Shown here piece by piece: positions 1 to 64,000 of a stretch of 64,000 nt of DNA. The number at the start of each line of letters is the position of its first letter. Positions within the stretch are counted from its first letter, which is position 1. This stretch comes from Chromatiales bacterium (GTDB lineage Bacteria > Pseudomonadota > Gammaproteobacteria > UBA6429 > Thiohalophilaceae): positions 1-64,000 of the forward strand of contig JALSSV010000013.1 of assembly GCA_026984045.1 (NCBI GenBank), in the 5' to 3' direction. A model generated the notes under the pieces. That model did no database searches, was not told the origin of the DNA, and saw only the letters and a program-made list of their open reading frames with translations. The position numbers were made by a program, and so were the translations under genes.

Positions 1-279
1 CGGCTTGACAGGGAATGACCCTGCCGGCGCCACGGCGCCTTGCGCCTGACCATCCAGAGACCCGCTGAATGAGGCTTTGTTACCGTTGGGATTAGTAACC
101 CGGGACCGCCCTCATGGCTGGAGGGCTTCGTGCATGTAACCAATACCGACTCAATACTTCAGAACCGTTGTCTGGTCGTTACCGCAGGCTCGGCCCGAAC
201 GGTAGCGGAGCCGGCTTGCGCCAACCGGTACATTGCCATTGTCAGGCCGGGAAGGGCCGCGCAATAATGCACGGGCAGC
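1..279. other. left-edge intergenic region upstream of ppx
   Basis: I see no credible gene here; the open frames that cross it are shadows. It contains the leader of ppx. A partial PhoB-box look-alike lies at about 4-21 on the minus strand, but its half-sites are 10 rather than 11 bases apart, so it is not called. Confidence 0.5.
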
Positions 280-1827
280 ATGCCAGACGGAGTTCCGCCC
301 ATCTTTTCCCGCCTCTTCCACCGTGCCGGCACCGATCCGCAACGCCTCGACAAGGTGGCGGCGGTGGATCTCGGTTCCAACAGTTTCCATCTCGTCATCG
401 CCCGGGTGCGCGACGGCGATCTGCAGATCATCGATCGGGCGCGGGAGATGGTGCGCCTGGCGGCCGGCCTCGGCCCCGACAAGCGCCTGACCCCGGAGGC
501 CATGGCGCGGGCCATGGCCTGCCTGACCCGTTTCGGCGAACTGCTGCGCGATCTGCCGCCGGGCAGCGTGCGGGTGGTGGGCACCAACACCCTGCGCAGC
601 GCGCGCAACAGCGCCGAACTGATCGAACATGCCGAGCGGGTGCTCGGCCATCCGGTGGAAATCATCGCCGGCGTGGAAGAGGCGCGCCTGATCTATCTGG
701 GCGTGGCCCACAGCCTGCCCGATCCCGGCGGACGCCGCCTGGTGGTGGACATCGGCGGCGGCTCCACCGAGGTGATTCTGGGCGAAGGCTTCGAGCCGGT
801 GCACATGGAGAGCCTGCACATGGGCTGCGTGGCCTTCTCCCGCCGCTTCTTTCCCGATGGCGCCATCAGCCGCAAGCGCCTGCAGAAGGCACGCCTGGCT
901 GCCCTGCTGGAGATGGAACCCATCATCGCCGCCTACCGGCAACAGGGCTGGGAACAGGCGGTTGGCGCCTCGGGCACCATCCGCGCCGTGCGCCGGGTGG
1001 TGAACGCGCTGGGGCTGTGCGACGACGGGATCAGCGCCGCCGCGCTCTCGCAACTGGTGGAGCGGATCGCCGATTTCCGCCACCACAACGAACTGGACCT
1101 GCCGGGCCTGAGCGAAGAGCGGGCACCGGTATTCGTTGGCGGCGTGATGGTGCTGCTCGGCGTGTTCGAGGGCCTGCGGATCCGCCACATGACCGTCTCC
1201 GACGGTGCCCTGCGCGAGGGCCTGCTGTACGATCTGCTCGGTCGCATCCGCCACGAGGACGTGCGCGAGCGCACCGTCGACTCCCTGGCCCGGCGTTACC
1301 AGGTGAGCCCGCACCAGGCCCGGCGGGTCACCGATACGGTGGCGCGGCTGCTCGATCAGGCCCGCGACGCCTGGCGCCTGGACGACGACAACCTGGCCCT
1401 GCTGCTGGCCTGGGCGGCGCGCCTGCACGAAATCGGCATGGACATCGCCCACAACGGCTATCACAAGCATGGCGCCTACATCCTGCGCCATGCCGACATG
1501 CCCGGCTTCTCCCGCTCCGAACAGGAAGTGATGGCCACCCTGGTACGCGCCCACCGCCGCAAGTTTCCGGTCGCCGATTTCGACGCCCTGCCCGAGAGCT
1601 GGCGCAAGCCCCTCACCCGCTTGGCCATCCTCCTGCGCCTTTCCGTGGTGCTGCACCGCGCCCGCAGCCACACCCCTCTGCCCGAACTGCAGCTGACGGT
1701 GAAGAAGAAGATCCTGCACCTGCGCTTCCCCGACGGCTGGCTGGCGGAACATCCCCTGACCGTGGCGGATCTGGAGCAGGAGTCGGGGTATCTCGACAGG
1801 CTCGGATACGAGTTGGGATTCGAGTAG
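280..1827 (+). CDS. ppx: exopolyphosphatase (Ppx/GppA family)
   Basis: Cytoplasmic enzyme that removes terminal phosphates from inorganic polyphosphate. The 515-residue length matches E. coli Ppx (about 513). The ASKHA-fold phosphate-binding motifs are visible: VDLGSNSFHLV near residue 29 and VDIGGGSTEVILG near residue 157. The C-terminal half has the helical HD-like region (ARLHEIGMDIAHNGYHKHGAY, split here as ARLHEIGMD then IAHNGYHKHGAY). The ATG at 280 has only a weak ribosome site but is the last start before the first motif. It converges on ppk across a 206-bp gap filled with REP elements, so synthesis and breakdown of polyphosphate sit side by side but are transcribed separately. GppA is the main alternative, but the neighbouring ppk favours Ppx. 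Confidence 0.95.
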   Translation: MPDGVPPIFSRLFHRAGTDPQRLDKVAAVDLGSNSFHLVIARVRDGDLQIIDRAREMVRLAAGLGPDKRLTPEAMARAMACLTRFGELLRDLPPGSVRVVGTNTLRSARNSAELIEHAERVLGHPVEIIAGVEEARLIYLGVAHSLPDPGGRRLVVDIGGGSTEVILGEGFEPVHMESLHMGCVAFSRRFFPDGAISRKRLQKARLAALLEMEPIIAAYRQQGWEQAVGASGTIRAVRRVVNALGLCDDGISAAALSQLVERIADFRHHNELDLPGLSEERAPVFVGGVMVLLGVFEGLRIRHMTVSDGALREGLLYDLLGRIRHEDVRERTVDSLARRYQVSPHQARRVTDTVARLLDQARDAWRLDDDNLALLLAWAARLHEIGMDIAHNGYHKHGAYILRHADMPGFSRSEQEVMATLVRAHRRKFPVADFDALPESWRKPLTRLAILLRLSVVLHRARSHTPLPELQLTVKKKILHLRFPDGWLAEHPLTVADLEQESGYLDRLGYELGFE

Positions 1828-1830
1828 CTT

Positions 1831-1855
1831 GTCGCGGCGAGGGCGCCGCTCCTAC
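1831..1855 (-). repeat. REP element, family i (GTAG-type)
   Basis: Minus-strand copy of a 25-bp imperfect palindrome that begins GTAGGAGCGGCG and ends CTCGCCGCGAC. It lies 3 bp after the ppx stop in the ppx/ppk convergent gap. Further copies are at 1998, 6138, 15557, 15683 and 41924. It resembles the GTAG-headed REPs of Pseudomonas. Confidence 0.8.
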
Positions 1856-1961
1856 CTCCTACGGGGGTATGCGGGTGGTGATGATCACGCAGGGCGGCTA
1901 AAGCGCAGCGGAGCCGCCATTGCTGGCAAGTGATCGTGCCGGCCGTTGTGGCGGGTGGTGG

Positions 1962-1984
1962 GTCGCGGCTTGCGCCGCTCCTGC
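1962..1984 (-). repeat. REP element, family ii
   Basis: 23-bp variant with the head GCAGGAGCGGCG and tail CAAGCCGCGAC, on the minus strand. The same variant occurs at 36853, 36910 and 41583. It sits between two family-i copies. Confidence 0.75.
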
Positions 1985-1997
1985 GATCATGCCTTCT

Positions 1998-2022
1998 GTA
2001 GGAGCGGCGCCCTCGCCGCAAC
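1998..2022 (+). repeat. REP element, family i
   Basis: Plus-strand copy of the 25-bp GTAGGAGCGGC element with one mismatch near its end. It is inverted relative to the copy at 1831-1855. The gap between ppx and ppk therefore holds three REPs and could fold as a bidirectional terminator. Confidence 0.75.
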
Positions 2023-2033
2023 CGGGTGGTGTT

Positions 2034-4106
2034 CTACTCCCCGCAGATTTCCGCGAGCAGGGCCTGCTGGGCGGAGAGGGGTTCTTCGCCATCGGCGGGG
2101 GTGGCGCGTTCGTAGCGGCCGTCGGGCTGGAGGATCCAGGCCTGGGTGTTGTCGTGCAGGTAGTAGTCCAGTTCGTGGATCACGCGCTTGCGCAAGCGGG
2201 CGTTTTCGATGGGGAAGCAGGTTTCCACGCGGCGGAACAGGTTGCGTTCCATCCAGTCGGCGGAGGCGCAGAACACTTCGGGCTTGCCGGCGTTCTCGAA
2301 ATAATAGACCCGGGTGTGCTCGAGGAAGCGGCCGACGATGGAGCGCACCTCGATGTTCTCGGAGACGCCGGGCACGCCGGGGCGCAGGCTGCACATGCCG
2401 CGCACCACCAGGCGGATTTCCACCCCGGCCTGGCTGGCCCGGTACAGTTCCTGGATGATGCGCTTCTCCACCAGCGAGTTGATCTTGACCACGATGCGCG
2501 CCGGCCTGCCGGCCTCGGCGTTTTTCGCCTCGCGGCGGATCCGTTCCACCAGGCCGTCGAACAGGGTGAAGGGCGACTGCAGCAGGCGGTTGAGCTTGCT
2601 CACCTTGCCGAGGCTGGTGAGCTGCAGGAAGATCTTGTGCACGTCGTCGCCGATCGCCCGATCGGCGGTCATCAGGCCGTAATCGGTGTAGAGGCGGGCG
2701 GTGCGGGCATGGTAGTTGCCGGTGCCCAGGTGCACGTAGTCGCGCAGCTCGCCCTGCTCGCGGCGCACCACCAGCGCCATCTTGGCATGGGTCTTGTAAC
2801 CGACGATGCCGTAGACCACGTGGGCGCCCACTTCCTGCAGGCGGTTGGCCACGGCGATGTTGGCCTCCTCGTCGAAGCGGGCGCGCAGTTCGATGACCAC
2901 GGTCACTTCCTTGCCGCCGCGGGCGGCGCGGACCAGGGCATCCACCAGCGCCGAGTCGGCGCCGGTGCGGTAGAGGGTCATCTTGATGGCCAGCACGTCC
3001 GGATCCTTCGCTGCCTGGCGCAGGAAGTCGATCACCGGCACGAAGGAATCGAAGGGGTGGTGCAGCAGCACGTCCTTCTTGCGCAGCACCTCGAACAGGC
3101 TGGCACCCTGGGCGAGTTCGGCCGGCAGGCGCGGGGTGAAGGGCGGGAACTTGAGATAGGGCCGATCCACCAGATCGATGATGGCCTGCAGGCGGTTGAG
3201 GTTCACCGGGCCGTTCACCTGATAGACGTCGTCGGGCGTCAGCTCGAAGGTCTTCATCAGGAACTCGGTGAGATCCGGCGGGCAGTTGTCGGCCACCTCC
3301 AGGCGCACCGCGTCGCCATAGCGGCGCGAGGGCAGCTCGCCCTCGAGGGCGCGCATCAGATCGTCCACTTCCTCTTCGTCCACGAACAGCTCGGAATTGC
3401 GGGTGACCCGGAACTGGTGGATGGAGAGCACCTTCATGCCCGGAAACAGCTCGCTGGCATAGGCGTGGATCACCGAGGAGAGGAACACGAAGTCGTAGGG
3501 CCCGCTGCCGGTCTCGGGTGGCAGACGGATGAGCCGCGGCAGGGCCCGCGGCGCCTGCACCACCGCCATGCCGCTGGAGCGGCCGAAGGCGTCCTTGCCG
3601 CGCAGGGCGACGATGAAGTTGAGGCTCTTGTTGAGGATGCGCGGGAAGGGATGGGCCGGGTCCAGGCCGATGGGACTGAGCACCGGCAGCAGTTCGTGCT
3701 CGAAGTAGTGGCGCAGCCAGGCGTCCTGTTCCGCGGTCCACTCGGTGCGGCGGATGAAGCGGATCTGTTCCGCTTCCAGCGCCGGCAGCAGTTCCTCGTT
3801 GAGGATCCGGTACTGCTCGTCCACCAGGGCGTGGCAGCGTTCGGACAACAGCGCCAGGGTCTCCTGGGGCGAGCGACGGTCGATGTCGGCCACCGCCACG
3901 CCCAGGCGAGCCTTCTGCTTGAGCCCGGCGATGCGCACCTCGAACAGCTCGTCCATGTTGGTGGAGGTGATGCACATGTAGCGCAGGCGTTCGAGCAGCG
4001 GCACGTCCCGGTCCACCGTCTGCGCCAGCACCCGGCGGTTGAATTCCACCAGCGAGAGTTCCCGGCCGAGGAACAGTTCGGGGCGATCGAGGTTGGGAAG
4101 ATCCAT
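2034..4106 (-). CDS. ppk: polyphosphate kinase 1
   Basis: Membrane-associated enzyme that makes inorganic polyphosphate reversibly from ATP. I chose the ATG at 4106, giving 690 residues starting MDLPNLDRPELFLGRELS, the usual PPK1 opening and length; the longer open frame only adds antisense of the upstream gene. PPK1 signatures are present: the N-terminal LVEFNRRVLAQ and SINMDELFEVR-like (here TSTNMDELFEVR) helices, and the two histidine regions of the phospholipase-D-like catalytic half, GYKTHAKMALVVRRE and YVHLGTGNYHARTARLYTD. It lies 68 bp downstream of the OlsF-like gene on the same strand and is probably co-transcribed from the PhoB-type promoter at 6009-6042, although a perfect -10 at 4137-4142 may give it its own promoter. 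Confidence 0.97.
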   Translation of the reverse strand: MDLPNLDRPELFLGRELSLVEFNRRVLAQTVDRDVPLLERLRYMCITSTNMDELFEVRIAGLKQKARLGVAVADIDRRSPQETLALLSERCHALVDEQYRILNEELLPALEAEQIRFIRRTEWTAEQDAWLRHYFEHELLPVLSPIGLDPAHPFPRILNKSLNFIVALRGKDAFGRSSGMAVVQAPRALPRLIRLPPETGSGPYDFVFLSSVIHAYASELFPGMKVLSIHQFRVTRNSELFVDEEEVDDLMRALEGELPSRRYGDAVRLEVADNCPPDLTEFLMKTFELTPDDVYQVNGPVNLNRLQAIIDLVDRPYLKFPPFTPRLPAELAQGASLFEVLRKKDVLLHHPFDSFVPVIDFLRQAAKDPDVLAIKMTLYRTGADSALVDALVRAARGGKEVTVVIELRARFDEEANIAVANRLQEVGAHVVYGIVGYKTHAKMALVVRREQGELRDYVHLGTGNYHARTARLYTDYGLMTADRAIGDDVHKIFLQLTSLGKVSKLNRLLQSPFTLFDGLVERIRREAKNAEAGRPARIVVKINSLVEKRIIQELYRASQAGVEIRLVVRGMCSLRPGVPGVSENIEVRSIVGRFLEHTRVYYFENAGKPEVFCASADWMERNLFRRVETCFPIENARLRKRVIHELDYYLHDNTQAWILQPDGRYERATPADGEEPLSAQQALLAEICGE

Positions 4107-4136
4107 GCCAGATACCGGGTCGGGGTGGATCGTTAC

Positions 4137-4142
4137 ATTATA
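4137..4142 (-). promoter_or_regulatory. candidate -10 box for ppk
   Basis: A perfect TATAAT on the minus strand, 30 bp upstream of the ppk start. I find no matching -35 hexamer at 16-18 bp, so this would be an activator-dependent or weak internal promoter. Confidence 0.4.
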
Positions 4143-4174
4143 CGGCAGACACAACGGGCCTGCCCGATCACCAC

Positions 4175-5980
4175 TCAAGCCGAGCATGCCGATCCCCCGG
4201 CATGGGCGGCCTGAAAGGCTTCCGCGCCGACTTCGCCCATGTACTTGCGCAACAGGCGCGGATCGGTTTCGCGCAGATCCACCCGCACCAGGCCGTCGAT
4301 CACGTTGCTGAACTGGCGGTCGACATTGAAGCCGAGCATCTGCCCGCCCAGCTTGAGGTATTGCCGAATCAGCACCGGCACACCGCGGGCATCGTTTTCC
4401 AGGACCGCCAGCAGGGAGGCGAGTTCCTCGAGCGAGTCCACCTGCCGCAACATCTCGCTCCCCACGCCGCGCGGCCGCGTCCAGGGACGGCGCGGCCTGA
4501 TCTGGCGGGCGAGCCGTGCGTCGAAGCGGTGGCGGCGCAGGAACTCGATCAGCAACTGCTGGGAGGCGGGGCTGTAGTCGGCGCTGATGCTCACCGGCCC
4601 GAACAGCACCGCATGGCGTGGCTGGGCCGCCACGAAGCGGCCGATGCCCTTCCACAACAGTTGCAGGGGCGCGAAACCGCGCTGGTATTCGGGCCGCACG
4701 AAGGAGCGGCCCAGCTCGATGGCCGGCGGCAGGCCGTAGAGGAAGGCGCGGCTGTAGCGGAACAGTGAATAGGTATAGAGCCCGCTGCGGCCGTACACCG
4801 GCAGGATCTCCTCCACCAGCCCGAGGCGGTAACCGCCCACTACCTCACGCGTGGCCCGGTTCCAGACGAACAGGTGGTGGTAGTGCTGGTCATAGAGATC
4901 CAGATCGATCTCCCGGCCGGTGCCTTCACCGGCGGCGCGAAAGCTGATCTCGCGCAGGCGGCCGATCTCCTGCAGCAGTTCGGGGATCTGCCCGGCGCGG
5001 GCGTGCCAGACCTCGAAATCGCCGTTCTCGAGCAACCGCTGTTCCACCGGCAGATCACGCAACTCCGTCTCCAGCCGCCTCGGCTCCCGGGGCGATATGA
5101 TGGGCGCCTGCGCGGTGGGCATGCCCTGCGCCTCCGGCCCATCCTGTTCCTGCAGCAGACAGGTGCGCAGGCGCAAAAAGGCGATCTGGCGGCACTCGTC
5201 GCCCACGTCGGCCAGGCGCCGGGGCGTGATCCCCGTACCGATCCGCAGACGCAGCAGGCGACCACGCTTGTTCAGCAGCTCCCGCGGCAGCAACAGGGTC
5301 TTGATCAAGGGATGGGCCAGGGCGGCCAGATAGAAGGCCGTGCTGTTGCGGCCCTGGATGTGGATCGGCACCACCGTGGCCCCGGTGCGCCCGGCCAGCC
5401 GGGCGACGGATCGATCCCACTCCCCGTCCTCGATCCGCCGGTTGCGCAGATGAATGCCGGAGACATCCCCCGCCGGAAACACGATCAGCGCCCCGCCCCC
5501 GCGCAACCAGCGCAGACCTTCGCGCAGGGGCTTCAGATTCTGGCGCGCCGCCGCCTCGCCGCCATAGGGATTCACGCCAAGAAACAGCTCCGCAAGCTCC
5601 GGGATGCGCTTGAGCAGGCTGTTGGCCATCACCCGCACGTCGGGCCGCCGGCGCAAAAGCAGCTCGGCCAGCAGCATGCCTTCCACCGCGCCGCAGGGAT
5701 GGTTGGCCACCACCAGCAGCGGCCCGCGGGCCGGCAGCCGCTCCAGGCTGCCCTGATCGACCACGTGACGCACCTCCAGCGCCTCGAGGGCCAGGCGCAG
5801 GAACGGCGCCGGCGCATCGCAGGGCGGCAACCGCGCATAGCGCCGGGCCAGGGCGTCGATGCCGAGCAGTTTCTCGATGCCGCGCTGGAGCCAGCGCAGG
5901 AGCGGATGGCGGCGGGCGGCGGGGATCAGATCGTCGAGTCGCAGGGGCTGATCGGAACGCACGGCGGGGGATGGGGACAT
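4175..5980 (-). CDS. olsF: bifunctional acyltransferase: PlsC/OlsA-like domain plus OlsB-like domain (OlsF-like)
   Basis: 601 residues with two enzyme domains. The N-terminal half (about 80-270) is a lysophospholipid-type acyltransferase of the hemolysin/LPLAT group: NHPCGAVEG at 93-101 supplies the catalytic His with an acidic partner, and FPAGDVS at 168-174 is the second block. The C-terminal half (about 300-600) is a GNAT-like N-acyltransferase of the OlsB/hemolysin type, with LYDQHYHHLFVWNRATRE followed by VVGGYRLG. In Serratia OlsF, this order makes ornithine lipid from ornithine and two acyl-ACPs, giving a phosphate-free membrane lipid. By analogy this may make ornithine or another aminoacyl lipid; the amino acid used cannot be read from sequence. 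A GGAG ribosome site precedes the ATG. Partnership with ppk and an upstream PhoB-type box fit a phosphate-starvation role. Confidence 0.75.
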   Translation of the reverse strand: MSPSPAVRSDQPLRLDDLIPAARRHPLLRWLQRGIEKLLGIDALARRYARLPPCDAPAPFLRLALEALEVRHVVDQGSLERLPARGPLLVVANHPCGAVEGMLLAELLLRRRPDVRVMANSLLKRIPELAELFLGVNPYGGEAAARQNLKPLREGLRWLRGGGALIVFPAGDVSGIHLRNRRIEDGEWDRSVARLAGRTGATVVPIHIQGRNSTAFYLAALAHPLIKTLLLPRELLNKRGRLLRLRIGTGITPRRLADVGDECRQIAFLRLRTCLLQEQDGPEAQGMPTAQAPIISPREPRRLETELRDLPVEQRLLENGDFEVWHARAGQIPELLQEIGRLREISFRAAGEGTGREIDLDLYDQHYHHLFVWNRATREVVGGYRLGLVEEILPVYGRSGLYTYSLFRYSRAFLYGLPPAIELGRSFVRPEYQRGFAPLQLLWKGIGRFVAAQPRHAVLFGPVSISADYSPASQQLLIEFLRRHRFDARLARQIRPRRPWTRPRGVGSEMLRQVDSLEELASLLAVLENDARGVPVLIRQYLKLGGQMLGFNVDRQFSNVIDGLVRVDLRETDPRLLRKYMGEVGAEAFQAAHAGGSACSA

Positions 5981-6008
5981 CGGGATACTCCGTGAAACTC
6001 GCGCAGGG

Positions 6009-6042
6009 AGTATCCGGTCCGTTCATGACCGTTCGAGGACAG
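6009..6042 (-). promoter_or_regulatory. PhoB-type box and -10 element for the olsF-ppk operon
   Basis: On the minus strand, 6042 to 6025 reads CTGTCCT-CGAA-CGGTCAT. This is two 7-bp half-sites in direct repeat with the 4-bp spacing of a PHO box, 12 of 14 positions matching CTGTCAT twice. Ten bases further on is GATACT (6014-6009), a -10 at the spacing used by PhoB promoters, where the box replaces the -35. The ATG of the OlsF-like gene follows 28 bp after the -10. A 9-bp inverted repeat (5983-5991 with 6007-6015) overlaps the -10. Confidence 0.6.
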
Positions 6043-6075
6043 GGGGATGATGGTTTGGTGACGGGTGATGTGGCG

Positions 6076-6092
6076 GTCGCGGCTTGCGCCGC
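6076..6092 (-). repeat. partial REP element, family ii
   Basis: The first 17 bases of the minus-strand family-ii repeat (GTCGCGGCTTGCGCCGC) are present; the head sequence is missing. It lies between the divergent-facing upstream region of the OlsF-like gene and the end of the diguanylate cyclase gene. Confidence 0.5.
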
Positions 6093-6137
6093 GCCGACAG
6101 CGAAGACCGTCTGAAAACAGCTACCCACCACGGCAAT

Positions 6138-6162
6138 GTCGCGGCGGGGGCGCCGCTCCTAC
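6138..6162 (-). repeat. REP element, family i
   Basis: 25-bp minus-strand family-i copy with one mismatch, ending 17 bp before the stop of the diguanylate cyclase gene. It may serve as part of that operon's transcription end. Confidence 0.7.
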
Positions 6163-6179
6163 GGGGGTTATCGATCCAT

Positions 6180-7871
6180 TCAGTTCGACTCGACGCGGTT
6201 GCGGCCGTTTTCCTTGGCGCGGTAGAGGGCCGCGTCGGCGCGCTGGAAGAGGCCTTGGGCATCGTCGCCGGGGCGGGACTCGGTGAGGCCACAGGAGGCG
6301 GTGATGGGCACGCGCTTGCCGCGAAAATGGAACTCGGTGTCGGCGATGGCCTGGCGCAGCTTGTCGGCCACCGGCTCGGCATGGGCGGCGTCGGTCTCCG
6401 GCATCAGGATCACGAACTCCTCGCCGCCATAGCGGGCGGTGAGATCGGTCTCGCGCACCCGGTCGCGCAACAGGCGGGCGATGACGGTGAGCACCTTGTC
6501 GCCGGCGGCGTGGCCATAGGTGTCGTTGATGGACTTGAAGCGGTCCACGTCCCACACCAGCAGGGCGAAGGGCGCGCCGTAGCGCTTGAAGCGGGCCAGT
6601 TCCTCCTCCAGCCGGCGATCGTAGGCCAGGCGGTTGGGAATGCCGGTGAGGGGATCGGTCATGGCGCTGGCGCGGGCCGACTCGGCCTCCGCCTGCAGGC
6701 GTTCCAGTTCCCCCTGGGTCTGTTCCAGTTGCCGCTCCAGGCGGTCGATGACCTTGCCGGCATCCTCGTGCACGCCGTTGTGCTGTTCGAGGAAGCGGTC
6801 CATGTGATTGCGGATCAGGATCAGCCGGGACTGCACGGCGGTCTTGAGGGCGTCCAGATCCTCGGCGTCGGCCACGCTGCGCTCGATGTCGCTGACCTCG
6901 TCGCGCACCCGGCTGTCCACGTCACGCCCGGCCTGATCCGACAACGCCTGCAGACGGGCGGTCTCGCGGATGTCGCGATCCAGCTCGGCGAGGCGCTCGG
7001 TGAGCTGGCGCAGGAAGGCTTCCAGTTCCCGCTTTTCCGCCTGCACCCGGCTCTGCAGGCCGTTGAACAGCTCGGCGGTGGCCAGCAGCCCCGCCTGCAG
7101 GGCCTCGGTATCGTCACAGGGCTCGAGGCGGCGCTTGATGAGTTCCGCCTCGGCGTGCAGGGTGTCGGGCCACTGCATCTGCTCCAGCAGGCGGATCAGG
7201 GTGTCGGCCGCCAGGCGGCAGGTGGCTGCCTCTTCGTCGGCGGCGGGCGCCGCGGGCGGTTGCGCTGCGGCGGGTTCGGAAGGCGCTTCGGGGACCGGCT
7301 CGGCAGGCGGGCGGCGTCGGCGGAACAGGCCGCCGAGGAGGCCTTTCGCGCCCTGCTCTTCATTGGGGGCAGCGGGCGGTGATTCCCCCTCGTCGGTGTC
7401 CGGCGCCTTTCGGGACAGCAGCAGTTCCACCAGCTCGGCCAGATCGACGGCCACCGCCGCGGCCTCGGCCGGGGTTTGCGCCCTGGCCAGTTGGCGTTGC
7501 ACGAAACGCTGCTGCCGGGCATAGGCGTCGGGGATGGACAGCCGTTCGAAAAGGGTCTTGAGCGGCGCCGCCGGGTCCGCCTCCGCGTCGGGCGCGCGCT
7601 CGTCGAGCCGGGCGATCAGGCGCGAGACCTCTTCCACCAGCTTCTGCAGACGCAGCGGGTTGCGTTCGTTGCGCAGCGCCTGGCGCAGGGTGTCCAGCAG
7701 CCGATCCAGATCCGGATCGCGGTGATCGGCGGCCAGGGTCAGGCGGGTGGCCAGGCGCCGCAAGAGGGCCTCGGTCTCGCTCCAGGCCTTTTCCTTCTCT
7801 TCCAGTTCCTCCAGCGCAGCGTAATACTTGCGCTGCCAGTGATCCGCCTGGCGGCCGCCCTCCCGGCCCAT
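6180..7871 (-). CDS. dgcP: diguanylate cyclase with N-terminal coiled coil (DgcP-like)
   Basis: 563 residues. The C-terminal GGDEF domain has the active-site RYGGEEF and an upstream RETD that fits the RxxD inhibitory site, so it should make cyclic di-GMP and be feedback-inhibited. No membrane segment is seen. Residues 1-390 are charged and largely helical (EELEEKEKAWSETEALLRRL near residue 18), with a low-complexity Pro/Ala linker near residues 165-205. P. aeruginosa DgcP is encoded in the same place, downstream of dsbA and an endonuclease/phosphatase gene, so I use that name; the match rests on memory of gene order and the N-terminal pattern. The ATG follows the previous stop by only 3 bp, which suggests translational coupling. 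Confidence 0.8.
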   Translation of the reverse strand: MGREGGRQADHWQRKYYAALEELEEKEKAWSETEALLRRLATRLTLAADHRDPDLDRLLDTLRQALRNERNPLRLQKLVEEVSRLIARLDERAPDAEADPAAPLKTLFERLSIPDAYARQQRFVQRQLARAQTPAEAAAVAVDLAELVELLLSRKAPDTDEGESPPAAPNEEQGAKGLLGGLFRRRRPPAEPVPEAPSEPAAAQPPAAPAADEEAATCRLAADTLIRLLEQMQWPDTLHAEAELIKRRLEPCDDTEALQAGLLATAELFNGLQSRVQAEKRELEAFLRQLTERLAELDRDIRETARLQALSDQAGRDVDSRVRDEVSDIERSVADAEDLDALKTAVQSRLILIRNHMDRFLEQHNGVHEDAGKVIDRLERQLEQTQGELERLQAEAESARASAMTDPLTGIPNRLAYDRRLEEELARFKRYGAPFALLVWDVDRFKSINDTYGHAAGDKVLTVIARLLRDRVRETDLTARYGGEEFVILMPETDAAHAEPVADKLRQAIADTEFHFRGKRVPITASCGLTESRPGDDAQGLFQRADAALYRAKENGRNRVESN

Positions 7872-7874
7872 GGG

Positions 7875-8708
7875 TCAGGCTTTCACCCGTTGCATGAAGC
7901 GATCGAAATCGGGCGTGGCCGGCGGCGGCAGGCGGTTGAGGCGCACGCCCGGCGGCAGTTCGACCTCGGTCATGATCGGCAGGTGATCCGAGATGGGCTG
8001 ATCCAGGGCTTCGGCACGGCGCACCTTCAACTCCTCGGTGACCAGAATGTGATCGATGCTGTGCATGGGCCGCCAGCTCGGGAAGGTGCACAGGTGGCTC
8101 AGCGGTTCGGTCAGGGCGGTGCGCCGAAACAGGCGGCGCATCTCGGGGCTGCCGCAGACGGTGTTCATGTCGCCCATGACGATGGCATGGGGATACTGGT
8201 TCACCACGCTGGCGAGGTAGTCGAACTGCTGCAGCCGCGCCCGCCGGGACAGGGCCAGGTGGACCACGATCACCGCCAGGGCCTCGCTGCCGCCCCGGAA
8301 CACCGCCAGCAGGGCCTGGCGCCCGGGGATCAGACCGGGCAGGCGCAGGTTTGCCACCTCGTCGGGCCGGTAGTGGCTGAGCAGGGCGTTGCTGTGCTGG
8401 GCCAGACGCCCCAGGTTGCGGTTGACCTGGTGATACCAGAAGGGAAAGCCGGCCCGTTCGGCCAGGTATTCGGCCATGTTGATGAAGTTGCTGCGCAGGC
8501 TGCCGGCATCCACTTCCTGCAGGCCGACGATGTCGAAATGCATCAGGCGCCGGGCGATGGCGTCGAGGTTCTCCATGCGCCGGGCGCAGGGCAGCAGGTG
8601 CTTCCAGCTTCCGGTCACGTAGTGACGGGGACGCGAGGTGCGAATGCCCACCTGCACGTTGTAACTGAGCAGGCGCAGCAGGCGGTCCGAATGGCTTTGT
8701 TGGGTCAT
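7875..8708 (-). CDS. endonuclease/exonuclease/phosphatase family protein
   Basis: 277 residues of the EEP fold (exonuclease III / DNase I / phosphatase superfamily). The metal and catalytic motifs are present: LSYNVQVG near the start, GLQEVD, MGDMNT, SIDHILV and the final SDHLPIMTEV. The substrate cannot be told from the sequence; it may be nucleic acid, a phospholipid or another phosphodiester. There is no signal peptide, so it is probably cytoplasmic. The longer open frame that runs through the next gene upstream is an artefact; the ATG at 8708 is 20 bp after the acetolactate-synthase-like stop. It sits directly before the diguanylate cyclase, as the homologue does in Pseudomonas. Confidence 0.88.
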   Translation of the reverse strand: MTQQSHSDRLLRLLSYNVQVGIRTSRPRHYVTGSWKHLLPCARRMENLDAIARRLMHFDIVGLQEVDAGSLRSNFINMAEYLAERAGFPFWYHQVNRNLGRLAQHSNALLSHYRPDEVANLRLPGLIPGRQALLAVFRGGSEALAVIVVHLALSRRARLQQFDYLASVVNQYPHAIVMGDMNTVCGSPEMRRLFRRTALTEPLSHLCTFPSWRPMHSIDHILVTEELKVRRAEALDQPISDHLPIMTEVELPPGVRLNRLPPPATPDFDRFMQRVKA

Positions 8709-8728
8709 GACATCGTCGGCAGCCGGGA

Positions 8729-10360
8729 TCAGATGGGGCAGATCATCTCGCCCAGCTTGCTGGTGAGTTTGAGATTCTCGCTGTAGTCCACCGGGCAGTC
8801 GATGATACTTACAGTATTGTCGGCCAGGGCCTTTTTCAACGTGGGCAGCAGTTGCTCCCCTTCGGTGATGCGGTAGCCCCTGGCGCCGAAGGCCTCGGCG
8901 TACTTGACGAAGTCGGGGTTGGTGAAGCGTACGTGCGAGGGCCGCCCGAACTGGTTCATCTGTTTCCATTCGATGAGGCCGTAGCCGCTGTCGTTCCAGA
9001 TCAGAATCACGAAGGGGGTGTTCAGGCGCAGGGCGGTCTCGATCTCCTGGGAGTTCATCATGAAGCCGGCATCGCCGGTCACCGCCACCACCTTGCGATC
9101 CGGCAGGGCCAGCTTGGCGCCGATGGCGCCGGGCACCGCGATGCCCATGCTGGCGAAGCCGTTGGAGATCAGGCAGGTATTGGGAAACTCGCAGCGGAAC
9201 ATGCGCGACATCCACATCTTGTGGGCGCCCACGTCGGAGATGGCGATGTCTTCCAGGTCCATGGCGGTGCGCAGATCCCAGATGATCTTCTGGGGCTTCA
9301 TGGGCACGCTGGTGTCGTCCTTGTGCTGGTTCATCTCCTCGATCAGGGCCTCGCGCAGGGCGCGCATGGCGCTGCCGGTGGAGGGCGAGGCCACTTCCAT
9401 GATCCGCAGCAGGGAATGCTTGATGTCGCCGATCACGCCCACTTCCACGGGGTAGTAGGCGTCCACCTCCGCCGGCGACTGGTCGATGTGCACGATGGTG
9501 CGATCGCGGGTGGGATGCCAGAGGTAGGGATGGTATTCCACCAGATCGTAGCCGATGCAGATGATCACGTCGGCCTTGGAGAAGCCGCAGCTGATGTAGT
9601 CGTTGGCCTGCAGGCCGGCCGAGCCCAGGGCCATGGGATGCTTGAAGGGAATCACGCCCTTGGCCATGAAAGTGTTGGCCACCGGAATGCGCAGGCGCTC
9701 GGCGAAGTCGGCCAGTTGCTGCCAGGCCTTGCCGCGGATCACGCCGTTGCCGGCCAGGATCATGGGGTTCTTGGCGTTGGAGATGATCTCGGCGGCCCGC
9801 TCCACCTTCTCGCGCGGCGGCTCGGGCGAGGTGGCGTGCTTGACCCGCAGGGGATCGGCGTCCACCTCCATCTCGGCGATGTTCTCGGGAAACTCGATGA
9901 AACAGGCACCGGTCTTCTCCGCCTGGGCCAGCTTGAAGGCCTTGCGCACCACCTCGTTGATCACGTCGGGAGTGAGGATGCGCGAGGAATACTTGGTGAT
10001 GGGCTGGAAGATCAGCTCCAGGTCCAGCACCTGGTGGGATTCCTTGTGCAGGCGCTGGGTGCTGGCCTGGCCGGCGATGGCCACCACCGGCGCGTGGTCC
10101 AGGTTGGCATCGGCCACGCCGGTGATGAGGTTGGTGGCGCCGGGACCCAGGGTGGCCAGGCAGACGCCGGCCTTGCCCGTCAGGCGGCCGTAGATGTCGG
10201 CCATGAAGGCCGCCCCCTGTTCGTGACGCACGGTGACGAACTCGATGGAGGTATCGAGCAGGGCGTCCATCACATCTAGGTTTTCCTCGCCCGGAATGCC
10301 GAAGATGTATTCGACGCCCTCGTTCTCCAGACAGCGGACGAACAGTTCCGCGGCTTTCAT
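8729..10360 (-). CDS. acetolactate synthase large-subunit-like thiamine-diphosphate enzyme
   Basis: 543 residues, full length for the family that condenses two pyruvates to acetolactate. The N-terminal domain carries the catalytic Glu in VTVRHEQGAAFMA (about residue 48), and the C-terminal domain has the cofactor motif VTGDAGFMMNSQEIE followed by WNDSGYG. An AGGAG ribosome site precedes the ATG at 10360. No regulatory small subunit is adjacent, so it looks more like the catabolic AlsS/BudB type or a related pyruvate-using enzyme than the biosynthetic IlvBN pair. It heads an operon with the EEP gene and the diguanylate cyclase and interrupts the dsbA-EEP-dgcP neighbourhood known from Pseudomonas. 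Confidence 0.85.
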   Translation of the reverse strand: MKAAELFVRCLENEGVEYIFGIPGEENLDVMDALLDTSIEFVTVRHEQGAAFMADIYGRLTGKAGVCLATLGPGATNLITGVADANLDHAPVVAIAGQASTQRLHKESHQVLDLELIFQPITKYSSRILTPDVINEVVRKAFKLAQAEKTGACFIEFPENIAEMEVDADPLRVKHATSPEPPREKVERAAEIISNAKNPMILAGNGVIRGKAWQQLADFAERLRIPVANTFMAKGVIPFKHPMALGSAGLQANDYISCGFSKADVIICIGYDLVEYHPYLWHPTRDRTIVHIDQSPAEVDAYYPVEVGVIGDIKHSLLRIMEVASPSTGSAMRALREALIEEMNQHKDDTSVPMKPQKIIWDLRTAMDLEDIAISDVGAHKMWMSRMFRCEFPNTCLISNGFASMGIAVPGAIGAKLALPDRKVVAVTGDAGFMMNSQEIETALRLNTPFVILIWNDSGYGLIEWKQMNQFGRPSHVRFTNPDFVKYAEAFGARGYRITEGEQLLPTLKKALADNTVSIIDCPVDYSENLKLTSKLGEMICPI

Positions 10361-10430
10361 GCTCCACTCCTTTGTCGTCTGGCCTGCCGGATCCTATCGG
10401 CGGGCAGGGGGCTTTCTTGAACGCGGGCCA

Positions 10431-11066
10431 CTACCTGGCGGCGAGCCGCTTGCGCTCCTGGTCGATCAGGTGGTCGGCCACCCGCAGCATCCCCTGATGG
10501 CCATTGGCCAGGGGGCCATCGGTGCGGTACGTGCCCTGGACGATCAGACTGGGCACGCCCTCGATGCCGTAGCGGCGGGTCAGCGCCGCGGCCCGGCGCA
10601 GTTTCACGTCCACGGCGAAGGAATTGAACACCCGGTCGAAGTCGGCCGGCTTGACGCCGTGCTCGGCGAACAGCTTGCGCAGCGCTTCCGGCGTATTGAG
10701 CCGGCGATGCTGGACGTGGATGGCATCGAACAGCACCGGGTGCATCCGATCCAGCACCTTGAGCAGCTCGGCCGTGTAGAAGGCCTTGGCGTGCAGGGCC
10801 CAGCGGGGATTGAAGACCGCCGGAATGCGGCGGAACACCACGTCTTTCGGCAGCTTCTTGACCCAGGCTTCGAGCAGGGGCTCGAAACGGAAACAGTGGG
10901 GACAGCCGTACCAGAAAAGCTCCACCACCTCGATCTTGCCGGCCGGCACTTCCACCGGCACGGGGGGCGAGATGCGCTTGTATTCGATGCCTTCGTCGTA
11001 TTCGGCCGCCGCGGACAGGCTCGTCTGCAGGCCCAGCGCCAGAAACAGGACGCGGATGGATTTCAT
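10431..11066 (-). CDS. dsbA: thiol:disulfide interchange protein DsbA
   Basis: Periplasmic oxidase that puts disulfide bonds into exported proteins. The chosen ATG at 11066 has an excellent GGGAGGAG ribosome site and gives 211 residues with a signal peptide ending near SLSAAA. The thioredoxin-fold active site is FWYGCPHCFRFE (Cys55 and Cys58), and the cis-proline loop is EGVPSLIV. The longer frame to 11168 is not used. A -10-like TAGAAT lies at 11092-11097. It follows the cytochrome c4 gene on the same strand; DsbA also helps keep apocytochrome cysteines in cycle with the thiol-reducing system. The neighbouring order matches Pseudomonas. Confidence 0.93.
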   Translation of the reverse strand: MKSIRVLFLALGLQTSLSAAAEYDEGIEYKRISPPVPVEVPAGKIEVVELFWYGCPHCFRFEPLLEAWVKKLPKDVVFRRIPAVFNPRWALHAKAFYTAELLKVLDRMHPVLFDAIHVQHRRLNTPEALRKLFAEHGVKPADFDRVFNSFAVDVKLRRAAALTRRYGIEGVPSLIVQGTYRTDGPLANGHQGMLRVADHLIDQERKRLAAR

Positions 11067-11186
11067 GCGGTCTCCTCCCGGTGATGGATGGATTCTAGCC
11101 CGGATGTCATGGGTTCGGTACCCGGCGGGCGAGGCAATTCTTGTTCGGGTACTCCCTTTTGGCGCCAAAGCGGCGGGAAGGTTCCC

Positions 11187-11216
11187 AAAAAAGAAGGGGC
11201 GGTCGAGCCGCCCCTT
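11187..11216 (-). terminator. intrinsic terminator after cytochrome c4
   Basis: On the minus strand a perfect 9-bp stem AAGGGGCGG/CCGCCCCTT with a 5-base loop is followed by C and six T. It lies 30 bp after the cytochrome c4 stop and should end the two-cytochrome transcript before dsbA. Confidence 0.85.
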
Positions 11217-11245
11217 CCGGTACTGCTGTCGAACGTCCGGCGACC

Positions 11246-11851
11246 TCAGTGCAGGCCCTGAACGTAGGAGGCGACAGCCTCGATTTCCGCATCGGTCATG
11301 TGCCCGGCGATGTTCTGCATCATCTTGGCAGGATCGTTGGTGCGCTTGCCGGAGCGGAAGTCCTTGAGGGCCTTGATTACGTAGGGCGCGTGCTGGCCGC
11401 CCAGGCGCGGGAACTTCGCCGGCGGGTTGCCGGCCCCGGTCGGGCTGTGGCAGGCCATGCAGGCCGACACGCCGGTCTCCTTGTTGCCGCCACGGTAGAT
11501 TTTCTGCCCCAGTTCCACCAGCTTCTCATCGGCAGCGCCGATGACCGGCTTCTGGGCCGCGAAGAAAGCGCCGAGATCCGCCATGTCCTGCGGCGAGAGG
11601 CTGGCCACCTGGGCCACCATCAACGGCTCGTTCCGCCTACCGGCCTTGAAGTCGGCGAGCTGCTTGGCGATGTAGTCGGCACCCTGGCCGGCCAGCTTGG
11701 GCCAGGCCGGATTGGTGCTGACGCCATTGACGCCATGACAGGCGAAGCAGGCCTGGGCCTTGGCCTTGCCCGCTTCGGGATCGCCGGCAGCCTGGACGGA
11801 GACGGAGACGGCCAGCAGGGAGATGAAGGATATCAGCGCTGTGTACTTCAT
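11246..11851 (-). CDS. diheme cytochrome c4
   Basis: Periplasmic electron carrier, usually between the bc1 complex and terminal oxidases. With the ATG at 11851 it has 201 residues and a signal peptide ending at VQAAG. Two class I heme sites, CFACH and CMACH, head two similar halves, each ending with a Met-containing ligand region (NEPLMVAQ and AKMMQNIAG), the layout of cytochrome c4. It lies 46 bp downstream of a monoheme cytochrome and shares its promoter and terminator. The engB-cytochrome-c4-dsbA order is the same as in Pseudomonas. Confidence 0.93.
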   Translation of the reverse strand: MKYTALISFISLLAVSVSVQAAGDPEAGKAKAQACFACHGVNGVSTNPAWPKLAGQGADYIAKQLADFKAGRRNEPLMVAQVASLSPQDMADLGAFFAAQKPVIGAADEKLVELGQKIYRGGNKETGVSACMACHSPTGAGNPPAKFPRLGGQHAPYVIKALKDFRSGKRTNDPAKMMQNIAGHMTDAEIEAVASYVQGLH

Positions 11852-11897
11852 GGAGAAAACCAACCTTGGACGTTCGGGTGAATGAAGGCCGTGCGGC

Positions 11898-12218
11898 TTA
11901 CTGGCCGTGGGCAACCATGTAATCGACGGCGGCCTTCACGTCGGCGTCGCTGAGGTCGGTGCGACCCCCCTTGGCAGGCATGGTGCCGCTCTTGCCCTTG
12001 AAGCCGTGCAGGGCATGCTGGTACAGGGTGGCCTTGCCTTTCTTGATGCGCGGGCCCCAGGCAGCCTTGTCGCCAAACTTGGGCGCGCCGGCGGCACCGG
12101 TGCCGTGGCAGGCAAAGCAGGCCATCTTGAAGGTCTTCTCGCCGGCATCGGCCATGGCCGTGGTGGTGGCGCCCATCATCATCAGGCCAGCGGCGGCCAC
12201 AGTCAGGATCTTTTTCAT
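11898..12218 (-). CDS. monoheme cytochrome c (cytochrome c5-like)
   Basis: 106 residues with a clear signal peptide (MKKILTVAAAGLMMMGA, cut near AMADA). One heme site, CFACHGTG, and the axial Met in SGTMPAKGGR, followed by the closing helix LSDADVKAAVDYMV. This pattern fits cytochrome c5 or a related small class I carrier in the periplasm. It is the first gene of a two-cytochrome operon and is preceded by a good sigma-70 promoter at 12343-12372 and a GGAGAGACG ribosome site. Confidence 0.9.
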   Translation of the reverse strand: MKKILTVAAAGLMMMGATTTAMADAGEKTFKMACFACHGTGAAGAPKFGDKAAWGPRIKKGKATLYQHALHGFKGKSGTMPAKGGRTDLSDADVKAAVDYMVAHGQ

Positions 12219-12633
12219 CTTCGTCTCTCCTCGCGAAAGTTGACATGAGCCGCATCAGCGGCGTTTTCGTGGTCCTGTCCGATCCCTCTCTGCCGGAGGT
12301 GTCGGACGCTGGCCTCCCCTGCGACCGCACTTCGGGGCGCACCTTATAAACCAGCCCCCCAGGCAGGGTCAAGCCGGGTGCATTATACCCCAGCCTTGTC
12401 CGGGTAACACGTGCACGGGGTGCTGGCAACGACGGAAAGCCGTTACACTGTTCAGCGCCCGTTCAGGCAGGCGTCGTTGCCGCAGGCACCACGCCCGGCG
12501 CGCCGGCCTGCCCGCCACCGGTTTGTGGCGAGGCGACCGGCCGTGGCGGATCCCGGACTGATCCAGATCAGGAAAATGGCAAATCCGACCTGAACAGGCA
12601 ATGAAAGCCTTCCCCCTCGACACCGGAGCCGGC
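12219..12633. other. intergenic region between cytochrome c operon and engB
   Basis: Holds the minus-strand cytochrome promoter and the leader of engB. I see no gene, tRNA or structured RNA in the remainder. The frames that cross it do not resemble proteins. Confidence 0.6.
12343..12372 (-). promoter_or_regulatory. sigma-70 promoter of the cytochrome c5-c4 operon
   Basis: Minus strand: -35 TTGACC (12372-12367), 18-bp spacer, -10 TATAAG (12348-12343). The start codon of the first cytochrome follows after about 125 bp. Confidence 0.65.
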
Positions 12634-13266
12634 ATGCCATCCAACCCCCTCAATCACGCCCGCTTCCTGATCAGTGTGCCCGACCCCCGGCAGGCGCCGC
12701 CGGACACCGGCCGGGAAGTGGCCTTCGCCGGACGCTCCAATGCCGGCAAGTCCAGCGCCCTGAACCGGATCACCGGGCACAAGTCGCTGGCCCGCACTTC
12801 CAAGACGCCGGGGCGCACCCAGCACCTGGTGTTCTTCGAGATCGACGGCACCCGGCGGCTGGTGGATCTGCCCGGCTACGGCTATGCCCGGGTGCCCGAG
12901 CAGGTCCGTCGCCACTGGGGCGAGGCCATGGAACGCTATCTGAGCGGACGCCACTCGCTGCAGGGGCTGATCCTGCTGATGGACGTGCGCCACCCCCTCA
13001 CCGACTTCGATCGGCAGATGCTGGCCTGGTGCCGGCATGCCCGGATGCCGGTGCACGTGCTGCTGACCAAGGCCGACAAGCTCAAGCGCGGAGCGGCGAC
13101 CAATGCCCTGCTGCAGGTTGAAAAGCGCCTGGCCGACCATCCCGATGTCAGCATACAGCTCTTCTCTGCGCTCAAGGGCACGGGCGTGGACGAGGCGCGG
13201 GCCGTGATCGGCCGCTGGCTGGATCTGGCACCGCCGGCGGCTACCGGGTCATCCCCGGGCGCCTGA
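12634..13266 (+). CDS. engB: ribosome-biogenesis GTP-binding protein EngB/YihA
   Basis: Cytoplasmic GTPase of the TrmE-Era-EngA-YihA class that acts in large-subunit assembly. G motifs: GRSNAGKSS (G1), TPGRTQ (G2), DLPGYGYA (G3) and LTKADK (G4), with the SALKG G5. I prefer the internal ATG at 12634: it has a CCGGAGCC ribosome site and gives 210 residues, the length of E. coli YihA with the same spacing to G1. The ATG at 12601 would add 11 unconserved residues. It lies divergent from the cytochrome c operon, as in Pseudomonas, where polA follows; here sixA and two outer-membrane genes separate engB from polA. Confidence 0.93.
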
Positions 13267-13283
13267 CGCCGCCCATGCCGAAA

Positions 13284-13301
13284 AACCCCGGAAACGGGGT
13301 T
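13284..13301. terminator. hairpin after engB
   Basis: AACCCCG-GAAA-CGGGGTT: 7-bp stem with a GNRA-type loop, 17 bp past the engB stop. The uracil run would be on the minus-strand transcript (TTTTT), so it is weak for engB and may act as a second stop for sixA readthrough. Confidence 0.5.
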
Positions 13302-13378
13302 GGGCTGTGGGGACGCTGACGGGGAACGCCGCCCGCCGGCAAAGGCGCATCATGGCCAATTCGGCCCGCGCTGCAGGC

Positions 13379-13426
13379 AAAAAAAAGCCCCGGAACCATG
13401 TGGGGATAGACAGGGTGTTCCGGGGC
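13379..13426 (-). terminator. intrinsic terminator for sixA
   Basis: Minus strand: perfect 10-bp stem GCCCCGGAAC/GTTCCGGGGC (13417-13426 with 13387-13396), 20-base loop, then eight T. It lies about 140 bp beyond the sixA stop. Confidence 0.8.
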
Positions 13427-13531
13427 CAGTCACAGCCCGGCTTGGGGGGTCCGGGCCTTATTCCCACTAGGGAGGGTTGCGGGAATAGTGCTTGGCTGCA
13501 CGTGAGATAGGACCGGGCTCCTGCGGAAAAG

Positions 13532-13547
13532 TTCACGACTTCGTGAA
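13532..13547. other. small hairpin beside sixA stop
   Basis: TTCACGA-CT-TCGTGAA, a perfect 7-bp dyad 18 bp past the sixA stop, followed on the minus strand by C and TTTT. It may be an early attenuating terminator ahead of the stronger one at 13379-13426. Confidence 0.4.
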
Positions 13548-13565
13548 AATTATTGCCCCCAACTT

Positions 13566-14096
13566 TCATGTGGAGGCATCCGGCCAGCCGGCCTTGCGCA
13601 GTTCCCGTGGTCGCACCAGGAACCGCAGGGTTCCGATGCCGCTGCGCAGGGGCTGCCCTGCCGGGATCCGAAAGGCCGCCAGCGCGGCCGTGGTCATCAG
13701 TTTGCCCTGCGGGGTACGCTGCAGGGGCTCGGCGGCCAGCCACGCCACCAGCTCGTCCAGCCCCGGATTGTGCCCCACCAGCAGCAGGCCCGCCCCCGCC
13801 TGCCGGAGAGCCTCGTCGAGAATGCGCACCAGGGCCGGACGACCGGCCAGGTACAGATCGTCCCGGAAACGGATCCGCGCCGGCGCAAGGCCCACCGCCG
13901 CGGCCACTGCCTCGGCGGTCTGCCGGGCCCGGCAAGCGGAAGAAGAAAGCACTTCCCCGATGGTCAAGCGTTGCCCTGCCAGCCATTCTCCCATGGCCCG
14001 CGCATCCCCTTCGCCGCGCCGGTTCAGGGGCCGTTCCCGATCGGGGTGGTTCCCGCTCCAGTCCGACTTGGCATGGCGCATGATCAGCAGCTCCAT
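13566..14096 (-). CDS. sixA: phosphohistidine phosphatase SixA
   Basis: 176 residues of the histidine phosphatase superfamily. The phosphohistidine site is LLIMRHAKS (Arg7-His8) at the start; SSACRARQTAE and LLVGHNPGLDEL carry the other conserved Arg and His. SixA-type enzymes remove phosphate from His residues of Hpt domains or of the nitrogen phosphotransferase system. No partner is adjacent, though an Hpt domain protein is encoded at 31375-32985. It stands alone on the minus strand with its own terminators. Confidence 0.88.
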   Translation of the reverse strand: MELLIMRHAKSDWSGNHPDRERPLNRRGEGDARAMGEWLAGQRLTIGEVLSSSACRARQTAEAVAAAVGLAPARIRFRDDLYLAGRPALVRILDEALRQAGAGLLLVGHNPGLDELVAWLAAEPLQRTPQGKLMTTAALAAFRIPAGQPLRSGIGTLRFLVRPRELRKAGWPDAST

Positions 14097-14217
14097 CCTC
14101 TTTCCCCTCCCCCCGGTCCCGGGCTTTTCAGCTTGAATTCAGTCCTCGTGCAGACCATAGTGCAACCCACGCGGTATCGGCAAACGAACGACAACACCAC
14201 CGAGGGAGAACTCCGCC

Positions 14218-15513
14218 ATGCACACCATCCAGACTCGCATCCTGCGTCACGGCCTGCTCGGCGGCCTGTGCCTCATGCTGTTCCTGAGCCTGTGGCCCAA
14301 CGACAGCCAGGCCATCCCCGCCTTCGCCCGCAAATACGATCTGAGCTGCGCGGCCTGCCATGCGGCCTTCCCCAAACTCAACGAATTCGGCCAGCAGTTC
14401 ATGGACAGCAACTATCGCCTGCCCAACTGGAAAGACGGCACCCTCTCCGGGGGAGACGACCTGCTGGCCCTGCCCAAAACGGTGCCCCTGGCCCTGCGCG
14501 CCCAGGCCTTCGTGCAGAGCCGCGACGCCAGGACCATCGACGTGAATACCGGCGAAGAGGCCAAGGCCAACCCGGACATCCAGGCCCCCTATCTCATCAA
14601 GCTGCTCTCCAGCGCGCCGCTGTCGGATCACGTCAGTTACTACTTCTACGGCATCCTGGCCGAGAAGGGCGGCAACGGCTCGGTGATCGTCGAGGATGCC
14701 TGGTTCTCCCACGACGATCTGTTCGACACCGGCATCGGCCTGATGCTCGGCCAGTACCAGATTTCCGATCTGATGTTCCCGCGCGAGACCCGCCTCACCT
14801 TCCAGGACTTCATGGTCTACCGCATGGCGGGGATCACTTACGAACGCGGCGTGCAGTTCGGACGGGACTTCGGCCCCGTGTCGGTGGAACTGGGCTGGGC
14901 GAACGGCAACGGCATCGAGGACAATCTCGGCATCAACAGCCCCGGCTACAAGCGCCCCGACCACCTGTTCGACAACGACAGCGGCAAGGCCTTCTACGGC
15001 CGCGTGGGTTTCGACCTGGCGGTGATGAACGTGGGCCTGTTCGGCTACAGCGGCAGCCAGAAGAACGCCATCAGCGGCTCGACCAACCGCGGCCCCCGCG
15101 ACACGGCCAAGATCGTCTATGGCGTGGATGCCTCGGGCAAGATCGGCGCCAAGACCTGGTGGTTCGCCCAGGGGCTCTGGAACCGCTGGGAGGATTTCAT
15201 CAACGTGGGCACGAGCTATGAATGGTTCGGCGCCTTCGTCGGCGTGGACTACGTGCACAGCCCCCGCTGGACCTTCTCGGCCCTCTACAACTTCGCCGAT
15301 GCCCAGGACCTGAACAACACCGACACCGTGTTCGAGGGCATCGACATCAACACCCTGACCCTGACCGCCAGCTACTACTTCATGCGCAACGTCAAGGGCA
15401 TCCTCGAGGTCAACGGCGACTTCCAGGCGACCGAAAGCCAGACCGGCAACCTGTATACCGGCCACCTGACCAAGGAAAACTACGCCCTGGTGGGTTTCGA
15501 CGCGGCGTTCTGA
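14218..15513 (+). CDS. outer-membrane cytochrome-porin fusion (Cyc2-like architecture)
   Basis: 431 residues with a signal peptide ending at about residue 32 (SQA). Immediately after it comes AIPAFARKYDLSCAACH with one heme site at 44-48, then FPKLNEFGQQF. About 350 residues of alternating amphipathic strands follow and end in a terminal Phe (FDAAF), as in outer-membrane barrels. The segment from AIPAFAR through FGQQF is close to the Cyc2 signature (A-x-P-x-FAR, CxxCH, then P-x-L-x-x-FG), so a heme plug joined to a porin is likely. Cyc2 oxidises Fe(II) at the surface, but many FAR/CxxCH barrel proteins are uncharacterised, so the substrate is open. A GGGAGAA ribosome site precedes the ATG. 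It stands alone between sixA and a REPIN. Confidence 0.75.
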   Translation: MHTIQTRILRHGLLGGLCLMLFLSLWPNDSQAIPAFARKYDLSCAACHAAFPKLNEFGQQFMDSNYRLPNWKDGTLSGGDDLLALPKTVPLALRAQAFVQSRDARTIDVNTGEEAKANPDIQAPYLIKLLSSAPLSDHVSYYFYGILAEKGGNGSVIVEDAWFSHDDLFDTGIGLMLGQYQISDLMFPRETRLTFQDFMVYRMAGITYERGVQFGRDFGPVSVELGWANGNGIEDNLGINSPGYKRPDHLFDNDSGKAFYGRVGFDLAVMNVGLFGYSGSQKNAISGSTNRGPRDTAKIVYGVDASGKIGAKTWWFAQGLWNRWEDFINVGTSYEWFGAFVGVDYVHSPRWTFSALYNFADAQDLNNTDTVFEGIDINTLTLTASYYFMRNVKGILEVNGDFQATESQTGNLYTGHLTKENYALVGFDAAF

Positions 15514-15556
15514 GACGCGCGCCTGAATCTGGAGAACCGGCCAAGATGGCTCGACC

Positions 15557-15707
15557 GTAGGAGCGGCGCCCTCGCCGCGACCATGCAGGGACGAGTGGCG
15601 AGAGCCAAGTGCCGAGGAAAAGCACTGGCTTCCGATTTCGGTTCACCTCGTCACTCGGCCCTCGTCCCTTGGCCCTGTTCTTGTCGCGGCGAGGGCGCCG
15701 CTCCTAC
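15557..15707. repeat. REPIN-like element: two inverted family-i REPs
   Basis: A plus-strand family-i REP (15557-15581) and a minus-strand copy (15683-15707) flank about 100 bp that is itself partly inverted (GGGACGAGTGGCGAG near 15589 against CTCGTCACTCGGCCCTCGTC near 15650). The same CATGCAGGGACGAGTG sequence follows the REP at 41583, so the spacer is part of the element. It fills the gap between two convergent outer-membrane genes. Confidence 0.8.
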
Positions 15708-15774
15708 GACATCACCATGCCTTGTGCGCGTCATCGCGCACTTGGGCCGCGCCTGCGACAAGCCCGATCAGGCC

Positions 15775-16596
15775 TCAGAACCAGGTGGTGAGATAAAGCA
15801 GGCCGCCGGCGATGCGATTGCGGAAGGTGAAGCGGTAATCGTCGTTCTCGCGGCCGATGGTGAGGTTGTTGGAGCCAATACCGACGCCGAGGCCCACGTT
15901 CTTCCAGGCCCGGTATTCCAGGCGCAGCGTCACGTCGGTGTAGTTGCCGGAATACTCGCCAAAACGCATGGCGAACCACTGGTTGTCGAGGCTCCAGGAC
16001 CAGCGGGGACTGATCCGGTAGGCAAGGGTGAAGGCGACCACGGGGAGGGGAACGGTGGTTTCCACGCCACGGGCACTGCGACCGGCTGGCACCGTGGTGG
16101 ATGCCTCCAGGTTCATCTCGAAACGGGTCACGTGCACCCCGGCGCCCACCGCCAGCTCGACCTTGTCCGAATGATAGAAGGACCAGCGATAACCGAGCTT
16201 GAAGATGTCGTACTTGAGGCGGCTGGTGACCTGGGCGCCGACGGGGATGGTGATGCTGTTGCCGTTGTCGTCCTCCCAGGTGAATTCTTCCTCTATCGAC
16301 TTGTTGCCGTCGCTGCGGATGCTGTACCAGGAGAAGGTCAGGGAATGGGGGCCCTTGAGGCGGCGCAGGCCGTCGAAGCGTAGCACCGTGTTCTCGAAAT
16401 CCATGCCCAGGGTGCGGGTGGGGCTGATGGCGATCCCCGCGCCGGCCTGGCTGTCCTCGAGCGAGAGGGTCGAATCGAAATCGGCCAGCAGGTAACCGCC
16501 CAGGGCCAGCGACCAGCGCTTGTCACCCGTGTCCATCGCCTGCGCCTGACCGATCAGGAACAGGCCTGCCAGCAGCCAGGCCGTGCGGGATTTCAT
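15775..16596 (-). CDS. predicted outer-membrane beta-barrel protein, unknown function
   Basis: 273 residues from the ATG at 16596, which has a GGGGAGGAACC ribosome site; the longer frame to 16698 is not needed. A signal peptide ends at AQAMD. The rest is a run of alternating polar/hydrophobic strands rich in Gly, Tyr and Trp (SLALGGYLLADFDSTLSL, YKLGYRWSF-like FKLGYRWSFYHSDKVELA, GLGVGIGSNNL) and it ends in WF, a typical barrel terminus. I cannot assign a family. It resembles small 8-10-strand barrels of the OmpW/OmpA-like kind. Convergent with the cytochrome-porin gene across a REPIN. Confidence 0.7.
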   Translation of the reverse strand: MKSRTAWLLAGLFLIGQAQAMDTGDKRWSLALGGYLLADFDSTLSLEDSQAGAGIAISPTRTLGMDFENTVLRFDGLRRLKGPHSLTFSWYSIRSDGNKSIEEEFTWEDDNGNSITIPVGAQVTSRLKYDIFKLGYRWSFYHSDKVELAVGAGVHVTRFEMNLEASTTVPAGRSARGVETTVPLPVVAFTLAYRISPRWSWSLDNQWFAMRFGEYSGNYTDVTLRLEYRAWKNVGLGVGIGSNNLTIGRENDDYRFTFRNRIAGGLLYLTTWF

Positions 16597-16705
16597 GGTG
16601 GTTCCTCCCCGTGTTTGTTTGAAGCATGGCACAAAGGAGGGGCTTCGTCTTGCGGATTGGTCGCGGCTCGTGCCGCGATTCAACCGACCAAGGCGCAATG
16701 CGGTG

Positions 16706-19423
16706 TCAATGAGCCTCGTCCCAGTTGTCGCCCACGCCGATGTCCACTTCCAGCGGCACGCGCAGGTCGGCCGCGGCCATCATGATGGCCCGGATCCGGT
16801 CGCGCGCGCCGTCTACGGCCTCGGTGGCCACCTCGAACACCAGTTCGTCGTGCACCTGCATGATCATGTGCACCGGTGGTTTCTCGCGCTCGATCCACGC
16901 GTCCACGGCGATCATGGCGCGCTTGATGATGTCGGCGGCGGTGCCCTGCATGGGCGCGTTGATGGCAGTGCGCTCGGCGTACTGGCGGCGGGTGGCGTTG
17001 GCCGACCTGATGTCCTGGATGTAGAGCCGCCGGCCGAACACCGTTTCCACGTAACCCTGTTCGCGGGCCTGTTCGCGGGTGCGCTCCATGAACGCCTTCA
17101 CGCCGGGATAGCGGGCGAAATACAGATCGATGTACTGCTGGGCGGTGGGGCGATCCACGTCGAGCTGACGGGCCAGGCCGAAGGCCGACATGCCGTAGAT
17201 CAGGCCGAAGTTGATGGCCTTGGCCGAGCGGCGCATGTCGGCCGTGACCTGCTCGGGCGGCACGCCGAAGACCTCGGCGGCGGTGGCGCGGTGGATGTCT
17301 TCTCCCGCGGCGAAGGCGGCCAGCAGGCCCTCGTCGCCCGACAGGTGGGCCATGATCCGCAGCTCGATCTGGGAGTAGTCGGCGGCCAGCAGCCGATAAC
17401 CCTCCGGGGCGATGAAGGCCTGGCGGATGCGCCGCCCTTCCTCGCTGCGCACCGGAATGTTCTGCAGGTTGGGATCGGACGACGACAGGCGGCCGGTGGC
17501 CGTGACCGCCTGATGATAGGAGGTGTGCACCCGGCCGGTGCGCGGATTGACCTGCCGTGGCAGCTTGTCGGTGTAGGTGGACTTGAGCTTGGCCAGCGAG
17601 CGGTGCTCGAGAATGATCCGCGGCAGTTCGTAATCGGCCGCCAGCTCCTGCAGCACCGACTCGGCGGTGGAGGGCTGGCCCTTGGGGGTCTTGGCCAGCA
17701 CCGGCAGGCCCAGCTTGCCGAACAGGATGGCCTGGAGCTGCTTGGGCGAGCCGAGATTGAATTCCTCGCCGGCCAGCAGCCAGGCCTGTTCCTCCAGTTC
17801 CTTCAGGCGCGCGGCGAAGGCGCGGCTCTGTTGCTCGAGCTTCGCTACGTCCAGCAGCACGCCGCGGCGCTCCATGCGCGAGAGCACCGGCACCAGCGGC
17901 ATCTCGATTTCCCGGAACACCTTCGCCAGGGCCGGGATCTCGGCCAGGCGCGGCCACAGGGCCTGATGCAGGCGCAGGGTGATGTCGGCGTCCTCGGCGG
18001 CATAGGGGGCCGCCTCGGCCACCGGAATCTGATCGAAGGATTTCTGTTTCGCGCCCTTGCCGGCGATCTCCTCGTAATGCACCGTCTTGTAGCCCAGGTA
18101 CTTGAGGGCCAGGGTGTCCATGTCGTGGCGCGAGCCGGAGGGGTCAAGCACGTAGGACTCGAGCATGGTGTCGTATTCGACGCCACGCAGGGCAATCCCG
18201 TAGCTGGCCAGCACGTTCATGTCGTACTTGCTGTGCTGGCCCACCTTGGCCTGTTGCGGATCGCTCAGCAGGGGGCGCAGTTTTTCCAGCACCGCGTCTC
18301 GCGCCAGTTGCGCCGGGGCATCGGCATCCGCGTGGGCCAGGGGCACGTAGGCCGCCTCGCCCGGCTGCACGGCGAAGCTGCAGCCGACGATCTCCGCCGC
18401 CATGTAGTCGAGACTGGTGGTTTCCAGGTCGAAGGCGAACAGCTCGGCCTCGCGCAGCCGCGCGAGCCACGCCTCCAGTTCGGCCATGTCGTGGATGGCG
18501 CTGTAGCGGGCCTCGGCCATCGCCGCGGCCGCCTCGCCGTCGCCGTCCCGGCTGTCCAGCAGGTCGGCCAGCCAGCTCTTGAACTCGTAACGGCGGAACA
18601 ACTCGATCAGCTTCTCCCGATCCGGCTCGCGGCGTTGCAGATCGTCGAGGGTCAGCGGCAGTGCCACGTCGGTGCGGATGGTCACCAGTTCCTTCGACAG
18701 GGGCAGCTGCTCGAGGCTGGCGCGCAGGTTCTCGCCCACCTTGCCCCTGATCTCGTCGGCATGGGCGATCAGGTTCTCCAGCGAGCCGTACTGCTGCAGC
18801 CACCTGGCGGCGGTCTTGGGGCCCACCTTGGGCACGCCCGGCACGTTGTCCACCGTGTCCCCGATCAGGGCCAGATAGTCGGTGATGCGCTCCGGCGGCA
18901 CGCCGAACTTGTCGATCACCGCCTGCCGATCGCTGACCGTGTCGGTCATGGTATTGACCAGCGTCACGTGATCGTCGACCAGTTGCGCCATGTCCTTGTC
19001 GCCGGTGGAGATCACCACGTCCATGCCCCGCTCGGTGGCCTGGCGGGCCAGGGTGCCGATCACGTCGTCGGCCTCCACGCCGTCGATCACCAAAAGCGGC
19101 AGGCCCATGGCCTCGACGATGGCATGCACCGCGGGGATCTGCGCCGCCAGATCCTCGGGCATGGGCGGCCGGTTGGCCTTGTATTCGGCATACAGCTCGT
19201 TGCGGAAGGTCGGGCCCTTGGCATCGAAGACCACGGCGATGCGCTGCGGATCGTAGTCCTTGAGCAGCTTGCGGATCATGTTGATCACGCCATACACCGC
19301 GCCGGTCGGCTCGCCGGCCGAATTGCTCAGGTTGGGCATGGCGTGATAGGCGCGGAACAGGTAGGAGGACCCATCCACCAGCACCAGGGGCGTCGGGTTT
19401 GCGTTGGATGCGGGTTCGGCCAT
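16706..19423 (-). CDS. polA: DNA polymerase I
   Basis: 905 residues with all three domains. The 5' nuclease is at about 1-290 (LVDGSSYLFRAYHA, GDKDMAQLV, helix-hairpin-helix TAARWLQQYGS). The 3'-5' proofreading domain begins FAFDLETTS and includes HSKYDMN and YAAEDADITLRL, so its metal ligands look intact. The family A polymerase is at the C-terminus (LAADYSQIELRIMAHLSGD, RRSAKAINFGLIYGMSA, MQVHDELVFEV). It repairs gaps and removes Okazaki primers. Divergent from the LOG-family gene; polA followed by DUF2782 and thrB is the Pseudomonas order. Confidence 0.98.
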   Translation of the reverse strand: MAEPASNANPTPLVLVDGSSYLFRAYHAMPNLSNSAGEPTGAVYGVINMIRKLLKDYDPQRIAVVFDAKGPTFRNELYAEYKANRPPMPEDLAAQIPAVHAIVEAMGLPLLVIDGVEADDVIGTLARQATERGMDVVISTGDKDMAQLVDDHVTLVNTMTDTVSDRQAVIDKFGVPPERITDYLALIGDTVDNVPGVPKVGPKTAARWLQQYGSLENLIAHADEIRGKVGENLRASLEQLPLSKELVTIRTDVALPLTLDDLQRREPDREKLIELFRRYEFKSWLADLLDSRDGDGEAAAAMAEARYSAIHDMAELEAWLARLREAELFAFDLETTSLDYMAAEIVGCSFAVQPGEAAYVPLAHADADAPAQLARDAVLEKLRPLLSDPQQAKVGQHSKYDMNVLASYGIALRGVEYDTMLESYVLDPSGSRHDMDTLALKYLGYKTVHYEEIAGKGAKQKSFDQIPVAEAAPYAAEDADITLRLHQALWPRLAEIPALAKVFREIEMPLVPVLSRMERRGVLLDVAKLEQQSRAFAARLKELEEQAWLLAGEEFNLGSPKQLQAILFGKLGLPVLAKTPKGQPSTAESVLQELAADYELPRIILEHRSLAKLKSTYTDKLPRQVNPRTGRVHTSYHQAVTATGRLSSSDPNLQNIPVRSEEGRRIRQAFIAPEGYRLLAADYSQIELRIMAHLSGDEGLLAAFAAGEDIHRATAAEVFGVPPEQVTADMRRSAKAINFGLIYGMSAFGLARQLDVDRPTAQQYIDLYFARYPGVKAFMERTREQAREQGYVETVFGRRLYIQDIRSANATRRQYAERTAINAPMQGTAADIIKRAMIAVDAWIEREKPPVHMIMQVHDELVFEVATEAVDGARDRIRAIMMAAADLRVPLEVDIGVGDNWDEAH

Positions 19424-19464
19424 GGGGTTTCGCGGGCAGTCCGGGAGCCGGGCATTGTAGCAGC

Positions 19465-19486
19465 CGGGAACCGTTTCTGGTTCCCG
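19465..19486. other. dyad in the polA/LOG intergenic region
   Basis: CGGGAACC-GTTTCT-GGTTCCCG, a perfect 8-bp stem with a 6-base loop in the 113-bp divergent gap. A -10-like TAAACT follows at 19502-19507. It could be an operator shared by both genes; no T run makes it a terminator. Confidence 0.4.
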
Positions 19487-19536
19487 CCCCGGCGAATGGG
19501 GTAAACTCCCGGCTTCCAGCCACCGCCGACCGAACC

Positions 19537-20253
19537 ATGAAAAAGACCGAACATCCCGGCCTGAGCCCTATCGACGACACCATGCTCACCCGGGAGTCGT
19601 GGAAGATCTTCCAGATCATGGCCGAGTTCGTGGAGGGCTTCGAGCGGCTGGCGCGGATCCGCCCCTCGGTGAGCATCTTCGGCTCGGCGCGCATCCCCAC
19701 CGATCATCCCTACTATCGGCTCACCGTGGACATCGCCCGGGCCCTGTCCGACGCCGGCTTCTCGGTGGTCAGCGGCGGCGGGCCGGGGATCATGGAGGCG
19801 GCCAACAAGGGCGCCTACGAGGGCAAGTCGCCCAGCATCGGCCTCAACATCCAGTTGCCCCACGAGCAGGCCGGCAATCCCTACCAGGACATCTCGCTGC
19901 GCTTTCGCCACTTCTTCTCGCGCAAGGTCATGTTCGTGAAATACGCCGCCGCCTACGTGGTGCTGCCCGGCGGTTTCGGCACCCTGGACGAGCTGGCCGA
20001 GATCCTCACGCTCATCCAGACCGGCAAGACCCGGCGCATTCCGGTGATCCTGGTCCACGAGCCCTTCTGGACCGGCCTGCTCGACTGGTTCCGCCACACC
20101 CTGGCCAGGGAGAAGATGATCGATCTCGACGATCTGGATCTGATGTGCGTGATCGACACCCCCGACGCGGTGCTGGACGCCATCTTCCGCCACTACGAAC
20201 ACCGCGGCTTCGAACCCTCCGCCGAGGAAGCCGAGATCCTGCTGGATCTGTAA
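19537..20253 (+). CDS. LOG family protein (nucleoside monophosphate phosphoribohydrolase-like)
   Basis: 238 residues from the ATG at 19537. Rossmann-type lysine-decarboxylase-like fold with the LOG signature in two parts: SGGGPGIMEAANKGA and VLPGGFGTLDELAE. Characterised relatives split nucleoside 5'-monophosphates to base and ribose phosphate. The protein is longer than plant LOG proteins because of an N-terminal helix (ESWKIFQIMAEFVEGFERL). Cytoplasmic. The next gene starts 14 bp later, so the two are likely co-transcribed with thrB. Confidence 0.85.
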   Translation: MKKTEHPGLSPIDDTMLTRESWKIFQIMAEFVEGFERLARIRPSVSIFGSARIPTDHPYYRLTVDIARALSDAGFSVVSGGGPGIMEAANKGAYEGKSPSIGLNIQLPHEQAGNPYQDISLRFRHFFSRKVMFVKYAAAYVVLPGGFGTLDELAEILTLIQTGKTRRIPVILVHEPFWTGLLDWFRHTLAREKMIDLDDLDLMCVIDTPDAVLDAIFRHYEHRGFEPSAEEAEILLDL

Positions 20254-20267
20254 CCCTGGAGCCCCTC

Positions 20268-20579
20268 ATGACCCGCACCTTACTGCTCGCCGGCCTGTTG
20301 CTCGCCAGCCCCCTGTTCGCGGCCGAACCGCCGCCGCCCCTGCCGGTGGATCCGGCCGAGCCCGCCGAAGTGCCGGAGCCGGAGGTGACCATCATCCAGC
20401 GCGAGGATCGCACCATCGAGGAATACCGGGTCAACGGCCGGGTGCGTTACGTCAAGGTCATCCCCAAGGTGGGCAAACCCTACTATTTCGTCGACACCGA
20501 TGGCGACGGTACCCTGGACAAGCGTTTCGACGACCTCGACAATCCGCCCATCAACCAATGGATCCTGCTGCGCTGGTAG
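20268..20579 (+). CDS. DUF2782 family exported protein
   Basis: 103 residues; signal peptide MTRTLLLAGLLLASPLFAAE, then a Pro-rich stretch and a compact domain with EYRVNGRVRYVKVIPKVG and PYYFVDTDGDGTLDKRFDDL. This pattern is DUF2782, whose function is unknown; the DTDGDGTLD loop looks like a calcium-binding segment. The gene is found between polA and thrB in related gammaproteobacteria, which supports the call. The periplasmic location follows from the signal peptide. Confidence 0.8.
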   Translation: MTRTLLLAGLLLASPLFAAEPPPPLPVDPAEPAEVPEPEVTIIQREDRTIEEYRVNGRVRYVKVIPKVGKPYYFVDTDGDGTLDKRFDDLDNPPINQWILLRW

Positions 20580-20627
20580 TCCCCATGTGTGCCGTTCGTC
20601 CCCCCTGCTCACGGAGCCCGCGCTGAG

Positions 20628-21596
20628 ATGTCCGTCTATACGCCGGTCGGGCGCGCCCAGCTCGAGGCCTTCCTGCGCCACTACCAGGTGGGCGAACTGG
20701 TGGACTTCGCCGGGATCAGTGCCGGGATCGAGAACACCAACTATTTCGTCAGCACCACCGGCGGCGAATTCGTTCTGACCCTGTTCGAGGCCCTCTCGGC
20801 CGAGGAACTGCCCTGGTTCCTCGACCTGATGGCCTACCTGGCCGAGCACGGCGTGCCCAGCGCCCATCCCATGCCCGACGAGCGGGGCCGCTATCTGCGC
20901 ACCCTGGAGGGCAAGCCGGCGGCGCTGGTGCGGCGCCTGCCCGGGCACAACGTGGAAGATCCCAATCCCGTGCAATGCGCCGAGCTGGGCCGGGCGCTCG
21001 GCCACATGCACGTGGTGGGGCAGGACTTCCCCGGGCGGCGCGACAATCCCCGCGGCCCCCACTGGTGGGCCGAGACGGCAGCGAAGGTGCTGCCCCGCCT
21101 GGCCCCGGACGAGGCGCGCCTGCTGGAAGCCGAACTGGCCTTCCAGCGCCGGCACGCCCACGACACCCTGCCCCGGGGGGTCATCCATGCCGATCTGTTC
21201 CGCGACAACGCCCTGTTCACCGGCGACCGCCTGACCGGGATCATCGACTTCTACTACGCCTGCAACGACGTCCTGCTTTACGACGTGGCGGTGACCGTCA
21301 ACGACTGGTGCACCACCGGCTCGGGCGAACTGGACCCCCCGCGGCTCGCTGCCTTCCTCGACGCCTACCGCGAGGCGCGGGCGTTCACCCCCGCCGAGCA
21401 TGACGCCTGGCCGGTGATGCTGCGGGCCGCGGCCCTGCGCTTCTGGCTCTCGCGCCTGCAGGACAAGCTCTTTCCCCGCGAAGGCGAGCTGACCCACATC
21501 AAGGATCCGGACGTGTTCCGGCGCATCCTCGAGTGCCGAATCGCCGCCGGAGAACGGCTGAAACTGCCCCAGTCAAGTGGAAAAGCCTGTGGATAA
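20628..21596 (+). CDS. thrB: homoserine kinase
   Basis: 322 residues from ATG 20628. This is the aminoglycoside-phosphotransferase-like form of homoserine kinase used by Pseudomonas and relatives, not the GHMP form of E. coli. Signatures: GIENTNYFVSTTGGEFVLTL (nucleotide loop), VIHADLFRDNALF (catalytic Asp and Asn) and IIDFYYACND (metal Asp). It phosphorylates homoserine in threonine synthesis in the cytoplasm. The stop codon lies inside a DnaA-box-like sequence. Confidence 0.93.
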   Translation: MSVYTPVGRAQLEAFLRHYQVGELVDFAGISAGIENTNYFVSTTGGEFVLTLFEALSAEELPWFLDLMAYLAEHGVPSAHPMPDERGRYLRTLEGKPAALVRRLPGHNVEDPNPVQCAELGRALGHMHVVGQDFPGRRDNPRGPHWWAETAAKVLPRLAPDEARLLEAELAFQRRHAHDTLPRGVIHADLFRDNALFTGDRLTGIIDFYYACNDVLLYDVAVTVNDWCTTGSGELDPPRLAAFLDAYREARAFTPAEHDAWPVMLRAAALRFWLSRLQDKLFPREGELTHIKDPDVFRRILECRIAAGERLKLPQSSGKACG

Positions 21597-21608
21597 CTTT
21601 GTGGATGA
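21588..21608 (-). promoter_or_regulatory. two DnaA-box-like sequences
   Basis: TGTGGATAA at 21588-21596 is the exact complement of the DnaA consensus TTATCCACA, and TGTGGATGA at 21600-21608 has one mismatch. The two are 12 bp apart, the same way round, at the edge of an AT-rich palindrome island. No other replication gene is nearby. Confidence 0.4.
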
Positions 21609-21627
21609 ATGCCGGATCTGTCAGGCG

Positions 21628-21767
21628 AATTTCAGAAATTGCTGATGTATGCAAACCGTTTGCACAAAATTCTGAAAATTATTTCATTGAATTTCAATGA
21701 GATGCATTGTTCCCGCAGGGCCATTTCCCCCTGCGGGCCGATGCCCCTGAAACAAATCATTGATTTG
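21628..21767. promoter_or_regulatory. AT-rich island with four perfect odd-length palindromes
   Basis: Four dyads, each with a single central base: AATTTC-A-GAAATT (21628-21640), TGCAAAC-C-GTTTGCA (21650-21664), TCATTGAA-T-TTCAATGA (21684-21700) and CAAATCA-T-TGATTTG (21753-21767). The region is much richer in A and T than its surroundings and lies upstream of the TRAP transporter genes. They look like operators for several dimeric regulators or a replication/attachment-type site. The small frame across it (21609-21839) is not protein-like. Confidence 0.55.
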
Positions 21768-21799
21768 CCGTCGATGTGTATAACTCGAGTACCAGGGCC

Positions 21800-21817
21800 C
21801 TGTCATACTTCCGTCAT
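21800..21817 (+). promoter_or_regulatory. PhoB-type box upstream of dctQM
   Basis: CTGTCAT-ACTT-CCGTCAT: two direct 7-bp half-sites with 4-bp spacing, 13 of 14 positions matching the PHO-box half-site. It ends 38 bp before the dctQ start. The sequence 10 bp downstream (CACTTA) is a poor -10, so the case is weaker than at 6009-6042. Confidence 0.4.
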
Positions 21818-21855
21818 GGAGAGTGGGCACTTACCCTGACGGAGCAGCCGAAACC

Positions 21856-22371
21856 ATGAAAAGCCTCGTGGCCGCAACCGAAAGAAGTGTGTACTTCCTC
21901 ACCCTGCTGATGGTGCTCGTCACCTTCGCCGTGGTGGTGCTGCGCTACGGCTTCGATCTGGGCTGGATCGCCATGCAGGAGTCGGTCACCTACCTGCACG
22001 CGGCCAACTTCATGCTCGGCGCCGCCTTCGCCCTGCGCCACGACGCCCACGTGCGGGTGGACATCTTCTACCAGAAGTTCGGGCCCCGCGGCCGCGCCTG
22101 GGTGGATCTGCTGGGTACCCTGTTGCTGCTGCTGCCGGTGTGCGGCTTCATCCTCTACGCCTCCTGGGACTACGTAAGCGAAGCCTGGCACCTGATGGAA
22201 GGCTCCCAGGAAGCCGGCGGCATCCCGGCGGTGTGGCTGCTCAAGTCGCTGCTGCTGGCCATGCCCGTGCTGCTGATCCTCCAGGGACTGGCCATCGCCC
22301 TCCGCTGCCTGCGGGTGCTGGCGGGCCAGACCCCGCCCGCCCCGGCGAAGGACGAGGTGCACGATCTGTGA
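21856..22371 (+). CDS. dctQ: TRAP transporter small membrane subunit (DctQ)
   Basis: 171 residues with four hydrophobic helices (about 15-38, 50-68, 88-110, 130-152) and the family features VVVLRYGFDLGW and ESVTYLHAANFMLGAAFALRHDAHVRVDIFY (split: ESVTYLHAANFMLG, AAFALRHDAHVRVDIFY). It joins DctM in the inner membrane. I use the ATG at 21856; a GTG at 21823 would add 11 residues. The stop overlaps the dctM start as TGATG, so translation is coupled. Confidence 0.92.
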   Translation: MKSLVAATERSVYFLTLLMVLVTFAVVVLRYGFDLGWIAMQESVTYLHAANFMLGAAFALRHDAHVRVDIFYQKFGPRGRAWVDLLGTLLLLLPVCGFILYASWDYVSEAWHLMEGSQEAGGIPAVWLLKSLLLAMPVLLILQGLAIALRCLRVLAGQTPPAPAKDEVHDL

Positions 22372-23756
22372 TGGCCGAGTTCATGCCCCTGCTGATGTTC
22401 CTCGCCGTGGGCCTGGTGCTGCTCTCGGGCTATCCCGTGGCCTTCTCCCTGGGCGGCACGGCCCTGGCCTTCGCCCTGCTCGGCCATCTCACCGGCACCT
22501 TCGACGACGCCTTCCTGCAGGCCCTGCCCAACCGCCTGTACGGAATCATGAGCAATGTGACCCTGATCGCCGTGCCCCTGTTCGTGTTCATGGGCGTGAT
22601 GCTGGAGCGCTCGAAAGTGGCCGACCAGCTCCTCGACACCATGAGCGCCCTGTTCGGTCCCCTGCGCGGCGGGCTCGGCATCTCGGTGACCGTGGTGGGC
22701 ATGCTGCTGGCCGCCTCCACCGGCATCGTCGGCGCCACGGTGGTCACCATGGGCCTGCTGTCGCTGCCCACCATGCTGCGCCGCGGCTACGACCCGCGCC
22801 TGGCCACCGGCACCATCTGCGCCTCCGGCACCCTCGGCCAGATCATCCCGCCCTCCATCATCCTGGTCCTGCTGGGCGACGTGCTGGCCTCCGCCTACCA
22901 GCAGGCCCAGCTCGACATGGGGATCTTCGCCCCCGAAACCGTCTCGGTGGGCGATCTGTTCACCGGCGCCCTGATCCCCGGCCTGCTGCTGGTGGCCCTC
23001 TACATCGCCTACGTGATCCTGATCGCCTGGCGGCAGCCGCAGCGCGCCCCGGCCCTGCCGGCAACGGAGCGGGACTTGCACGGCCGGGAACTGGGCCTGC
23101 GGATCCTCAAGGTGCTGGTGCCGCCGCTGATCCTCATCGTGCTGGTGCTCGGCTCCATCATCGCCGGCGCCGCCACCCCCACCGAGGCCGCGTCGGTGGG
23201 CGCGGTGGGCGCCATGGTCCTGGCCGCCTTCCAGCGCCGCCTCACCTGGACCACCCTGCGCGAGGTGATGCGCACCACCACCGAGGTCTCCAGCATGGTA
23301 TTCCTGATTCTGATCGGCGCCTCCCTGTTCTCGCTGGTGTTCCGCGGCTTCGGCGGAGACGACCTGGTGCGCGATCTGCTCACCGATCTGCCCGGCGGCA
23401 AGGCGGGCGCCCTGCTGGCCGTGATGGGGGTGATGTTCCTGCTCGGCTTCATCCTCGACTTCATCGAGATCACCTTCGTGGTGGTGCCCATCGTCGCCCC
23501 CGTGCTGCTGACCATGGACATCAGCCCCGTGTGGCTGGGCGTGATGATCGCCATCAACCTGCAGACCTCCTTCCTCACTCCGCCCTTCGGCTTCGCCCTG
23601 TTCTACCTGCGCGGCGTGGCGCCGAAGGAAGTGGCCACCGCCGACATCTACCGCGGCGTGATGCCCTTCATCGCCATCCAGCTCCTGGCCCTGGCCCTGC
23701 TGGCGGCCTGGCCCGAACTGGCCACCTGGCTGCCGGATCGGATCTACGGCGATTGA
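22371..23756 (+). CDS. dctM: TRAP transporter large permease (DctM)
   Basis: 461 residues with about twelve membrane helices. Family motifs are present: [17 protein letters not shown] near the N-terminus, [19 protein letters not shown] (ion/substrate region) and [16 protein letters not shown]. It forms the sodium-driven channel of a tripartite ATP-independent transporter for organic acids. The binding-protein gene on the opposite strand (24214-25290) is the likely third part, separated by msrB. Confidence 0.95.
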
Positions 23757-23802
23757 ACCGCTAACACCTATCCCCGGCTACCCTCGGGAGACCGATCGAA
23801 CA

Positions 23803-24195
<393 letters not shown>

Positions 24196-24213
24196 AAAGA
24201 GGCAAACGCGCAA

Positions 24214-25290
24214 TCACCTTCTTGCCTTGAGGTAGGCCAATTCGGAGATCCGCTGCCATTCGCCGACCTGGTTGCGGAAGGCGCGGAAGGAATCGTAGAT
24301 GGCCCGGGTGGCCTTGTCCTTCGCGGCCACTTCCTGCACCACCTCTTCGGAGAGCTGGCGCAGCCTGGCCAGCACCTCGTCGGGAAAGGCGCGCAGTTGC
24401 ACCTTGTGCCGGGTGACCAGCGTGTGCAGGGCCTGGTTGTTGCGGGCCATGTACTCGGCCAGCATGTCCTGGTTGACCACCCGGCAGGCGTTTTGCACGA
24501 TGGCCTGGAGATCCTTCGGCAGGGCCGCGAAGGCCTTGCGGTTGATCAGCGCCTCGAGGGTGGTGCCGGGTTCGTGCCAGCCGGGGTAGTAATAGTATTT
24601 CGCCGCCTTGTAGAGGCCGAAGGCCAGATCGTTGTAGGGCCCGACCCATTCGGTGGCGTCGATGGCGCCCGACTGCAGGGAGGTGTAGATCTCGCCGCCG
24701 GGCAGGTTGACCGGCGTGCCGCCGAGGCGCCGCAGCACCTCGCCGCCGAGGCCGGGGATGCGCATCTTCAGGCCCTTCATGTCGGCCAGGGAACGGATCT
24801 CGCGGTTGAACCAGCCGCCCATCTGCACCCCGGTGTTGCCGGCGGCGGCCGGGATCAGGCCGAAGGGTTCGTAGAGCTTGCGCCACAGTTCCATGCCGCC
24901 GCCGTGGTACAGCCAGCCGTTCATCTCGTCGGCAGTCAGGCCGAAGGGCACCGCGGCGAAGAACTGGGCCGCCTCCACCTTGCCCTTCCAGTAGTAGGCC
25001 GCGCCGTGGCCCATCTGCGCGGTGCCGCGGGAGACAGCGTCGAAGACCTCGAAGGCCGGCACCAGCTCCTTCGCCCCGTACACCTTCACCTGCAGGCGCC
25101 CGCCGCTCATCTCGGTAATCAGCTTCGCCAGGTGGTTGGCGCCGGTGCCAAGGCCCGGGAAGTTCTTGGGCCAGGTGGTGACCATCTTCCAGCGGATGCG
25201 GGTGGCCCCGCGGGCGATGAAGGGGGCGGACAGGCCGCCGGCCAGCAGACTGCCGGTGCCGGCGGTCTTGAGGAAATCACGTCGTTTCAT
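24214..25290 (-). CDS. dctP: TRAP transporter substrate-binding protein, Tat-exported (DctP/TakP-like)
   Basis: 358 residues from ATG 25290, which has a GGGAGAGC ribosome site. The leader MKRRDFLKTAGTGSLLAGG carries a twin-arginine motif, so it should be folded before export. The mature part begins IRWKMVTTWPKNFPGLG and has the DctP-family segments GGRLQVKVYGAKELVPAF and LKMRIPGLGGEVLRRLGG. Relatives with this start include the 2-oxo-acid binding protein TakP, but the ligand is not proven. With dctQ and dctM across msrB it would form a full TRAP transporter. Confidence 0.88.
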   Translation of the reverse strand: MKRRDFLKTAGTGSLLAGGLSAPFIARGATRIRWKMVTTWPKNFPGLGTGANHLAKLITEMSGGRLQVKVYGAKELVPAFEVFDAVSRGTAQMGHGAAYYWKGKVEAAQFFAAVPFGLTADEMNGWLYHGGGMELWRKLYEPFGLIPAAAGNTGVQMGGWFNREIRSLADMKGLKMRIPGLGGEVLRRLGGTPVNLPGGEIYTSLQSGAIDATEWVGPYNDLAFGLYKAAKYYYYPGWHEPGTTLEALINRKAFAALPKDLQAIVQNACRVVNQDMLAEYMARNNQALHTLVTRHKVQLRAFPDEVLARLRQLSEEVVQEVAAKDKATRAIYDSFRAFRNQVGEWQRISELAYLKARR

Positions 25291-25434
25291 GGTGCTCTCC
25301 CGATGAGTTGGCCGCCCCATTTTGCCAGCCGTGTCGCCCAGCGCAAGCCCGGCGTTGGCATCCGCTGCCGGATTTTGTCATGATGCCGGTATGGACGGGT
25401 CTCCCGACCATGCTGGCAGCCACCGGAATCCATC

Positions 25435-28284
25435 ATGACCGCACCGGTTCAGGAATTGCGGCGGGTTCACCGTCGTCTGCTCGGGATCATCCTCGGCAGC
25501 TATGCCGTCGCGCCCCCGATCGGCTATGCCGTGAGCCTGATCTTCGGCGCAGTCGATCCCCTGCGGCTGCTGGCCTGGCCGGTGTGGCCGGCTCTGCTGG
25601 CCATCCATCTTGGCCTGCTGGGCTGGATGTGGCACCACTTCCGCGATCTCTTCGCCCCCCTGCGCCAGCCGCAGCAGGGCGACCCACGCCTCTCGCTGCA
25701 GGGCTTCGGCAACAGTTACTGGACCTTCTACCTGCTCTACGTGCTGATCCTGCCCACCGTGCAATACTGGCTCGGGGCCGGCGACACGCCCCGGCCCAGC
25801 GGCCTGCTGCACGCCATCCTCTTGCAACTGGTGGTGGCCATCCTGGTGGGCATGCCGGGCTATCTCGAAGCCCTGGCCCTGCTCGGGCGGGCGGCCCACC
25901 ATACCGGCCTGGATCGCATCCACGTCTCCATGCGCAGCAAGATCCTGCTGATCGGCGCCTACATGCCGCTGCTGATGACCACCGTGCTGTTGCGTTACGA
26001 CTGGTCCCGCACCGGCCGTCTCAACTCCGAGCTGTGGCTGGCCTGGCTGGCGCTGGGGATGGTCGCCTTCGTGATCACCCTGATCGCCGTGCGCAGCCTG
26101 CGCCAGTCCCTGGCCCCCGTGCAGGAGGTGATCAGCAGCAGCGATGCCAGCGACTATGCCGGCCTGGCCCGCCGTCTGCGGCCCCGCTCCCTCGACGAGA
26201 TCGGCTATCTGATCCAGACCCTGGGACGCCTCTTCCACCGGCTCGGCGAGCAGGAATCCCACATGCGCGCCATCTTCGACCATGCCGCCGAGGGCATCAT
26301 CGTGATCGACACCGAAGGCCGGGTGGAGACCCTCAACCCGGCGGCCGAACGACTGTTCGGTCATCCGGCCGAAACCATTCGCGGCCAGGACATCGCCCGG
26401 CTGCTGCCCGACCTCGACCTGTCTGCCCTGCGGGAGGCCGGCCACCTGGCCGAGACCGAACACGCAGGGCGCCACGCCTCGGACGCCGAGCTGCCGGTCT
26501 CCCTGCGCGCCAGTGCCATGCAGATGGACGACCGGATCTACTACACCCTGCTGGTGGCCGACATCTCCGAGCGCAAGGCCACGGAGCAGATGCTGCTGGA
26601 AGCCGAGGCCCGCTACCGGGATCTGGTGGAGACCGCCCACGACCTGGTCTGGTCCATGGACGCCGAGGGCCGCTGGACCTACCTGAACGATGCCGTGATC
26701 CGGATCTACGGCTACACGCCGGCGGAAATGCTGCACCGCCGTTTCAGCGACTTCCAGGCCCCCGAGTCGGCATCGCGGGATGCCGAGGCACAGGCGGCCC
26801 TGCAGCGGGGCGAGGAACTGGTCAACTACGAAACCGTGCACCTCGACCGCAACGGCAACCGGCGCTACATCAGCTTCAACGCCCGTCCCCAGTACGATGC
26901 CGAGGGCCGGCTGGTGCAGATCACCGGCACCGCCCACGACATCACCGAACAGAAGGCCTATGAACAGGAGCTGGCCTACCAGGCCCAGCACGACAGCCTC
27001 ACCCGGCTCTACAACCGCAACTACTTCCAGCGTGAACTGGTCCGGGAAGTGGCGCGCGCCCAGCGCGGCCAGACCCGCTTCGCGCTGCTGTACCTGGATC
27101 TGGATCAGTTCAAGTACGTGAACGACACCCAGGGCCACGCCGCCGGCGACCGCCTGCTGGTGGAATGTGCCGATCTCCTGCGCCAGCATCTGCGGGAAGG
27201 GGATCTGCTGGCCCGCTTCGGCGGTGACGAATTCACCCTGCTGCTGTTCGACGTGGACGAACACGGCGCCACCCGGGTGGCCGAATACATCCGCCAGCTC
27301 TTCGAACACTACCGCTTCGTGGACGCCGGCAAGACCTTCAACGTGACCGCCAGCATCGGCATCTCGCTGGTGCACGACGAACCCCTGGACGCCGACGAGG
27401 CCCTGGCACGGGCGGATCTGGCCTGCAACATCGCCAAGAGCCAGGGCCGCAACCGCCTGCACCTGTTCGACCCGGCCGATCGGCGCAAGGACGGGATGGC
27501 CGAAGACATGGGCTGGGCCGCGCGGGTGCGGGAGGCCTTCGAGCAGGATCGTTTCAAGCTGGCCTTCCAGCCCATCATCGCCATCGACAGCGGCGAGATC
27601 CACGACTACGAGGTGCTGCTGCGCATGACCCTCGACGACGGCGACGTGATCCTGCCCGGCGGCTTCATGCCGGCCGCGGAGCGCTTCGGCCTGATCCACC
27701 AGGTGGATCGCTGGACCGTGCGCCGGGCCATGGAGACCCTGGCCGATCTGCGCGCCCGCGACAACAGCGTGCGCTTCGCCATCAACCTTTCCGGGCGGGC
27801 CTTCGAGGACGAGGCCCTGCTGCCGCTGATCCACGGCATCCTGGTGGAAACCGGCCTCGATCCGGAGGCCCTCACCTTCGAGATCACCGAATCGGCGGCC
27901 ATCTCCAATCTCTCCGCCGCCACCGCCTTCATCCACCAGCTCAAGGACATGGGCTGCCAGTTCGCCCTCGACGACTTCGGCACCGGTTTCTCCTCCTTCG
28001 CCTACCTCAAGCACCTGCCGGTGGACAAGCTCAAGATCGACGGCTCCTTCGTGCGCGGCCTGGCCGAGTCGCGGGTGGACCAGGCCATGGTCCAGTCCAT
28101 GAACGAGATCGCCCACGCCCTGGGCAAGCAGACCATCGCCGAATTCGTGGAAAATGCCGCCACCCTCAAGCTCCTGCGCCGCTACGGCGTGGACTTCGCC
28201 CAGGGCCACTTCCTCAGCCGCCCCCTGAGCCGGGTCACCCGCTTCCCCGACGTGCCTGCCCGGGGGATGACGGGTAGCGGGTAG
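25435..28284 (+). CDS. membrane PAS-PAS-GGDEF-EAL cyclic di-GMP protein
   Basis: 949 residues. About six N-terminal membrane helices lie between residues 15 and 220 (a seven-helix-like sensor region), followed by two PAS domains (about 275-380 and 395-510). The GGDEF domain has ARFGGDEF with REGD upstream as an RxxD inhibitory site, and the EAL domain has EVLLRM in the EAL position, INLSG, FEITESA, DDFGTGFSS and LKIDGSFV. The phosphodiesterase residues look complete and the cyclase motif is intact, so activity could go either way. It probably senses a membrane or redox signal. The last codons and the stop are supplied by a GGGTAGC repeat. Confidence 0.92.
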   Translation: MTAPVQELRRVHRRLLGIILGSYAVAPPIGYAVSLIFGAVDPLRLLAWPVWPALLAIHLGLLGWMWHHFRDLFAPLRQPQQGDPRLSLQGFGNSYWTFYLLYVLILPTVQYWLGAGDTPRPSGLLHAILLQLVVAILVGMPGYLEALALLGRAAHHTGLDRIHVSMRSKILLIGAYMPLLMTTVLLRYDWSRTGRLNSELWLAWLALGMVAFVITLIAVRSLRQSLAPVQEVISSSDASDYAGLARRLRPRSLDEIGYLIQTLGRLFHRLGEQESHMRAIFDHAAEGIIVIDTEGRVETLNPAAERLFGHPAETIRGQDIARLLPDLDLSALREAGHLAETEHAGRHASDAELPVSLRASAMQMDDRIYYTLLVADISERKATEQMLLEAEARYRDLVETAHDLVWSMDAEGRWTYLNDAVIRIYGYTPAEMLHRRFSDFQAPESASRDAEAQAALQRGEELVNYETVHLDRNGNRRYISFNARPQYDAEGRLVQITGTAHDITEQKAYEQELAYQAQHDSLTRLYNRNYFQRELVREVARAQRGQTRFALLYLDLDQFKYVNDTQGHAAGDRLLVECADLLRQHLREGDLLARFGGDEFTLLLFDVDEHGATRVAEYIRQLFEHYRFVDAGKTFNVTASIGISLVHDEPLDADEALARADLACNIAKSQGRNRLHLFDPADRRKDGMAEDMGWAARVREAFEQDRFKLAFQPIIAIDSGEIHDYEVLLRMTLDDGDVILPGGFMPAAERFGLIHQVDRWTVRRAMETLADLRARDNSVRFAINLSGRAFEDEALLPLIHGILVETGLDPEALTFEITESAAISNLSAATAFIHQLKDMGCQFALDDFGTGFSSFAYLKHLPVDKLKIDGSFVRGLAESRVDQAMVQSMNEIAHALGKQTIAEFVENAATLKLLRRYGVDFAQGHFLSRPLSRVTRFPDVPARGMTGSG

Positions 28285-28363
28285 CGGGTGGCGGGTAGCT
28301 GGGAACGGCGTTGGAGAGATGGCTTCGAGATAAGGACAATCCTGCCAGCCACCAGCCACCCGC
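28271..28363. repeat. inverted GGGTAGC/GGGTGGC repeat
   Basis: Left arm 28271-28303 is built of GGGTAGC and GGGTGGC units; right arm 28345-28363 (CCAGCCACCAGCCACCCGC) is its approximate complement. The left arm runs into the 3' end of the preceding gene and forms its stop codon. It may act as a terminator by folding. Confidence 0.6.
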
Positions 28364-28421
28364 AACCAAACCTGGTCCGCCCCTTGCATGGATTCCCGGA
28401 AATCCGCGTCCGGAGAACCCC

Positions 28422-28955
28422 ATGATCCGCCCGTTGCTCATCGCCCTGCTGGTTCTGGCCACCGCCGCCTGCACCCTCGAACGCCGGCCGCCCCGCCATC
28501 CCTGGCTGGCCACGCCCTTCGTCGCCGGCGAGGTGGACGCCGCCCGCGAGGTGGCCAGCCGCGTGATTCCCTGCCTGCAACCGGCCGCCAGCCCCCGCCA
28601 GCAAGTCGAACACCAGCGCTGCCAGGCCCGTTACCTCAGCCCCGATCTGCTGCGCGGCGCCAGCCGCCATCCACTGCCCCTGGAATGGCTCGGCGGCCTG
28701 ACCCTCTCCACCCTCGGCCCCTGCGACGCCCAGGACGCCCGCATGTTCTCCCACACCGGCACCACCTGGCCCCGGCACATGCGCCTGTGGCTGTGTGCCG
28801 ACAGCCAGATCGACTCGGACATGGCCCGGGTGGTGGTGCAATACGTGCGCGAACCGAAGACCGGCCTGCAGATCGGCGGCGTGAAACTGGTGCGCCTGTG
28901 GCCGCTGGACGACCGGCAGAGTTACAACCCCTACCTGCGCAATCTGCACCGGTGA
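28422..28955 (+). CDS. predicted lipoprotein, unknown function
   Basis: 177 residues from the ATG at 28422 with a CGGAGAA ribosome site. The start MIRPLLIALLVLATAACTLE has a lipobox with the acylated Cys at about 17. The remainder has five further Cys residues, consistent with disulfides in the periplasm, and the segments EWLGGLTLSTLGPCDAQDAR and MARVVVQYVREPKTGLQIGG. I do not recognise the family. It stands alone between the GGDEF-EAL gene and uvrD and is followed by repeat sequence. Confidence 0.65.
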   Translation: MIRPLLIALLVLATAACTLERRPPRHPWLATPFVAGEVDAAREVASRVIPCLQPAASPRQQVEHQRCQARYLSPDLLRGASRHPLPLEWLGGLTLSTLGPCDAQDARMFSHTGTTWPRHMRLWLCADSQIDSDMARVVVQYVREPKTGLQIGGVKLVRLWPLDDRQSYNPYLRNLHR

Positions 28956-28960
28956 GCGGT

Positions 28961-29004
28961 GGTGGAAAGAACACGGAGACCACGGAGGCACGAAGGACAC
29001 GGAG
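28961..29004 (+). repeat. 44-bp dispersed repeat, GGTGGAAAGAAC family
   Basis: Starts GGTGGAAAGAACACGGAG and continues as purine-rich ACGGAG-like units. The same 44-bp length and start occurs at 49691-49734. It begins right after the lipoprotein stop. Confidence 0.65.
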
Positions 29005-29046
29005 ATGCGACCGGAGGTCGGCCCCCGTGTGCCCCGCCTGCCTGAT

Positions 29047-29068
29047 GTGGGGCTGAAGCCCGACCTAC
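29047..29068 (-). repeat. REP element, family iii (GTAGGTCGGGC type)
   Basis: Minus strand: GTAGGTCGGGCTTCAGCCCC then AC, a GTAG-headed palindrome with stem GGGCT/AGCCC. Related dyads lie at 41650-41705. It sits between the lipoprotein and uvrD ends. Confidence 0.6.
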
Positions 29069-29105
29069 ATGGTGCAATGTTCGGGCTGGCGTTGAAAAAC
29101 CCCGC

Positions 29106-31271
<2,166 letters not shown>

Positions 31272-31374
31272 CACCGCATTCTACCATCCGCTAGGCAGGG
31301 CCGCGGGCCCATGGCATCATGCCCGTGAACAGGCAAGGAGCCCTGCGGCCACGACACCGCCGGCCGGGAACACC

Positions 31375-32985
31375 ATGAGCACCGACGTCGAAGACAAGCT
31401 GCGCGCCCTGCGCGAGCAATACGCCCGGCATCTGCCGGACAAAATTGCCACCTTTCGCGCCAAGTGGCAGGCGGCCTGCGAACGGCCCGACGATCCCGCC
31501 CCCTTCCGCCATCTGCTGCACGAACTGCACACCCTGGCCGGGTCCGGCGCCAGCTTCGGCTTTCCCCGGGTAAGCCGCCTGGCACGCCTGGCCGAACAGA
31601 GCCTGCAGCGGCATCTCGAGACACCGGGCGCCCTGTCCCTGCCGGCGAGCCAGGCGGAGATCGCCGCGCTGCTGGAACGCCTGGCCGCGGCCGCGCAGGC
31701 CACCGGCGCCCCTGCCGAACCGGCGCCGGCCGAGGGCCCGCCCTCGCGCCACATCCATCTGCATGTCACCGACGCGGAGGAACGGCAACGACTGATCCGC
31801 CAGCTCGAACTCTACGGCCACGAAGTCCGTCATTTCGAGAGCCTCGCGGCCCTGGCCGCCGCCGCGCAGGAGGCCACGCCGGCCCTGCGCATCGTCGAAC
31901 TCGGCGAGACGTCCGCGGATCCGGATCGCCTGCGCCAGGCCTTCCGCCAGGATCCCGCCGAGTGTCCGCTGATCGCCATCGCCGCCGATGCCGATCTGTC
32001 GCTTCGGCTGCAGGCCGTGCGCCTCGGCGCTGCCGCCTTCTTCGCGCGCCCGGTGGACCCGGATCGGTTCATCGACACGGTGGACAAGCTGCTGCATCTC
32101 CAGGCCCAGGATCCCTACCGCATCCTGATCGTGGACGACGATCACCCGGCCGCCGAGCTCTACGCCGGCACCCTCAAACAGGCCGGCATGCTCACCCGGG
32201 TGGTGACCCGCCCCGAGGCGGTGCTGGAGCAGATGCGCGAATTCAACCCGGAGCTGGTGCTGGTGGATCTGAACCTGCCGGGCTGCCACGGCACCGAGCT
32301 GGCGGCAGTGATCCGCCAGTGCGAGGCCCACGTGAGCACGCCCCTCGTCTTCCTCTCGGCGGAGCGGGACATCGCCTACCAGCTCGAGACCATCCGCCAG
32401 GGCGGCGACGATCTGCTGATCAAGCCCATCGCCGCCGCCCACCTGATCTCGGCCGTGCAGGGCCGCGCCGCCCGCTACCGCCTGCTGCGCTCCTTCATGG
32501 TCCGCGACAGCCTGACCGGCCTGTACAACCACGCCAGCACCAAGGAACTGCTGCAGCGGGAGCTGGCCCGGGCGCGGCGCACCGGCTCGCTGCTGAGCTT
32601 CGTGATGCTCGACATCGATCACTTCAAGCAGGTCAACGACCGGCATGGCCACGCGGTGGGCGACGCGGTCCTGCGGCTGCTGGCGCGCACCCTGCGCCAG
32701 CGCCTGCGGGCCACCGACATCGTCGGCCGCCACGGGGGCGAGGAGTTCGCGGTGATCCTGCCCGAGTGCACCGCCGAGAACGCGCGCAGGGTGATCGACG
32801 CCGTCCGCGAGCGTTTCGCCCGCCTGGCGATCCCGGCCGGAGAGGAAACGCTGTATGTCCACTTCAGCGCCGGCATCGCCGCCTACCCAGAATGGGACAC
32901 CGACTACCAGTTGAGCGAGCAGGCCGACCGCGCCCTGTATGCCGCCAAGGCCGCCGGGCGCAACCGGGTCGAGATCAGTCGCTGA
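31375..32985 (+). CDS. Hpt - degenerate receiver - receiver - GGDEF signalling protein
   Basis: 536 residues, no membrane segment. Residues 1-100 look like an Hpt domain with HTLAGSGASFGF (His52). Residues 125-240 have a receiver-like pattern but the Asp pocket is not clear. The second receiver (about 245-365) has ILIVDDDHPAA and LVDLNLPGCHG with the phospho-acceptor Asp. The GGDEF domain has RHGGEEFAVIL with RATD as an RxxD site, so it should make cyclic di-GMP under phosphorelay control. The histidine kinase is not nearby. Its last 11 bp overlap the 3' end of oxyR on the other strand. Confidence 0.88.
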   Translation: MSTDVEDKLRALREQYARHLPDKIATFRAKWQAACERPDDPAPFRHLLHELHTLAGSGASFGFPRVSRLARLAEQSLQRHLETPGALSLPASQAEIAALLERLAAAAQATGAPAEPAPAEGPPSRHIHLHVTDAEERQRLIRQLELYGHEVRHFESLAALAAAAQEATPALRIVELGETSADPDRLRQAFRQDPAECPLIAIAADADLSLRLQAVRLGAAAFFARPVDPDRFIDTVDKLLHLQAQDPYRILIVDDDHPAAELYAGTLKQAGMLTRVVTRPEAVLEQMREFNPELVLVDLNLPGCHGTELAAVIRQCEAHVSTPLVFLSAERDIAYQLETIRQGGDDLLIKPIAAAHLISAVQGRAARYRLLRSFMVRDSLTGLYNHASTKELLQRELARARRTGSLLSFVMLDIDHFKQVNDRHGHAVGDAVLRLLARTLRQRLRATDIVGRHGGEEFAVILPECTAENARRVIDAVRERFARLAIPAGEETLYVHFSAGIAAYPEWDTDYQLSEQADRALYAAKAAGRNRVEISR

Positions 32986-33898
32986 GCCGTTCCACGCAGG
33001 TCATGCGCACCTGGCCGATGGCCTGGCGCAGGGCCTCGATGGCCTTCGGCCGCGGAAAGGTCGCCCGCCAGGCCAGGGCCACGGTGCGCGAAGGCGGCGT
33101 GCCGGCGAAGCGCTTGATGCGCACCAGCCGCTGGGCGTACTGCTCGGCGCCCGCGGCGGTGCAGGGCAGGACCGTGACCCCCATGCCCGAGGCCACCATG
33201 TAGCGGATGGTCTCGAGGGAACTGCCCTCCAGCATCCGGCCGAGCCCGGCGTCGCCCTGCTGGCCGCAGGCCGGGCAGGCCTCGAGCACCTGGTCGCGGA
33301 AACAGTGCCCCGCCCCCAGCATCAGCACCGTCTCCTCGCCCAGATCCGCGGCCGGAATCGCCTCGCGCTCGCGCCAGGGATGGGCGTCCGGGATCAGGAT
33401 CACGAAGGGCTCCCGGTACAGGGGCAGGGTGAGGATACCCGGCTCGTCGAAGGGCAGGGCGATGAGGATCGCGTCCAGCTCGCCGTGGCGCAGCTTCTCG
33501 GCCAGGCGGGCGGTGAAGTTCTCCTCGATGAGCAGCGGCATCTGCGGCGCCCGTTCGTGCAGCACCGGAATCAGGCCGGGCAGCAGGTAGGGGCCGATGG
33601 TGTAGATGGCGCCCAGGCGCAGGGGCGCGTCGAGCTGATCCTTGCCGGCGGAGGCGAGCTGGCGGATCTGCTCAACCTCTTCCAGCACCCGCTGGGCCTG
33701 CGCCACGATCCGCTCGCCCACCGGAGTCACGGTCACCTCGCTCTTGCGCCGCTCGAACAGGGTCACGCCCAGCTCGGCCTCCAGTTTCTTGATGGCGATG
33801 GAGAGGGTCGGCTGGCTCACGTGGCAGGCGGCGGCCGCCTTGCCGAAATGGTGCTCGCGGGCCACCGCGACGATGTAGCGCAGTTCGGTGAGGGTCAT
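32975..33898 (-). CDS. oxyR: LysR-family peroxide sensor OxyR
   Basis: 307 residues (E. coli 305). N-terminal winged helix-turn-helix (ELRYIVAVAREHHFGKAAAA then CHVSQPTLSIAIKKLE). The redox pair falls at Cys199 and Cys208 in GAGHCFRDQVLEAC, the same positions as in E. coli OxyR, so it should be a hydrogen-peroxide-activated transcription factor. Its regulon genes are not in the immediate neighbourhood. Convergent and overlapping by 11 bp with the GGDEF gene. Confidence 0.95.
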   Translation of the reverse strand: MTLTELRYIVAVAREHHFGKAAAACHVSQPTLSIAIKKLEAELGVTLFERRKSEVTVTPVGERIVAQAQRVLEEVEQIRQLASAGKDQLDAPLRLGAIYTIGPYLLPGLIPVLHERAPQMPLLIEENFTARLAEKLRHGELDAILIALPFDEPGILTLPLYREPFVILIPDAHPWREREAIPAADLGEETVLMLGAGHCFRDQVLEACPACGQQGDAGLGRMLEGSSLETIRYMVASGMGVTVLPCTAAGAEQYAQRLVRIKRFAGTPPSRTVALAWRATFPRPKAIEALRQAIGQVRMTCVERLSD

Positions 33899-33955
33899 GC
33901 CCGCATCCTAACAGGCCTATAATCCCCCTTCATCACGCCTTCAGGATCCGGATCG

Positions 33956-35203
33956 ATGAAACGTCTTCTGCTCCTCGCCTGCCTCCTGCTCACACCGCTC
34001 GCCCTCGTGGCCGGCGAACCGCGCAGCGTGGCCGCCGGCGAGGCCGACTTCGAGACGGAAGTCTTCCCCGCCGACGGGCCACGGCTGTTGTGGTTCCCGC
34101 CGGCCCCCGGCTTCGGTGACGCCCAGCGGCGCATTGCCGCGGCCCTGGCGCAGCGGGGCATCGAGGTCTGGCTGGTGGACGTGTTCGCCAGCTATTTCCT
34201 GCCCACCGTTCCCAGCAGCCTGGCAAGGATTCCGGCCGGCGACCTCGCCAACCTGATCGAGGCCGCCGGGGGCGACGGCCGTCGCCTGTTCCTGCTCGGC
34301 AGCGGCCGCGGCAGCCTGCCGCTGCTGCGCGGGGTTCATGCCTGGCAACGCCGCCATCCCGACCGGCCACCACCGCCCGCGTTGCTGCTCAGCCCCCAGT
34401 TCTACGTGGAAACGCCGGACCCGGGCCAGCCCCCCGAGATCCTGCCGGTGGTGCGGCGCACCAACCTGCCCCTGTTCATCCTGCAGCCGAAGAAGTCGCC
34501 CTGGTACTGGAAACTGCCGCAGATCCTGCCGGTGCTGGAAGCGGCGGGCAGCGAGGTGTACGTGCAAATCCTGCCGGGCCTGCGGGACCGCTTCCACTTC
34601 CGCCCCGACGCCAGCGCCGCCGAGCAGGCGGCGGCAAAACGGCTGCCCGGCTGGATCGCCCGCGCCGTGCGCCTGCTCGGGCGCCTGCCCGCCCGCGCCC
34701 GGCCGGTGCGGGCGCTGGACGCCGCCCCGCCCGTCCCGCCCGAAGGCAAGAAGGAACGCCACCTGCGCCCCTGGCAGGGCGATCCCACGCCCCCCGCGCT
34801 CGCGCTGCCGGATCTCGACGGGCGTATCCACCGCCTGGCCGACTACCACGGCCGGGTGGTGCTGGTGAACTTCTGGGCCAGCTGGTGCCCGCCCTGCGTG
34901 CACGAAATGCCCTCCATGCAGGGCCTGGCCGATGCCTTCGCCGATCGCCCCGTCACCATCCTGGCCGTGAACATGGCCGAGGACGAGGCCACCATCCGCC
35001 GCTTCCTGCGCGAGAAGGTGCAGGTGCGCTTCCCCATCCTTCTCGACCGCGACGGCGCCGCCCTCAAACGCTGGCAGGTCTTCGCCTTTCCCACCAGCTA
35101 CCTGCTCGACAAGCAGGGCCGCATCCGCTACGCCCTGTTCGGCGCCATCGACTGGGACACGCCCGAAGTCAGGCGCCTCGTGGAAACCTTGCTGGTGGAG
35201 TGA
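33956..35203 (+). CDS. fusion of alpha/beta-hydrolase-like domain with TlpA-type thioredoxin
   Basis: 415 residues with a signal peptide (MKRLLLLACLLLTPLALVAG). Residues 30-245 look like an alpha/beta-hydrolase (LLWFPPAPGFGDAQRRIAAA, LFLLGSGRGSLPLL), but the nucleophile elbow reads G-S-G-R-G, so the usual central Ser is Gly117 and catalysis is doubtful. Residues 275-415 are a TlpA/ResA-like thioredoxin domain with NFWASWCPPCVHEM (Cys311 and Cys314) and the cis-Pro segment FAFPTSYLLD. It should act in the periplasm on disulfides, perhaps in cytochrome maturation, with the first domain binding a partner. It is divergent from oxyR by 57 bp. Confidence 0.8.
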   Translation: MKRLLLLACLLLTPLALVAGEPRSVAAGEADFETEVFPADGPRLLWFPPAPGFGDAQRRIAAALAQRGIEVWLVDVFASYFLPTVPSSLARIPAGDLANLIEAAGGDGRRLFLLGSGRGSLPLLRGVHAWQRRHPDRPPPPALLLSPQFYVETPDPGQPPEILPVVRRTNLPLFILQPKKSPWYWKLPQILPVLEAAGSEVYVQILPGLRDRFHFRPDASAAEQAAAKRLPGWIARAVRLLGRLPARARPVRALDAAPPVPPEGKKERHLRPWQGDPTPPALALPDLDGRIHRLADYHGRVVLVNFWASWCPPCVHEMPSMQGLADAFADRPVTILAVNMAEDEATIRRFLREKVQVRFPILLDRDGAALKRWQVFAFPTSYLLDKQGRIRYALFGAIDWDTPEVRRLVETLLVE

Positions 35204-35216
35204 GGCGCCTGAACCA

Positions 35217-35232
35217 GTAGGAGCGGCGCCCT
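35217..35232 (+). repeat. truncated REP element, family i
   Basis: GTAGGAGCGGCGCCCT, the first 16 bases of the family-i REP, in the 42-bp gap between the convergent thioredoxin-fusion and hemF genes. Confidence 0.55.
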
Positions 35233-35245
35233 GTGCGTTGAAACC

Positions 35246-36254
<1,009 letters not shown>

Positions 36255-36282
36255 CACTCTTGTATTTTTTCTCTGGGCTGTT

Positions 36283-36840
36283 TCAGCCCTTGCGCAAAAC
36301 CCGCCCGCTGGGGGCGTCGCGGATTTCGGATGGCCGATCGCGGCCGCCGGTCTCGCCTGGCAGGATGAAATCCACGCCCTTGCCGAAGCGTTCGCGCAGC
36401 TGCGCCTCGCTGCGCGCCGGCGGCATCCCGGCGCGGTTGGCGGAGGTGGAGACGACGGGCCCACCGAATGCCTCGCACAGCGCCACCACCAGGGGATGAT
36501 CGCTGACGCGCACCGCGAGGGTGTCGTGCCCGCCACACAACAGGGGAGACACTTCCCCTGCCGCCGGCCAGACCCAGGTCACCGGTCCCGGCCAGGTGGC
36601 GAGCACGGCCGCCTCCCGTTCCGGCGGCAGCGGTTGCAGATACGGGCGCAACTGTTCAAAGGTGGCCGCGACGAGGATCAGGCCCTTGTGCGCCGGCCGC
36701 CCCTTGAGTTCGAGCAGGCGCGCAAGCGCCGCCTCGTTGCGCGGATCGCAACCGAGCCCCCAGACCGCTTCGGTGGGGTAGGCGACGATTCCACCCTGGC
36801 GCAGGACATCGGCAGCGGATTCGATGGCAGTATCGAACAT
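36283..36840 (-). CDS. tsaC: threonylcarbamoyl-AMP synthase (Sua5/YrdC family)
   Basis: 185 residues from ATG 36840 (E. coli TsaC 190). Makes threonylcarbamoyl-AMP from threonine, bicarbonate and ATP for the t6A modification at position 37 of tRNAs. Motifs: GGIVAYPTEAVWGLGCDPRN, RPAHKGLILVAA, WPGPVTWVWPA, LAVRVSDHP and VVSTSANRAG. Cytoplasmic, and close to the length of the stand-alone form without the Sua5 C-domain. It lies between purE and hemF in a dprA-smg-topA-purE-tsaC-hemF run. Confidence 0.95.
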   Translation of the reverse strand: MFDTAIESAADVLRQGGIVAYPTEAVWGLGCDPRNEAALARLLELKGRPAHKGLILVAATFEQLRPYLQPLPPEREAAVLATWPGPVTWVWPAAGEVSPLLCGGHDTLAVRVSDHPLVVALCEAFGGPVVSTSANRAGMPPARSEAQLRERFGKGVDFILPGETGGRDRPSEIRDAPSGRVLRKG

Positions 36841-36852
36841 GACAGGTTCCCT

Positions 36853-36931
36853 GCAGGAGCGGCGCAAGCCGCGACAAAGAGGGGCCCTCGTCACTTGGCC
36901 CGGTATGGCTCGCGGCTTGCGCCGCTCCTGC
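36853..36931. repeat. REPIN-like pair of inverted family-ii REPs
   Basis: Plus-strand copy at 36853-36875 and minus-strand copy at 36910-36931, 34 bp apart, filling the gap between purE and tsaC. The spacer GGGCCCTCGTCACTTGGCCC shares wording with the spacer of the element at 15557-15707. Confidence 0.75.
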
Positions 36932-36946
36932 AGTGGGGCCGAGCTC

Positions 36947-37453
36947 TCAGCCGAGCTGCTTCTGCAGCTCGGCGTCTTTCTTCCGCACCGCTTCGGCGTT
37001 GGCTTCGCGCTCGGCCTTCAGGCGCGCGGTCAGATCCGCGTCGCCCACGCCGATGATCTGGGCGGCGAGGTAAGCGGCATTCCTGGCCCCGGCCTTGCCG
37101 ATGGCCACGGTGGCCACGGGGATGCCGCCCGGCATCTGCACGGTGGACAGCAGCGCGTCCATGCCCTTGAGGGGGCCGCCGTCCATGGGCACGCCGATCA
37201 CCGGCTTGAGGGTGTGGGCGGCCACGGTGCCGGCCAGGTGGGCGGCCAGGCCCGCGGCGGCGATGAACACGGCACAGCCGCGCGACTCGGCATCGGTGAT
37301 GTAGTTGCGGGTGTCCTCGGGGGTGCGATGGGCCGAGGTGATCTTCACCTCGCAGGCCACGCCCAGCGACTTGAGGGTGTCGAGGGTGGCCTGCATCACG
37401 GGCAGATCGGAATCGGAACCCATGAGCACGGCGACGAAAGGGGTGTTGGACAT
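36947..37453 (-). CDS. purE: N5-carboxyaminoimidazole ribonucleotide mutase
   Basis: 168 residues, class I PurE. Moves the carboxyl group of N5-CAIR to carbon 4 in purine synthesis. Motifs: [41 protein letters not shown] and [20 protein letters not shown] (split here for length: [19 protein letters not shown]). Cytoplasmic. PurK is not in the window next to it, which is unusual because purE and purK are often adjacent. The 3' end has an Ala/Glu/Lys-rich tail. Confidence 0.95.
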
Positions 37454-37511
37454 GCGATGTTCTCCGGCAAGGGTTGTCGGGGAGGGGACGGGGGCGGCGC
37501 AAGGCCCGCGA

Positions 37512-39809
37512 TTATTCGTTGACGGCCTCCGCAGGCGCCTCGACCTGTTCGCTGTAACCGCATTCCTTGCGCGGGCAGACCTTCTCGGTGCCGTTGCGCT
37601 TGGTGGTCTTGAGGGTCAGCATGGGCCAGCCGCACTCGGGGCAGGGCTCGTCCAGCGGCGGGTTCCACACCGCATAGCGGCAGTCGGGATAGCGCGAGCA
37701 GGAATAGAAGATCTTGCCGCGCCGCGACTTGCGCTTGAGCATCTGCCCCTCGTGGCACTCGGGACAGGCCACGCCGGTGTCCTCGGGCTTTTCCAGCGGC
37801 TCGATGTGCTTGCACTCGGGGTAGCCCGAACAGCCGATGAACTTGCCGTAACGGCCCTGGCGAATGATCAGATCCTTGCCGCACTCAGGGCACTTGCGGT
37901 CTTCGATCACTTCCGGCTCGGCGTTGGCGTCCTCACCGAGGTTGCGGGTGTAGTCGCACTCGGGATAGTTGTCGCAGCCGATGAAGCGCCCGCGCCGGCC
38001 CAGCCGGATCGACAGCGGGCCGCCGCACTTGGGACAGGTCTCGTCGAGCTTCTCGCGGGTCACGTCCTTGCGATCCACGTTCTTGTCCTTGTCCGCGACC
38101 AGATCCTTGAACGGCTGCCAGAATTCGCGCAGGGTCGGCACCCATTCCTTCTCCCCGCGGGCGATGGCGTCCAGATCGTCCTCCAGGTGAGCGGTGAAGT
38201 CGTAGTCCACGTACTTCGGAAAGTGCTCGGTGAGGAACTTGTTGACGATTCGCCCCACGTCGGTGGGCACGAAGCGCTTCTTGTCCATGGTCACGTATTC
38301 CCGTGACTGCAGGGTGGAGATGATCGAGGCATAGGTGGAGGGCCGGCCGATGCCATATTCCTCCAGCGCCTTGACCAGACTCGCTTCCGTGTAGCGCGGC
38401 GGCGGCTCGGTGAAGTGCTGCTCGGTGACCAGGCGCAGGAGCCTCACCACGTCGCCTTCCTCGAGCGGCGGCAGCAGACGATCCTTGTCGTCCCGGGCCT
38501 TGCCTTCGTCGGCGCTCTCCTGGTACACGGCCATGAAGCCGGGCGAGACCAGGGTGGAGCCGGTGGCGCGAAACACGTTGCCCTCGCCGGCCTGCAGATC
38601 CACCGCCACCGTATCCATGGTGGCGTGGATCATCTGGCAGGCGACGGTGCGCTTCCAGATGAGTTCGTAGAGGCGGAACTGGTCGCGGCTCAGGTGCGAC
38701 TTGATGGCCTCGGGTTCGTGGCGCACGGAGGTGGGCCGGATGGCCTCGTGAGCCTCCTGGGCGTTCTTCGACTTGGTCTTGTAGATGCGCGGCTTGAGCG
38801 GCAGGTTGTCGGGCCCGTATTTTTCCTTGATGTAATCGCGCAGCTCGTCCAGGGCCTCGTTGGCCAGGTTCACCGAGTCGGTCCGCATGTAGGTGATGAG
38901 GCCCACCGTCTCGCCGCCGATGTCGATGCCCTCGTAGAGCTGCTGGGCGATGCTCATGGTCTTCTTGGCGGTGAAGCCCAGCTTGCGCGAAGCCTCCTGC
39001 TGCAGGGTGGAGGTGGTGAAGGGCGCGGTCGGATTGCGCTTGCGCTTCTTCTTCTCCACCCTGGCCACCACCAGCTTGCCGTCGGCGGCATCCCCCAGGG
39101 CCTTTTCGGCATCCTTCGCCTTGCGTTCGTTGTCGAGGGTGAACTGGCTGACCTTCTTGCCCTTGAGCTGGGTGAGCTTGGCGGTGAAGGCCTGCTCGTG
39201 GGCTTCGGCCTCGGCCTCGATGGTCCAGTATTCGCGCGGCTTGAACTTCTCGATCTCCTCCTCGCGCTCGACGATCAGGCGCAGGGCCGGGCTCTGCACG
39301 CGACCGGCCGACAGGCCGCGGCGGATCTTCTTCCACAGCAGCGGCGAGAGATTGAAACCCACCAGGTAGTCGAGTGCGCGGCGGGCGAGCTGGGCGTGGA
39401 TCAGATCCTCGGACAGCTCGCGCGGATGGGCCACGGCCTCGTTGACCGCGCGCTTGGTGATCTCGTTGAAGGCCACCCGCCCTACCTGCTTGCCGTCGAG
39501 CAGGCCGCGATCCCTGAGGATCTCGTACAGGTGCCAGGAGATGGCCTCGCCCTCGCGGTCCGGGTCCGTCGCCAGATACAGGGCGTCGGCCTTCTTCAGC
39601 GCCTTGGCGATGGCATCCACGTGTTTTTCGTTCTTGTCGATGAGCCGGTACTTCATGGCGAAGTCGTGCTCCGGATCCACCGCGCCCTCCTTGGGCAGCA
39701 GATCGCGCACGTGACCATACGAGGCGAGGACGTTGAAGTCCCTGCCCAGGTACTTCTTGATGGTCTTGGCTTTCGCCGGCGACTCAACGATGACCAGATT
39801 CTTTGCCAT
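37512..39809 (-). CDS. topA: DNA topoisomerase I
   Basis: 765 residues. Type IA enzyme that relaxes negative supercoils. The Toprim domain opens LVIVESPAKAKTIKKYLG and has LATDPDREGEAISWHL; the catalytic Tyr lies in GLITYMRTDSVN. The C-terminus carries four zinc ribbons: CPKC/CDNYPEC, CPEC/CSGYPEC, CPEC/CSRYPDC and CPEC/CPRKEC. It is shorter than E. coli TopA (865), which has extra C-terminal ribbon domains. Downstream of dprA and smg on the same strand; in E. coli the equivalent position holds only a topA-like zinc-finger gene. Confidence 0.97.
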   Translation of the reverse strand: MAKNLVIVESPAKAKTIKKYLGRDFNVLASYGHVRDLLPKEGAVDPEHDFAMKYRLIDKNEKHVDAIAKALKKADALYLATDPDREGEAISWHLYEILRDRGLLDGKQVGRVAFNEITKRAVNEAVAHPRELSEDLIHAQLARRALDYLVGFNLSPLLWKKIRRGLSAGRVQSPALRLIVEREEEIEKFKPREYWTIEAEAEAHEQAFTAKLTQLKGKKVSQFTLDNERKAKDAEKALGDAADGKLVVARVEKKKRKRNPTAPFTTSTLQQEASRKLGFTAKKTMSIAQQLYEGIDIGGETVGLITYMRTDSVNLANEALDELRDYIKEKYGPDNLPLKPRIYKTKSKNAQEAHEAIRPTSVRHEPEAIKSHLSRDQFRLYELIWKRTVACQMIHATMDTVAVDLQAGEGNVFRATGSTLVSPGFMAVYQESADEGKARDDKDRLLPPLEEGDVVRLLRLVTEQHFTEPPPRYTEASLVKALEEYGIGRPSTYASIISTLQSREYVTMDKKRFVPTDVGRIVNKFLTEHFPKYVDYDFTAHLEDDLDAIARGEKEWVPTLREFWQPFKDLVADKDKNVDRKDVTREKLDETCPKCGGPLSIRLGRRGRFIGCDNYPECDYTRNLGEDANAEPEVIEDRKCPECGKDLIIRQGRYGKFIGCSGYPECKHIEPLEKPEDTGVACPECHEGQMLKRKSRRGKIFYSCSRYPDCRYAVWNPPLDEPCPECGWPMLTLKTTKRNGTEKVCPRKECGYSEQVEAPAEAVNE

Positions 39810-39896
39810 TTATCGTGTCTGCAAATTCAATGTGCCAGAAATGCGTGTGCCCGCAAGACTGCGGGCACGGAGGATGGCGGACGGGCTGATGGCCCG

Positions 39897-40376
39897 TCAA
39901 TGTACGATGACGGGCGTCTCGTCATACACCAGATCCTCCATCCAGGCGTAGGCGCCCTCGCGCCCCGGCTGGTTGAACAGCACCATGAGGATCACCCACT
40001 TGAGCTGTTCCAGATCGATCTCCTCGGCGTCCAGGGCCATGATGCGGTCGATCACCATCTCGCGGGTCAGGTGATCGAGCACCCCGGCCTGTTCCAGGAA
40101 CAGGATGAAGCCGCGGCACTGGCGGTCCAGCTTCTCCTGTTCGGCGGCCGTGTACAGGCGCAGGGACGCGGCGTTGACCGGGGCCAGCCCGGCCTGACGC
40201 TCCTGCAGGTTGGCCAGGCCCTCGAGCCAGTCGAAGGCCTTGCTGATCTCCACCGCCTGGAACCCGGCTTCCTGCAGCTCGACGCGCAGCGATTCCTCGT
40301 CGGTATCGATTTCGATCTCGTCGTTCATGTAGTTTTCGAACAGGTACATCAGTACGTCGAGCACGTTTTCTTTCAT
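39897..40376 (-). CDS. smg: Smg family protein (DUF494)
   Basis: 159 residues, acidic, starting MKENVLDVLMYLFENYM. The pattern of a short conserved N-terminus, a Glu/Asp-rich linker and a C-terminal LEQLKWVILMVLFNQPGRE is DUF494/Smg. Its biochemical role is unknown to me; it is a constant neighbour of dprA. The ATG overlaps the dprA stop as TGATG, so the two are translationally coupled. Cytoplasmic. Confidence 0.9.
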   Translation of the reverse strand: MKENVLDVLMYLFENYMNDEIEIDTDEESLRVELQEAGFQAVEISKAFDWLEGLANLQERQAGLAPVNAASLRLYTAAEQEKLDRQCRGFILFLEQAGVLDHLTREMVIDRIMALDAEEIDLEQLKWVILMVLFNQPGREGAYAWMEDLVYDETPVIVH

Positions 40377-41500
40377 CAATCGGTTCCTGGCCTGTGGCGG
40401 ATGCGGCAATAATGCCCACTGGACGTGGAGGCAATCAAGCCCTGCAATTCCAGTACCAAGAGCATGGAGCAAACGGCATCGGTCGTCAATCCGCTGCGTT
40501 CGACCACCGTGTCGACGGCCGTCGGCGCATCGCCGATACTGGCCAGGACGCGTTCGTACTCCGGGTCCGGTTCCCAGTCTGAGACCGCCTCCGGGGCCGA
40601 TGGTTCCTCGTCCGGCAGGGGAGCGGCGAACCCGCCCAGCTCCTCGAAGATGTCGCCGGCGGTCTCCACCAGCTTGGCGCCCTGACGGATCAGCGCGTTG
40701 CAGCCCCGCGCCTGGGGATTGTGGATGGAGCCGGGCACCGCGAAGACCTCCCGGCCCTGTTCCGCCGCGAATCGGGCGGTGATCAGGGAGCCGGAGCGCA
40801 GCGCCGCCTCGATCACCAGCACCCCGAGCGAGAGGCCGGCGATGATCCGGTTGCGGCGTGGGAAATTGCCGGGGCTGGGCGAGGTTCCAAGCGGAAATTC
40901 GCTGACGATCGCCCCATTTTCGGCGATTTTGTGCGCAAGTTCCCGGTGCCTCGCCGGATAGATCCGATCCGGGCCGGTGCCGGAGACGGCCACCGTGAGT
41001 CCTCCCGCCGCCAGCGCCCCCTGGTGGGCCGCACCATCCACGCCCAGCGCCAGCCCGGAAGTGATCACCAGCCCGTTGCCGGCCAGGTGGCGGGCGAATT
41101 CGCGCGCGGTCTCCCGCCCGGCGGGGGTGGGATTGCGGCTGCCCACCATGGCGAGCTGCTTGCGCCCGAGCACCTCCGGCTCGCCGATCACGTACAAGAG
41201 CGGCGGCGGGTCGGGGATGTCCCGCAACAGGGCGGGATAGGCCGGATCGTCGAGACTCAGCAGGTGGTTGCCGGGCCGGGCCTGCCATTCCAGGGCCGCC
41301 TCCACGGGTTCGGGATCGGGCCGGCGCAGGAAATCCACCGCCGCGTCATCCAGTCCCGCCTCCCGCAGGGCCTGCCGATCGGCTTCGAGCACCGCCTGCG
41401 GCCCGCCAAAGCGCTCCCGCAGGCGGCGCACGGCCACCGGCCCCACGCCGGGGGCCAGGCTCAGGATCAGCCAGGGATGCAGTCGATCAGCGGATTCCAA
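40376..41500 (-). CDS. dprA: DNA-processing protein DprA (Smf)
   Basis: 374 residues. Loads RecA on incoming single-stranded DNA in natural transformation. An N-terminal helix-hairpin-helix-like region, the Rossmann-like core with VGSRNPTPAGRETAREFA and TSGLALGVDGAAHQGAL, GPDRIYPARHRELA and a C-terminal winged-helix domain (TVVERSGLTTDAVCSMLL). Cytoplasmic. It begins the dprA-smg-topA run and is separated from the LysM gene by a 491-bp repeat-filled gap. Confidence 0.95.
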   Translation of the reverse strand: MESADRLHPWLILSLAPGVGPVAVRRLRERFGGPQAVLEADRQALREAGLDDAAVDFLRRPDPEPVEAALEWQARPGNHLLSLDDPAYPALLRDIPDPPPLLYVIGEPEVLGRKQLAMVGSRNPTPAGRETAREFARHLAGNGLVITSGLALGVDGAAHQGALAAGGLTVAVSGTGPDRIYPARHRELAHKIAENGAIVSEFPLGTSPSPGNFPRRNRIIAGLSLGVLVIEAALRSGSLITARFAAEQGREVFAVPGSIHNPQARGCNALIRQGAKLVETAGDIFEELGGFAAPLPDEEPSAPEAVSDWEPDPEYERVLASIGDAPTAVDTVVERSGLTTDAVCSMLLVLELQGLIASTSSGHYCRIRHRPGTD

Positions 41501-41582
41501 GGGCCACTTCCATGGGCTTCTTTCATGGGGTAGGCGGGGATTCTAGCATTGATGGGGGAACGGCTGCGGCGGAACACACCGC

Positions 41583-41605
41583 GCAGGAGCGGCGCAAGCC
41601 GCGAC
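41583..41605 (+). repeat. REP element, family ii
   Basis: Plus-strand copy followed by CATGCAGGGACGAGTGACGAG, the flank also seen after the REP at 15557. It pairs with the minus-strand REP at 41924-41948. Confidence 0.75.
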
Positions 41606-41649
41606 CATGCAGGGACGAGTGACGAGGACCACGGGCCGAGCCCTTGCAG

Positions 41650-41705
41650 GTCGGCCTTCAGGCCGACGTGTCGGGCTAATACCCAAGGGGCACGCCGAGC
41701 CCGAC
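41650..41705. repeat. two dyads of REP family iii
   Basis: GTCGGCC-TTCA-GGCCGAC (41650-41667) is a perfect 7-bp stem, and GTCGGGCT (41670-41677) pairs with AGCCCGAC (41698-41705). Both resemble the GTAGGTCGGGC repeat at 29047-29068. Confidence 0.55.
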
Positions 41706-41736
41706 CTATCGTGCCGATTTTTTTGCAACGATCAGG

Positions 41737-41907
41737 TTAACAGGCTGTTGAAAAACGCCGTTGTTCGACAGCCTGTGCGCGATGCAGGGAGGCATCGCCA
41801 TTTTCAATGACGACAAGTCATCGAAAATGGGAGGGAACGGGAAACCGCGTTTTTCGTTCCCGGGTTTTGAAAAAGCCCAAGGATGGGCTTTTTCAACGGC
41901 CTGTTAA
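41737..41907. mobile_element. 171-bp MITE-like element
   Basis: The ends TTAACAGGCTGTTGAAAAA (41737-41755) and TTTTTCAACGGCCTGTTAA (41889-41907) are 18/19 inverted repeats. The interior has a hairpin CAGGCTGT/ACAGCCTG (41741-41748 with 41768-41775) and a strong GAAAAAGCCCA/TGGGCTTTTTC stem near 41870-41893. It encodes no protein. No clear target duplication is visible outside the ends, unless TTAA itself is the target. Confidence 0.7.
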
Positions 41908-41923
41908 GCTCGGCCCTGTTCCT

Positions 41924-41948
41924 GTCGCGGCGAGGGCGCCGCTCCTAC
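41924..41948 (-). repeat. REP element, family i
   Basis: Perfect 25-bp minus-strand copy preceded by CTCGGCCCTGTTCCT, which matches the flank of the copy at 15683-15707 (CTTGGCCCTGTTCTT). Confidence 0.8.
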
Positions 41949-41991
41949 AGGGGGCTGGCGGGTCCTGTCCCCGGCTCCCCGCGACCCTCCA

Positions 41992-43164
41992 TCAGGGGTT
42001 GACCACGTAATCGCCCACGTGCAGGGCCCGTTCGGCCTTCATGATCAGGCCGTAGCTGACCTTGTCATAGGTGCGGAAGACCATCAGGATCCCGGCCCGT
42101 TCCGAAGGCAACTGGACCATTTCATGGTGGTGGGAGTAGGGATCGCGCACCTTGGCCCCCTTCTGGCTCACGGCCAGCACGTTGCCGGGCTTGATGCCGT
42201 TGCGTTTGCCGACGTTCAGCACCACCACGTTGTACTGGCCGATCTGGGAGACGCCGTTGAACACGGCGATGATTCGGCCCCGCACGAGGCGGTCGGGGGG
42301 ATAGGGGAAGAAGTTGAACTGCAGGGCCTCCTTCTCGCTCGGCAACAGGAAGTAACCGTCGAGCACCTCGCCCTTGGCGTTGCTCAGCACCAGGGTGGCC
42401 GGATCACCGAGCCGGGTCACCCGCCCCTGGGCCACGGTCACCACCTCGTGGCCGAGCACCTCGCCGGTGTCGGGATCGGTATAGGTGGTGCCGGGCTTGA
42501 CCACGTCATAGACGGGGATGGTCCGGCTGGAGACGTTCTTCGCATACACGGTGTTGCCGGTGGCGGAGATCAGATGCCCACCCAGGCTGGAGACGATGTA
42601 GGGCGCCCGATCCAGCTCGTCCTTGCTCACCACGCGCGGCGAGTAGAGGAAGGGTTCGAGCAGACTGCGCGGAATCACCTCGATGGCCTTGTCCAGCGGC
42701 TCTACCCGCACGTGCGGCCTGAGCTTGACGGTCTCGATGCCCTTGGGCGGAGCGATGCCGCCGACCCCCTCGAGGGTCAGGTAGGGCTTGCCTTCCACCC
42801 AGTGCAGGCGGATCACGTCACCGGGGTAGATGAGATGGGGGTTGCGGATCTCCGGATTGACGTGCCAGATCTCGGGCCACTGCCAGGGATTCTTGAGAAA
42901 GCGGGCGGCGATGTCCCAGAGGGTGTCGCCCTTCTTGACCACGTAACGGTCGGGCACCGTGTCGTTGACCTTCACCTCCGGCTTGGGAGCGGGGGGCGGC
43001 GGAGGCGCGGGTTCCGGTTGCGGCTCGGCCTGCTGCACCGGCGTCGGTTCGGGGGCGGGCGGCGGCGCCTTGGGAGCGCTGGCGCAGGCGGCCAGGAGGA
43101 CGGTCAGGGATAGAATCGGCAGGAAGCGTGTCAAAGCAGGACCGGAAGGTTTATTATTTGGCAT
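41992..43164 (-). CDS. LysM-domain lipoprotein
   Basis: 390 residues. The leader ends LTVLLAACASAP, a lipobox with Cys near 27, followed by a Pro/Glu/Lys-rich linker (about 30-70). One LysM domain follows: RYVVKKGDTLWDIAARFLKN through NPHLIYPGDVIRLHW (peptidoglycan binding). The C-terminal half of about 250 residues has no domain name that I can give but includes SSRTIPVYDVVKPG and GQYNVVVLNVGKRNGIKPGN, suggesting beta-rich folds. This gene lies between dprA and def in many gammaproteobacteria. It is divergent from def and was probably once next to dprA before the repeats entered. Confidence 0.88.
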   Translation of the reverse strand: MPNNKPSGPALTRFLPILSLTVLLAACASAPKAPPPAPEPTPVQQAEPQPEPAPPPPPAPKPEVKVNDTVPDRYVVKKGDTLWDIAARFLKNPWQWPEIWHVNPEIRNPHLIYPGDVIRLHWVEGKPYLTLEGVGGIAPPKGIETVKLRPHVRVEPLDKAIEVIPRSLLEPFLYSPRVVSKDELDRAPYIVSSLGGHLISATGNTVYAKNVSSRTIPVYDVVKPGTTYTDPDTGEVLGHEVVTVAQGRVTRLGDPATLVLSNAKGEVLDGYFLLPSEKEALQFNFFPYPPDRLVRGRIIAVFNGVSQIGQYNVVVLNVGKRNGIKPGNVLAVSQKGAKVRDPYSHHHEMVQLPSERAGILMVFRTYDKVSYGLIMKAERALHVGDYVVNP

Positions 43165-43309
43165 GGGTCATCCTGTTACAGGGCCGGTTTGTCGAGTGTA
43201 GACGCTGAGTCCGCAGACCTCAAATCCGGGCAGCGCGGTCATCCTGTAGATTTATCATGATGTTAGCAGCTTTTTTTACTCTTGTACTGGAAGTATAGCG
43301 CGAAATCGT

Positions 43310-43816
43310 ATGGCGAAACTGAATATTTTGCACTGGCCGGACGACCGGCTGCGGATCCGGGCCGCGCCGATCGACAACGTGGACGGGCGCATCGCCACCA
43401 TGGTGGACGACATGCTCGAGACCATGTACGCCGCCCCCGGCATCGGCCTGGCCGCCACCCAGGTGGACTTCCACCAGCGGCTGATCGTGATCGACACCTC
43501 GGAGGAGAAGAACCGGCCCCTGGTGCTGATCAATCCGGAGATCGTCGAGTCGGAAGGCGAACAGGCCATCGACGAGGGCTGCCTGTCGGTGCCCGGCATC
43601 TACGAGCCGGTGAAACGGGCGCAGCACGTCCTCGTGCGCGCCATCGACCGGGAAGGCAACCCCTTCGAGATCGAGGCCGAGGATCTGCTGGCCGTGTGCA
43701 TCCAGCACGAGATGGATCACCTCGAGGGCAAGCTGTTCGTCGACTACCTCTCCCAGCTCAAGCGCCAGCGGATCCGCAAGAAACTGCAGAAACAGCAGAA
43801 GCTGGCCGCCGGCTGA
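43310..43816 (+). CDS. def: peptide deformylase
   Basis: 168 residues. Removes the formyl group from the N-terminal methionine of new proteins. The three motifs are [16 protein letters not shown] and [11 protein letters not shown], which give the metal ligands (one Cys, two His) and the catalytic Glu. Cytoplasmic, ribosome-associated. The next gene, fmt, starts 7 bp after the stop, the usual def-fmt operon. Confidence 0.97.
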
Positions 43817-43823
43817 GCCCGCC

Positions 43824-44783
43824 GTGAGCGATCCGAGACGCCCCTCCGCCCTGCGGGTGGCCTTCGCCGGCACACCCGACTTCGCCGCGGCCGCCCTGGC
43901 CGCGCTGCTGACCAGCCCTCACGAAATCGTGGGGGTCTGGACCCAGCCAGACCGCCCCGCCGGGCGTGGCCGCAGGCTGCGTCCCAGCCCGGTCAAGCAG
44001 CTCGCCCTCGCGCATGAGATCCCCGTTCACCAGCCCGAGAGCCTGCGCGATCCGCAGGCGGTAGCCGAACTGGCCCGCCTGGAACCCGATGTGCTGGTGG
44101 TCGCCGCCTACGGCCTGCTGCTGCCCCCGGCGGTGCTCGAGATCCCGCGGCGGGGCTGCCTCAACATCCACGCCTCGCTGCTGCCCCGCTGGCGCGGCGC
44201 GGCGCCCATCCAGCGTGCCATCCTCGCCGGCGACACCGAGTCGGGCGTGACCATCATGCAGATGGACGAGGGGCTGGACACGGGCGACATGCTGCTGAAG
44301 AGGGCCGTGCCCATCGGCCCGCGCGAGACGGGGGGCAGCCTGCACGACAGGCTGGCGACCCTGGGCGCCGAGGCCATCGTGGAAGCCCTGGCCGATCCGG
44401 ACAGGCTCGTTCCCGAGCCCCAGGACGAGGCGCAGGCGACCTACGCGGAAAAACTGCGCAAGGAAGAGGCGGCCATCGACTGGTCGAAACCGGCCACGGA
44501 AATCGACCGGCAGATCCGCGCCTTCAATCCCTGGCCGGTCGCCCAGACCAGGCTGGATGGCGGGGTTCTGCGGATCTGGGCCGCCGAGCCCCTGGACGAA
44601 CCCGCCGCCGACGCGCCCGGCACCGTCACCGCCGTCTCCCGCGACGGCATCGACGTGGCCACCGGCGAAGGCAGCCTGCGCCTGTTGCGCCTGCAACCGG
44701 CCAATGCCAGGGCGATGAGCGTACAGGATTTGCTCAACGGCCGGCCGGATCTGATTCGGGAAGGAACGAAGCTGGGGAACTAG
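43824..44783 (+). CDS. fmt: methionyl-tRNA formyltransferase
   Basis: 319 residues with a GTG start at 43824 inside the def-fmt operon. Formylates initiator Met-tRNA. Motifs: [38 protein letters not shown] (folate and substrate site, read as two parts [12 protein letters not shown] and AAPIQRAI) and [11 protein letters not shown], with the C-terminal OB-fold-like domain. Its stop overlaps the BON gene stop in a CTAG palindrome on the opposite strand. Confidence 0.97.
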
Positions 44784-45514
44784 CCCGGATCCACCGGCAC
44801 CAGATCGTTGATCACGTCACGCACCCCGTCGATGTACCAGGCATCGCATTCGGCGAGGAATTTCTGCTTGCCGGTGGGGATGCCGCCGCTGAGGGTAATC
44901 ACGGCCGCCTTGCAGGTGAGGGTCACGTCCGCCGTGTCCACGGCGTGATCCTTCTCCAGGGCCAGTTCCACGGCATCGAGGATCTCGCCGTCGTTGTCCT
45001 CCTCCGGCGGCACCACTTCGAGATGGTTGGCCACGTCCTGGCTGCCGGCCACCCACCAGGCCAGCAGGCCGGCCAGGCGCCGGTGGCCGAGGCTGCCCAC
45101 CTGGCCGCCGAGAATCACCCGGCCCGGCGCTTCCACGGAAACGAGGATCTCGCCAGCCGCCTCGGCCGGGTCCCGAACGATCTCCCGTTCGTCCTTCTTG
45201 TTGATGGCGAGGATCCGGTAGTTGCACAGGGCCGGCTCCTCGATCAGGGCGTCGCGCACGTGCTGCAGGATCTCGTCGATCCCCATGGCGCCGGCCGGCT
45301 CGACGAGCAGCGCGTCGATCACCTCCCGCACCCCGGACACCGCCTGGGCGGCCAGCACGGCCCGCCGCTTGGCGGCGATGTTCTCCACCGTGCCGCTCAG
45401 GCTCACCACGTCGCCCTCGGCGTGGATCCCGACGGGATAACGGTGCAGGTTGACCCGCTCTTCCACTTCCAGGGCCGCCTGCACCCGTTTTTCCAGTTCC
45501 CGGTTCTCGCTCAT
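44780..45514 (-). CDS. triple BON-domain protein, cytoplasmic
   Basis: 244 residues from ATG 45514 with a GCGAGGAC ribosome site. Three BON-like repeats of about 65 residues each can be read: one with [20 protein letters not shown] and [11 protein letters not shown], one with [17 protein letters not shown], and one with [19 protein letters not shown] and [13 protein letters not shown] domains usually sit in the envelope and bind membranes, but no signal peptide is visible here. Function unknown. Its stop overlaps the stop of fmt. Confidence 0.8.
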
Positions 45515-45790
45515 CGGTGATCGTCCTCGCGTGGTTTTGTGGGTTGGCTTGACTGAGTGTATGGGGGAGGGGGGAAGGCCGATCAAGGGGGAGAAGTTCA
45601 GAGACAGGAGCCAAAGGAAAAAGAGAAAAGGCGCGCGCTCGTTCAACGCCTTGTTCTCTGTATTCTCAACCGAAATTGGCCGCTCTCATCCCGTTGGCAC
45701 GGCGCGAGCCGCGATGAGTCGGGTTTTGTCAAAACGAGGGGCTTGCCGGGGTCGCCCCCTTTTCTCTTGTCTCCCTTCTCTTTCCTCTGC
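45515..45790. other. intergenic region upstream of the BON gene
   Basis: 276 bp with no gene. It holds A/G-rich runs (GGAAAAAGAGAAAAG near 45615) and a matching C/T-rich run (CCTTTTCTCTTGTCTCCC near 45760), an approximate inverted repeat related to that at 36205-36254. The BON leader is at the left end. Confidence 0.5.
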
Positions 45791-46807
45791 TCATTTGCTC
45801 TGGAACTCGAAGGCATCCGAGTAGTAGTGCTCGAGATCGAGGCCGTGCTGCGGGAAGGCCTGCTTGCCGGCCTCGACCATGGCCGGCGGGCCGGCGGCGT
45901 AGATGTCGAAACCGGACAGATCGGGGTGATCGGCGATGATGGCCTCGTGCACCAGGCCGGTCCGGCCCTGCCAGTGATCGTCGGGCGCCGGGGCGCTGAG
46001 CACCGGCACATAGGCGAGATTGGGCTGCTCGGCAGCCATCCGTTCGCACCAGTCGTGCATGTACAGGTTCTCGCGGGTGCGGGCGCCCCAGTAGAGGGTC
46101 ATGGGGCGATCCAGGCCGATGTCGATGGCGTGTTCGATCATGCCCTTGATGGGCGCGAAGCCGGTGCCGCCGGCCATGAAAATGATGTCACGTGGCGAGT
46201 CCTCGCGCAGGTAGAACTGGCCGTGGGGGCCTTCGATGCGCAGGATGTCGCCCACCTTCATCTTGTCGAAGACCTCGGTGGTGAACTCGCCGCCTTCGAT
46301 GTGGCGAATGTGCAGCTCCAGCAGATCGTCCTTCTCCGGCGCGTTGGCCAGGGAGAAGCTGCGCTTGCGACCATCCTTGAGCAGAATGTGGATGTACTGC
46401 CCGGCCAGGAACTGCAGGCGTTCGGCTTCCGGGAGCTTGAGCTTGAGCAGCATCACGTCTTCGTTGAGCCGCTGCATGACCTCGATGCGGCAAGGGAAGG
46501 TCTTGACGGTGATCTCCGCCGGCGATTCCACCTCCTTCGATTCGATCACCAGATCCGAGTCGGCCTGGGCCAGGCACAGGGCCGCCATCCCCACCGCCGC
46601 CTCCTCCTCGCTGAGGCTGGGAGGCAGTTCGCCATCGGGATAGTGGATCCGGCCCTCGACGATCTTGGCCAGGCAGGCGCCACAGGCGCCGCTGCGACAG
46701 CCGTAGGGCAGCACCACGCCCTGGCGCAGGGCGGCATCGAGAATCGATTCACCCATTTCGACGGTGAAGGTGTGACCGCTGGGCTCGACTTTGACGGAGA
46801 AACTCAT
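45791..46807 (-). CDS. 2Fe-2S ferredoxin-NAD(P)H flavin reductase
   Basis: 338 residues. N-terminal plant-type ferredoxin domain with Cys37, Cys42, Cys45 (CRSGACGAC) and Cys78 (ALCLAQ); then an FAD domain with KRSFSLAN and a nucleotide domain with MAGGTGFAPIKG. The architecture is that of phenol-hydroxylase-type and CDP-6-deoxyglucoseen reductases (AscD-like). Such genes are often annotated as the latter, but no deoxysugar genes are near. Here it is three kilobases from ubiD, a neighbour that I recall from Pseudomonas, so a role in electron supply to a monooxygenase (perhaps of ubiquinone synthesis) is an inference. Cytoplasmic. Confidence 0.85.
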   Translation of the reverse strand: MSFSVKVEPSGHTFTVEMGESILDAALRQGVVLPYGCRSGACGACLAKIVEGRIHYPDGELPPSLSEEEAAVGMAALCLAQADSDLVIESKEVESPAEITVKTFPCRIEVMQRLNEDVMLLKLKLPEAERLQFLAGQYIHILLKDGRKRSFSLANAPEKDDLLELHIRHIEGGEFTTEVFDKMKVGDILRIEGPHGQFYLREDSPRDIIFMAGGTGFAPIKGMIEHAIDIGLDRPMTLYWGARTRENLYMHDWCERMAAEQPNLAYVPVLSAPAPDDHWQGRTGLVHEAIIADHPDLSGFDIYAAGPPAMVEAGKQAFPQHGLDLEHYYSDAFEFQSK

Positions 46808-46851
46808 GAAAATACTCGGATATCGGTGACAAGCGCGGCATTATCCCCCAA

Positions 46852-47745
46852 ATGAATCCCGCAGTAAAAGATCCCCAACGGGTGCTCATCGTCGGCTGCG
46901 GCGATCTGGGCCGGCGGGTGGGCCGTCTGTGGCGGGAACACGGCATCCCCGTCGCCGGCCTCGCACGCCGCGAGGAGACGCTCGGCGCCATGCAGGCCGC
47001 CGGCATCGCCCCGCTGCAGGGCGATCTGGACGACCCGGCCAGCCTGCCGCCGCTCGAGGTCGCGGACGGTTTCGTCTATCACTTCGCGCCGCCGCCGGGG
47101 CAGGGGCGGTCCGATCCGCGCCTGGGCAACCTGCTCCAACACCTCGCCGCCGGGCCCCTGCCACGGCGCATCGTGCTGCTGAGCACCTCCGGCGTCTACG
47201 GCGACCGGGGCGGGGCCCTGGTGAGCGAGTCGGACCCGCCCGCCCCCGGCACCGATCGGGGCTGGCGACGGCTGGATGCCGAACGGCGCCTGCAGGCCTT
47301 CGGCGAGGCCAACGGGATCGAGACCGTGATTCTGCGGGTGGGCGGGATCTATGGCCCGGGCCGCCTGCCGGCACGGCGCCTGCGGGCCGGCACGCCCATC
47401 GTGCCGCCCGAGCAGGCGCCGCGCACCAACCGCATCCAGGTGGACGATCTGGCCACGGTGTGCGTGGCCGCCGCGCGGCGCGGCCGCGCCGGCGAGGTCT
47501 ACAACGTGAGCGACGGCGGCGACGGCAACATGACCGAATACTTCGACGCGGTGGCCGACTTCCTCGGCCTGCCCCGCCCGCCGCGCATCGACCGCGACGA
47601 GGCCCTGCGCAGCCTGAGCCCGGGCATGGTCTCCTATCTGCGTGAATCCCGGCGGCTGGACTGCCGGAAGATGCGCGAGGAACTGGGCGTGCGCCTGCGC
47701 TATCCCGATCTGGCCAGCGGCCTGGCCGCCTGCCGGGAGGCCTGA
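46852..47745 (+). CDS. NAD-dependent epimerase/dehydratase-like SDR protein
   Basis: 297 residues. Rossmann start VLIVGCGDLGRRVGRLW with the G-x-G-x-x-G-like loop; later LLSTSGVYGDRGG in the active-site region and the RVGGIYGPGRLPARR segment. The usual YxxxK is not evident. It resembles the YeeZ-type extended-SDR group, whose substrate is not known to me. Its stop is one base before the stop of the CZB gene on the other strand. Confidence 0.8.
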   Translation: MNPAVKDPQRVLIVGCGDLGRRVGRLWREHGIPVAGLARREETLGAMQAAGIAPLQGDLDDPASLPPLEVADGFVYHFAPPPGQGRSDPRLGNLLQHLAAGPLPRRIVLLSTSGVYGDRGGALVSESDPPAPGTDRGWRRLDAERRLQAFGEANGIETVILRVGGIYGPGRLPARRLRAGTPIVPPEQAPRTNRIQVDDLATVCVAAARRGRAGEVYNVSDGGDGNMTEYFDAVADFLGLPRPPRIDRDEALRSLSPGMVSYLRESRRLDCRKMREELGVRLRYPDLASGLAACREA

Positions 47746-47746
47746 C

Positions 47747-48268
47747 TCAGTCGGACAGCTTGCCCAGATCGATGAACTGGCTGTCGATCTCGCCCGCGCT
47801 ATCGGTCGCCGGAGCGCGCGTGGCAGCCGGTCCGGGTTGGAGTCGTTCGGCCATGGCCCGCACGTCGCGCTCCAGGGCGTCGAGCCGGGCGACGATCACG
47901 TCCGACATCTGCTGCAATTCCCGGAACTTGGCTTTTGCCTGTTTGCGGCGTTCTTCCCGTTTTTCTCCACTGTCGAAGAAGCGGGCGATGAAACCGCTTT
48001 TTTCCTTGCTGAACAGCAGCTCGAAAATCTCCTGATAGATGGCGTGCAGCTTGTCGTGGGGCGCCTCGATGGCCTGGTAGCTGGGCAGGCTGGCCAGCTT
48101 GCGGCCGTCACCGTAGTACCACTTGCCGAAGAGGCAGTCGGTGTGCTTCACCGGCACCTTGTCCTTGTCCATCGGTTTGCCGTCGATGAGGGCGCGGGCG
48201 CGGTTGACCCAGCCGAGGTGGGCGCTCTTGGCGGTGCGCAGGCGATCGAGAATCTCGCGGGTATCCAT
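47747..48268 (-). CDS. stand-alone CZB (chemoreceptor zinc-binding) domain protein
   Basis: 173 residues. The N-terminal 85 residues form a CZB domain: AKSAHLGW (His17), TDCLFGKWYY (Cys45 in CxxGxW) and EAPHDKLHAIY (His71, His75), giving the three-His, one-Cys zinc site. Residues 90-140 are a charged helical coiled-coil-like segment (EKREERRKQAKAKFRELQQM). CZB domains sense zinc or hypochlorite in chemoreceptors and diguanylate cyclases; this one has no output domain, so it may bind a partner. It is preceded by a sigma-28 promoter (48314-48340), which ties it to motility. Cytoplasmic. Confidence 0.85.
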   Translation of the reverse strand: MDTREILDRLRTAKSAHLGWVNRARALIDGKPMDKDKVPVKHTDCLFGKWYYGDGRKLASLPSYQAIEAPHDKLHAIYQEIFELLFSKEKSGFIARFFDSGEKREERRKQAKAKFRELQQMSDVIVARLDALERDVRAMAERLQPGPAATRAPATDSAGEIDSQFIDLGKLSD

Positions 48269-48313
48269 GAGGAATCCTTGTTGTTTTCATAAAGCCGATA
48301 CCAGTGGCCGGTC

Positions 48314-48340
48314 TTATCGGCAGATCCGGCAGTTTCTTGA
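48314..48340 (-). promoter_or_regulatory. sigma-28 (FliA) type promoter of the CZB gene
   Basis: Minus strand: TCAAGAAA (48340-48333), 11-bp spacer, GCCGATAA (48321-48314). The -10 matches the FliA consensus at all eight positions, with exact spacing; the -35 half has the TCAAG form that I recall from Pseudomonas. The start codon is 46 bp downstream. Confidence 0.65.
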
Positions 48341-48457
48341 ATGGCGGAGGGGGGTGACCGCAACAGACGGAAAAGACCACCTTATACCGAATCCAGCTAT
48401 CCCGGGAGGGGCAGGAAAAAGATTTTGCGTTTGTGACAGTCGGCAAAACCGCCGGGC

Positions 48458-49009
48458 TCAGCGCCCGGGCGGGAACCGCTGCAGGATGGCATCCACGATG
48501 CGGCGGATTTCCCGCTTCGATTCCTCGGGCGTGCGGCTGCCGGTCTCGGAGAGACGCTGGCTGGCGGTACCGCGCCAGATCAGGGTCTTGTCGGGAGCGA
48601 GAATGTCGATGGTCAGCACCCCTTCCTCGTAGCTCGACACGTCGTACCCCGGGTAGCCATAAACCATGCCGATGCCGCCGTGTCCCCCATAGGTGCCGAA
48701 GCCGATGCTCACCCCCCCGGTGCTCTCCACCCCCTGGCGCAAACCGAGCTGGAAGCTGACCCGGAAATCCGGATCTTCCTGCACTTCCCGATAGCCGCGG
48801 GCCAGCAGGGCCTCGCGCAGGACGCTCAGGATGCGCTGGATCAGCAGCGGATTGTCGAGGCGCGGATCGTCCGTGCGGGGCGGCGGGGGCGGCAGCAGGG
48901 CGAAGGTGTGCAGGCGGGTGAAATCCACCTTCTCGTCATAGTCCACCGCCACCGGCGTGGCGCAGGCGCCAAGCAGGAGCATCAGCAACAGGGGCCACAG
49001 GACACGCAT
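48458..49009 (-). CDS. DUF4136 lipoprotein
   Basis: 183 residues from ATG 49009. MRVLWPLLLMLLLGACATPV is a lipoprotein leader with Cys16 in the lipobox. The rest fits DUF4136: VDYDEKVDFTRLHTFALLPP, REALLARGYREVQEDPDFRV, TIDILAPDKTLIWRGTASQR and a last helix IRRIVDAILQRFPPG. Probably anchored to a periplasmic face; function unknown. It lies 14 bp downstream of the orphan ParA on the same strand. Confidence 0.85.
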   Translation of the reverse strand: MRVLWPLLLMLLLGACATPVAVDYDEKVDFTRLHTFALLPPPPPRTDDPRLDNPLLIQRILSVLREALLARGYREVQEDPDFRVSFQLGLRQGVESTGGVSIGFGTYGGHGGIGMVYGYPGYDVSSYEEGVLTIDILAPDKTLIWRGTASQRLSETGSRTPEESKREIRRIVDAILQRFPPGR

Positions 49010-49023
49010 CGGTTTTCTCCGGT

Positions 49024-49668
49024 TCAGGCGGTGGGCTGGCTGCGCTTGCTGCGCAGCCAGCGCACCAGCGGCTCCCATTGTTCCCGATCCTGCCAGGTCT
49101 GGGAAGGGGCCATCTCGAAGATGCCGATGCCCTTCTCCTGGGCACGGATGTAGTTCTGGGTGTCGCGCAGGGAGGTGACGAAGGGGATTTTCAGGCTTTT
49201 GAGAAAGGCCTGAAGGCTGTGATAGACGAGGGTGTGCTCGCGCACCCGGTTGGCCACCACCGCCACCCGGGTCTGCTGGCGCGAGACCCGACCCGAGGTC
49301 AGCAGCGCCTTCATGAAATCGGCCGCGGCACGGATGTCCACCGGCGAGGGCAACACCGGCACGACGAGGGTCTGCACACGGCGCACCAGCCCCGCCAGCT
49401 CGGCGCCCTGAACCCGCGCCGGCGCGTCCATGATCATCACCTCGGTCTCCTTCGGCGGCCGCACCAGGGTTCGAAAGGCGGGAATGCCGTGGATCGGCGG
49501 CCACTCGGCACTGCGCGCCTCCAGCCAGGCCAGCGACGAGGCCTGCGGATCGAAATCCACCAGCGCCACGCGCTGCCCCCGCTCCCAGGCGTAATAGCTG
49601 GCCAGATTGGTGGCAATGGTGGTCTTGCCGCAACCGCCCTTGGCGTTCAGAACCATGATCGTGCGCAT
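49024..49668 (-). CDS. ParA-family ATPase without a ParB partner
   Basis: 214 residues. Deviant Walker A motif NAKGGCGKTTIATNLA, then LVDFDPQASS, and MIMDAPARV as Walker B. Members of this group partition DNA or place cargo such as chemotaxis clusters, carboxysomes or pili. No ParB or parS-like site is nearby, so a plasmid/chromosome role is unlikely. The gene overlaps nothing and is followed by a DUF4136 lipoprotein. Confidence 0.85.
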   Translation of the reverse strand: MRTIMVLNAKGGCGKTTIATNLASYYAWERGQRVALVDFDPQASSLAWLEARSAEWPPIHGIPAFRTLVRPPKETEVMIMDAPARVQGAELAGLVRRVQTLVVPVLPSPVDIRAAADFMKALLTSGRVSRQQTRVAVVANRVREHTLVYHSLQAFLKSLKIPFVTSLRDTQNYIRAQEKGIGIFEMAPSQTWQDREQWEPLVRWLRSKRSQPTA

Positions 49669-49690
49669 CGATGTTCCCTTGTGCTGACTC

Positions 49691-49836
49691 GGTGGAAAGA
49701 ACGCAGAGGCCGCAGAGGCGCCGAGGTCGCGGAGAAAAAATTATGAGGGATAACCGCTTTCGCCGTACAGCAACACAAAACCAGCCTCAATGAACTCTGC
49801 GCTCTCTGCGTCTCTGCGGCCTCTGCGTTACTTTCC
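49691..49836. repeat. large inverted repeat of the GGTGGAAAGAAC family
   Basis: Left copy 49691-49734 begins GGTGGAAAGAACGCAGAG; the right arm near 49809-49836 (TCTGCGTCTCTGCGGCCTC then TGCGTTACTTTCC) is its complement, with an extra base. The loop is about 87 bases. The right arm covers the last codons and stop of ubiD, so it may end both transcripts. Confidence 0.7.
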
Positions 49837-51312
49837 AGTGTCGCCCGCAAGAATCCCCAGTTCGTTCCAGATGACATCCACCCGTTCCTTCACCGCCGGG
49901 TCCATGACGATGGGCCGGCCCCATTCGCGGGAGGTTTCGCCCGGCAGCTTGTGGGTGGCGTCGAAGCCGATCTTGCCGCCCAGGCCGGAGACGGGAGAGG
50001 CGAAGTCGAGGTAGTCGATGGGCGTGTTTTCCACGAGGGTGGTGTCGCGTACCGGGTCCATGCGCGTGGTCATGGCCCAGATCACGTCTTCCCAGTTGCG
50101 GATGTCGATGTCGTCGTCGGTGACGATCACGAACTTGGTGTACATGAACTGGCGCAGGAAGGACCACACGCCCATCATCACCCGCTTGGCGTGGCCCGGA
50201 TACTGTTTCTTCATGCTCACCACCGCCATGCGGTAGGAACAGCCCTCGGGCGGCAGGTAGAAGTCGGTGATCTCGGGAAACTGCTTCTGCAGCAGGGGCA
50301 CGAACACCTCGTTGAGGGCCACGCCGAGGATCGCTGGCTCGTCGGGCGGGCGGCCGGTGTAGGTGCTGTGGTAGATGGGGTTGTCGCGCAGGGTGATGCG
50401 CTCGATGGTGAACACGGGGAAGCGTTCCACCTCGTTGTAGTAGCCGGTGTGATCGCCGAAGGGCCCTTCGTCGGCCTCCTCGCCGGGATGGATGACGCCC
50501 TCGAGGACGATCTCGGCCGAGGCCGGCACCTGCAGATCGGAACCCAGGCACTGGACCACCTCGGTCTTGCCGCCGCGCAGCAGCCCGGCGAAGGCGTATT
50601 CGGAGAGGGTGTCGGGCACCGGCGTCACGGCGCCGAGGATGGTGGCCGGATCGGCACCCAGGGCCACGGCCACCGGGAAGGGCTCGCCGGGGCGCGCCTG
50701 CTGCCATTCGCGGAAATCGAGGGCGCCGCCGCGGTGAGCCAGCCAGCGCATGATCACCTTGTTGCGGCCGATCACCTGCTGACGATAGATGCCGAGGTTC
50801 TGGCGCGGCTTGTGGGGGCCTCTGGTCACCACCAGCGCCCAGGTGATGAGCGGGCCGGCATCGCCCGGCCAGCAGGTCTGGATCGGCAGGCGGCCCAGGT
50901 CCACCTCGCTGCCTTCCAGGACATGGGTCTGGCAGGGGGCGTTCTTCACCACCTTCGGCGCCATGTTGAGCACCTGCCGGAACACCGGCAGCTTGCGCCA
51001 GGCGTCGCGCACCCCGCTGGGCGGCTCGGGCTCCTTGAGAAAGGCCAGCAGGCGGCCCACCTCGCGCAGATCGGCCAGCGTCTCGCCGCCCATGCCCAGG
51101 GCCACCCGTTCCGGGGTGCCGAACAGGTTGCCGAGCACCGGGATGTCGTGCCCCTTCGGGTTCTCAAACAGGATCGCCGGGCCGCCGGCGCGCAGGGTGC
51201 GATCGCAGATCTCGGTCATCTCCAGATGGGGATCCACCGGCACGCGCACGTGCGCCAGTTCGCCCCGTGTCTCGAGCAGTTGCAGAAAATCGCGCAGATC
51301 CTTGTACTTCAC
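49828..51312 (-). CDS. ubiD: 4-hydroxy-3-polyprenylbenzoate decarboxylase UbiD
   Basis: 494 residues. Decarboxylates polyprenyl-hydroxybenzoate in ubiquinone synthesis using prenylated FMN. Family motifs: [40 protein letters not shown] and [20 protein letters not shown], which holds the Glu of the E-x-P-F-G-D-H-T-G-Y segment. Cytoplasmic. The cofactor gene ubiX is not in the window. The 3' end is inside an inverted repeat. Confidence 0.96.
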
Positions 51313-51388
51313 GAAACGATCCCGTATTGGCCCGGTCCCATGCTGCGTGTAACCTTACCAGAAATCGCCAACCCCATCGGAATCCCCC

Positions 51389-52606
51389 ATGCTCACCCGA
51401 CTCTGGAGACAGTTCTTCGCCATGGAAAGCGCCGGCGGCATCCTGCTGATTGCCGCCGCCCTGCTGGCGATGATCATGATCAACTCGCCAATGACCGAAC
51501 TCTACCGGGCCCTGCTCGACACCCCGGTGGCGATCCGGATCGGCGCCTTCGAGATCGCCAAGCCCCTGCTGCTGTGGATCAACGACGGCCTGATGGCCGT
51601 GTTCTTCTTCTCGGTGGGCCTGGAACTCAAGCGGGAATTCCTCGAGGGCCAGCTTTCCAGCCTCTCCCAGGTGGTGCTGCCGGCGGCCGCGGCGGCGGCC
51701 GGGATCCTGGTCCCGGCGCTGTTCTATTACGGGCTGAACCACGACGACCCGGTGCGCCTGCGCGGCTGGGCCATCCCCACCGCCACCGACATCGCCTTCG
51801 CCCTGGGCATCGTGGCCCTGCTGGGCAAGCGGGTGCCCCTGTCGCTGAAGCTGTTCCTGATGACCCTGGCGATCCTCGACGACGTGGGCGCCATCGTGAT
51901 CATCGCCCTGTTCTATACCACTGAACTGTCCCTGCTCTCCCTGAGCGTGGCCGGCTCCGCGCTGCTGGTACTGTTCCTCCTCAACCGTCTGAAGGTGATG
52001 GACATTCCCGTCTACCTGTTCTTCGGCGTGATCATGTGGGCCTCGGTGCTCAAGTCGGGCGTGCACGCCACCCTGGCCGGGGTGCTGCTGGCGATGATGA
52101 TCCCGATGCGCGATCCGAAGAACCCACAGCGCTCGCCCCTGCTGGAACTGGAGCACAGCCTGCAAAGCACGGTGGCCTTCTTCATCGTGCCGGTGTTCGC
52201 CTTCGCCAACGCCGGGGTACCACTGGCCGGCTTCACCCTGGAGCGGGTGTTCTCGCCGGTCCCCCTGGGGGTGATCCTGGGCCTGTTCCTCGGCAAGCAG
52301 CTCGGCGTGTTCAGCGCGGTCTGGCTGTTCGTGAAACTCGGCTGGGCGAAGATGCCCAGCGGTGCCGGCTGGCTGCAGCTTTACGGCGTGGCCCTGCTTA
52401 CCGGCATCGGCTTCACCATGAGCCTGTTCATCGCCTCGCTGGCCTTCGAGCACGTGGGCCAGGAATACATCAAGGATGTGCGGCTGGGGATCCTGATCGC
52501 CTCGTCCCTGTCGGCGGTGGCGGGCTATCTGCTGCTGCGCTTCGCACCGGCCACTACCACCAGTGCTTGCCCCACAACTCGGGATGCGCCCAGTAGCGGC
52601 TGTTGA
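51389..52606 (+). CDS. nhaA: Na+/H+ antiporter NhaA
   Basis: 405 residues with about eleven or twelve membrane helices. Signatures: FFFSVGLELKREFLEGQLS, AIPTATDIAFALGIVALLG and AILDDVGAIVIIALFYT, which contains the pair of Asp residues of the sodium site. It moves Na+ out in exchange for H+, in keeping with a sodium-driven TRAP transporter elsewhere in the window. The C-terminal 17 residues lie in a 53-bp overlap with the gene on the other strand. Confidence 0.95.
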   Translation: MLTRLWRQFFAMESAGGILLIAAALLAMIMINSPMTELYRALLDTPVAIRIGAFEIAKPLLLWINDGLMAVFFFSVGLELKREFLEGQLSSLSQVVLPAAAAAAGILVPALFYYGLNHDDPVRLRGWAIPTATDIAFALGIVALLGKRVPLSLKLFLMTLAILDDVGAIVIIALFYTTELSLLSLSVAGSALLVLFLLNRLKVMDIPVYLFFGVIMWASVLKSGVHATLAGVLLAMMIPMRDPKNPQRSPLLELEHSLQSTVAFFIVPVFAFANAGVPLAGFTLERVFSPVPLGVILGLFLGKQLGVFSAVWLFVKLGWAKMPSGAGWLQLYGVALLTGIGFTMSLFIASLAFEHVGQEYIKDVRLGILIASSLSAVAGYLLLRFAPATTTSACPTTRDAPSSGC

Positions 52607-53039
52607 GCCAGTCGGGGGTGGTCTTGTAGGCGTTCAGATCGAAGGCATAGAGCTGCAGGGGTTCATCGTCCGCCACGAGTTTGCCGAGGCGGGTGAAGCC
52701 CAGGGCAAACAGATCCGCCGCCTGCCAGCCCGCACCGGGCAAAAGCCCCAGGATCACCCGCGTCCCGCCCAGATCCCGCAGGCGGGCGATGGCCTGCTCC
52801 GCTTCGCGCCGCTCCGCCGTGGCCGGAAGTGCCGACACCAGCACCAGATCGGCCCGTTCGCTCGCCTCCAGCTCAGCCAGGCCCGGCACCGTCTCGCGCC
52901 GAGTGATCCGGCATTCGGGATGGGCGGCCGTCCAGCCGGCCACCCACTGCGCCGCGCGCCGGCCGATGCACAGCACCGAACGCGGCGCGAAGGCCGCGAT
53001 CGCCGCCTGCAGGCGTTGCATGTCGATCTGTGCGATCAT
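52554..53039 (-). CDS. DUF6231-like protein
   Basis: 161 residues, possibly of the DUF6231 family (recalled, not checked). It has a Rossmann-like start (SVLCIGRRAAQWVAGW) and later VILGLLPGAGWQAADLFALG, which recalls methyltransferase folds without a clear SAM motif. The end, SRYWAHPELWGKHWW, is rich in aromatic residues. No signal peptide. It overlaps the 3' end of nhaA by 53 bp on the opposite strand; an alternative start is 53021. Confidence 0.65.
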   Translation of the reverse strand: MIAQIDMQRLQAAIAAFAPRSVLCIGRRAAQWVAGWTAAHPECRITRRETVPGLAELEASERADLVLVSALPATAERREAEQAIARLRDLGGTRVILGLLPGAGWQAADLFALGFTRLGKLVADDEPLQLYAFDLNAYKTTPDWLNSRYWAHPELWGKHWW

Positions 53040-53086
53040 GTTTACAGTATGGCAGGCAGAGGCGGTGATGAAACGAACGCCCGCCG

Positions 53087-54085
53087 TCAGACCAGATCGT
53101 TGACCAGCACCACCTTGCCCACGGCCTGGCCGTTTTCGAGGAAACGGTGGGCTTCGGCCACCTCGCTGAAACCGAAGCGGTGTTCGTCGATCAGGGGACG
53201 CACCCGGCCCTCGTCCACCAGCGTGGCCAGCTCGCGCAGGATGGCGCCGTGACGGGCCATGCCGATGCCGTGCAGCAGGGGAATGAGCATGAACACCGCG
53301 TGCAGGCTGAGGGCGCGGGCGTGGACCTCGGCCAGATCGAGGGTGGTGCGGATCGCGGTGGTGGCCAGGCGGCCGTTGAGGCGGGTGGCGCGGAAGCTGT
53401 CGGGGAGGTGGGCGCCGCCGACCGTGTCGAAGACCAGATCGAAGCCGCTGCCGCCGGTGTGCCGTGCCACCACGGCCTCGATGGTCTCGGCGCGCAGATC
53501 CGCCACGGCATCGGCGCCCAGTTGCAGGGCCCGTTCGGCCTTCTCCAGCGAAGAGGCGCTGGCGATGACCGTCGCGCCCCGCCACTTGGCCAGTTGCAGG
53601 CCCACGTGCCCAACCCCGCCGGTGCCACCCACCACCAGCACCGTCTCGCCGGCCTGCACGCCGGCCTTGTCGATGAGCGCCTCCCAGGCGGTGATGGCCA
53701 CCAGCGGCAGGGCGGCGGCCTCCGCCGGGGTCAGGGAGATCGGCTGGCGGGCCACCAGCGCCGCATCGGCCAGCAGGTATTCGGCCAAGGCCCCCTGCCA
53801 GCGGCCCACGCCGCCGGCACAGGCGTACACCGCATCGCCTTCGCGCAGATCCGTCACCCCTTCGCCCACCGCGGCGATGGTGCCGGCCACGTCACCGTGC
53901 AGGATGGCCGGCCGGGGCGGGGCGATGGCCTGCAGCCGGCCGTGGCGGATCTTGGTGTCGACCGGGTTGACGGAACTGGCCGCGACCCGGATCAGCACCT
54001 GCCCCGGTCCCACTTCGGGCACGGGCACATCGGCGGGATGAAAGACCTCGGGCCCGCCGAAATCGTCGATGACCATTGCGCGCAT
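53087..54085 (-). CDS. quinone oxidoreductase-like medium-chain dehydrogenase
   Basis: 332 residues. MDR family: the start VIDDFGGPEVFHPADVPVPE, the N-terminal AASSVNPVDTKIRHG, and the NADP site VLVVGGTGGVGHVGLQLA. There is no catalytic-zinc Cys/His pair or structural zinc, so it is a zeta-crystallin/Qor-like NADPH:quinone reductase or a related enoyl/quinone reductase. Cytoplasmic. It begins 83 bp downstream of the SH3 protein gene on the same strand. Confidence 0.88.
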   Translation of the reverse strand: MRAMVIDDFGGPEVFHPADVPVPEVGPGQVLIRVAASSVNPVDTKIRHGRLQAIAPPRPAILHGDVAGTIAAVGEGVTDLREGDAVYACAGGVGRWQGALAEYLLADAALVARQPISLTPAEAAALPLVAITAWEALIDKAGVQAGETVLVVGGTGGVGHVGLQLAKWRGATVIASASSLEKAERALQLGADAVADLRAETIEAVVARHTGGSGFDLVFDTVGGAHLPDSFRATRLNGRLATTAIRTTLDLAEVHARALSLHAVFMLIPLLHGIGMARHGAILRELATLVDEGRVRPLIDEHRFGFSEVAEAHRFLENGQAVGKVVLVNDLV

Positions 54086-54168
54086 GGTCGAGACCCCTCA
54101 AGAGCAGAGACAGGATCCACGGGGAAAGAGCCAAGGGAACAGCCTCCCCTTTCCTGCGTTCGCTTTCG

Positions 54169-54987
54169 TCAGATTCTGAATCCGCCGTGGCGCTGGCGGT
54201 GCCGGTAGTCCATCCAGCTGATCCCGATCACCACCCCGACGAGCAGCAAGAGGAAGGCCACTCCCCAGTACCAGCCGGGCACGCCGGGACGCACCATGGC
54301 CATCTCCTCGGCGGTGGGCACGTGCCGGCCTTCCAGGTTGGCCACGGCGATCTCGATACGGCTGCGCAGGGCGGCGTTCTCGGCATCGAGTTTCTCCAGC
54401 CGTTCGGCCAGGCCGCGGGTTTCGGCGGAAGTGTCCGCCTCGCTCCGATCCGTGTCCTTGCCGGTCGCCGCCTTGGCCAGTTGCTGTTTCAGGTTCTCGA
54501 TCTCCTGGTTGGCGGCGGCCAGCTCCTCGGCCAGCTTCGGATCCACCGCAGGGACCGCCTTGCCGGCCTTCTTCTTCAGATCGCGGATGGTGGTGCGGGC
54601 ATTGGAGAGTTCGTCGCGCCGCACCTGCAGTTCCCGCTCGGTCTTCTTCAGCTTTTCGCGCAGGGCCTTGATCTCGGCCGCCAGCTTCTGCTGGCGGGCC
54701 TGGAGGGCGTCGACCACCGCGGTGGCCGGTTTCTGTGCCACCAGGTAGCCGCTGCTGATCCAGCCGGTCTTGCCGTCGGGGGTGCGAACCCGGGTGAAGC
54801 CCTCGCGGCTCTCGAGCGCCTCCACGGCCGTGCCGCTGGGAATCGAGGCGAGCAGGGCGCTGGTCTCGTCGGCCGCCTGGTGCAGGCCCACCAGCACCCG
54901 GTCGGTCACGTAGAGGGTTTCCGCCCGGGCGCTGGCGATGCCCGAAAGCAGGAGCAGAATCAGCAGCCATCCGTTGTTGCGTGTCAT
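54169..54987 (-). CDS. SH3-domain membrane protein (TIGR04211-like)
   Basis: 272 residues from ATG 54987, with the AGGGAACC ribosome site; the ATG at 55005 lacks one. A signal peptide (MTRNNGWLLILLLLSGIASA) leads to a bacterial SH3 domain (YVTDRVLVGLHQAADETSAL through GKTGWISSGYLV), then a coiled coil of about 130 residues and a C-terminal helix (WGVAFLLLLVGVVIGISW) with a basic tail. The arrangement is that of the YgiM/TIGR04211 group: an envelope protein with its coiled coil in the periplasm. Its role is not known to me. Next to prlC. Confidence 0.85.
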   Translation of the reverse strand: MTRNNGWLLILLLLSGIASARAETLYVTDRVLVGLHQAADETSALLASIPSGTAVEALESREGFTRVRTPDGKTGWISSGYLVAQKPATAVVDALQARQQKLAAEIKALREKLKKTERELQVRRDELSNARTTIRDLKKKAGKAVPAVDPKLAEELAAANQEIENLKQQLAKAATGKDTDRSEADTSAETRGLAERLEKLDAENAALRSRIEIAVANLEGRHVPTAEEMAMVRPGVPGWYWGVAFLLLLVGVVIGISWMDYRHRQRHGGFRI

Positions 54988-55016
54988 GGTTCCCTGGTTC
55001 CTCAAAGGTAATGGAT

Positions 55017-57059
55017 TCAGGCCGCAATGCCGCTGTGGCGCAGCAACGCGTCGATGCGCGGCTCGCGGCCGCGGAAAGCGATGAACAGTTCCATGGGATC
55101 CCGGCTGCCGCCCTGTTCAAGAACAGTATGCAGGAAGCGCCGGCCCGTTTCCGGGTCGAAGATCCCCTTTTCCTCGAACAGCGAGAAGGCATCCGCCGAG
55201 AGCACTTCGGCCCACTTGTAGCTGTAATACCCGGCCGCATAGCCGCCGGCGAAGATGTGGCTGAAACCATGCTGGAAGCGGTTGAAGGGCGCCGGCTTCA
55301 CCACTGCCACTTCGGCGCGCACCTCGTCGAGGATTTCCTGGATGCGGGCGCCGCGGGCGGGATCGTATTCATGGTGCAGGCGGAAGTCGAACAGGGAGAA
55401 TTCGAGCTGGCGCACCATCATCATGCCCGCCTGGAAGTTGCGTGCGGCGCTCATGCGCCGGAACAGATCCTCGGGCAGGGGTTCGCCGGTCTGGTAATGC
55501 CCGGCGATGAGGGCCAGCGCCTCCCGCTCCCAGCACCAGTTCTCCATGAACTGGCTGGGCAGCTCCACCGCGTCCCAGGGCACGCCGTTGATCCCGGAGA
55601 CGTCGATCCAGTCCACCCGGGTGAGCATGTGATGCAGGCCGTGGCCGAACTCGTGGAACAGGGTGATCACCTCGTCGTGGGTGAACAGGGCCGGCTGATC
55701 GCCCACCGGCGGCGTGAGATTGCAGGTGAGGAAGGCGACCGGGGTCTGCAGCGTGCCATCGGGGTGACGGAAGCGGCCACGGCAGTCGTCCATCCAGGCC
55801 CCGCCACGCTTGTTCTCGCGGGCATAGAGATCCAGGTAGAAGTGACCGCGCAGCTCGCCGTCCTCGTCGCGGATCTCGAAGAAGCGCACGTCGGGATGCC
55901 AGACCTCCACGCCTTCCACTTCCGCGATGCGCACGCCATACAGGCGCTCCACCACCTGGAACATCCCCGGAATCACCTTCGTTTCCGGGAAAAAGGGCTT
56001 GAGTTCTTCCTGGCTGATGGCGTAGGTGTGCTCGCGCAGTTTTTCCGAGTAGTAGGCGATGTCCCAGGGTTCGAGCCGCTCGATGCCGAAGCGCTCGCGG
56101 GCGAAGGCTTCGAGTTCGGCCAGTTCCTTCTGCGCCCGGGGGCGAGAGCGGGCCGCCAGATCGTGCAGAAAACCCAGCACCCGTTCGGGACTGTCGGCCA
56201 TCTTGGTGGCCAGCGAGCGTTCGGCATAGCTGCGAAAACCGAGCAGGTTGGCCAGCTCGTGGCGCAGGGCCAGGATTTCCTCCATCACCGGCGAGTTGTC
56301 CCACTTTCCGGCGAACGGGCCCTGATCGGAGGCCCGGGTCACGTAGGCTTCGTGCATCTCCCGACGCAGCTCGCGGTCGTCGGCATAGCTGACCACCGCG
56401 TAGTAGGAGGGGAAGTCGAGGGTGAACAGCCAGCCCTCCAGCCCCTTCTGTTCGGCCGCCTGACGGGCCATGGCCCGGGCCGACTCGGGCAGCCCGGAGA
56501 GCCTGGCTTCGTCGGTCACGTGGCGGGAGAAGGCCTGGGTGGCATCGAGCACGTTCTCCTCGAAGCGGGTGGTGAGCTGCGACTGGCGCTGGCGAATCTC
56601 GCGGTAACGATCCTTCTTCTTTGCCGGGAGATCCACCCCGGAGAGGTGGAAGTCGCGCAGGGCGTCGTCGATGACCTTGCGGCGGGCGGGATCCAGGCGG
56701 GCGTATTCGCCGGTGTCGTGCAGGGACTTGTAGGCCGCATACAGCTCGGCGTTCTGGCCAAGTTCGGTGCTGTATTCGGAGAGCTTGGGCAGGCAGGCGT
56801 TGTAGGCCTTGCGCAGGGGCTCCGAGTTGACCACCGAGTTCATGTGGCTGACCGGCGCCCAGACCCGCGACAGGCGATCCTCCATCGCTTCCAGCGGCCA
56901 CACCAGATTTTCCCAGGTGTAGGTGGCGTTCTCCGCCAGCAGTCGCTGCACGGTGGCGCGGTTCTCGGCCAGCAGCGCGTCGATGGCCGGCTCCACGTGT
57001 TCCGGGCGGATGTGGGCAAAGGGCGGCAGCCCCGTCATTTCCAGCAGGGGATTGGACAT
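55017..57059 (-). CDS. prlC: oligopeptidase A
   Basis: 680 residues, exactly the E. coli length. M3-family zinc metallopeptidase that degrades peptides, including cleaved signal peptides, in the cytoplasm. Zinc site HEFGHGLHHML, third ligand in SQFMENWCWE, and the conserved AGYYSYKWAEVLSADAF near the end. It follows nothing on its strand closely and is divergent from srkA by 50 bp. Confidence 0.97.
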   Translation of the reverse strand: MSNPLLEMTGLPPFAHIRPEHVEPAIDALLAENRATVQRLLAENATYTWENLVWPLEAMEDRLSRVWAPVSHMNSVVNSEPLRKAYNACLPKLSEYSTELGQNAELYAAYKSLHDTGEYARLDPARRKVIDDALRDFHLSGVDLPAKKKDRYREIRQRQSQLTTRFEENVLDATQAFSRHVTDEARLSGLPESARAMARQAAEQKGLEGWLFTLDFPSYYAVVSYADDRELRREMHEAYVTRASDQGPFAGKWDNSPVMEEILALRHELANLLGFRSYAERSLATKMADSPERVLGFLHDLAARSRPRAQKELAELEAFARERFGIERLEPWDIAYYSEKLREHTYAISQEELKPFFPETKVIPGMFQVVERLYGVRIAEVEGVEVWHPDVRFFEIRDEDGELRGHFYLDLYARENKRGGAWMDDCRGRFRHPDGTLQTPVAFLTCNLTPPVGDQPALFTHDEVITLFHEFGHGLHHMLTRVDWIDVSGINGVPWDAVELPSQFMENWCWEREALALIAGHYQTGEPLPEDLFRRMSAARNFQAGMMMVRQLEFSLFDFRLHHEYDPARGARIQEILDEVRAEVAVVKPAPFNRFQHGFSHIFAGGYAAGYYSYKWAEVLSADAFSLFEEKGIFDPETGRRFLHTVLEQGGSRDPMELFIAFRGREPRIDALLRHSGIAA

Positions 57060-57109
57060 GATTCGGTGTTAAGGTAGACGTTGTTGCAAGCAGAGGTCGT
57101 TAATCTAAC

Positions 57110-58150
57110 ATGACTGCCCGGCCCCCGACAGAACCGGATTCTGCGCCGCCCTATGCGGATCTGACCCCGGATCGGCTGCTCGACGCCATCGAGTCGGCCG
57201 GCTGGCGCTGCAGCGGCTCGGTGCTGGCCCTCAACAGCTACGAAAACCGGGTCTACCAGGTGGGGCTGGAAGACGGTGGCTTCCTGGTGGCCAAGTTCTA
57301 CCGCCCGGGGCGCTGGCCCGATGCGGCCATTCTCGAGGAGCACGCCTTCGCCGCCGAACTGGCCGCGGCGGAGATCCCGGTGGTGCCGCCGCTGGCCGAC
57401 GCCCGGGGCGAGACCTTGCACCACTTTGCCGGCCACCGCTTCGCCCTTTTCCTCCGCCAGGGCGGGCGGCCGCCGGAACTGGGCGATCCGGAACACCTGC
57501 GCTGGCTGGGCCGGGTGCTCGGGCGGCTGCATGCGGTGGGCGCCACGCGAAGCTTCGAGCACCGTCCCGTCCTGGACATCACACGCTTCGGCCGGGAACC
57601 CCTGGCCTTCGTGCTGGAACAGGGGTTCGTTCCCCCCGAGCTGACCCACAACTACCGGCTGGCGGCGGAAATGCTGCTGGCGCGCGTCGAGCGGCGCTTC
57701 GAGATGGCCGGCCCGCTGCGCCGCCTGCGCCTGCACGGGGACTGCCATCCCGGCAATATCCTGTGGACCGACGCCGGCCCCCATTTCGTGGATCTGGACG
57801 ACTGCCTGAGGGGGCCGGCGATCCAGGATCTGTGGATGCTGCTGTCGGGCGATGCGGCCGACATGGCTCGCCAGTTGCGCATCCTGCTGGAGGGCTATCG
57901 CCAGTTCATGGACTTCGATTCGGGCGAGCTGGTCCTGATCGAGGCCCTGCGCGGCCTGCGCCTTCTGCATTACAGCGGCTGGCTGGCCCGCCGCTGGCAC
58001 GATCCGGCCTTTCCCAGGGCCTTCCCCTGGTTCGACACCCCGCGCTACTGGGAAGACCAGCTCCAGACCCTGCGCGAACAGATCGAGCGGCTGGAACAAC
58101 CGCCCCTGTCACTCGACGAGACTGGCAGTGGCAGGACTTTTGCGGTCTAA
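57110..58150 (+). CDS. srkA: stress response kinase A (YihE/RdoA family)
   Basis: 346 residues. Choline-kinase-like Ser/Thr kinase: ALNSYENRVYQVGLEDGG (nucleotide loop), LRLHGDCHPGNILW (catalytic Asp and Asn) and FVDLDDCLRGPAIQD (metal Asp). E. coli SrkA protects against stress-driven cell death. In E. coli it lies beside dsbA; here it is divergent from prlC. Cytoplasmic. Confidence 0.92.
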   Translation: MTARPPTEPDSAPPYADLTPDRLLDAIESAGWRCSGSVLALNSYENRVYQVGLEDGGFLVAKFYRPGRWPDAAILEEHAFAAELAAAEIPVVPPLADARGETLHHFAGHRFALFLRQGGRPPELGDPEHLRWLGRVLGRLHAVGATRSFEHRPVLDITRFGREPLAFVLEQGFVPPELTHNYRLAAEMLLARVERRFEMAGPLRRLRLHGDCHPGNILWTDAGPHFVDLDDCLRGPAIQDLWMLLSGDAADMARQLRILLEGYRQFMDFDSGELVLIEALRGLRLLHYSGWLARRWHDPAFPRAFPWFDTPRYWEDQLQTLREQIERLEQPPLSLDETGSGRTFAV

Positions 58151-58195
58151 TGCCCGCCATCACGGCATCGCCCAAGCCTTTCCATTCATGCGTCC

Positions 58196-59503
58196 ATGCA
58201 GCAACCGCGTTTCCGATTCCGCTGGCTGATTCTGACCGTCCTTTTCGCCGGTTTCGCATTCACCGTCCAGGCCAACGAACGCCGTGAACCCCGCGACTGG
58301 GGCATCGCCTTCGGCCTGCGTTCGGCGCAGATCCCCTTCGAGGCCGAGGGCAAGCGGGTCTATGATGCCATCCCCCTGTTCTATTACGACGACGACGGGA
58401 TCCTGTTCCTCAAGGGCCTGGAAGGCGGCCTGCGCCTGTTGCGCCGGGATGGCTGGGACGTGTCGGCCCTCGGCCGCTATCGCTTCTTCGACATTCCGGC
58501 GCACTACCAGAACCGGATCCGCGGCAACGCCCTCGACGTGGGCGCGCGCCTGCGGGTGCGTCTCAATCCGTGGCTGCACCTCGATACGGAACTGTTCAAC
58601 GATCAGGAAGGGCGCTACCACGCCACCCTCGGCACCGGTTACCGCTGGCAGAACCGCTGGCTGGATCTCTACCCCTGGATCCGCCTGCGCTACAAGGACG
58701 CCGCGTTCAACGACCACTATTACGGCCTCGACCAGACCGCCGCCGGGGCCGCCTTCGATCTGGAAGCCGGTGCCGAGGCGCGGATCCATCTTTTCAGCAA
58801 TTTCTACCTGCTCGGCCGTCTCGACTTCACCGTCCTCGACGGCAAGACCGCCGGCTTCGCTACCATCGACAGCCCGGTGCAGCGCAACTACTACCTGGGC
58901 ATCGCCTTCTTCAAGCAGCATCACCCGGATGTCCGCCGACGGGTGACCTCGACCCCCTATCTGCGCCTGGCCCATGGCTGGGCCACGCCATCGAGTCTCG
59001 GCGAGATCTTCACCTTCAGCGACAAGCCCGATCCCTACCACAACCGGATGACCTCCCTGTTCTATGGCTATCCGCTCACCGACGCGCTGTTCGGCACGCC
59101 CATCAGCGTCTATCTCACTGCCGGCGCGGTGTGGCATCATGCCTCGGCGGTGCAGGCCAACACGGGCGAATACGTCATGGGCATCAAGGGCTATTACACC
59201 TTCCGACACCCGATCCGCTGGCGGCTGGGCATCGCCGAGGGGCTGTCCTATGCCACCAGCATCACCTGGATCGAACAGCACGAGATGGACATCAACAACT
59301 ACCGGGCCAGCAAGCTGCTGGACTACCTCGACTTCTCGGCCGATCTCAATCTCGGCGATCTGTTCCGCCAGCGCGACTGGCGGCACTGGTGGTTCGGCCT
59401 CGGCATCCATCACCGCTCCGGCATCTACGAAAGCACCTCGGCCTTCGGCCGCATCAAGGGCGGCAGCAACTACAAGACCCTCTATCTGCAGTATCACTGG
59501 TAG
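58196..59503 (+). CDS. MipA/OmpV-like outer-membrane barrel
   Basis: 435 residues with a signal peptide (FRWLILTVLFAGFAFTVQAN). The start of the mature protein, WGIAFGLRSAQIPFEAEGKR then DAIPLFYYDDDGILFLKG, matches the MipA/OmpV pattern (scaffold for murein enzymes). It is longer than MipA (about 250), with a second barrel-like half that ends GIHHRSGIYESTSAFGRIKG and GGSNYKTLYLQYHW. The H-x-S and GGSN positions recall lipid A deacylase PagL-type ends, which I cannot confirm. Followed 8 bp later by the hemerythrin gene. Confidence 0.7.
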   Translation: MQQPRFRFRWLILTVLFAGFAFTVQANERREPRDWGIAFGLRSAQIPFEAEGKRVYDAIPLFYYDDDGILFLKGLEGGLRLLRRDGWDVSALGRYRFFDIPAHYQNRIRGNALDVGARLRVRLNPWLHLDTELFNDQEGRYHATLGTGYRWQNRWLDLYPWIRLRYKDAAFNDHYYGLDQTAAGAAFDLEAGAEARIHLFSNFYLLGRLDFTVLDGKTAGFATIDSPVQRNYYLGIAFFKQHHPDVRRRVTSTPYLRLAHGWATPSSLGEIFTFSDKPDPYHNRMTSLFYGYPLTDALFGTPISVYLTAGAVWHHASAVQANTGEYVMGIKGYYTFRHPIRWRLGIAEGLSYATSITWIEQHEMDINNYRASKLLDYLDFSADLNLGDLFRQRDWRHWWFGLGIHHRSGIYESTSAFGRIKGGSNYKTLYLQYHW

Positions 59504-59511
59504 GACAAGCC

Positions 59512-59946
59512 ATGCTCATCGACCCCGACGACTTCCCCCGCGTGGAACTGGACTTCATGAACCGCGTGCACGACGAGGAAGTGGCCATGCTCAACCGCCT
59601 GGCCGACCTGGTCACGCAACGCGAGACGGACCCGGCCGTGCAGGCCGACATCGACGCGCTGCTGAACGCCTTCCTCACCCACATGCGCCGGCACTTCGCC
59701 GACGAGGAAGCCATGATGCGCCGCATCGCCTTCCCGCCCTATCCGGTCCACAAGCAGGAACACGATCGCGTGCTCGATGCGCTGACCGCGCTCCACGAAC
59801 AGACCGACCGCCGCGAGCTGGAACGCTTCCTGCTCGAGGAACTCCCGGGATGGCTCGACCAGCACGTGGCCACCATGGACATGATCACGGCCCGCTTTCT
59901 GGCCATGCAGGGGGTCAGCGAGCCCGGCGACAATGTTGAAACCTGA
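59512..59946 (+). CDS. bacteriohemerythrin
   Basis: 144 residues. Di-iron oxygen-binding four-helix bundle. All ligands are visible: His20, His57, His61 with Glu65 (HFADE), His80 and His84 (HKQEH), and His118 with Asp123 (HVATMD). Stores, carries or senses O2 in the cytoplasm. It starts 8 bp after the MipA-like stop and precedes the Crp/Fnr regulator and the copper-oxidase pair. Confidence 0.93.
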   Translation: MLIDPDDFPRVELDFMNRVHDEEVAMLNRLADLVTQRETDPAVQADIDALLNAFLTHMRRHFADEEAMMRRIAFPPYPVHKQEHDRVLDALTALHEQTDRRELERFLLEELPGWLDQHVATMDMITARFLAMQGVSEPGDNVET

Positions 59947-59970
59947 GTCCCACTTGCAGCCTGCGCCGGC

Positions 59971-59998
59971 TTGGCCTTTCGCGACAGCCTGCTAGAAT
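59971..59998 (+). promoter_or_regulatory. sigma-70 promoter of the Crp/Fnr gene
   Basis: -35 TTGGCC (59971-59976), 16-bp spacer, -10 TAGAAT (59993-59998), 38 bp upstream of the start codon. Confidence 0.55.
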
Positions 59999-60036
59999 TC
60001 ATTGAACCCCCCTGAGCAGCGTTTGCAGGTCACGCC

Positions 60037-60726
60037 ATGTCCGCCACGCCAGAGAGCCTCGCCATCCCCGAACTGCTGAGTCGGACCTATCCCGATCTGG
60101 CCGCCGACGACAGTCCCGAATGGCTGGCGCTGCTGCGCCAAGCGCGGGTGGCGGAAAATCCGGCCGGCACCAGCCTGGTGCGAGCCGGGGATCACTGCAC
60201 CCGCTTCCTGCTGCTGCTCGAGGGCACCCTGCGCATCTACCAGCTCGCCGAGGACGGCCGCGAGGTCACCCTCTATCGCATCCACCCCGGCGACACCTGC
60301 CTGATGAGCCTCTCCAGCCTGCTCCACGGCCAGCCCTTCAAGGCCAACGCCGAATCGGAAACCCCCAGCCGCGCCCTGACCTTCAGCGCCGCCGACTTCC
60401 ATCGCGCCATGGCCGTCTCCGAGGCCTTCCGCACCCGCGTGCTCACCTCCCTGGTGAACACCGTCTGCACCATGATGCACACCTTCTACGACACCGCCTT
60501 CCAGACCCTCGACATGCGCCTGGCCTGCCTGCTCGGCCGCCTCTTCGAGCGCGCCGGCAGCGACGTGATCCATATCACCCACCAGGAACTGGCCCGCGAG
60601 CTGGGCACCTCGCGCGAAGTGGTCAGCCGCCTGCTGAAGAAACTCGAACAGCAGAAATTCGTGCGCCTGGCCCGCGGGCGCATCGAAGTGGGCGAGAACC
60701 GGGGCCTGCCCGGCAGCGAAGGCTGA
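60037..60726 (+). CDS. Crp/Fnr family transcription regulator
   Basis: 229 residues. A cyclic-nucleotide-binding-like beta-roll (GTSLVRAGDHCTRFLLLLEG, VTLYRIHPGDTCLMSLSSLL) and a C-terminal winged helix with the recognition segment ELARELGTSREVVSRLLKKL. There is no N-terminal four-Cys cluster, so it is not a classical Fnr. Cys54, Cys89 and others might respond to redox, or it may bind heme as in Dnr-type proteins; I cannot tell. Likely controls the neighbouring hemerythrin or copper-oxidase genes, an inference from position. Confidence 0.88.
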   Translation: MSATPESLAIPELLSRTYPDLAADDSPEWLALLRQARVAENPAGTSLVRAGDHCTRFLLLLEGTLRIYQLAEDGREVTLYRIHPGDTCLMSLSSLLHGQPFKANAESETPSRALTFSAADFHRAMAVSEAFRTRVLTSLVNTVCTMMHTFYDTAFQTLDMRLACLLGRLFERAGSDVIHITHQELARELGTSREVVSRLLKKLEQQKFVRLARGRIEVGENRGLPGSEG

Positions 60727-60766
60727 ACCCGGCCCGCACCAGTATCAGTGCTTCCGAATACGCTGA

Positions 60767-60785
60767 TTTTGTAACCATTACAAAA
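60767..60785. promoter_or_regulatory. 19-bp perfect palindrome upstream of the copper-oxidase operon
   Basis: TTTTGTAA-CCA-TTACAAAA, two exact 8-bp arms, 40 bp after the Crp/Fnr stop and 213 bp before the first copper-oxidase gene. It is a candidate operator. Confidence 0.55.
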
Positions 60786-60789
60786 CTGT

Positions 60790-60812
60790 AACCTTCGTCA
60801 CAGACGAAGGTT
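60790..60812. promoter_or_regulatory. 23-bp dyad with CueR-like arms
   Basis: AACCTTCGTC-ACA-GACGAAGGTT. The inner 21 bp (60791-60811) begin ACCTTC and end GAAGGT, the arm wording and total length of CueR-type copper operators. The -35 and -10 positions expected around such an operator are poor, and a simple hairpin after the Crp/Fnr gene is the other reading. Confidence 0.45.
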
Positions 60813-60997
60813 GGTGCCTTTCGATTTACTGTCACTACTGACGGTCGTTCCCCCGGTTTCGGGAGGGTTGCACCACCGTCTGCAGGGACAGCCCGGCCTC
60901 CTTCGCCTCCCAAAAACAACAGGGACTTTCATCGGCGGCAACAACAATAATCCTGCCGCCGGCGTTCATCCATACCGACCACAAGGGAGAACCCAGC

Positions 60998-61999
60998 ATG
61001 AAACGCAGAGACTTTCTGAGGATCGGCTCCGCCGGTCTCGCGGGTTCGCTGCTCGGCGCCACCGGCCTGCTGTCCTGGACGCCGCGCGCGAACGCCGCGA
61101 CCCTCGAGCGCACCTTCCATGTCACGGAAGGCTTCATCACCCAGATCGACGGCACCGACGTCTACTTTCGCGGCTACAGCGCCAGCCCCACCGGTCTCGA
61201 CGTGCCGGGCGAGGCGCTCATCGTCCAGGCCGGCGACACCCTGCGCCTGACCATCGTCAACACCCTGAACGTGGCCACCAGCTTCGTCATCGATGGCGTG
61301 GTGGACAGCGGGCCGATCGGCCCCGGCGAGACCCGCACCGTGACCTTCACCGTCGATCAGCCCGGTTCCTATCTCTATCACGACAACCTGAACGCCCCCC
61401 ACAACCGCCTCCTCGGCCTACACGGTGGCCTGGCGGTGATGCCGGCCGGCAGCAGCAACGAGCTGTATCCGGGCAGCCCCACCTTCGTGCAGCAGTATTT
61501 CTGGCTCTTTCACGACATCGATCCGGCCTGGCACGATCGGTTGCGCCGCGGCCTGGCGCCCAACACCGCCTACACGCCCCGCTACTTCACCCTCAACGGC
61601 CTCTCCGGCCGGCCGCCAGGCGCCCCCGGCAGCGGCGATCCGAGCATCGACAGCATGCACGATCCCCGTTCGGCCCTGCACGGCTCGATCGGCGATCGGG
61701 CCCTGATCCGGATCATGAATGCCGGTCTGGCCGCCCAGTCCGTCCACTGCCACGGCAACCACATGGAATGGCTGACCGAGAACGGCGTGATCCGGCCCGA
61801 CGTCTGGGAGAAGGATTGTCTCTACCTGGACGGCGACAAGGGCGCGCTGGACGTGATCTATCCCTTCGAGGTGCCGCCCGACTCCTGGCCTCCCGCCCGC
61901 ACCGGCGAATATCCGATGCACCTGCATTCGGAAATGTCCCAGACCGCTGCCGGCGGCTATTACATGTTCGGCGCGATCACCGACATCTTCTTCGAATAA
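60998..61999 (+). CDS. split multicopper oxidase, subunit A (Tat-exported)
   Basis: 333 residues. MKRRDFLRIGSAGLAGSLLG is a Tat leader ending about residue 33. Two cupredoxin domains follow. In the first (34-150), the usual copper sites have become SFVIDG and YLYHDN, so the ligands are largely lost. In the second (190-333), VHCHGNH at 249-255 and MHLHSEM at 307-313 keep two His-x-His pairs like those of a trinuclear cluster, but Leu309 replaces the type 1 Cys of the normal HCH. This resembles domains 1 and 3 of a three-domain laccase. It needs a partner, apparently subunit B, 15 bp downstream. Confidence 0.78.
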   Translation: MKRRDFLRIGSAGLAGSLLGATGLLSWTPRANAATLERTFHVTEGFITQIDGTDVYFRGYSASPTGLDVPGEALIVQAGDTLRLTIVNTLNVATSFVIDGVVDSGPIGPGETRTVTFTVDQPGSYLYHDNLNAPHNRLLGLHGGLAVMPAGSSNELYPGSPTFVQQYFWLFHDIDPAWHDRLRRGLAPNTAYTPRYFTLNGLSGRPPGAPGSGDPSIDSMHDPRSALHGSIGDRALIRIMNAGLAAQSVHCHGNHMEWLTENGVIRPDVWEKDCLYLDGDKGALDVIYPFEVPPDSWPPARTGEYPMHLHSEMSQTAAGGYYMFGAITDIFFE

Positions 62000-62014
62000 G
62001 GGAGGAACCAGCGA

Positions 62015-63043
62015 ATGTTCGACATCGAAAAGCGCAATCGACGCATGATGGGCATGGGTGGCCGCGGTGGCGGCATGGGTGGCCGCGGTGGCGGCATGGG
62101 TGGCGGCTGCTACATCTATGATGAAAACCAGCGGGCCAACGATACCCTCGTCACGCCCGACGTGACCTTCCGCCGGGGCATCTACATGAACGGCTCCATG
62201 ACCATGGACGACGGCAATACCGTGACCATCTGGGGCTTCACCGATGGCGGTGGCGGCATGTCCATGGGCGGGCCGTTCCCCTCGCCGGCCATGCGCGTGA
62301 CGCAGGGGCAGATCGTCCACACCCAGCTCACGGTGCCCATGTGCTGCGCCCATACCATCCACCATCACGGCATCGAACCGGGCTGGGAATCCGATGGCGT
62401 GGGGCACATCTCCTGGGACGTGAGCGGCACCACCTATACCTACCAGTGGCGGCCCATGCATCCCGGCACCTACTTCTACCACTGCCACACCAACACCGTG
62501 CTGCATGCCGAGATGGGCATGTACGGCGCCCTGATCGTGGATCCGCCGGAAGGCCCCGGCACCCTCTATTCGGGCGGCCCCACCTACGACATGGAAGCCT
62601 TCTGGGTGGTGGACGAAATCGACTCCTTCTGGCACACCCTGAACTGGACCGCCGGCACCTGCGGCTCCGACGTGGGCCTGAACGATCTCAATCCCGACTA
62701 TTTCATCATCACCGGGGTGGATGGCGCCCAGTCGGCCATGAACGCCCCGGGCATCGCCACCACCATGCAGGTGGGTCAGAAGCTCCTGGCCCGCTACATC
62801 TGCGCCGGCTACCATCCGCAGCGCATCCATTTCGGGGGGCTCACCGGCACCATCCACATCTCCGACGGCCGGGTGCTCCCGCGCCCGGTACAGGTCACCG
62901 AACTGCGCGCCCACTCGGGCGAGCGCTACGACGTGATCTTCGAACCGGACACGCCCGGCGAGTACATCATCACCTGCGAGATCCGGCACTGGGTCAGCGG
63001 CGAGGTGCTCGGCACCGCCCGCACCCGGATCACCGTCACCTGA
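62015..63043 (+). CDS. split multicopper oxidase, subunit B (no signal peptide)
   Basis: 342 residues from ATG 62015, with a GGGAGGAACC ribosome site. No signal peptide; instead the start carries Met/Gly/Arg repeats (residues 11-31). The first cupredoxin domain has AHTIHHHGIEP (His116 and His118) and YFYHCHTNTVLHAEMGMYG (His156, Cys157, His158, His164, Met169), so the type 1 site and half of the trinuclear cluster are here. The second domain (about 225-342) is the connector type (DGRVLPRPVQVTELRAHSGE, RYDVIFEPDTPGEY). Together A and B would give the four His-x-His pairs of a laccase. B may cross the membrane with A. Confidence 0.78.
   Translation: MFDIEKRNRRMMGMGGRGGGMGGRGGGMGGGCYIYDENQRANDTLVTPDVTFRRGIYMNGSMTMDDGNTVTIWGFTDGGGGMSMGGPFPSPAMRVTQGQIVHTQLTVPMCCAHTIHHHGIEPGWESDGVGHISWDVSGTTYTYQWRPMHPGTYFYHCHTNTVLHAEMGMYGALIVDPPEGPGTLYSGGPTYDMEAFWVVDEIDSFWHTLNWTAGTCGSDVGLNDLNPDYFIITGVDGAQSAMNAPGIATTMQVGQKLLARYICAGYHPQRIHFGGLTGTIHISDGRVLPRPVQVTELRAHSGERYDVIFEPDTPGEYIITCEIRHWVSGEVLGTARTRITVT
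62054..62107 (+). repeat. 21-bp in-frame tandem repeat in subunit B
   Basis: Two exact copies of a 21-bp unit (62054-62074, 62075-62095) that begins ATGGGTGGCCGC, then a partial copy to 62107. It encodes MGGRGGG twice plus MGGG. Identical DNA copies suggest recent expansion. Confidence 0.85.
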
Positions 63044-63067
63044 CCACAGGGGAGAAGCTGAGGGACT

Positions 63068-63097
63068 GGGGGATGCTTCGGCATCCCCCTTTTTTTT
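63068..63097 (+). terminator. intrinsic terminator of the copper-oxidase operon
   Basis: GGGGGATGC-TTCG-GCATCCCCC, a perfect 9-bp stem with a UUCG loop, followed by eight T, 24 bp past the stop. A second dyad, CGGGAAACG/CGTTTTCCG near 63098-63121 with A and T runs on both sides, may stop transcription from the other direction. Confidence 0.95.
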
Positions 63098-63239
63098 CGG
63101 GAAACGCACGCGTTTTCCGAAAAAAGGGACCGCGGGCGGGTTGCGAGGGACGAAGGGAGCGGGTTGCCGTATAATCGCGCAATCTGTCATTGCGCCTTAG
63201 CAGGCGGTTAGGGCGCCTCAGCCACGGGAATCCAGGAAC

Positions 63240-64000
63240 ATGGGCAAGCATTACGATCTTCTCGCCATCGGCGGCGGCAGCGGCGGGCTGTCGGCGGCGG
63301 AGCGGGCCGCGCTGTACGGCAAAAAGGCCGCTGTCATCGAGCAGGCCAGACTGGGCGGCACCTGCGTCAACGTCGGCTGCGTGCCCAAGAAGGTGATGTG
63401 GTTCGCCTCGGGGATCGCCGAAACCTTCCGCGATGCGCCCGGCTACGGTTTCGAGGTGGATCTCAAGGCCTTCGACTGGGGCCGCCTGGTCAGGGCCCGC
63501 GACGAGTACATCCGCAACATCAATACCTGGTACGTGGACTACCTGAGCGAGTCCAACATCGACGTGATCCACGGCACCGCCCGCTTCGTGGACAACCGCA
63601 CCGTGGAAGTGGACGGCGAGACCTACACCGCCGATCACATCGTCATCGCCCCCGGCGGGGTGCCCGTCGTGCCGGATCTGCCCGGCAAGGAACACGTTCT
63701 CACCTCCGACGGCTTCTTCGCGCTCGAGGAACAGCCGCAGCGGGTGGCGGTGGTGGGCGCCGGCTACATCGCCGTGGAGCTGGCCGGGCTGCTCAACGGC
63801 CTGGGCTCGGAAGTCTCCCTGCTGCTGCGCAAGGATCACTTCCTGGCCAGCTTCGACGCCATGCTGCGCGACACCCTGATGGAAGAAATGGTCGAGGCCG
63901 GCGTCAACATCATGCCGCGGATCAGCGTGGAGCGGATCGACAGGCAGGGCGACGGCAAGCTGACCCTGCACTGCGCCGCCGGCGTCACCCTGGCCGACTA
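63240..64000 (+). CDS. gor: glutathione reductase, 5' part (runs off the window)
   Basis: At least 253 residues from ATG 63240; the 3' end lies beyond the window. FAD site LLAIGGGSGGLSAAERAA, redox pair GGTCVNVGCVPKK (Cys about 42 and 47) and NADP-binding start VAVVGAGYIAVELAGLL. These features and the spacing are those of glutathione-disulfide reductase, with other pyridine-nucleotide disulfide reductases less likely. A perfect TATAAT lies at 63170-63175, but no good -35 sits at 16-18 bp. It follows the copper-oxidase terminator, so it is transcribed separately. Confidence 0.92.
   Translation, partial: MGKHYDLLAIGGGSGGLSAAERAALYGKKAAVIEQARLGGTCVNVGCVPKKVMWFASGIAETFRDAPGYGFEVDLKAFDWGRLVRARDEYIRNINTWYVDYLSESNIDVIHGTARFVDNRTVEVDGETYTADHIVIAPGGVPVVPDLPGKEHVLTSDGFFALEEQPQRVAVVGAGYIAVELAGLLNGLGSEVSLLLRKDHFLASFDAMLRDTLMEEMVEAGVNIMPRISVERIDRQGDGKLTLHCAAGVTLAD

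Follow-up and report, generated by a model that had tools for sequence, protein, structure and literature searches.

A predicted PhoB-activated promoter with tandem PHO boxes ahead of an olsF-like gene and ppk in a little-studied gammaproteobacterial lineage

Control of an OlsF-type acyltransferase by PhoB has been described for VC0489, the olsF gene of Vibrio cholerae, which is PhoB dependent and induced by phosphate limitation (PMC12186959, citing Barbosa et al. 2018). In E. coli, PHO boxes are direct repeats with a 7+4+7 layout that replace the -35 element and keep a strict spacing to the core promoter (PMC4415409, PMC10294691); many of the sites bound by PhoB in that organism, mostly intragenic ones, leave transcription unchanged (PMC10294691). 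Predicted Pho boxes have also been reported for the PlcP-Agt glycolipid genes of Pseudomonas aeruginosa (PMC8528852) and upstream of the ornithine-lipid gene olsB in Burkholderiales (PMC7814305), and ppk commonly belongs to the Pho regulon (PMC4415409).

Here, we analyze a window of 64,000 nucleotides (positions 1-64000 of contig 13, from a genome totaling 2.98 Mb), in which an olsF-like gene is, with high probability, transcribed from a sigma-70 promoter that is activated by PhoB standing in for the -35 element and from which read-through would raise ppk. Because PhoB control of olsF has been published for V. cholerae, we regard the locus as a further, well-supported case of a form of control that is already known. 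The two cases have in common an OlsF-type bifunctional acyltransferase under PhoB in phosphate limitation, but control was established by experiment in V. cholerae and is predicted from sequence here, the gene here precedes ppk, and its protein scores under the curated OlsF cutoff. Like the pstS, phoA, and phoB promoters of E. coli, the promoter described here has 7+4+7 repeats in place of the -35 element at a strict spacing, although its half-sites are variants richer in GC and, in this clade, the -10 elements are TAGACT- or GATACT-like. P. aeruginosa, whose genome encodes PhoBR, likewise has predicted PHO boxes before genes for phosphorus-free lipids (PMC8528852); its lipids are glycolipids rather than the aminolipid expected here, and the present genome holds a comparable gene pair with tandem boxes (G000:C43, considered below). 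The predicted Pho boxes of Burkholderiales olsB also lie before ornithine-lipid genes, but in a two-gene OlsB/OlsA pathway, whereas the enzyme here is of the fused OlsF type.

Table 1. Features of the olsF-like locus (window coordinates) and of the tandem PHO arrays elsewhere in the genome
Feature	Position	Strand	Details
ppk1, polyphosphate kinase 1	2034..4106	(-)	690 aa; ATG at 4106; TIGR03705, 965 bits
olsF-like gene	4175..5980	(-)	601 aa; Pfam PF19576, PF01553, PF13444; NCBIfam NF052615
Perfect 9-bp inverted repeat GGATACTCC...GGAGTATCC	5983..6015	(-)	joins -10 element and ribosome-binding site; judged incidental
-10 element GATACT	6009..6014	(-)	exactly 10 bp 3' of downstream PHO box
Downstream PHO box (half-sites 3 and 4), CTGTCCT-CGAA-CGGTCAT	6025..6042	(-)	replaces -35 element; read from sequence
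Upstream PHO box (half-sites 1 and 2), CCGTCAC-CAAA-CCATCAT	6047..6064	(-)	read from sequence; in 11-bp register with downstream box
Terminator-like hairpin, 9 pairs then TAGCTGTTTT	6124..6148	(-)	separates GGDEF gene from olsF promoter
GGDEF gene, upstream neighbor	6180-7871	(-)	5' of olsF promoter
Array of calcineurin-type (PlcP-like metallo-) phosphoesterase gene	C43:29048	minus	CAGGCT exactly 10 bp later
Array of GT4 glycosyltransferase gene	C43:30270	minus	CAGACT exactly 10 bp later
Array of porin gene, Porin_4 family (L173)	G000:C34:1433-1470	plus	GAGAAT exactly 10 bp later

The initial annotation had named the two genes as OlsF-like and ppk, and both names hold, the second product being polyphosphate kinase 1. 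The OlsF-like protein unites in one chain an N-terminal lyso-lipid O-acyltransferase (PF19576/PF01553, residues 25-278) and a C-terminal GNAT N-acyltransferase (PF13444, residues 342-442), which is the domain combination by which OlsF is recognized, and its best NCBIfam model is that of OlsF (400.5 bits over residues 33-581 of 601). Since this score falls below the curated equivalog cutoff of 620 bits, we use the name OlsF-like, at the level of the family; the models of the glycine-lipid enzymes GlsB and GlsA match the protein as well, more weakly. The product is likely a phosphorus-free aminolipid, whose head group may be ornithine.

It is plausible that ppk is reached by read-through from the olsF promoter, which would bring the making of a phosphorus-free lipid and of polyphosphate together in one probable operon. 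The two genes are separated by a 68-bp gap (4174-4107) that contains a perfect TATAAT, and a search of this gap found no terminator and no -35 partner for the TATAAT; in addition, the order GGDEF-olsF-ppk is kept in two related genomes (G012 and G023). The perfect TATAAT nevertheless lends itself to a promoter belonging to ppk itself, in which case ppk would stand outside the regulon and PhoB would control olsF only, and ppk does not adjoin olsF in another relative (L004 in G019, which keeps GGDEF-olsF) or in the other contexts examined. We give such a separate ppk promoter, which is compatible with our reading of olsF, a substantial but somewhat lower than even chance. Beyond ppk1 lies ppx, in convergent orientation.

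On the other side of the olsF-like gene, the terminator-like hairpin 3' of the GGDEF gene (one of two terminator-like sites found, against a mean of 0.0 in shuffled sequences) implies that the olsF-like gene needs its own promoter here. No sigma-70 promoter of the TTGACA/TATAAT type is predicted within 5900-6250. The minus strand carries at 6064-6025 the array CCGTCAC-CAAA-CCATCAT-CCCC-CTGTCCT-CGAA-CGGTCAT, in which four head-to-tail half-sites make up two tandem PHO boxes, each consisting of two 7-nt direct repeats near CTGTCAT with a 4-nt spacer (an 11-bp period). Matches of the successive half-sites to CTGTCAY amount to 6/7, 5/7, 6/7, and 6/7 (23/28 for the array), and those of the boxes to the 14 consensus positions amount to 12 for the downstream and 11 for the upstream box; when compared to the published consensus CTGTCATNNNNCTGTCAT (PMC8528852), the downstream box again matches at 12 of 14 positions. 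The box replacing the -35 element stands at the fixed distance of 10 bp from a sigma-70 -10 element, GATACT, which agrees with TATAAT at only 4/6 positions and lies 28 bp from the ATG of the olsF-like gene (5980). The initial annotation had recognized the downstream box, on the minus strand and with 12 of 14 half-site positions, as well as GATACT exactly 10 bp after it, and in sequence, strand, coordinates, count, and spacing we find this as stated; the box is real, but the element is larger than described, with two half-sites missed upstream (CCGTCAC at 6064-6058 and CCATCAT at 6053-6047). Individually, the half-sites are imperfect, with 5 to 6 of 7 positions matching, and this counts against the PhoB reading, as do the 4/6 match of GATACT and, by analogy, the E. 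coli sites that are bound by PhoB with no change in transcription (PMC10294691).

The inverted repeat listed in Table 1 suggests a different role for GATACT, namely, as an arm, and not a -10 element, of a functional RNA hairpin that would mask GGAG, the ribosome-binding site, as a translational switch. Its 9-bp stem is perfect, the ribosome site lies inside one arm, and the centroid structure is exactly the GGATACTCC...GGAGTATCC stem; however, the window holds 28 repeats of like strength, the region folds no better than shuffles (z of -0.54), relatives show 5- to 6-bp pairing in 2/7 cases and none in 5/7, and the 5' arm would be outside the transcript if transcription started 6-9 bp after GATACT. 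We rejected this hairpin, which is neither conserved nor rare, and consider a translational switch very improbable.

How unusual the PhoB-type element is depends on the unit that is scored. The genome contains 19 matches to the 18-bp box consensus with no more than 2 mismatches, versus 3 for a reversed control, so a single 12/14 box is only suggestive, and we discarded the box alone as too weak a basis for judging the site. Just 4 of these 19 matches are followed at exactly 10 bp by a hexamer matching at least 4/6 positions of TATAAT: those of pstS (TAGACT), phoB (TCTAAT), a PstS-OmpA fusion (TAAAAA), and the olsF-like gene (GATACT). The genome's own pstS and phoB promoters and the olsF-like promoter each have 2 mismatches on the 18-bp box, and, because so few box matches carry such a hexamer and pstS is among them, the site ranks, above background, with the Pho promoters known in this genome, in the comparison that the initial annotation had proposed as a check.

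The four-half-site array, on the other hand, is strong evidence. Four GTCAY units at 11-bp intervals, with up to 2 mismatches, occur 4 times in the 2.98-Mb genome and 0 times in the control. A held-out matrix, trained on phoB, pstS, and the olsF promoters of relatives and excluding the olsF-like promoter of this genome, ranks the downstream box 2nd and the upstream box 3rd of 128,000 window positions, and the score that it assigns to the four half-sites plus the -10 element is 24.8 bits versus 11.95 at the next best window position, a value reached by 0 of 30 million positions of first-order Markov sequence. A matrix built from the phoB and pstS promoters only also places the array first in the window (19.8 versus 12.9 for the next place).

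The one same-genus genome that was compared (G001) is without an olsF-like gene, and conservation is therefore testable only at the level of the family, where OlsF-like genes with 35-57% protein identity were found in eight related genomes. Scored with a matrix that had no olsF promoter in its training set, the olsF-like promoters of all eight relatives (L002-L009) contain PHO-type arrays (P ≤ 0.01 versus dinucleotide shuffles); in seven, the highest-scoring promoter array stands first or second among all arrays of its locus and is followed after exactly 10 bp by a -10-like hexamer (TAGACT, CAGGCT, or TATTTT). For L002, CAGTCAA-CCGTCAT-ATTGCGC-CCGTAAT, followed after 10 bp by TAGACT, can be seen by eye, whereas the matrix chose another place. 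The initial proposal of a PhoB-type box before the olsF-like gene is thereby supported, the element being one of four tandem arrays genome-wide with an architecture that is kept in relatives. Although a lone 12/14 box is not rare (19 genome matches versus 3 in the control), the significance of the array, the held-out scores, the genome rank, the conservation, and the lack of a predicted TTGACA/TATAAT promoter in 5900-6250 make it hardly credible that olsF has another, unrelated promoter and that the array arose by chance or persists as a relic.

Farther afield, most distant OlsF-like genes (in Balneolales, Acidobacteria, Planctomycetes, and others) are without a PHO array by this clade's matrix, a result that tells us nothing, since the motif may differ in other phyla, and no array was found within 350 bp of the Vibrio OlsF-like loci L128, L142, L144, L156, and L163, which may be either of two Vibrio paralogues. 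At L184 (G019:C3:779964-780023, in a relative), an 11-bp tandem repeat, GTCACGAGATG, mimics a PHO array and is probably a simple repeat.

A single protein of the genome exceeds the curated cutoff for PhoB (347 bits versus 296; the next paralogue has 196). In an alignment with chain 3t72 of E. coli PhoB (E value of 9e-44), its DNA-binding domain is identical in the stretch RTVDVHIRRLRKAL; thus, the genome encodes a PhoB that, with a DNA-binding domain and recognition helix like those of E. coli PhoB, should be able to read the motif. From this domain and from the architecture, rarity, and conservation of the array, we infer that upon phosphate starvation, phosphorylated PhoB would bind the four 11-bp direct repeats (6064-6025) as two tandem dimers and would bring RNA polymerase with sigma-70 to GATACT, the weak -10 element 10 bp downstream. 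The induced transcript, with a predicted start near 6003-6000, would yield the OlsF-like enzyme for synthesis of the predicted phosphorus-free aminolipid, and read-through into a cotranscribed ppk would raise polyphosphate kinase too. Given a clear predicted PhoB site before a lipid gene, the cell very probably makes a phosphorus-free lipid when phosphate runs out, which would connect phosphate-driven replacement of lipids with a gammaproteobacterial lineage that has been little studied.

The other three GTCAY arrays of the genome precede genes for a PlcP-like phosphoesterase, a GT4 glycosyltransferase, and a porin (Table 1), and a simple search for such repeat arrays offers a way to catalog the phosphate regulons of related genomes. 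The GT4 and calcineurin-type phosphoesterase genes adjoin, with a tandem PHO array before each (L170/L171; G000:C43:29048-30318, minus strand), and the models nearest to the glycosyltransferase are those of N-acetylglucosaminyl-phosphatidylglycerol and glucosyl-diacylglycerol synthases. Named by domain, neighborhood, and box, this pair looks like a PlcP-Agt system of glycolipid renovation, and the Porin_4 protein is a candidate phosphate-starvation porin. By the same measure, pstS and phoB carry single boxes. One could speculate, although we think it unlikely, that tandem four-half-site arrays in this lineage mark mainly a membrane-remodeling branch (OlsF-like aminolipid, PlcP/Agt-like glycolipid, and porin) and that the number of repeats sets the PhoB~P threshold or timing for phospholipid replacement; the contrast between tandem (lipid and porin) and single (pstS and phoB) boxes involves few promoters of one genome.

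Two further PHO-type boxes deserve mention. Within the window, CTGTCATACTTCCGTCAT (21800-21817, plus strand; 1 mismatch) lies 38 bp from the likely ATG of DctQ, the small subunit of a TRAP transporter, and has neither a good -10 element at 10 bp nor a tandem array. Elsewhere in the genome, the PstS-OmpA gene mentioned above (L086; G000:C58:45577-45594, minus strand) encodes a fusion of a PstS-like binding domain with an OmpA domain and has a PHO box with TAAAAA 10 bp farther on.

Follow-up and report, generated by a model that had tools for sequence, protein, structure and literature searches.

A Cyc2-like cytochrome–porin gene in a Chromatiales genome and the clade to which it belongs

Cyc2 proteins and the gene at 14218–15513

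Cyc2 proteins fall into three clusters, of which one member each has been tested, and cluster 3 has been called the least certain (PMC8406198; PMC7029218). Keffer et al. 2021 (PMC8406198) define a Cyc2-like protein by the motif AXPXFAR[Q/K][T/Y] 5 residues upstream of CXXCH, PXL 4 residues downstream, a length of at least 365 residues and a fused porin. Cluster-III homologues have been described together with RuBisCO in two MAGs from dives 96 and 100, one of Thiohalomonadales and one of SZUA-229, where caution about their function is expressed (PMC9769843), and Ca. Siderophilus nitratireducens, a relative of Thiohalophilus, has been proposed as a nitrate-dependent iron oxidiser on the basis of its cluster-3 cyc2 (PMC10993476). 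Genes of the cyc2 type are in use as markers of iron oxidation.

Within the 64,000-nucleotide stretch of DNA analysed here (the window), positions 14218–15513 of the plus strand hold an intact 431-codon gene for a 431-aa fused monoheme cytochrome–porin, which lies far beyond chance because full-length orthologues at 53–80% identity occur in many genera. A predicted signal peptide (residues 1–31, 14218–14310, plus strand) forms a helix over residues 2–24 in the structural model and is only 17% identical on average between pairs of clade members. It is followed by the heme domain, a presumed plug (residues 32–75, 14311–14442, plus strand), with a mean pairwise identity of 66% in 80 orthologues. 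The CAACH heme c binding motif lies within this domain (residues 44–48, 14347–14361, plus strand), and its C44, C47 and H48 are invariant in 80/80. Residues 32–54 read AIPAFARKYDLSCAACHAAFPKL and continue with NEFG, and the order of elements after the signal peptide (AIPAFARKY, DLS, CAACH, AAF, PKL) has the published Cyc2 spacing.

By the published sequence rule the protein is Cyc2-like. The FAR motif is found as AIPAFARKY-DLS-CAACH, the single CXXCH and the PXL as CAACH-AAF-PKL, the length is 431 aa and a fused porin of ∼16 strands is predicted by AlphaFold2 with Z scores of ∼24 to known porins. The sequence-only reading had seen a Cyc2-like signature behind the signal peptide, and motif, spacing, length and barrel all bear it out. 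The likeness to Cyc2 Cluster 1 of Mariprofundus and Gallionella extends to the succession AxPxFAR[QK][TY], 3 residues, CxxCH, 3 residues, PxL and to the single heme, 16-strand porin and signal peptide (PMC8406198). All 80 aligned orthologues have exactly one CxxCH, at least 365 residues and an aromatic last residue; a strict fit to the FAR motif 5 residues upstream of CXXCH is seen in 49 of the 80 clade members, while each of the remaining 31 departs from it at one position at least. Apart from the CxxCH histidine, no Met, His or Lys of the heme domain is invariant among the 80. A Pfam and NCBIfam scan of the protein returned 0 families at E ≤ 1, and no Pfam family is common to most of the 80 members. 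A PDB search returned nothing for the protein sequence and only chance-level matches for its profile, and a promoter and terminator scan found neither.

Place among Cyc2 clusters and among genomes

A quick tree was computed from 73 rows picked from 153 sequences plus the window protein, and a careful tree from 34 of these. In the former the 41 orthologues group together (SH-aLRT 98) and are set off by a branch of 1.5 changes per site; in the latter the 14 orthologues likewise form a single clade (support 100/99). The FARQTGAACL and FARKYG groups used for comparison belong to a family, f207, which we take to be Zetaproteobacteria, and the labels Cluster-1-like (zeta1) and cluster 3 (zeta3) of the compared rows are presumed from that family. 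A tree forcing the clade together with the Cluster-1-like FARQTGAACL group and its kin was rejected (p-AU 0.016). Profile comparison with the FARQTGAACL group covers 133 columns, confined to the N-terminal heme region, and that with the FARQTGMAC group 124 columns. As far as tested on sequence, then, the protein falls outside the Cluster-1-like group, the one for which Fe oxidase activity is proven: the clade stands separate, and its homology to Cluster 1 is detected over the N-terminal ∼133 columns only. A Cyc2 tree had been proposed with the sequence-only reading, and the tree computed here sets the protein apart from the Cluster-1 type.

In the quick tree the FARKYG proteins of f207 come closest to the clade (SH-aLRT 95, with long branches and a cluster label that is our own assignment). 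Since long branches meet there, we do not rely on this joining, which may be a long-branch artefact. The profile comparison with the FARKYG group runs over 398 columns, the full length, with an E of 2.1e-19. The FARKYGMSCNSCHTMFPKLSKMG proteins of f207, probably cluster 3 of Zetaproteobacteria, thus resemble the clade in a full-length profile match, but are only ∼24% identical to it, lie across long separating branches and lack the NYRLPNWK stretch.

The published cluster 3/III homologues (PMC9769843, PMC10993476) resemble the clade in taxa, motif and RuBisCO background. One orthologue (L069, isolate Dive96_bin3.258) is 72% identical to the window protein, belongs with the source genome in one family and carries the Dive96 label of the first of these studies. 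For these reasons the clade is probably already in print as cluster III, and its identity with the published homologues is likely. The portions of the literature available to our search held no separate account of the clade, of its conserved barrel or of its downstream partner. We regard the protein as a good, typical representative of an established kind, a few of whose features merit testing.

One copy of the gene was found in the source genome. Among near genomes, 22 of 58 (the source included) gave matches: nine besides the source have orthologues at 61–80% identity, and the remaining matches are weak, mostly N-terminal, and to other cytochrome–porins. In a draw across the class, 14/369 genomes (the source included) had an orthologue with E ≤ 1e-30, and a draw across the phylum gave matches in 70/398 genomes, most of them in f207, nearly all of whose genomes, presumably zetaproteobacterial, bear a porin. 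A named collection contributed 98 relatives, of which 80 were analysed. Its holders include Thiohalophilus thiocyanatoxydans, Thiohalobacter thiocyanaticus, Thiobacillus spp., four Microbulbifer and two cultured Wenzhouxiangella. Loci L078, L100, L123, L126, L127 and L138 were left out of the alignment (A3) as truncated, split, duplicate or odd at the end, and L012, L013, L017, L019, L021, L024, L048, L056, L058, L100, L123 and L163–L165 had no usable ORF. Genome G019, of Thiohalophilus genus group g2, has two copies of porin plus c4 (contigs C1, 4365–7767, and C3, 60132–63536), and a locus labelled Deltaproteobacteria (L139) holds a clade member (4671–5948) with a second cytochrome–porin, of the FARQTG...FQHFP type, directly behind it (6188–7444).

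The source genome has a dsrA above the family cut-off and two RuBisCO large-chain genes, so the host is probably a sulfur-oxidising autotroph. Within the class draw, RuBisCO is present in 14/14 porin-bearing genomes (the source included) versus 37/66 without the porin (Fisher p 0.0014, kinship ignored), the 66 having been taken at regular steps from an even class draw. As a linked trait dsrA was rejected, being found in 7/14 porin-bearing and 23/66 porin-free genomes (p 0.37). The picture is more mixed among 40 named porin-bearing genomes, a non-random choice that gave precedence to cultured and heterotroph-sounding names: RuBisCO is found in 18 and absent in 22, absence being weak evidence in several of the 40 because they are MAGs. 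It is absent in 4/4 Microbulbifer and 3/3 Wenzhouxiangella tested, and obligately aerobic chemoheterotrophy is ascribed to the Wenzhouxiangellaceae (PMC13055281). The sequence-only reading had named heterotroph FAR/CxxCH proteins as the company that would count against it. Heterotroph-like genomes, of bacteria for which growth on iron is not known, do occur in the clade, away from Cluster 1, but many autotrophs carry the gene too, which leaves that objection half sustained. Thiohalophilus, Thiohalobacter, Microbulbifer and Wenzhouxiangella offer cultured hosts in which donors could be tested.

Predicted barrel and its conservation

An AlphaFold2 model built from the 80 orthologues, with a mean pLDDT of 79.3 over its whole length, places 16 long strands within residues 92–430, the porin barrel spanning residues 92–431 (14491–15510, plus strand). 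VIA-align gives Z scores of 23.5–24.5 to OmpC, OmpF, Omp32, OprP (24.2) and OprO (23.9) over ∼300 residues at 2.9–3.7 Å. The matches listed by Foldseek and VIA for the whole protein are outer-membrane barrels only, with no cytochrome fold among them. General 16-stranded porins such as OmpF, OmpC, Omp32, OprP and OprO thus share the barrel fold, but they lack the heme domain and are 8–14% identical to the protein. OprP and OprO are the porins that Keffer et al. matched to PV-1 Cyc2 (PMC8406198). The barrel had earlier been said to end in Phe, and the terminus of the predicted 16-stranded porin is indeed ...GFDAAF. The modelling of barrel and heme plug proposed at that time succeeds for the barrel and leaves the plug at low confidence: residues 28–54, around the heme motif, have pLDDT values mostly <50 in a model that contains no heme.

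Loop L3 lines the pore in general porins. If strands are counted from a periplasmic N-terminus in the model, residues 181–208 (QISDLMFPRETRLTFQDFMVYRMAGITY; 14758–14841, plus strand) would be L3, the presumed pore constriction. Two features of the conservation pattern are new here. (i) In this clade barrel and heme domain are equally conserved (61 versus 63% mean pairwise identity, 41 sequences), which distinguishes the clade from Cyc2 Cluster 1; the values for barrel and heme domain are 35 and 73% in the Cluster-1-like FARQTGAACL group (8 sequences) and 62 and 85% in the FARKYG group (10 sequences). (ii) The most conserved stretches of at least 10 residues are strand b2 (83%), L3 (82%) and strand b3 (80%), all above the heme domain (66%; mean pairwise identity, 80 orthologues). 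The two-residue turn T7 reaches 95% and is too short to weigh. The pattern suggests a fixed pore interior, which may in turn reflect a fixed solute. A sizeable clade satisfies the published rule, yet it is found in heterotroph genera and its barrel is conserved in a different manner, which makes it unsafe to read iron oxidation from the motif alone.

Proposed function and gene neighbourhood

The best explanation, to which we give a probability of roughly 0.5, is that the protein is a Cyc2-like heme porin of the outer membrane, serving as an auxiliary means of taking up electrons from a putative donor. It would be a 16-stranded porin whose short N-terminal domain, at the periplasmic mouth, binds one heme c covalently. 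A small dissolved reductant would enter from outside, pass the L3-lined constriction and give an electron to the heme, from which soluble periplasmic c-type cytochromes would carry it to a terminal oxidase. In the source genome, with reverse-Dsr and RuBisCO, this would supplement sulfur oxidation as an auxiliary route of electron uptake. Among single donors, dissolved Fe2+ is the likeliest candidate. A Cyc2-like working is favored because the protein fits the motif rule and has a predicted 16-strand barrel with Z ∼24 to OprP and OprO. The FARKY-type profile match, the RuBisCO distribution in the class draw and the source genome's own dsrA and two RuBisCOs also speak for it, as do the cluster-III and cluster-3 genes of the Thiohalomonadales and Ca. 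Siderophilus (PMC9769843; PMC10993476). Against it stand the 22 of 40 named holders lacking RuBisCO, cultured heterotroph genera among them, the lack of dsrA enrichment, the low pLDDT of the heme domain and the want, in that domain, of an invariant Met, His or Lys that might serve as sixth heme ligand.

The conservation pattern and the mixed lifestyle of the holders also accord with a redox porin whose donor is not iron but a reduced sulfur species, some other metal ion or a small organic molecule. L3 would act as its selectivity filter, and autotrophs and heterotrophs alike would use it. The evenness of barrel and heme domain, unlike that of the two probably zetaproteobacterial groups, and the prominence of b2, L3 and b3 are what one might expect of such a protein. 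Conservation alone is silent on what passes, however, dsrA is not enriched, and beside the porin no gene for any particular donor recurs; we consider this reading possible but on balance unlikely.

More doubtful is a true lithotrophic Fe(II) oxidase supporting growth on dissolved Fe2+, as in Mariprofundus with its Cluster 1 Cyc2. Motif and architecture are those of Cyc2, the source genome has RuBisCO, and cluster-3 genes have led to iron oxidation being proposed for related lineages. However, the clade is kept apart from the Cluster-1 type by the rejected joint tree and the short N-terminal alignment, and it occurs in Microbulbifer and Wenzhouxiangella genomes that lack RuBisCO, the latter of a family of chemoheterotrophs (PMC13055281). 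Nor does the gene have neighbors of the cyc1-rus-cox type: no cyc1, cup, cox or rus partner lies beside it, where sixA, engB, an unrelated outer-membrane protein gene and polA are found. Outward electron flow, either reducing external Fe(III) or another acceptor, for instance in iron acquisition, or with the heme gating the pore, would suit the heterotroph holders and a sequence from which direction is unreadable, but is improbable given that tested relatives of this architecture take electrons inward (Keffer et al., PMC8406198) and that the recurring neighbor families, most of them unannotated, showed no recognisable gene for a siderophore or a ferric reductase.

For auxiliary electron uptake by a Cyc2-like porin, plausible periplasmic acceptors are at hand. 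A c4-like diheme cytochrome (11246–11845, minus strand) and a c5-like monoheme cytochrome (11898–12218, minus strand), both general periplasmic carriers of an engB-c5-c4 block, are encoded 2.0–2.4 kb from the porin gene. They are not in an operon with it, because they lie on the opposite strand and because an engB/YihA-type GTPase gene (12601–13266, plus strand) and the divergent gene of a SixA-like phosphohistidine phosphatase (13566–14096, minus strand) stand between. At c4 loci of related genomes, engB adjoins c4 in 29/30 and c5 is present in 26/30, whether or not the porin is nearby. Conversely, c4 falls within the locus sequence in 2/80 named porin loci (L097 and L126) besides the window, some of the loci being short. 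Since the engB-c5-c4 block is usually not beside the porin, its closeness here is mostly an accident of place, and on these counts the two cytochromes were rejected as dedicated partners. Counter to this, genome G019 has second copies of porin, engB, c5 and c4 together on a 40.7-kb contig, and G012 and G023 have porin and c4 on the same contig, 10–12 kb apart. The earlier suggestion that c4 and c5 could accept the electrons is therefore weakened as to linkage, though the genes are real and as near as was said; as general carriers they may still do so.

The sole recurring partner noted, and a further new observation, is a PEGA/SHOCT-like exported protein. Of the 76 loci with at least 600 bases of downstream sequence, 16 encode it directly behind the porin and in the same orientation (for example L101, 11232–11777; L102, 11271–11822). 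It has ∼170–200 residues, and in some loci its gene overlaps the end of the porin gene. The PEGA match has an E of 4e-5 in L101 and is weaker in the three others scanned, and the SHOCT match is weak; an initial assignment to YceI was dropped, since sequences and Pfam show PEGA and weakly SHOCT. The source genome gave no such protein (best E 0.18). One could imagine the clade as a functionally distinct FAR/CxxCH branch, common to sulfur-oxidising autotrophs and marine heterotrophs, whose barrel and L3 are fixed for one non-iron donor and of which one sub-branch is served by this protein as a periplasmic partner; we would entertain so specific a proposal only as a speculative one.

Cytochrome b561-like genes, named by eye, occur on the same strand in five loci. 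By eye also, the porin in L072 and L104 lies beside lookalikes of a diheme cytochrome, a PepSY-like protein, a cytochrome b561 and a two-component system. Downstream of the porin gene in the window is a convergent gene (15775–16602, minus strand) for a predicted small outer-membrane β-barrel protein with weak family matches only. A 25-base GC-rich sequence, GTAGGAGCGGCGCCCTCGCCGCGAC, has 6 copies in the window with at most 1 mismatch, where none is expected by chance (15557–15581, plus strand; 15683–15707, minus strand; 1831–1855; 1998–2022; 6138–6162; 41924–41948). Immediately behind the porin gene, two of these copies stand in inverted orientation as a REP-like doublet.
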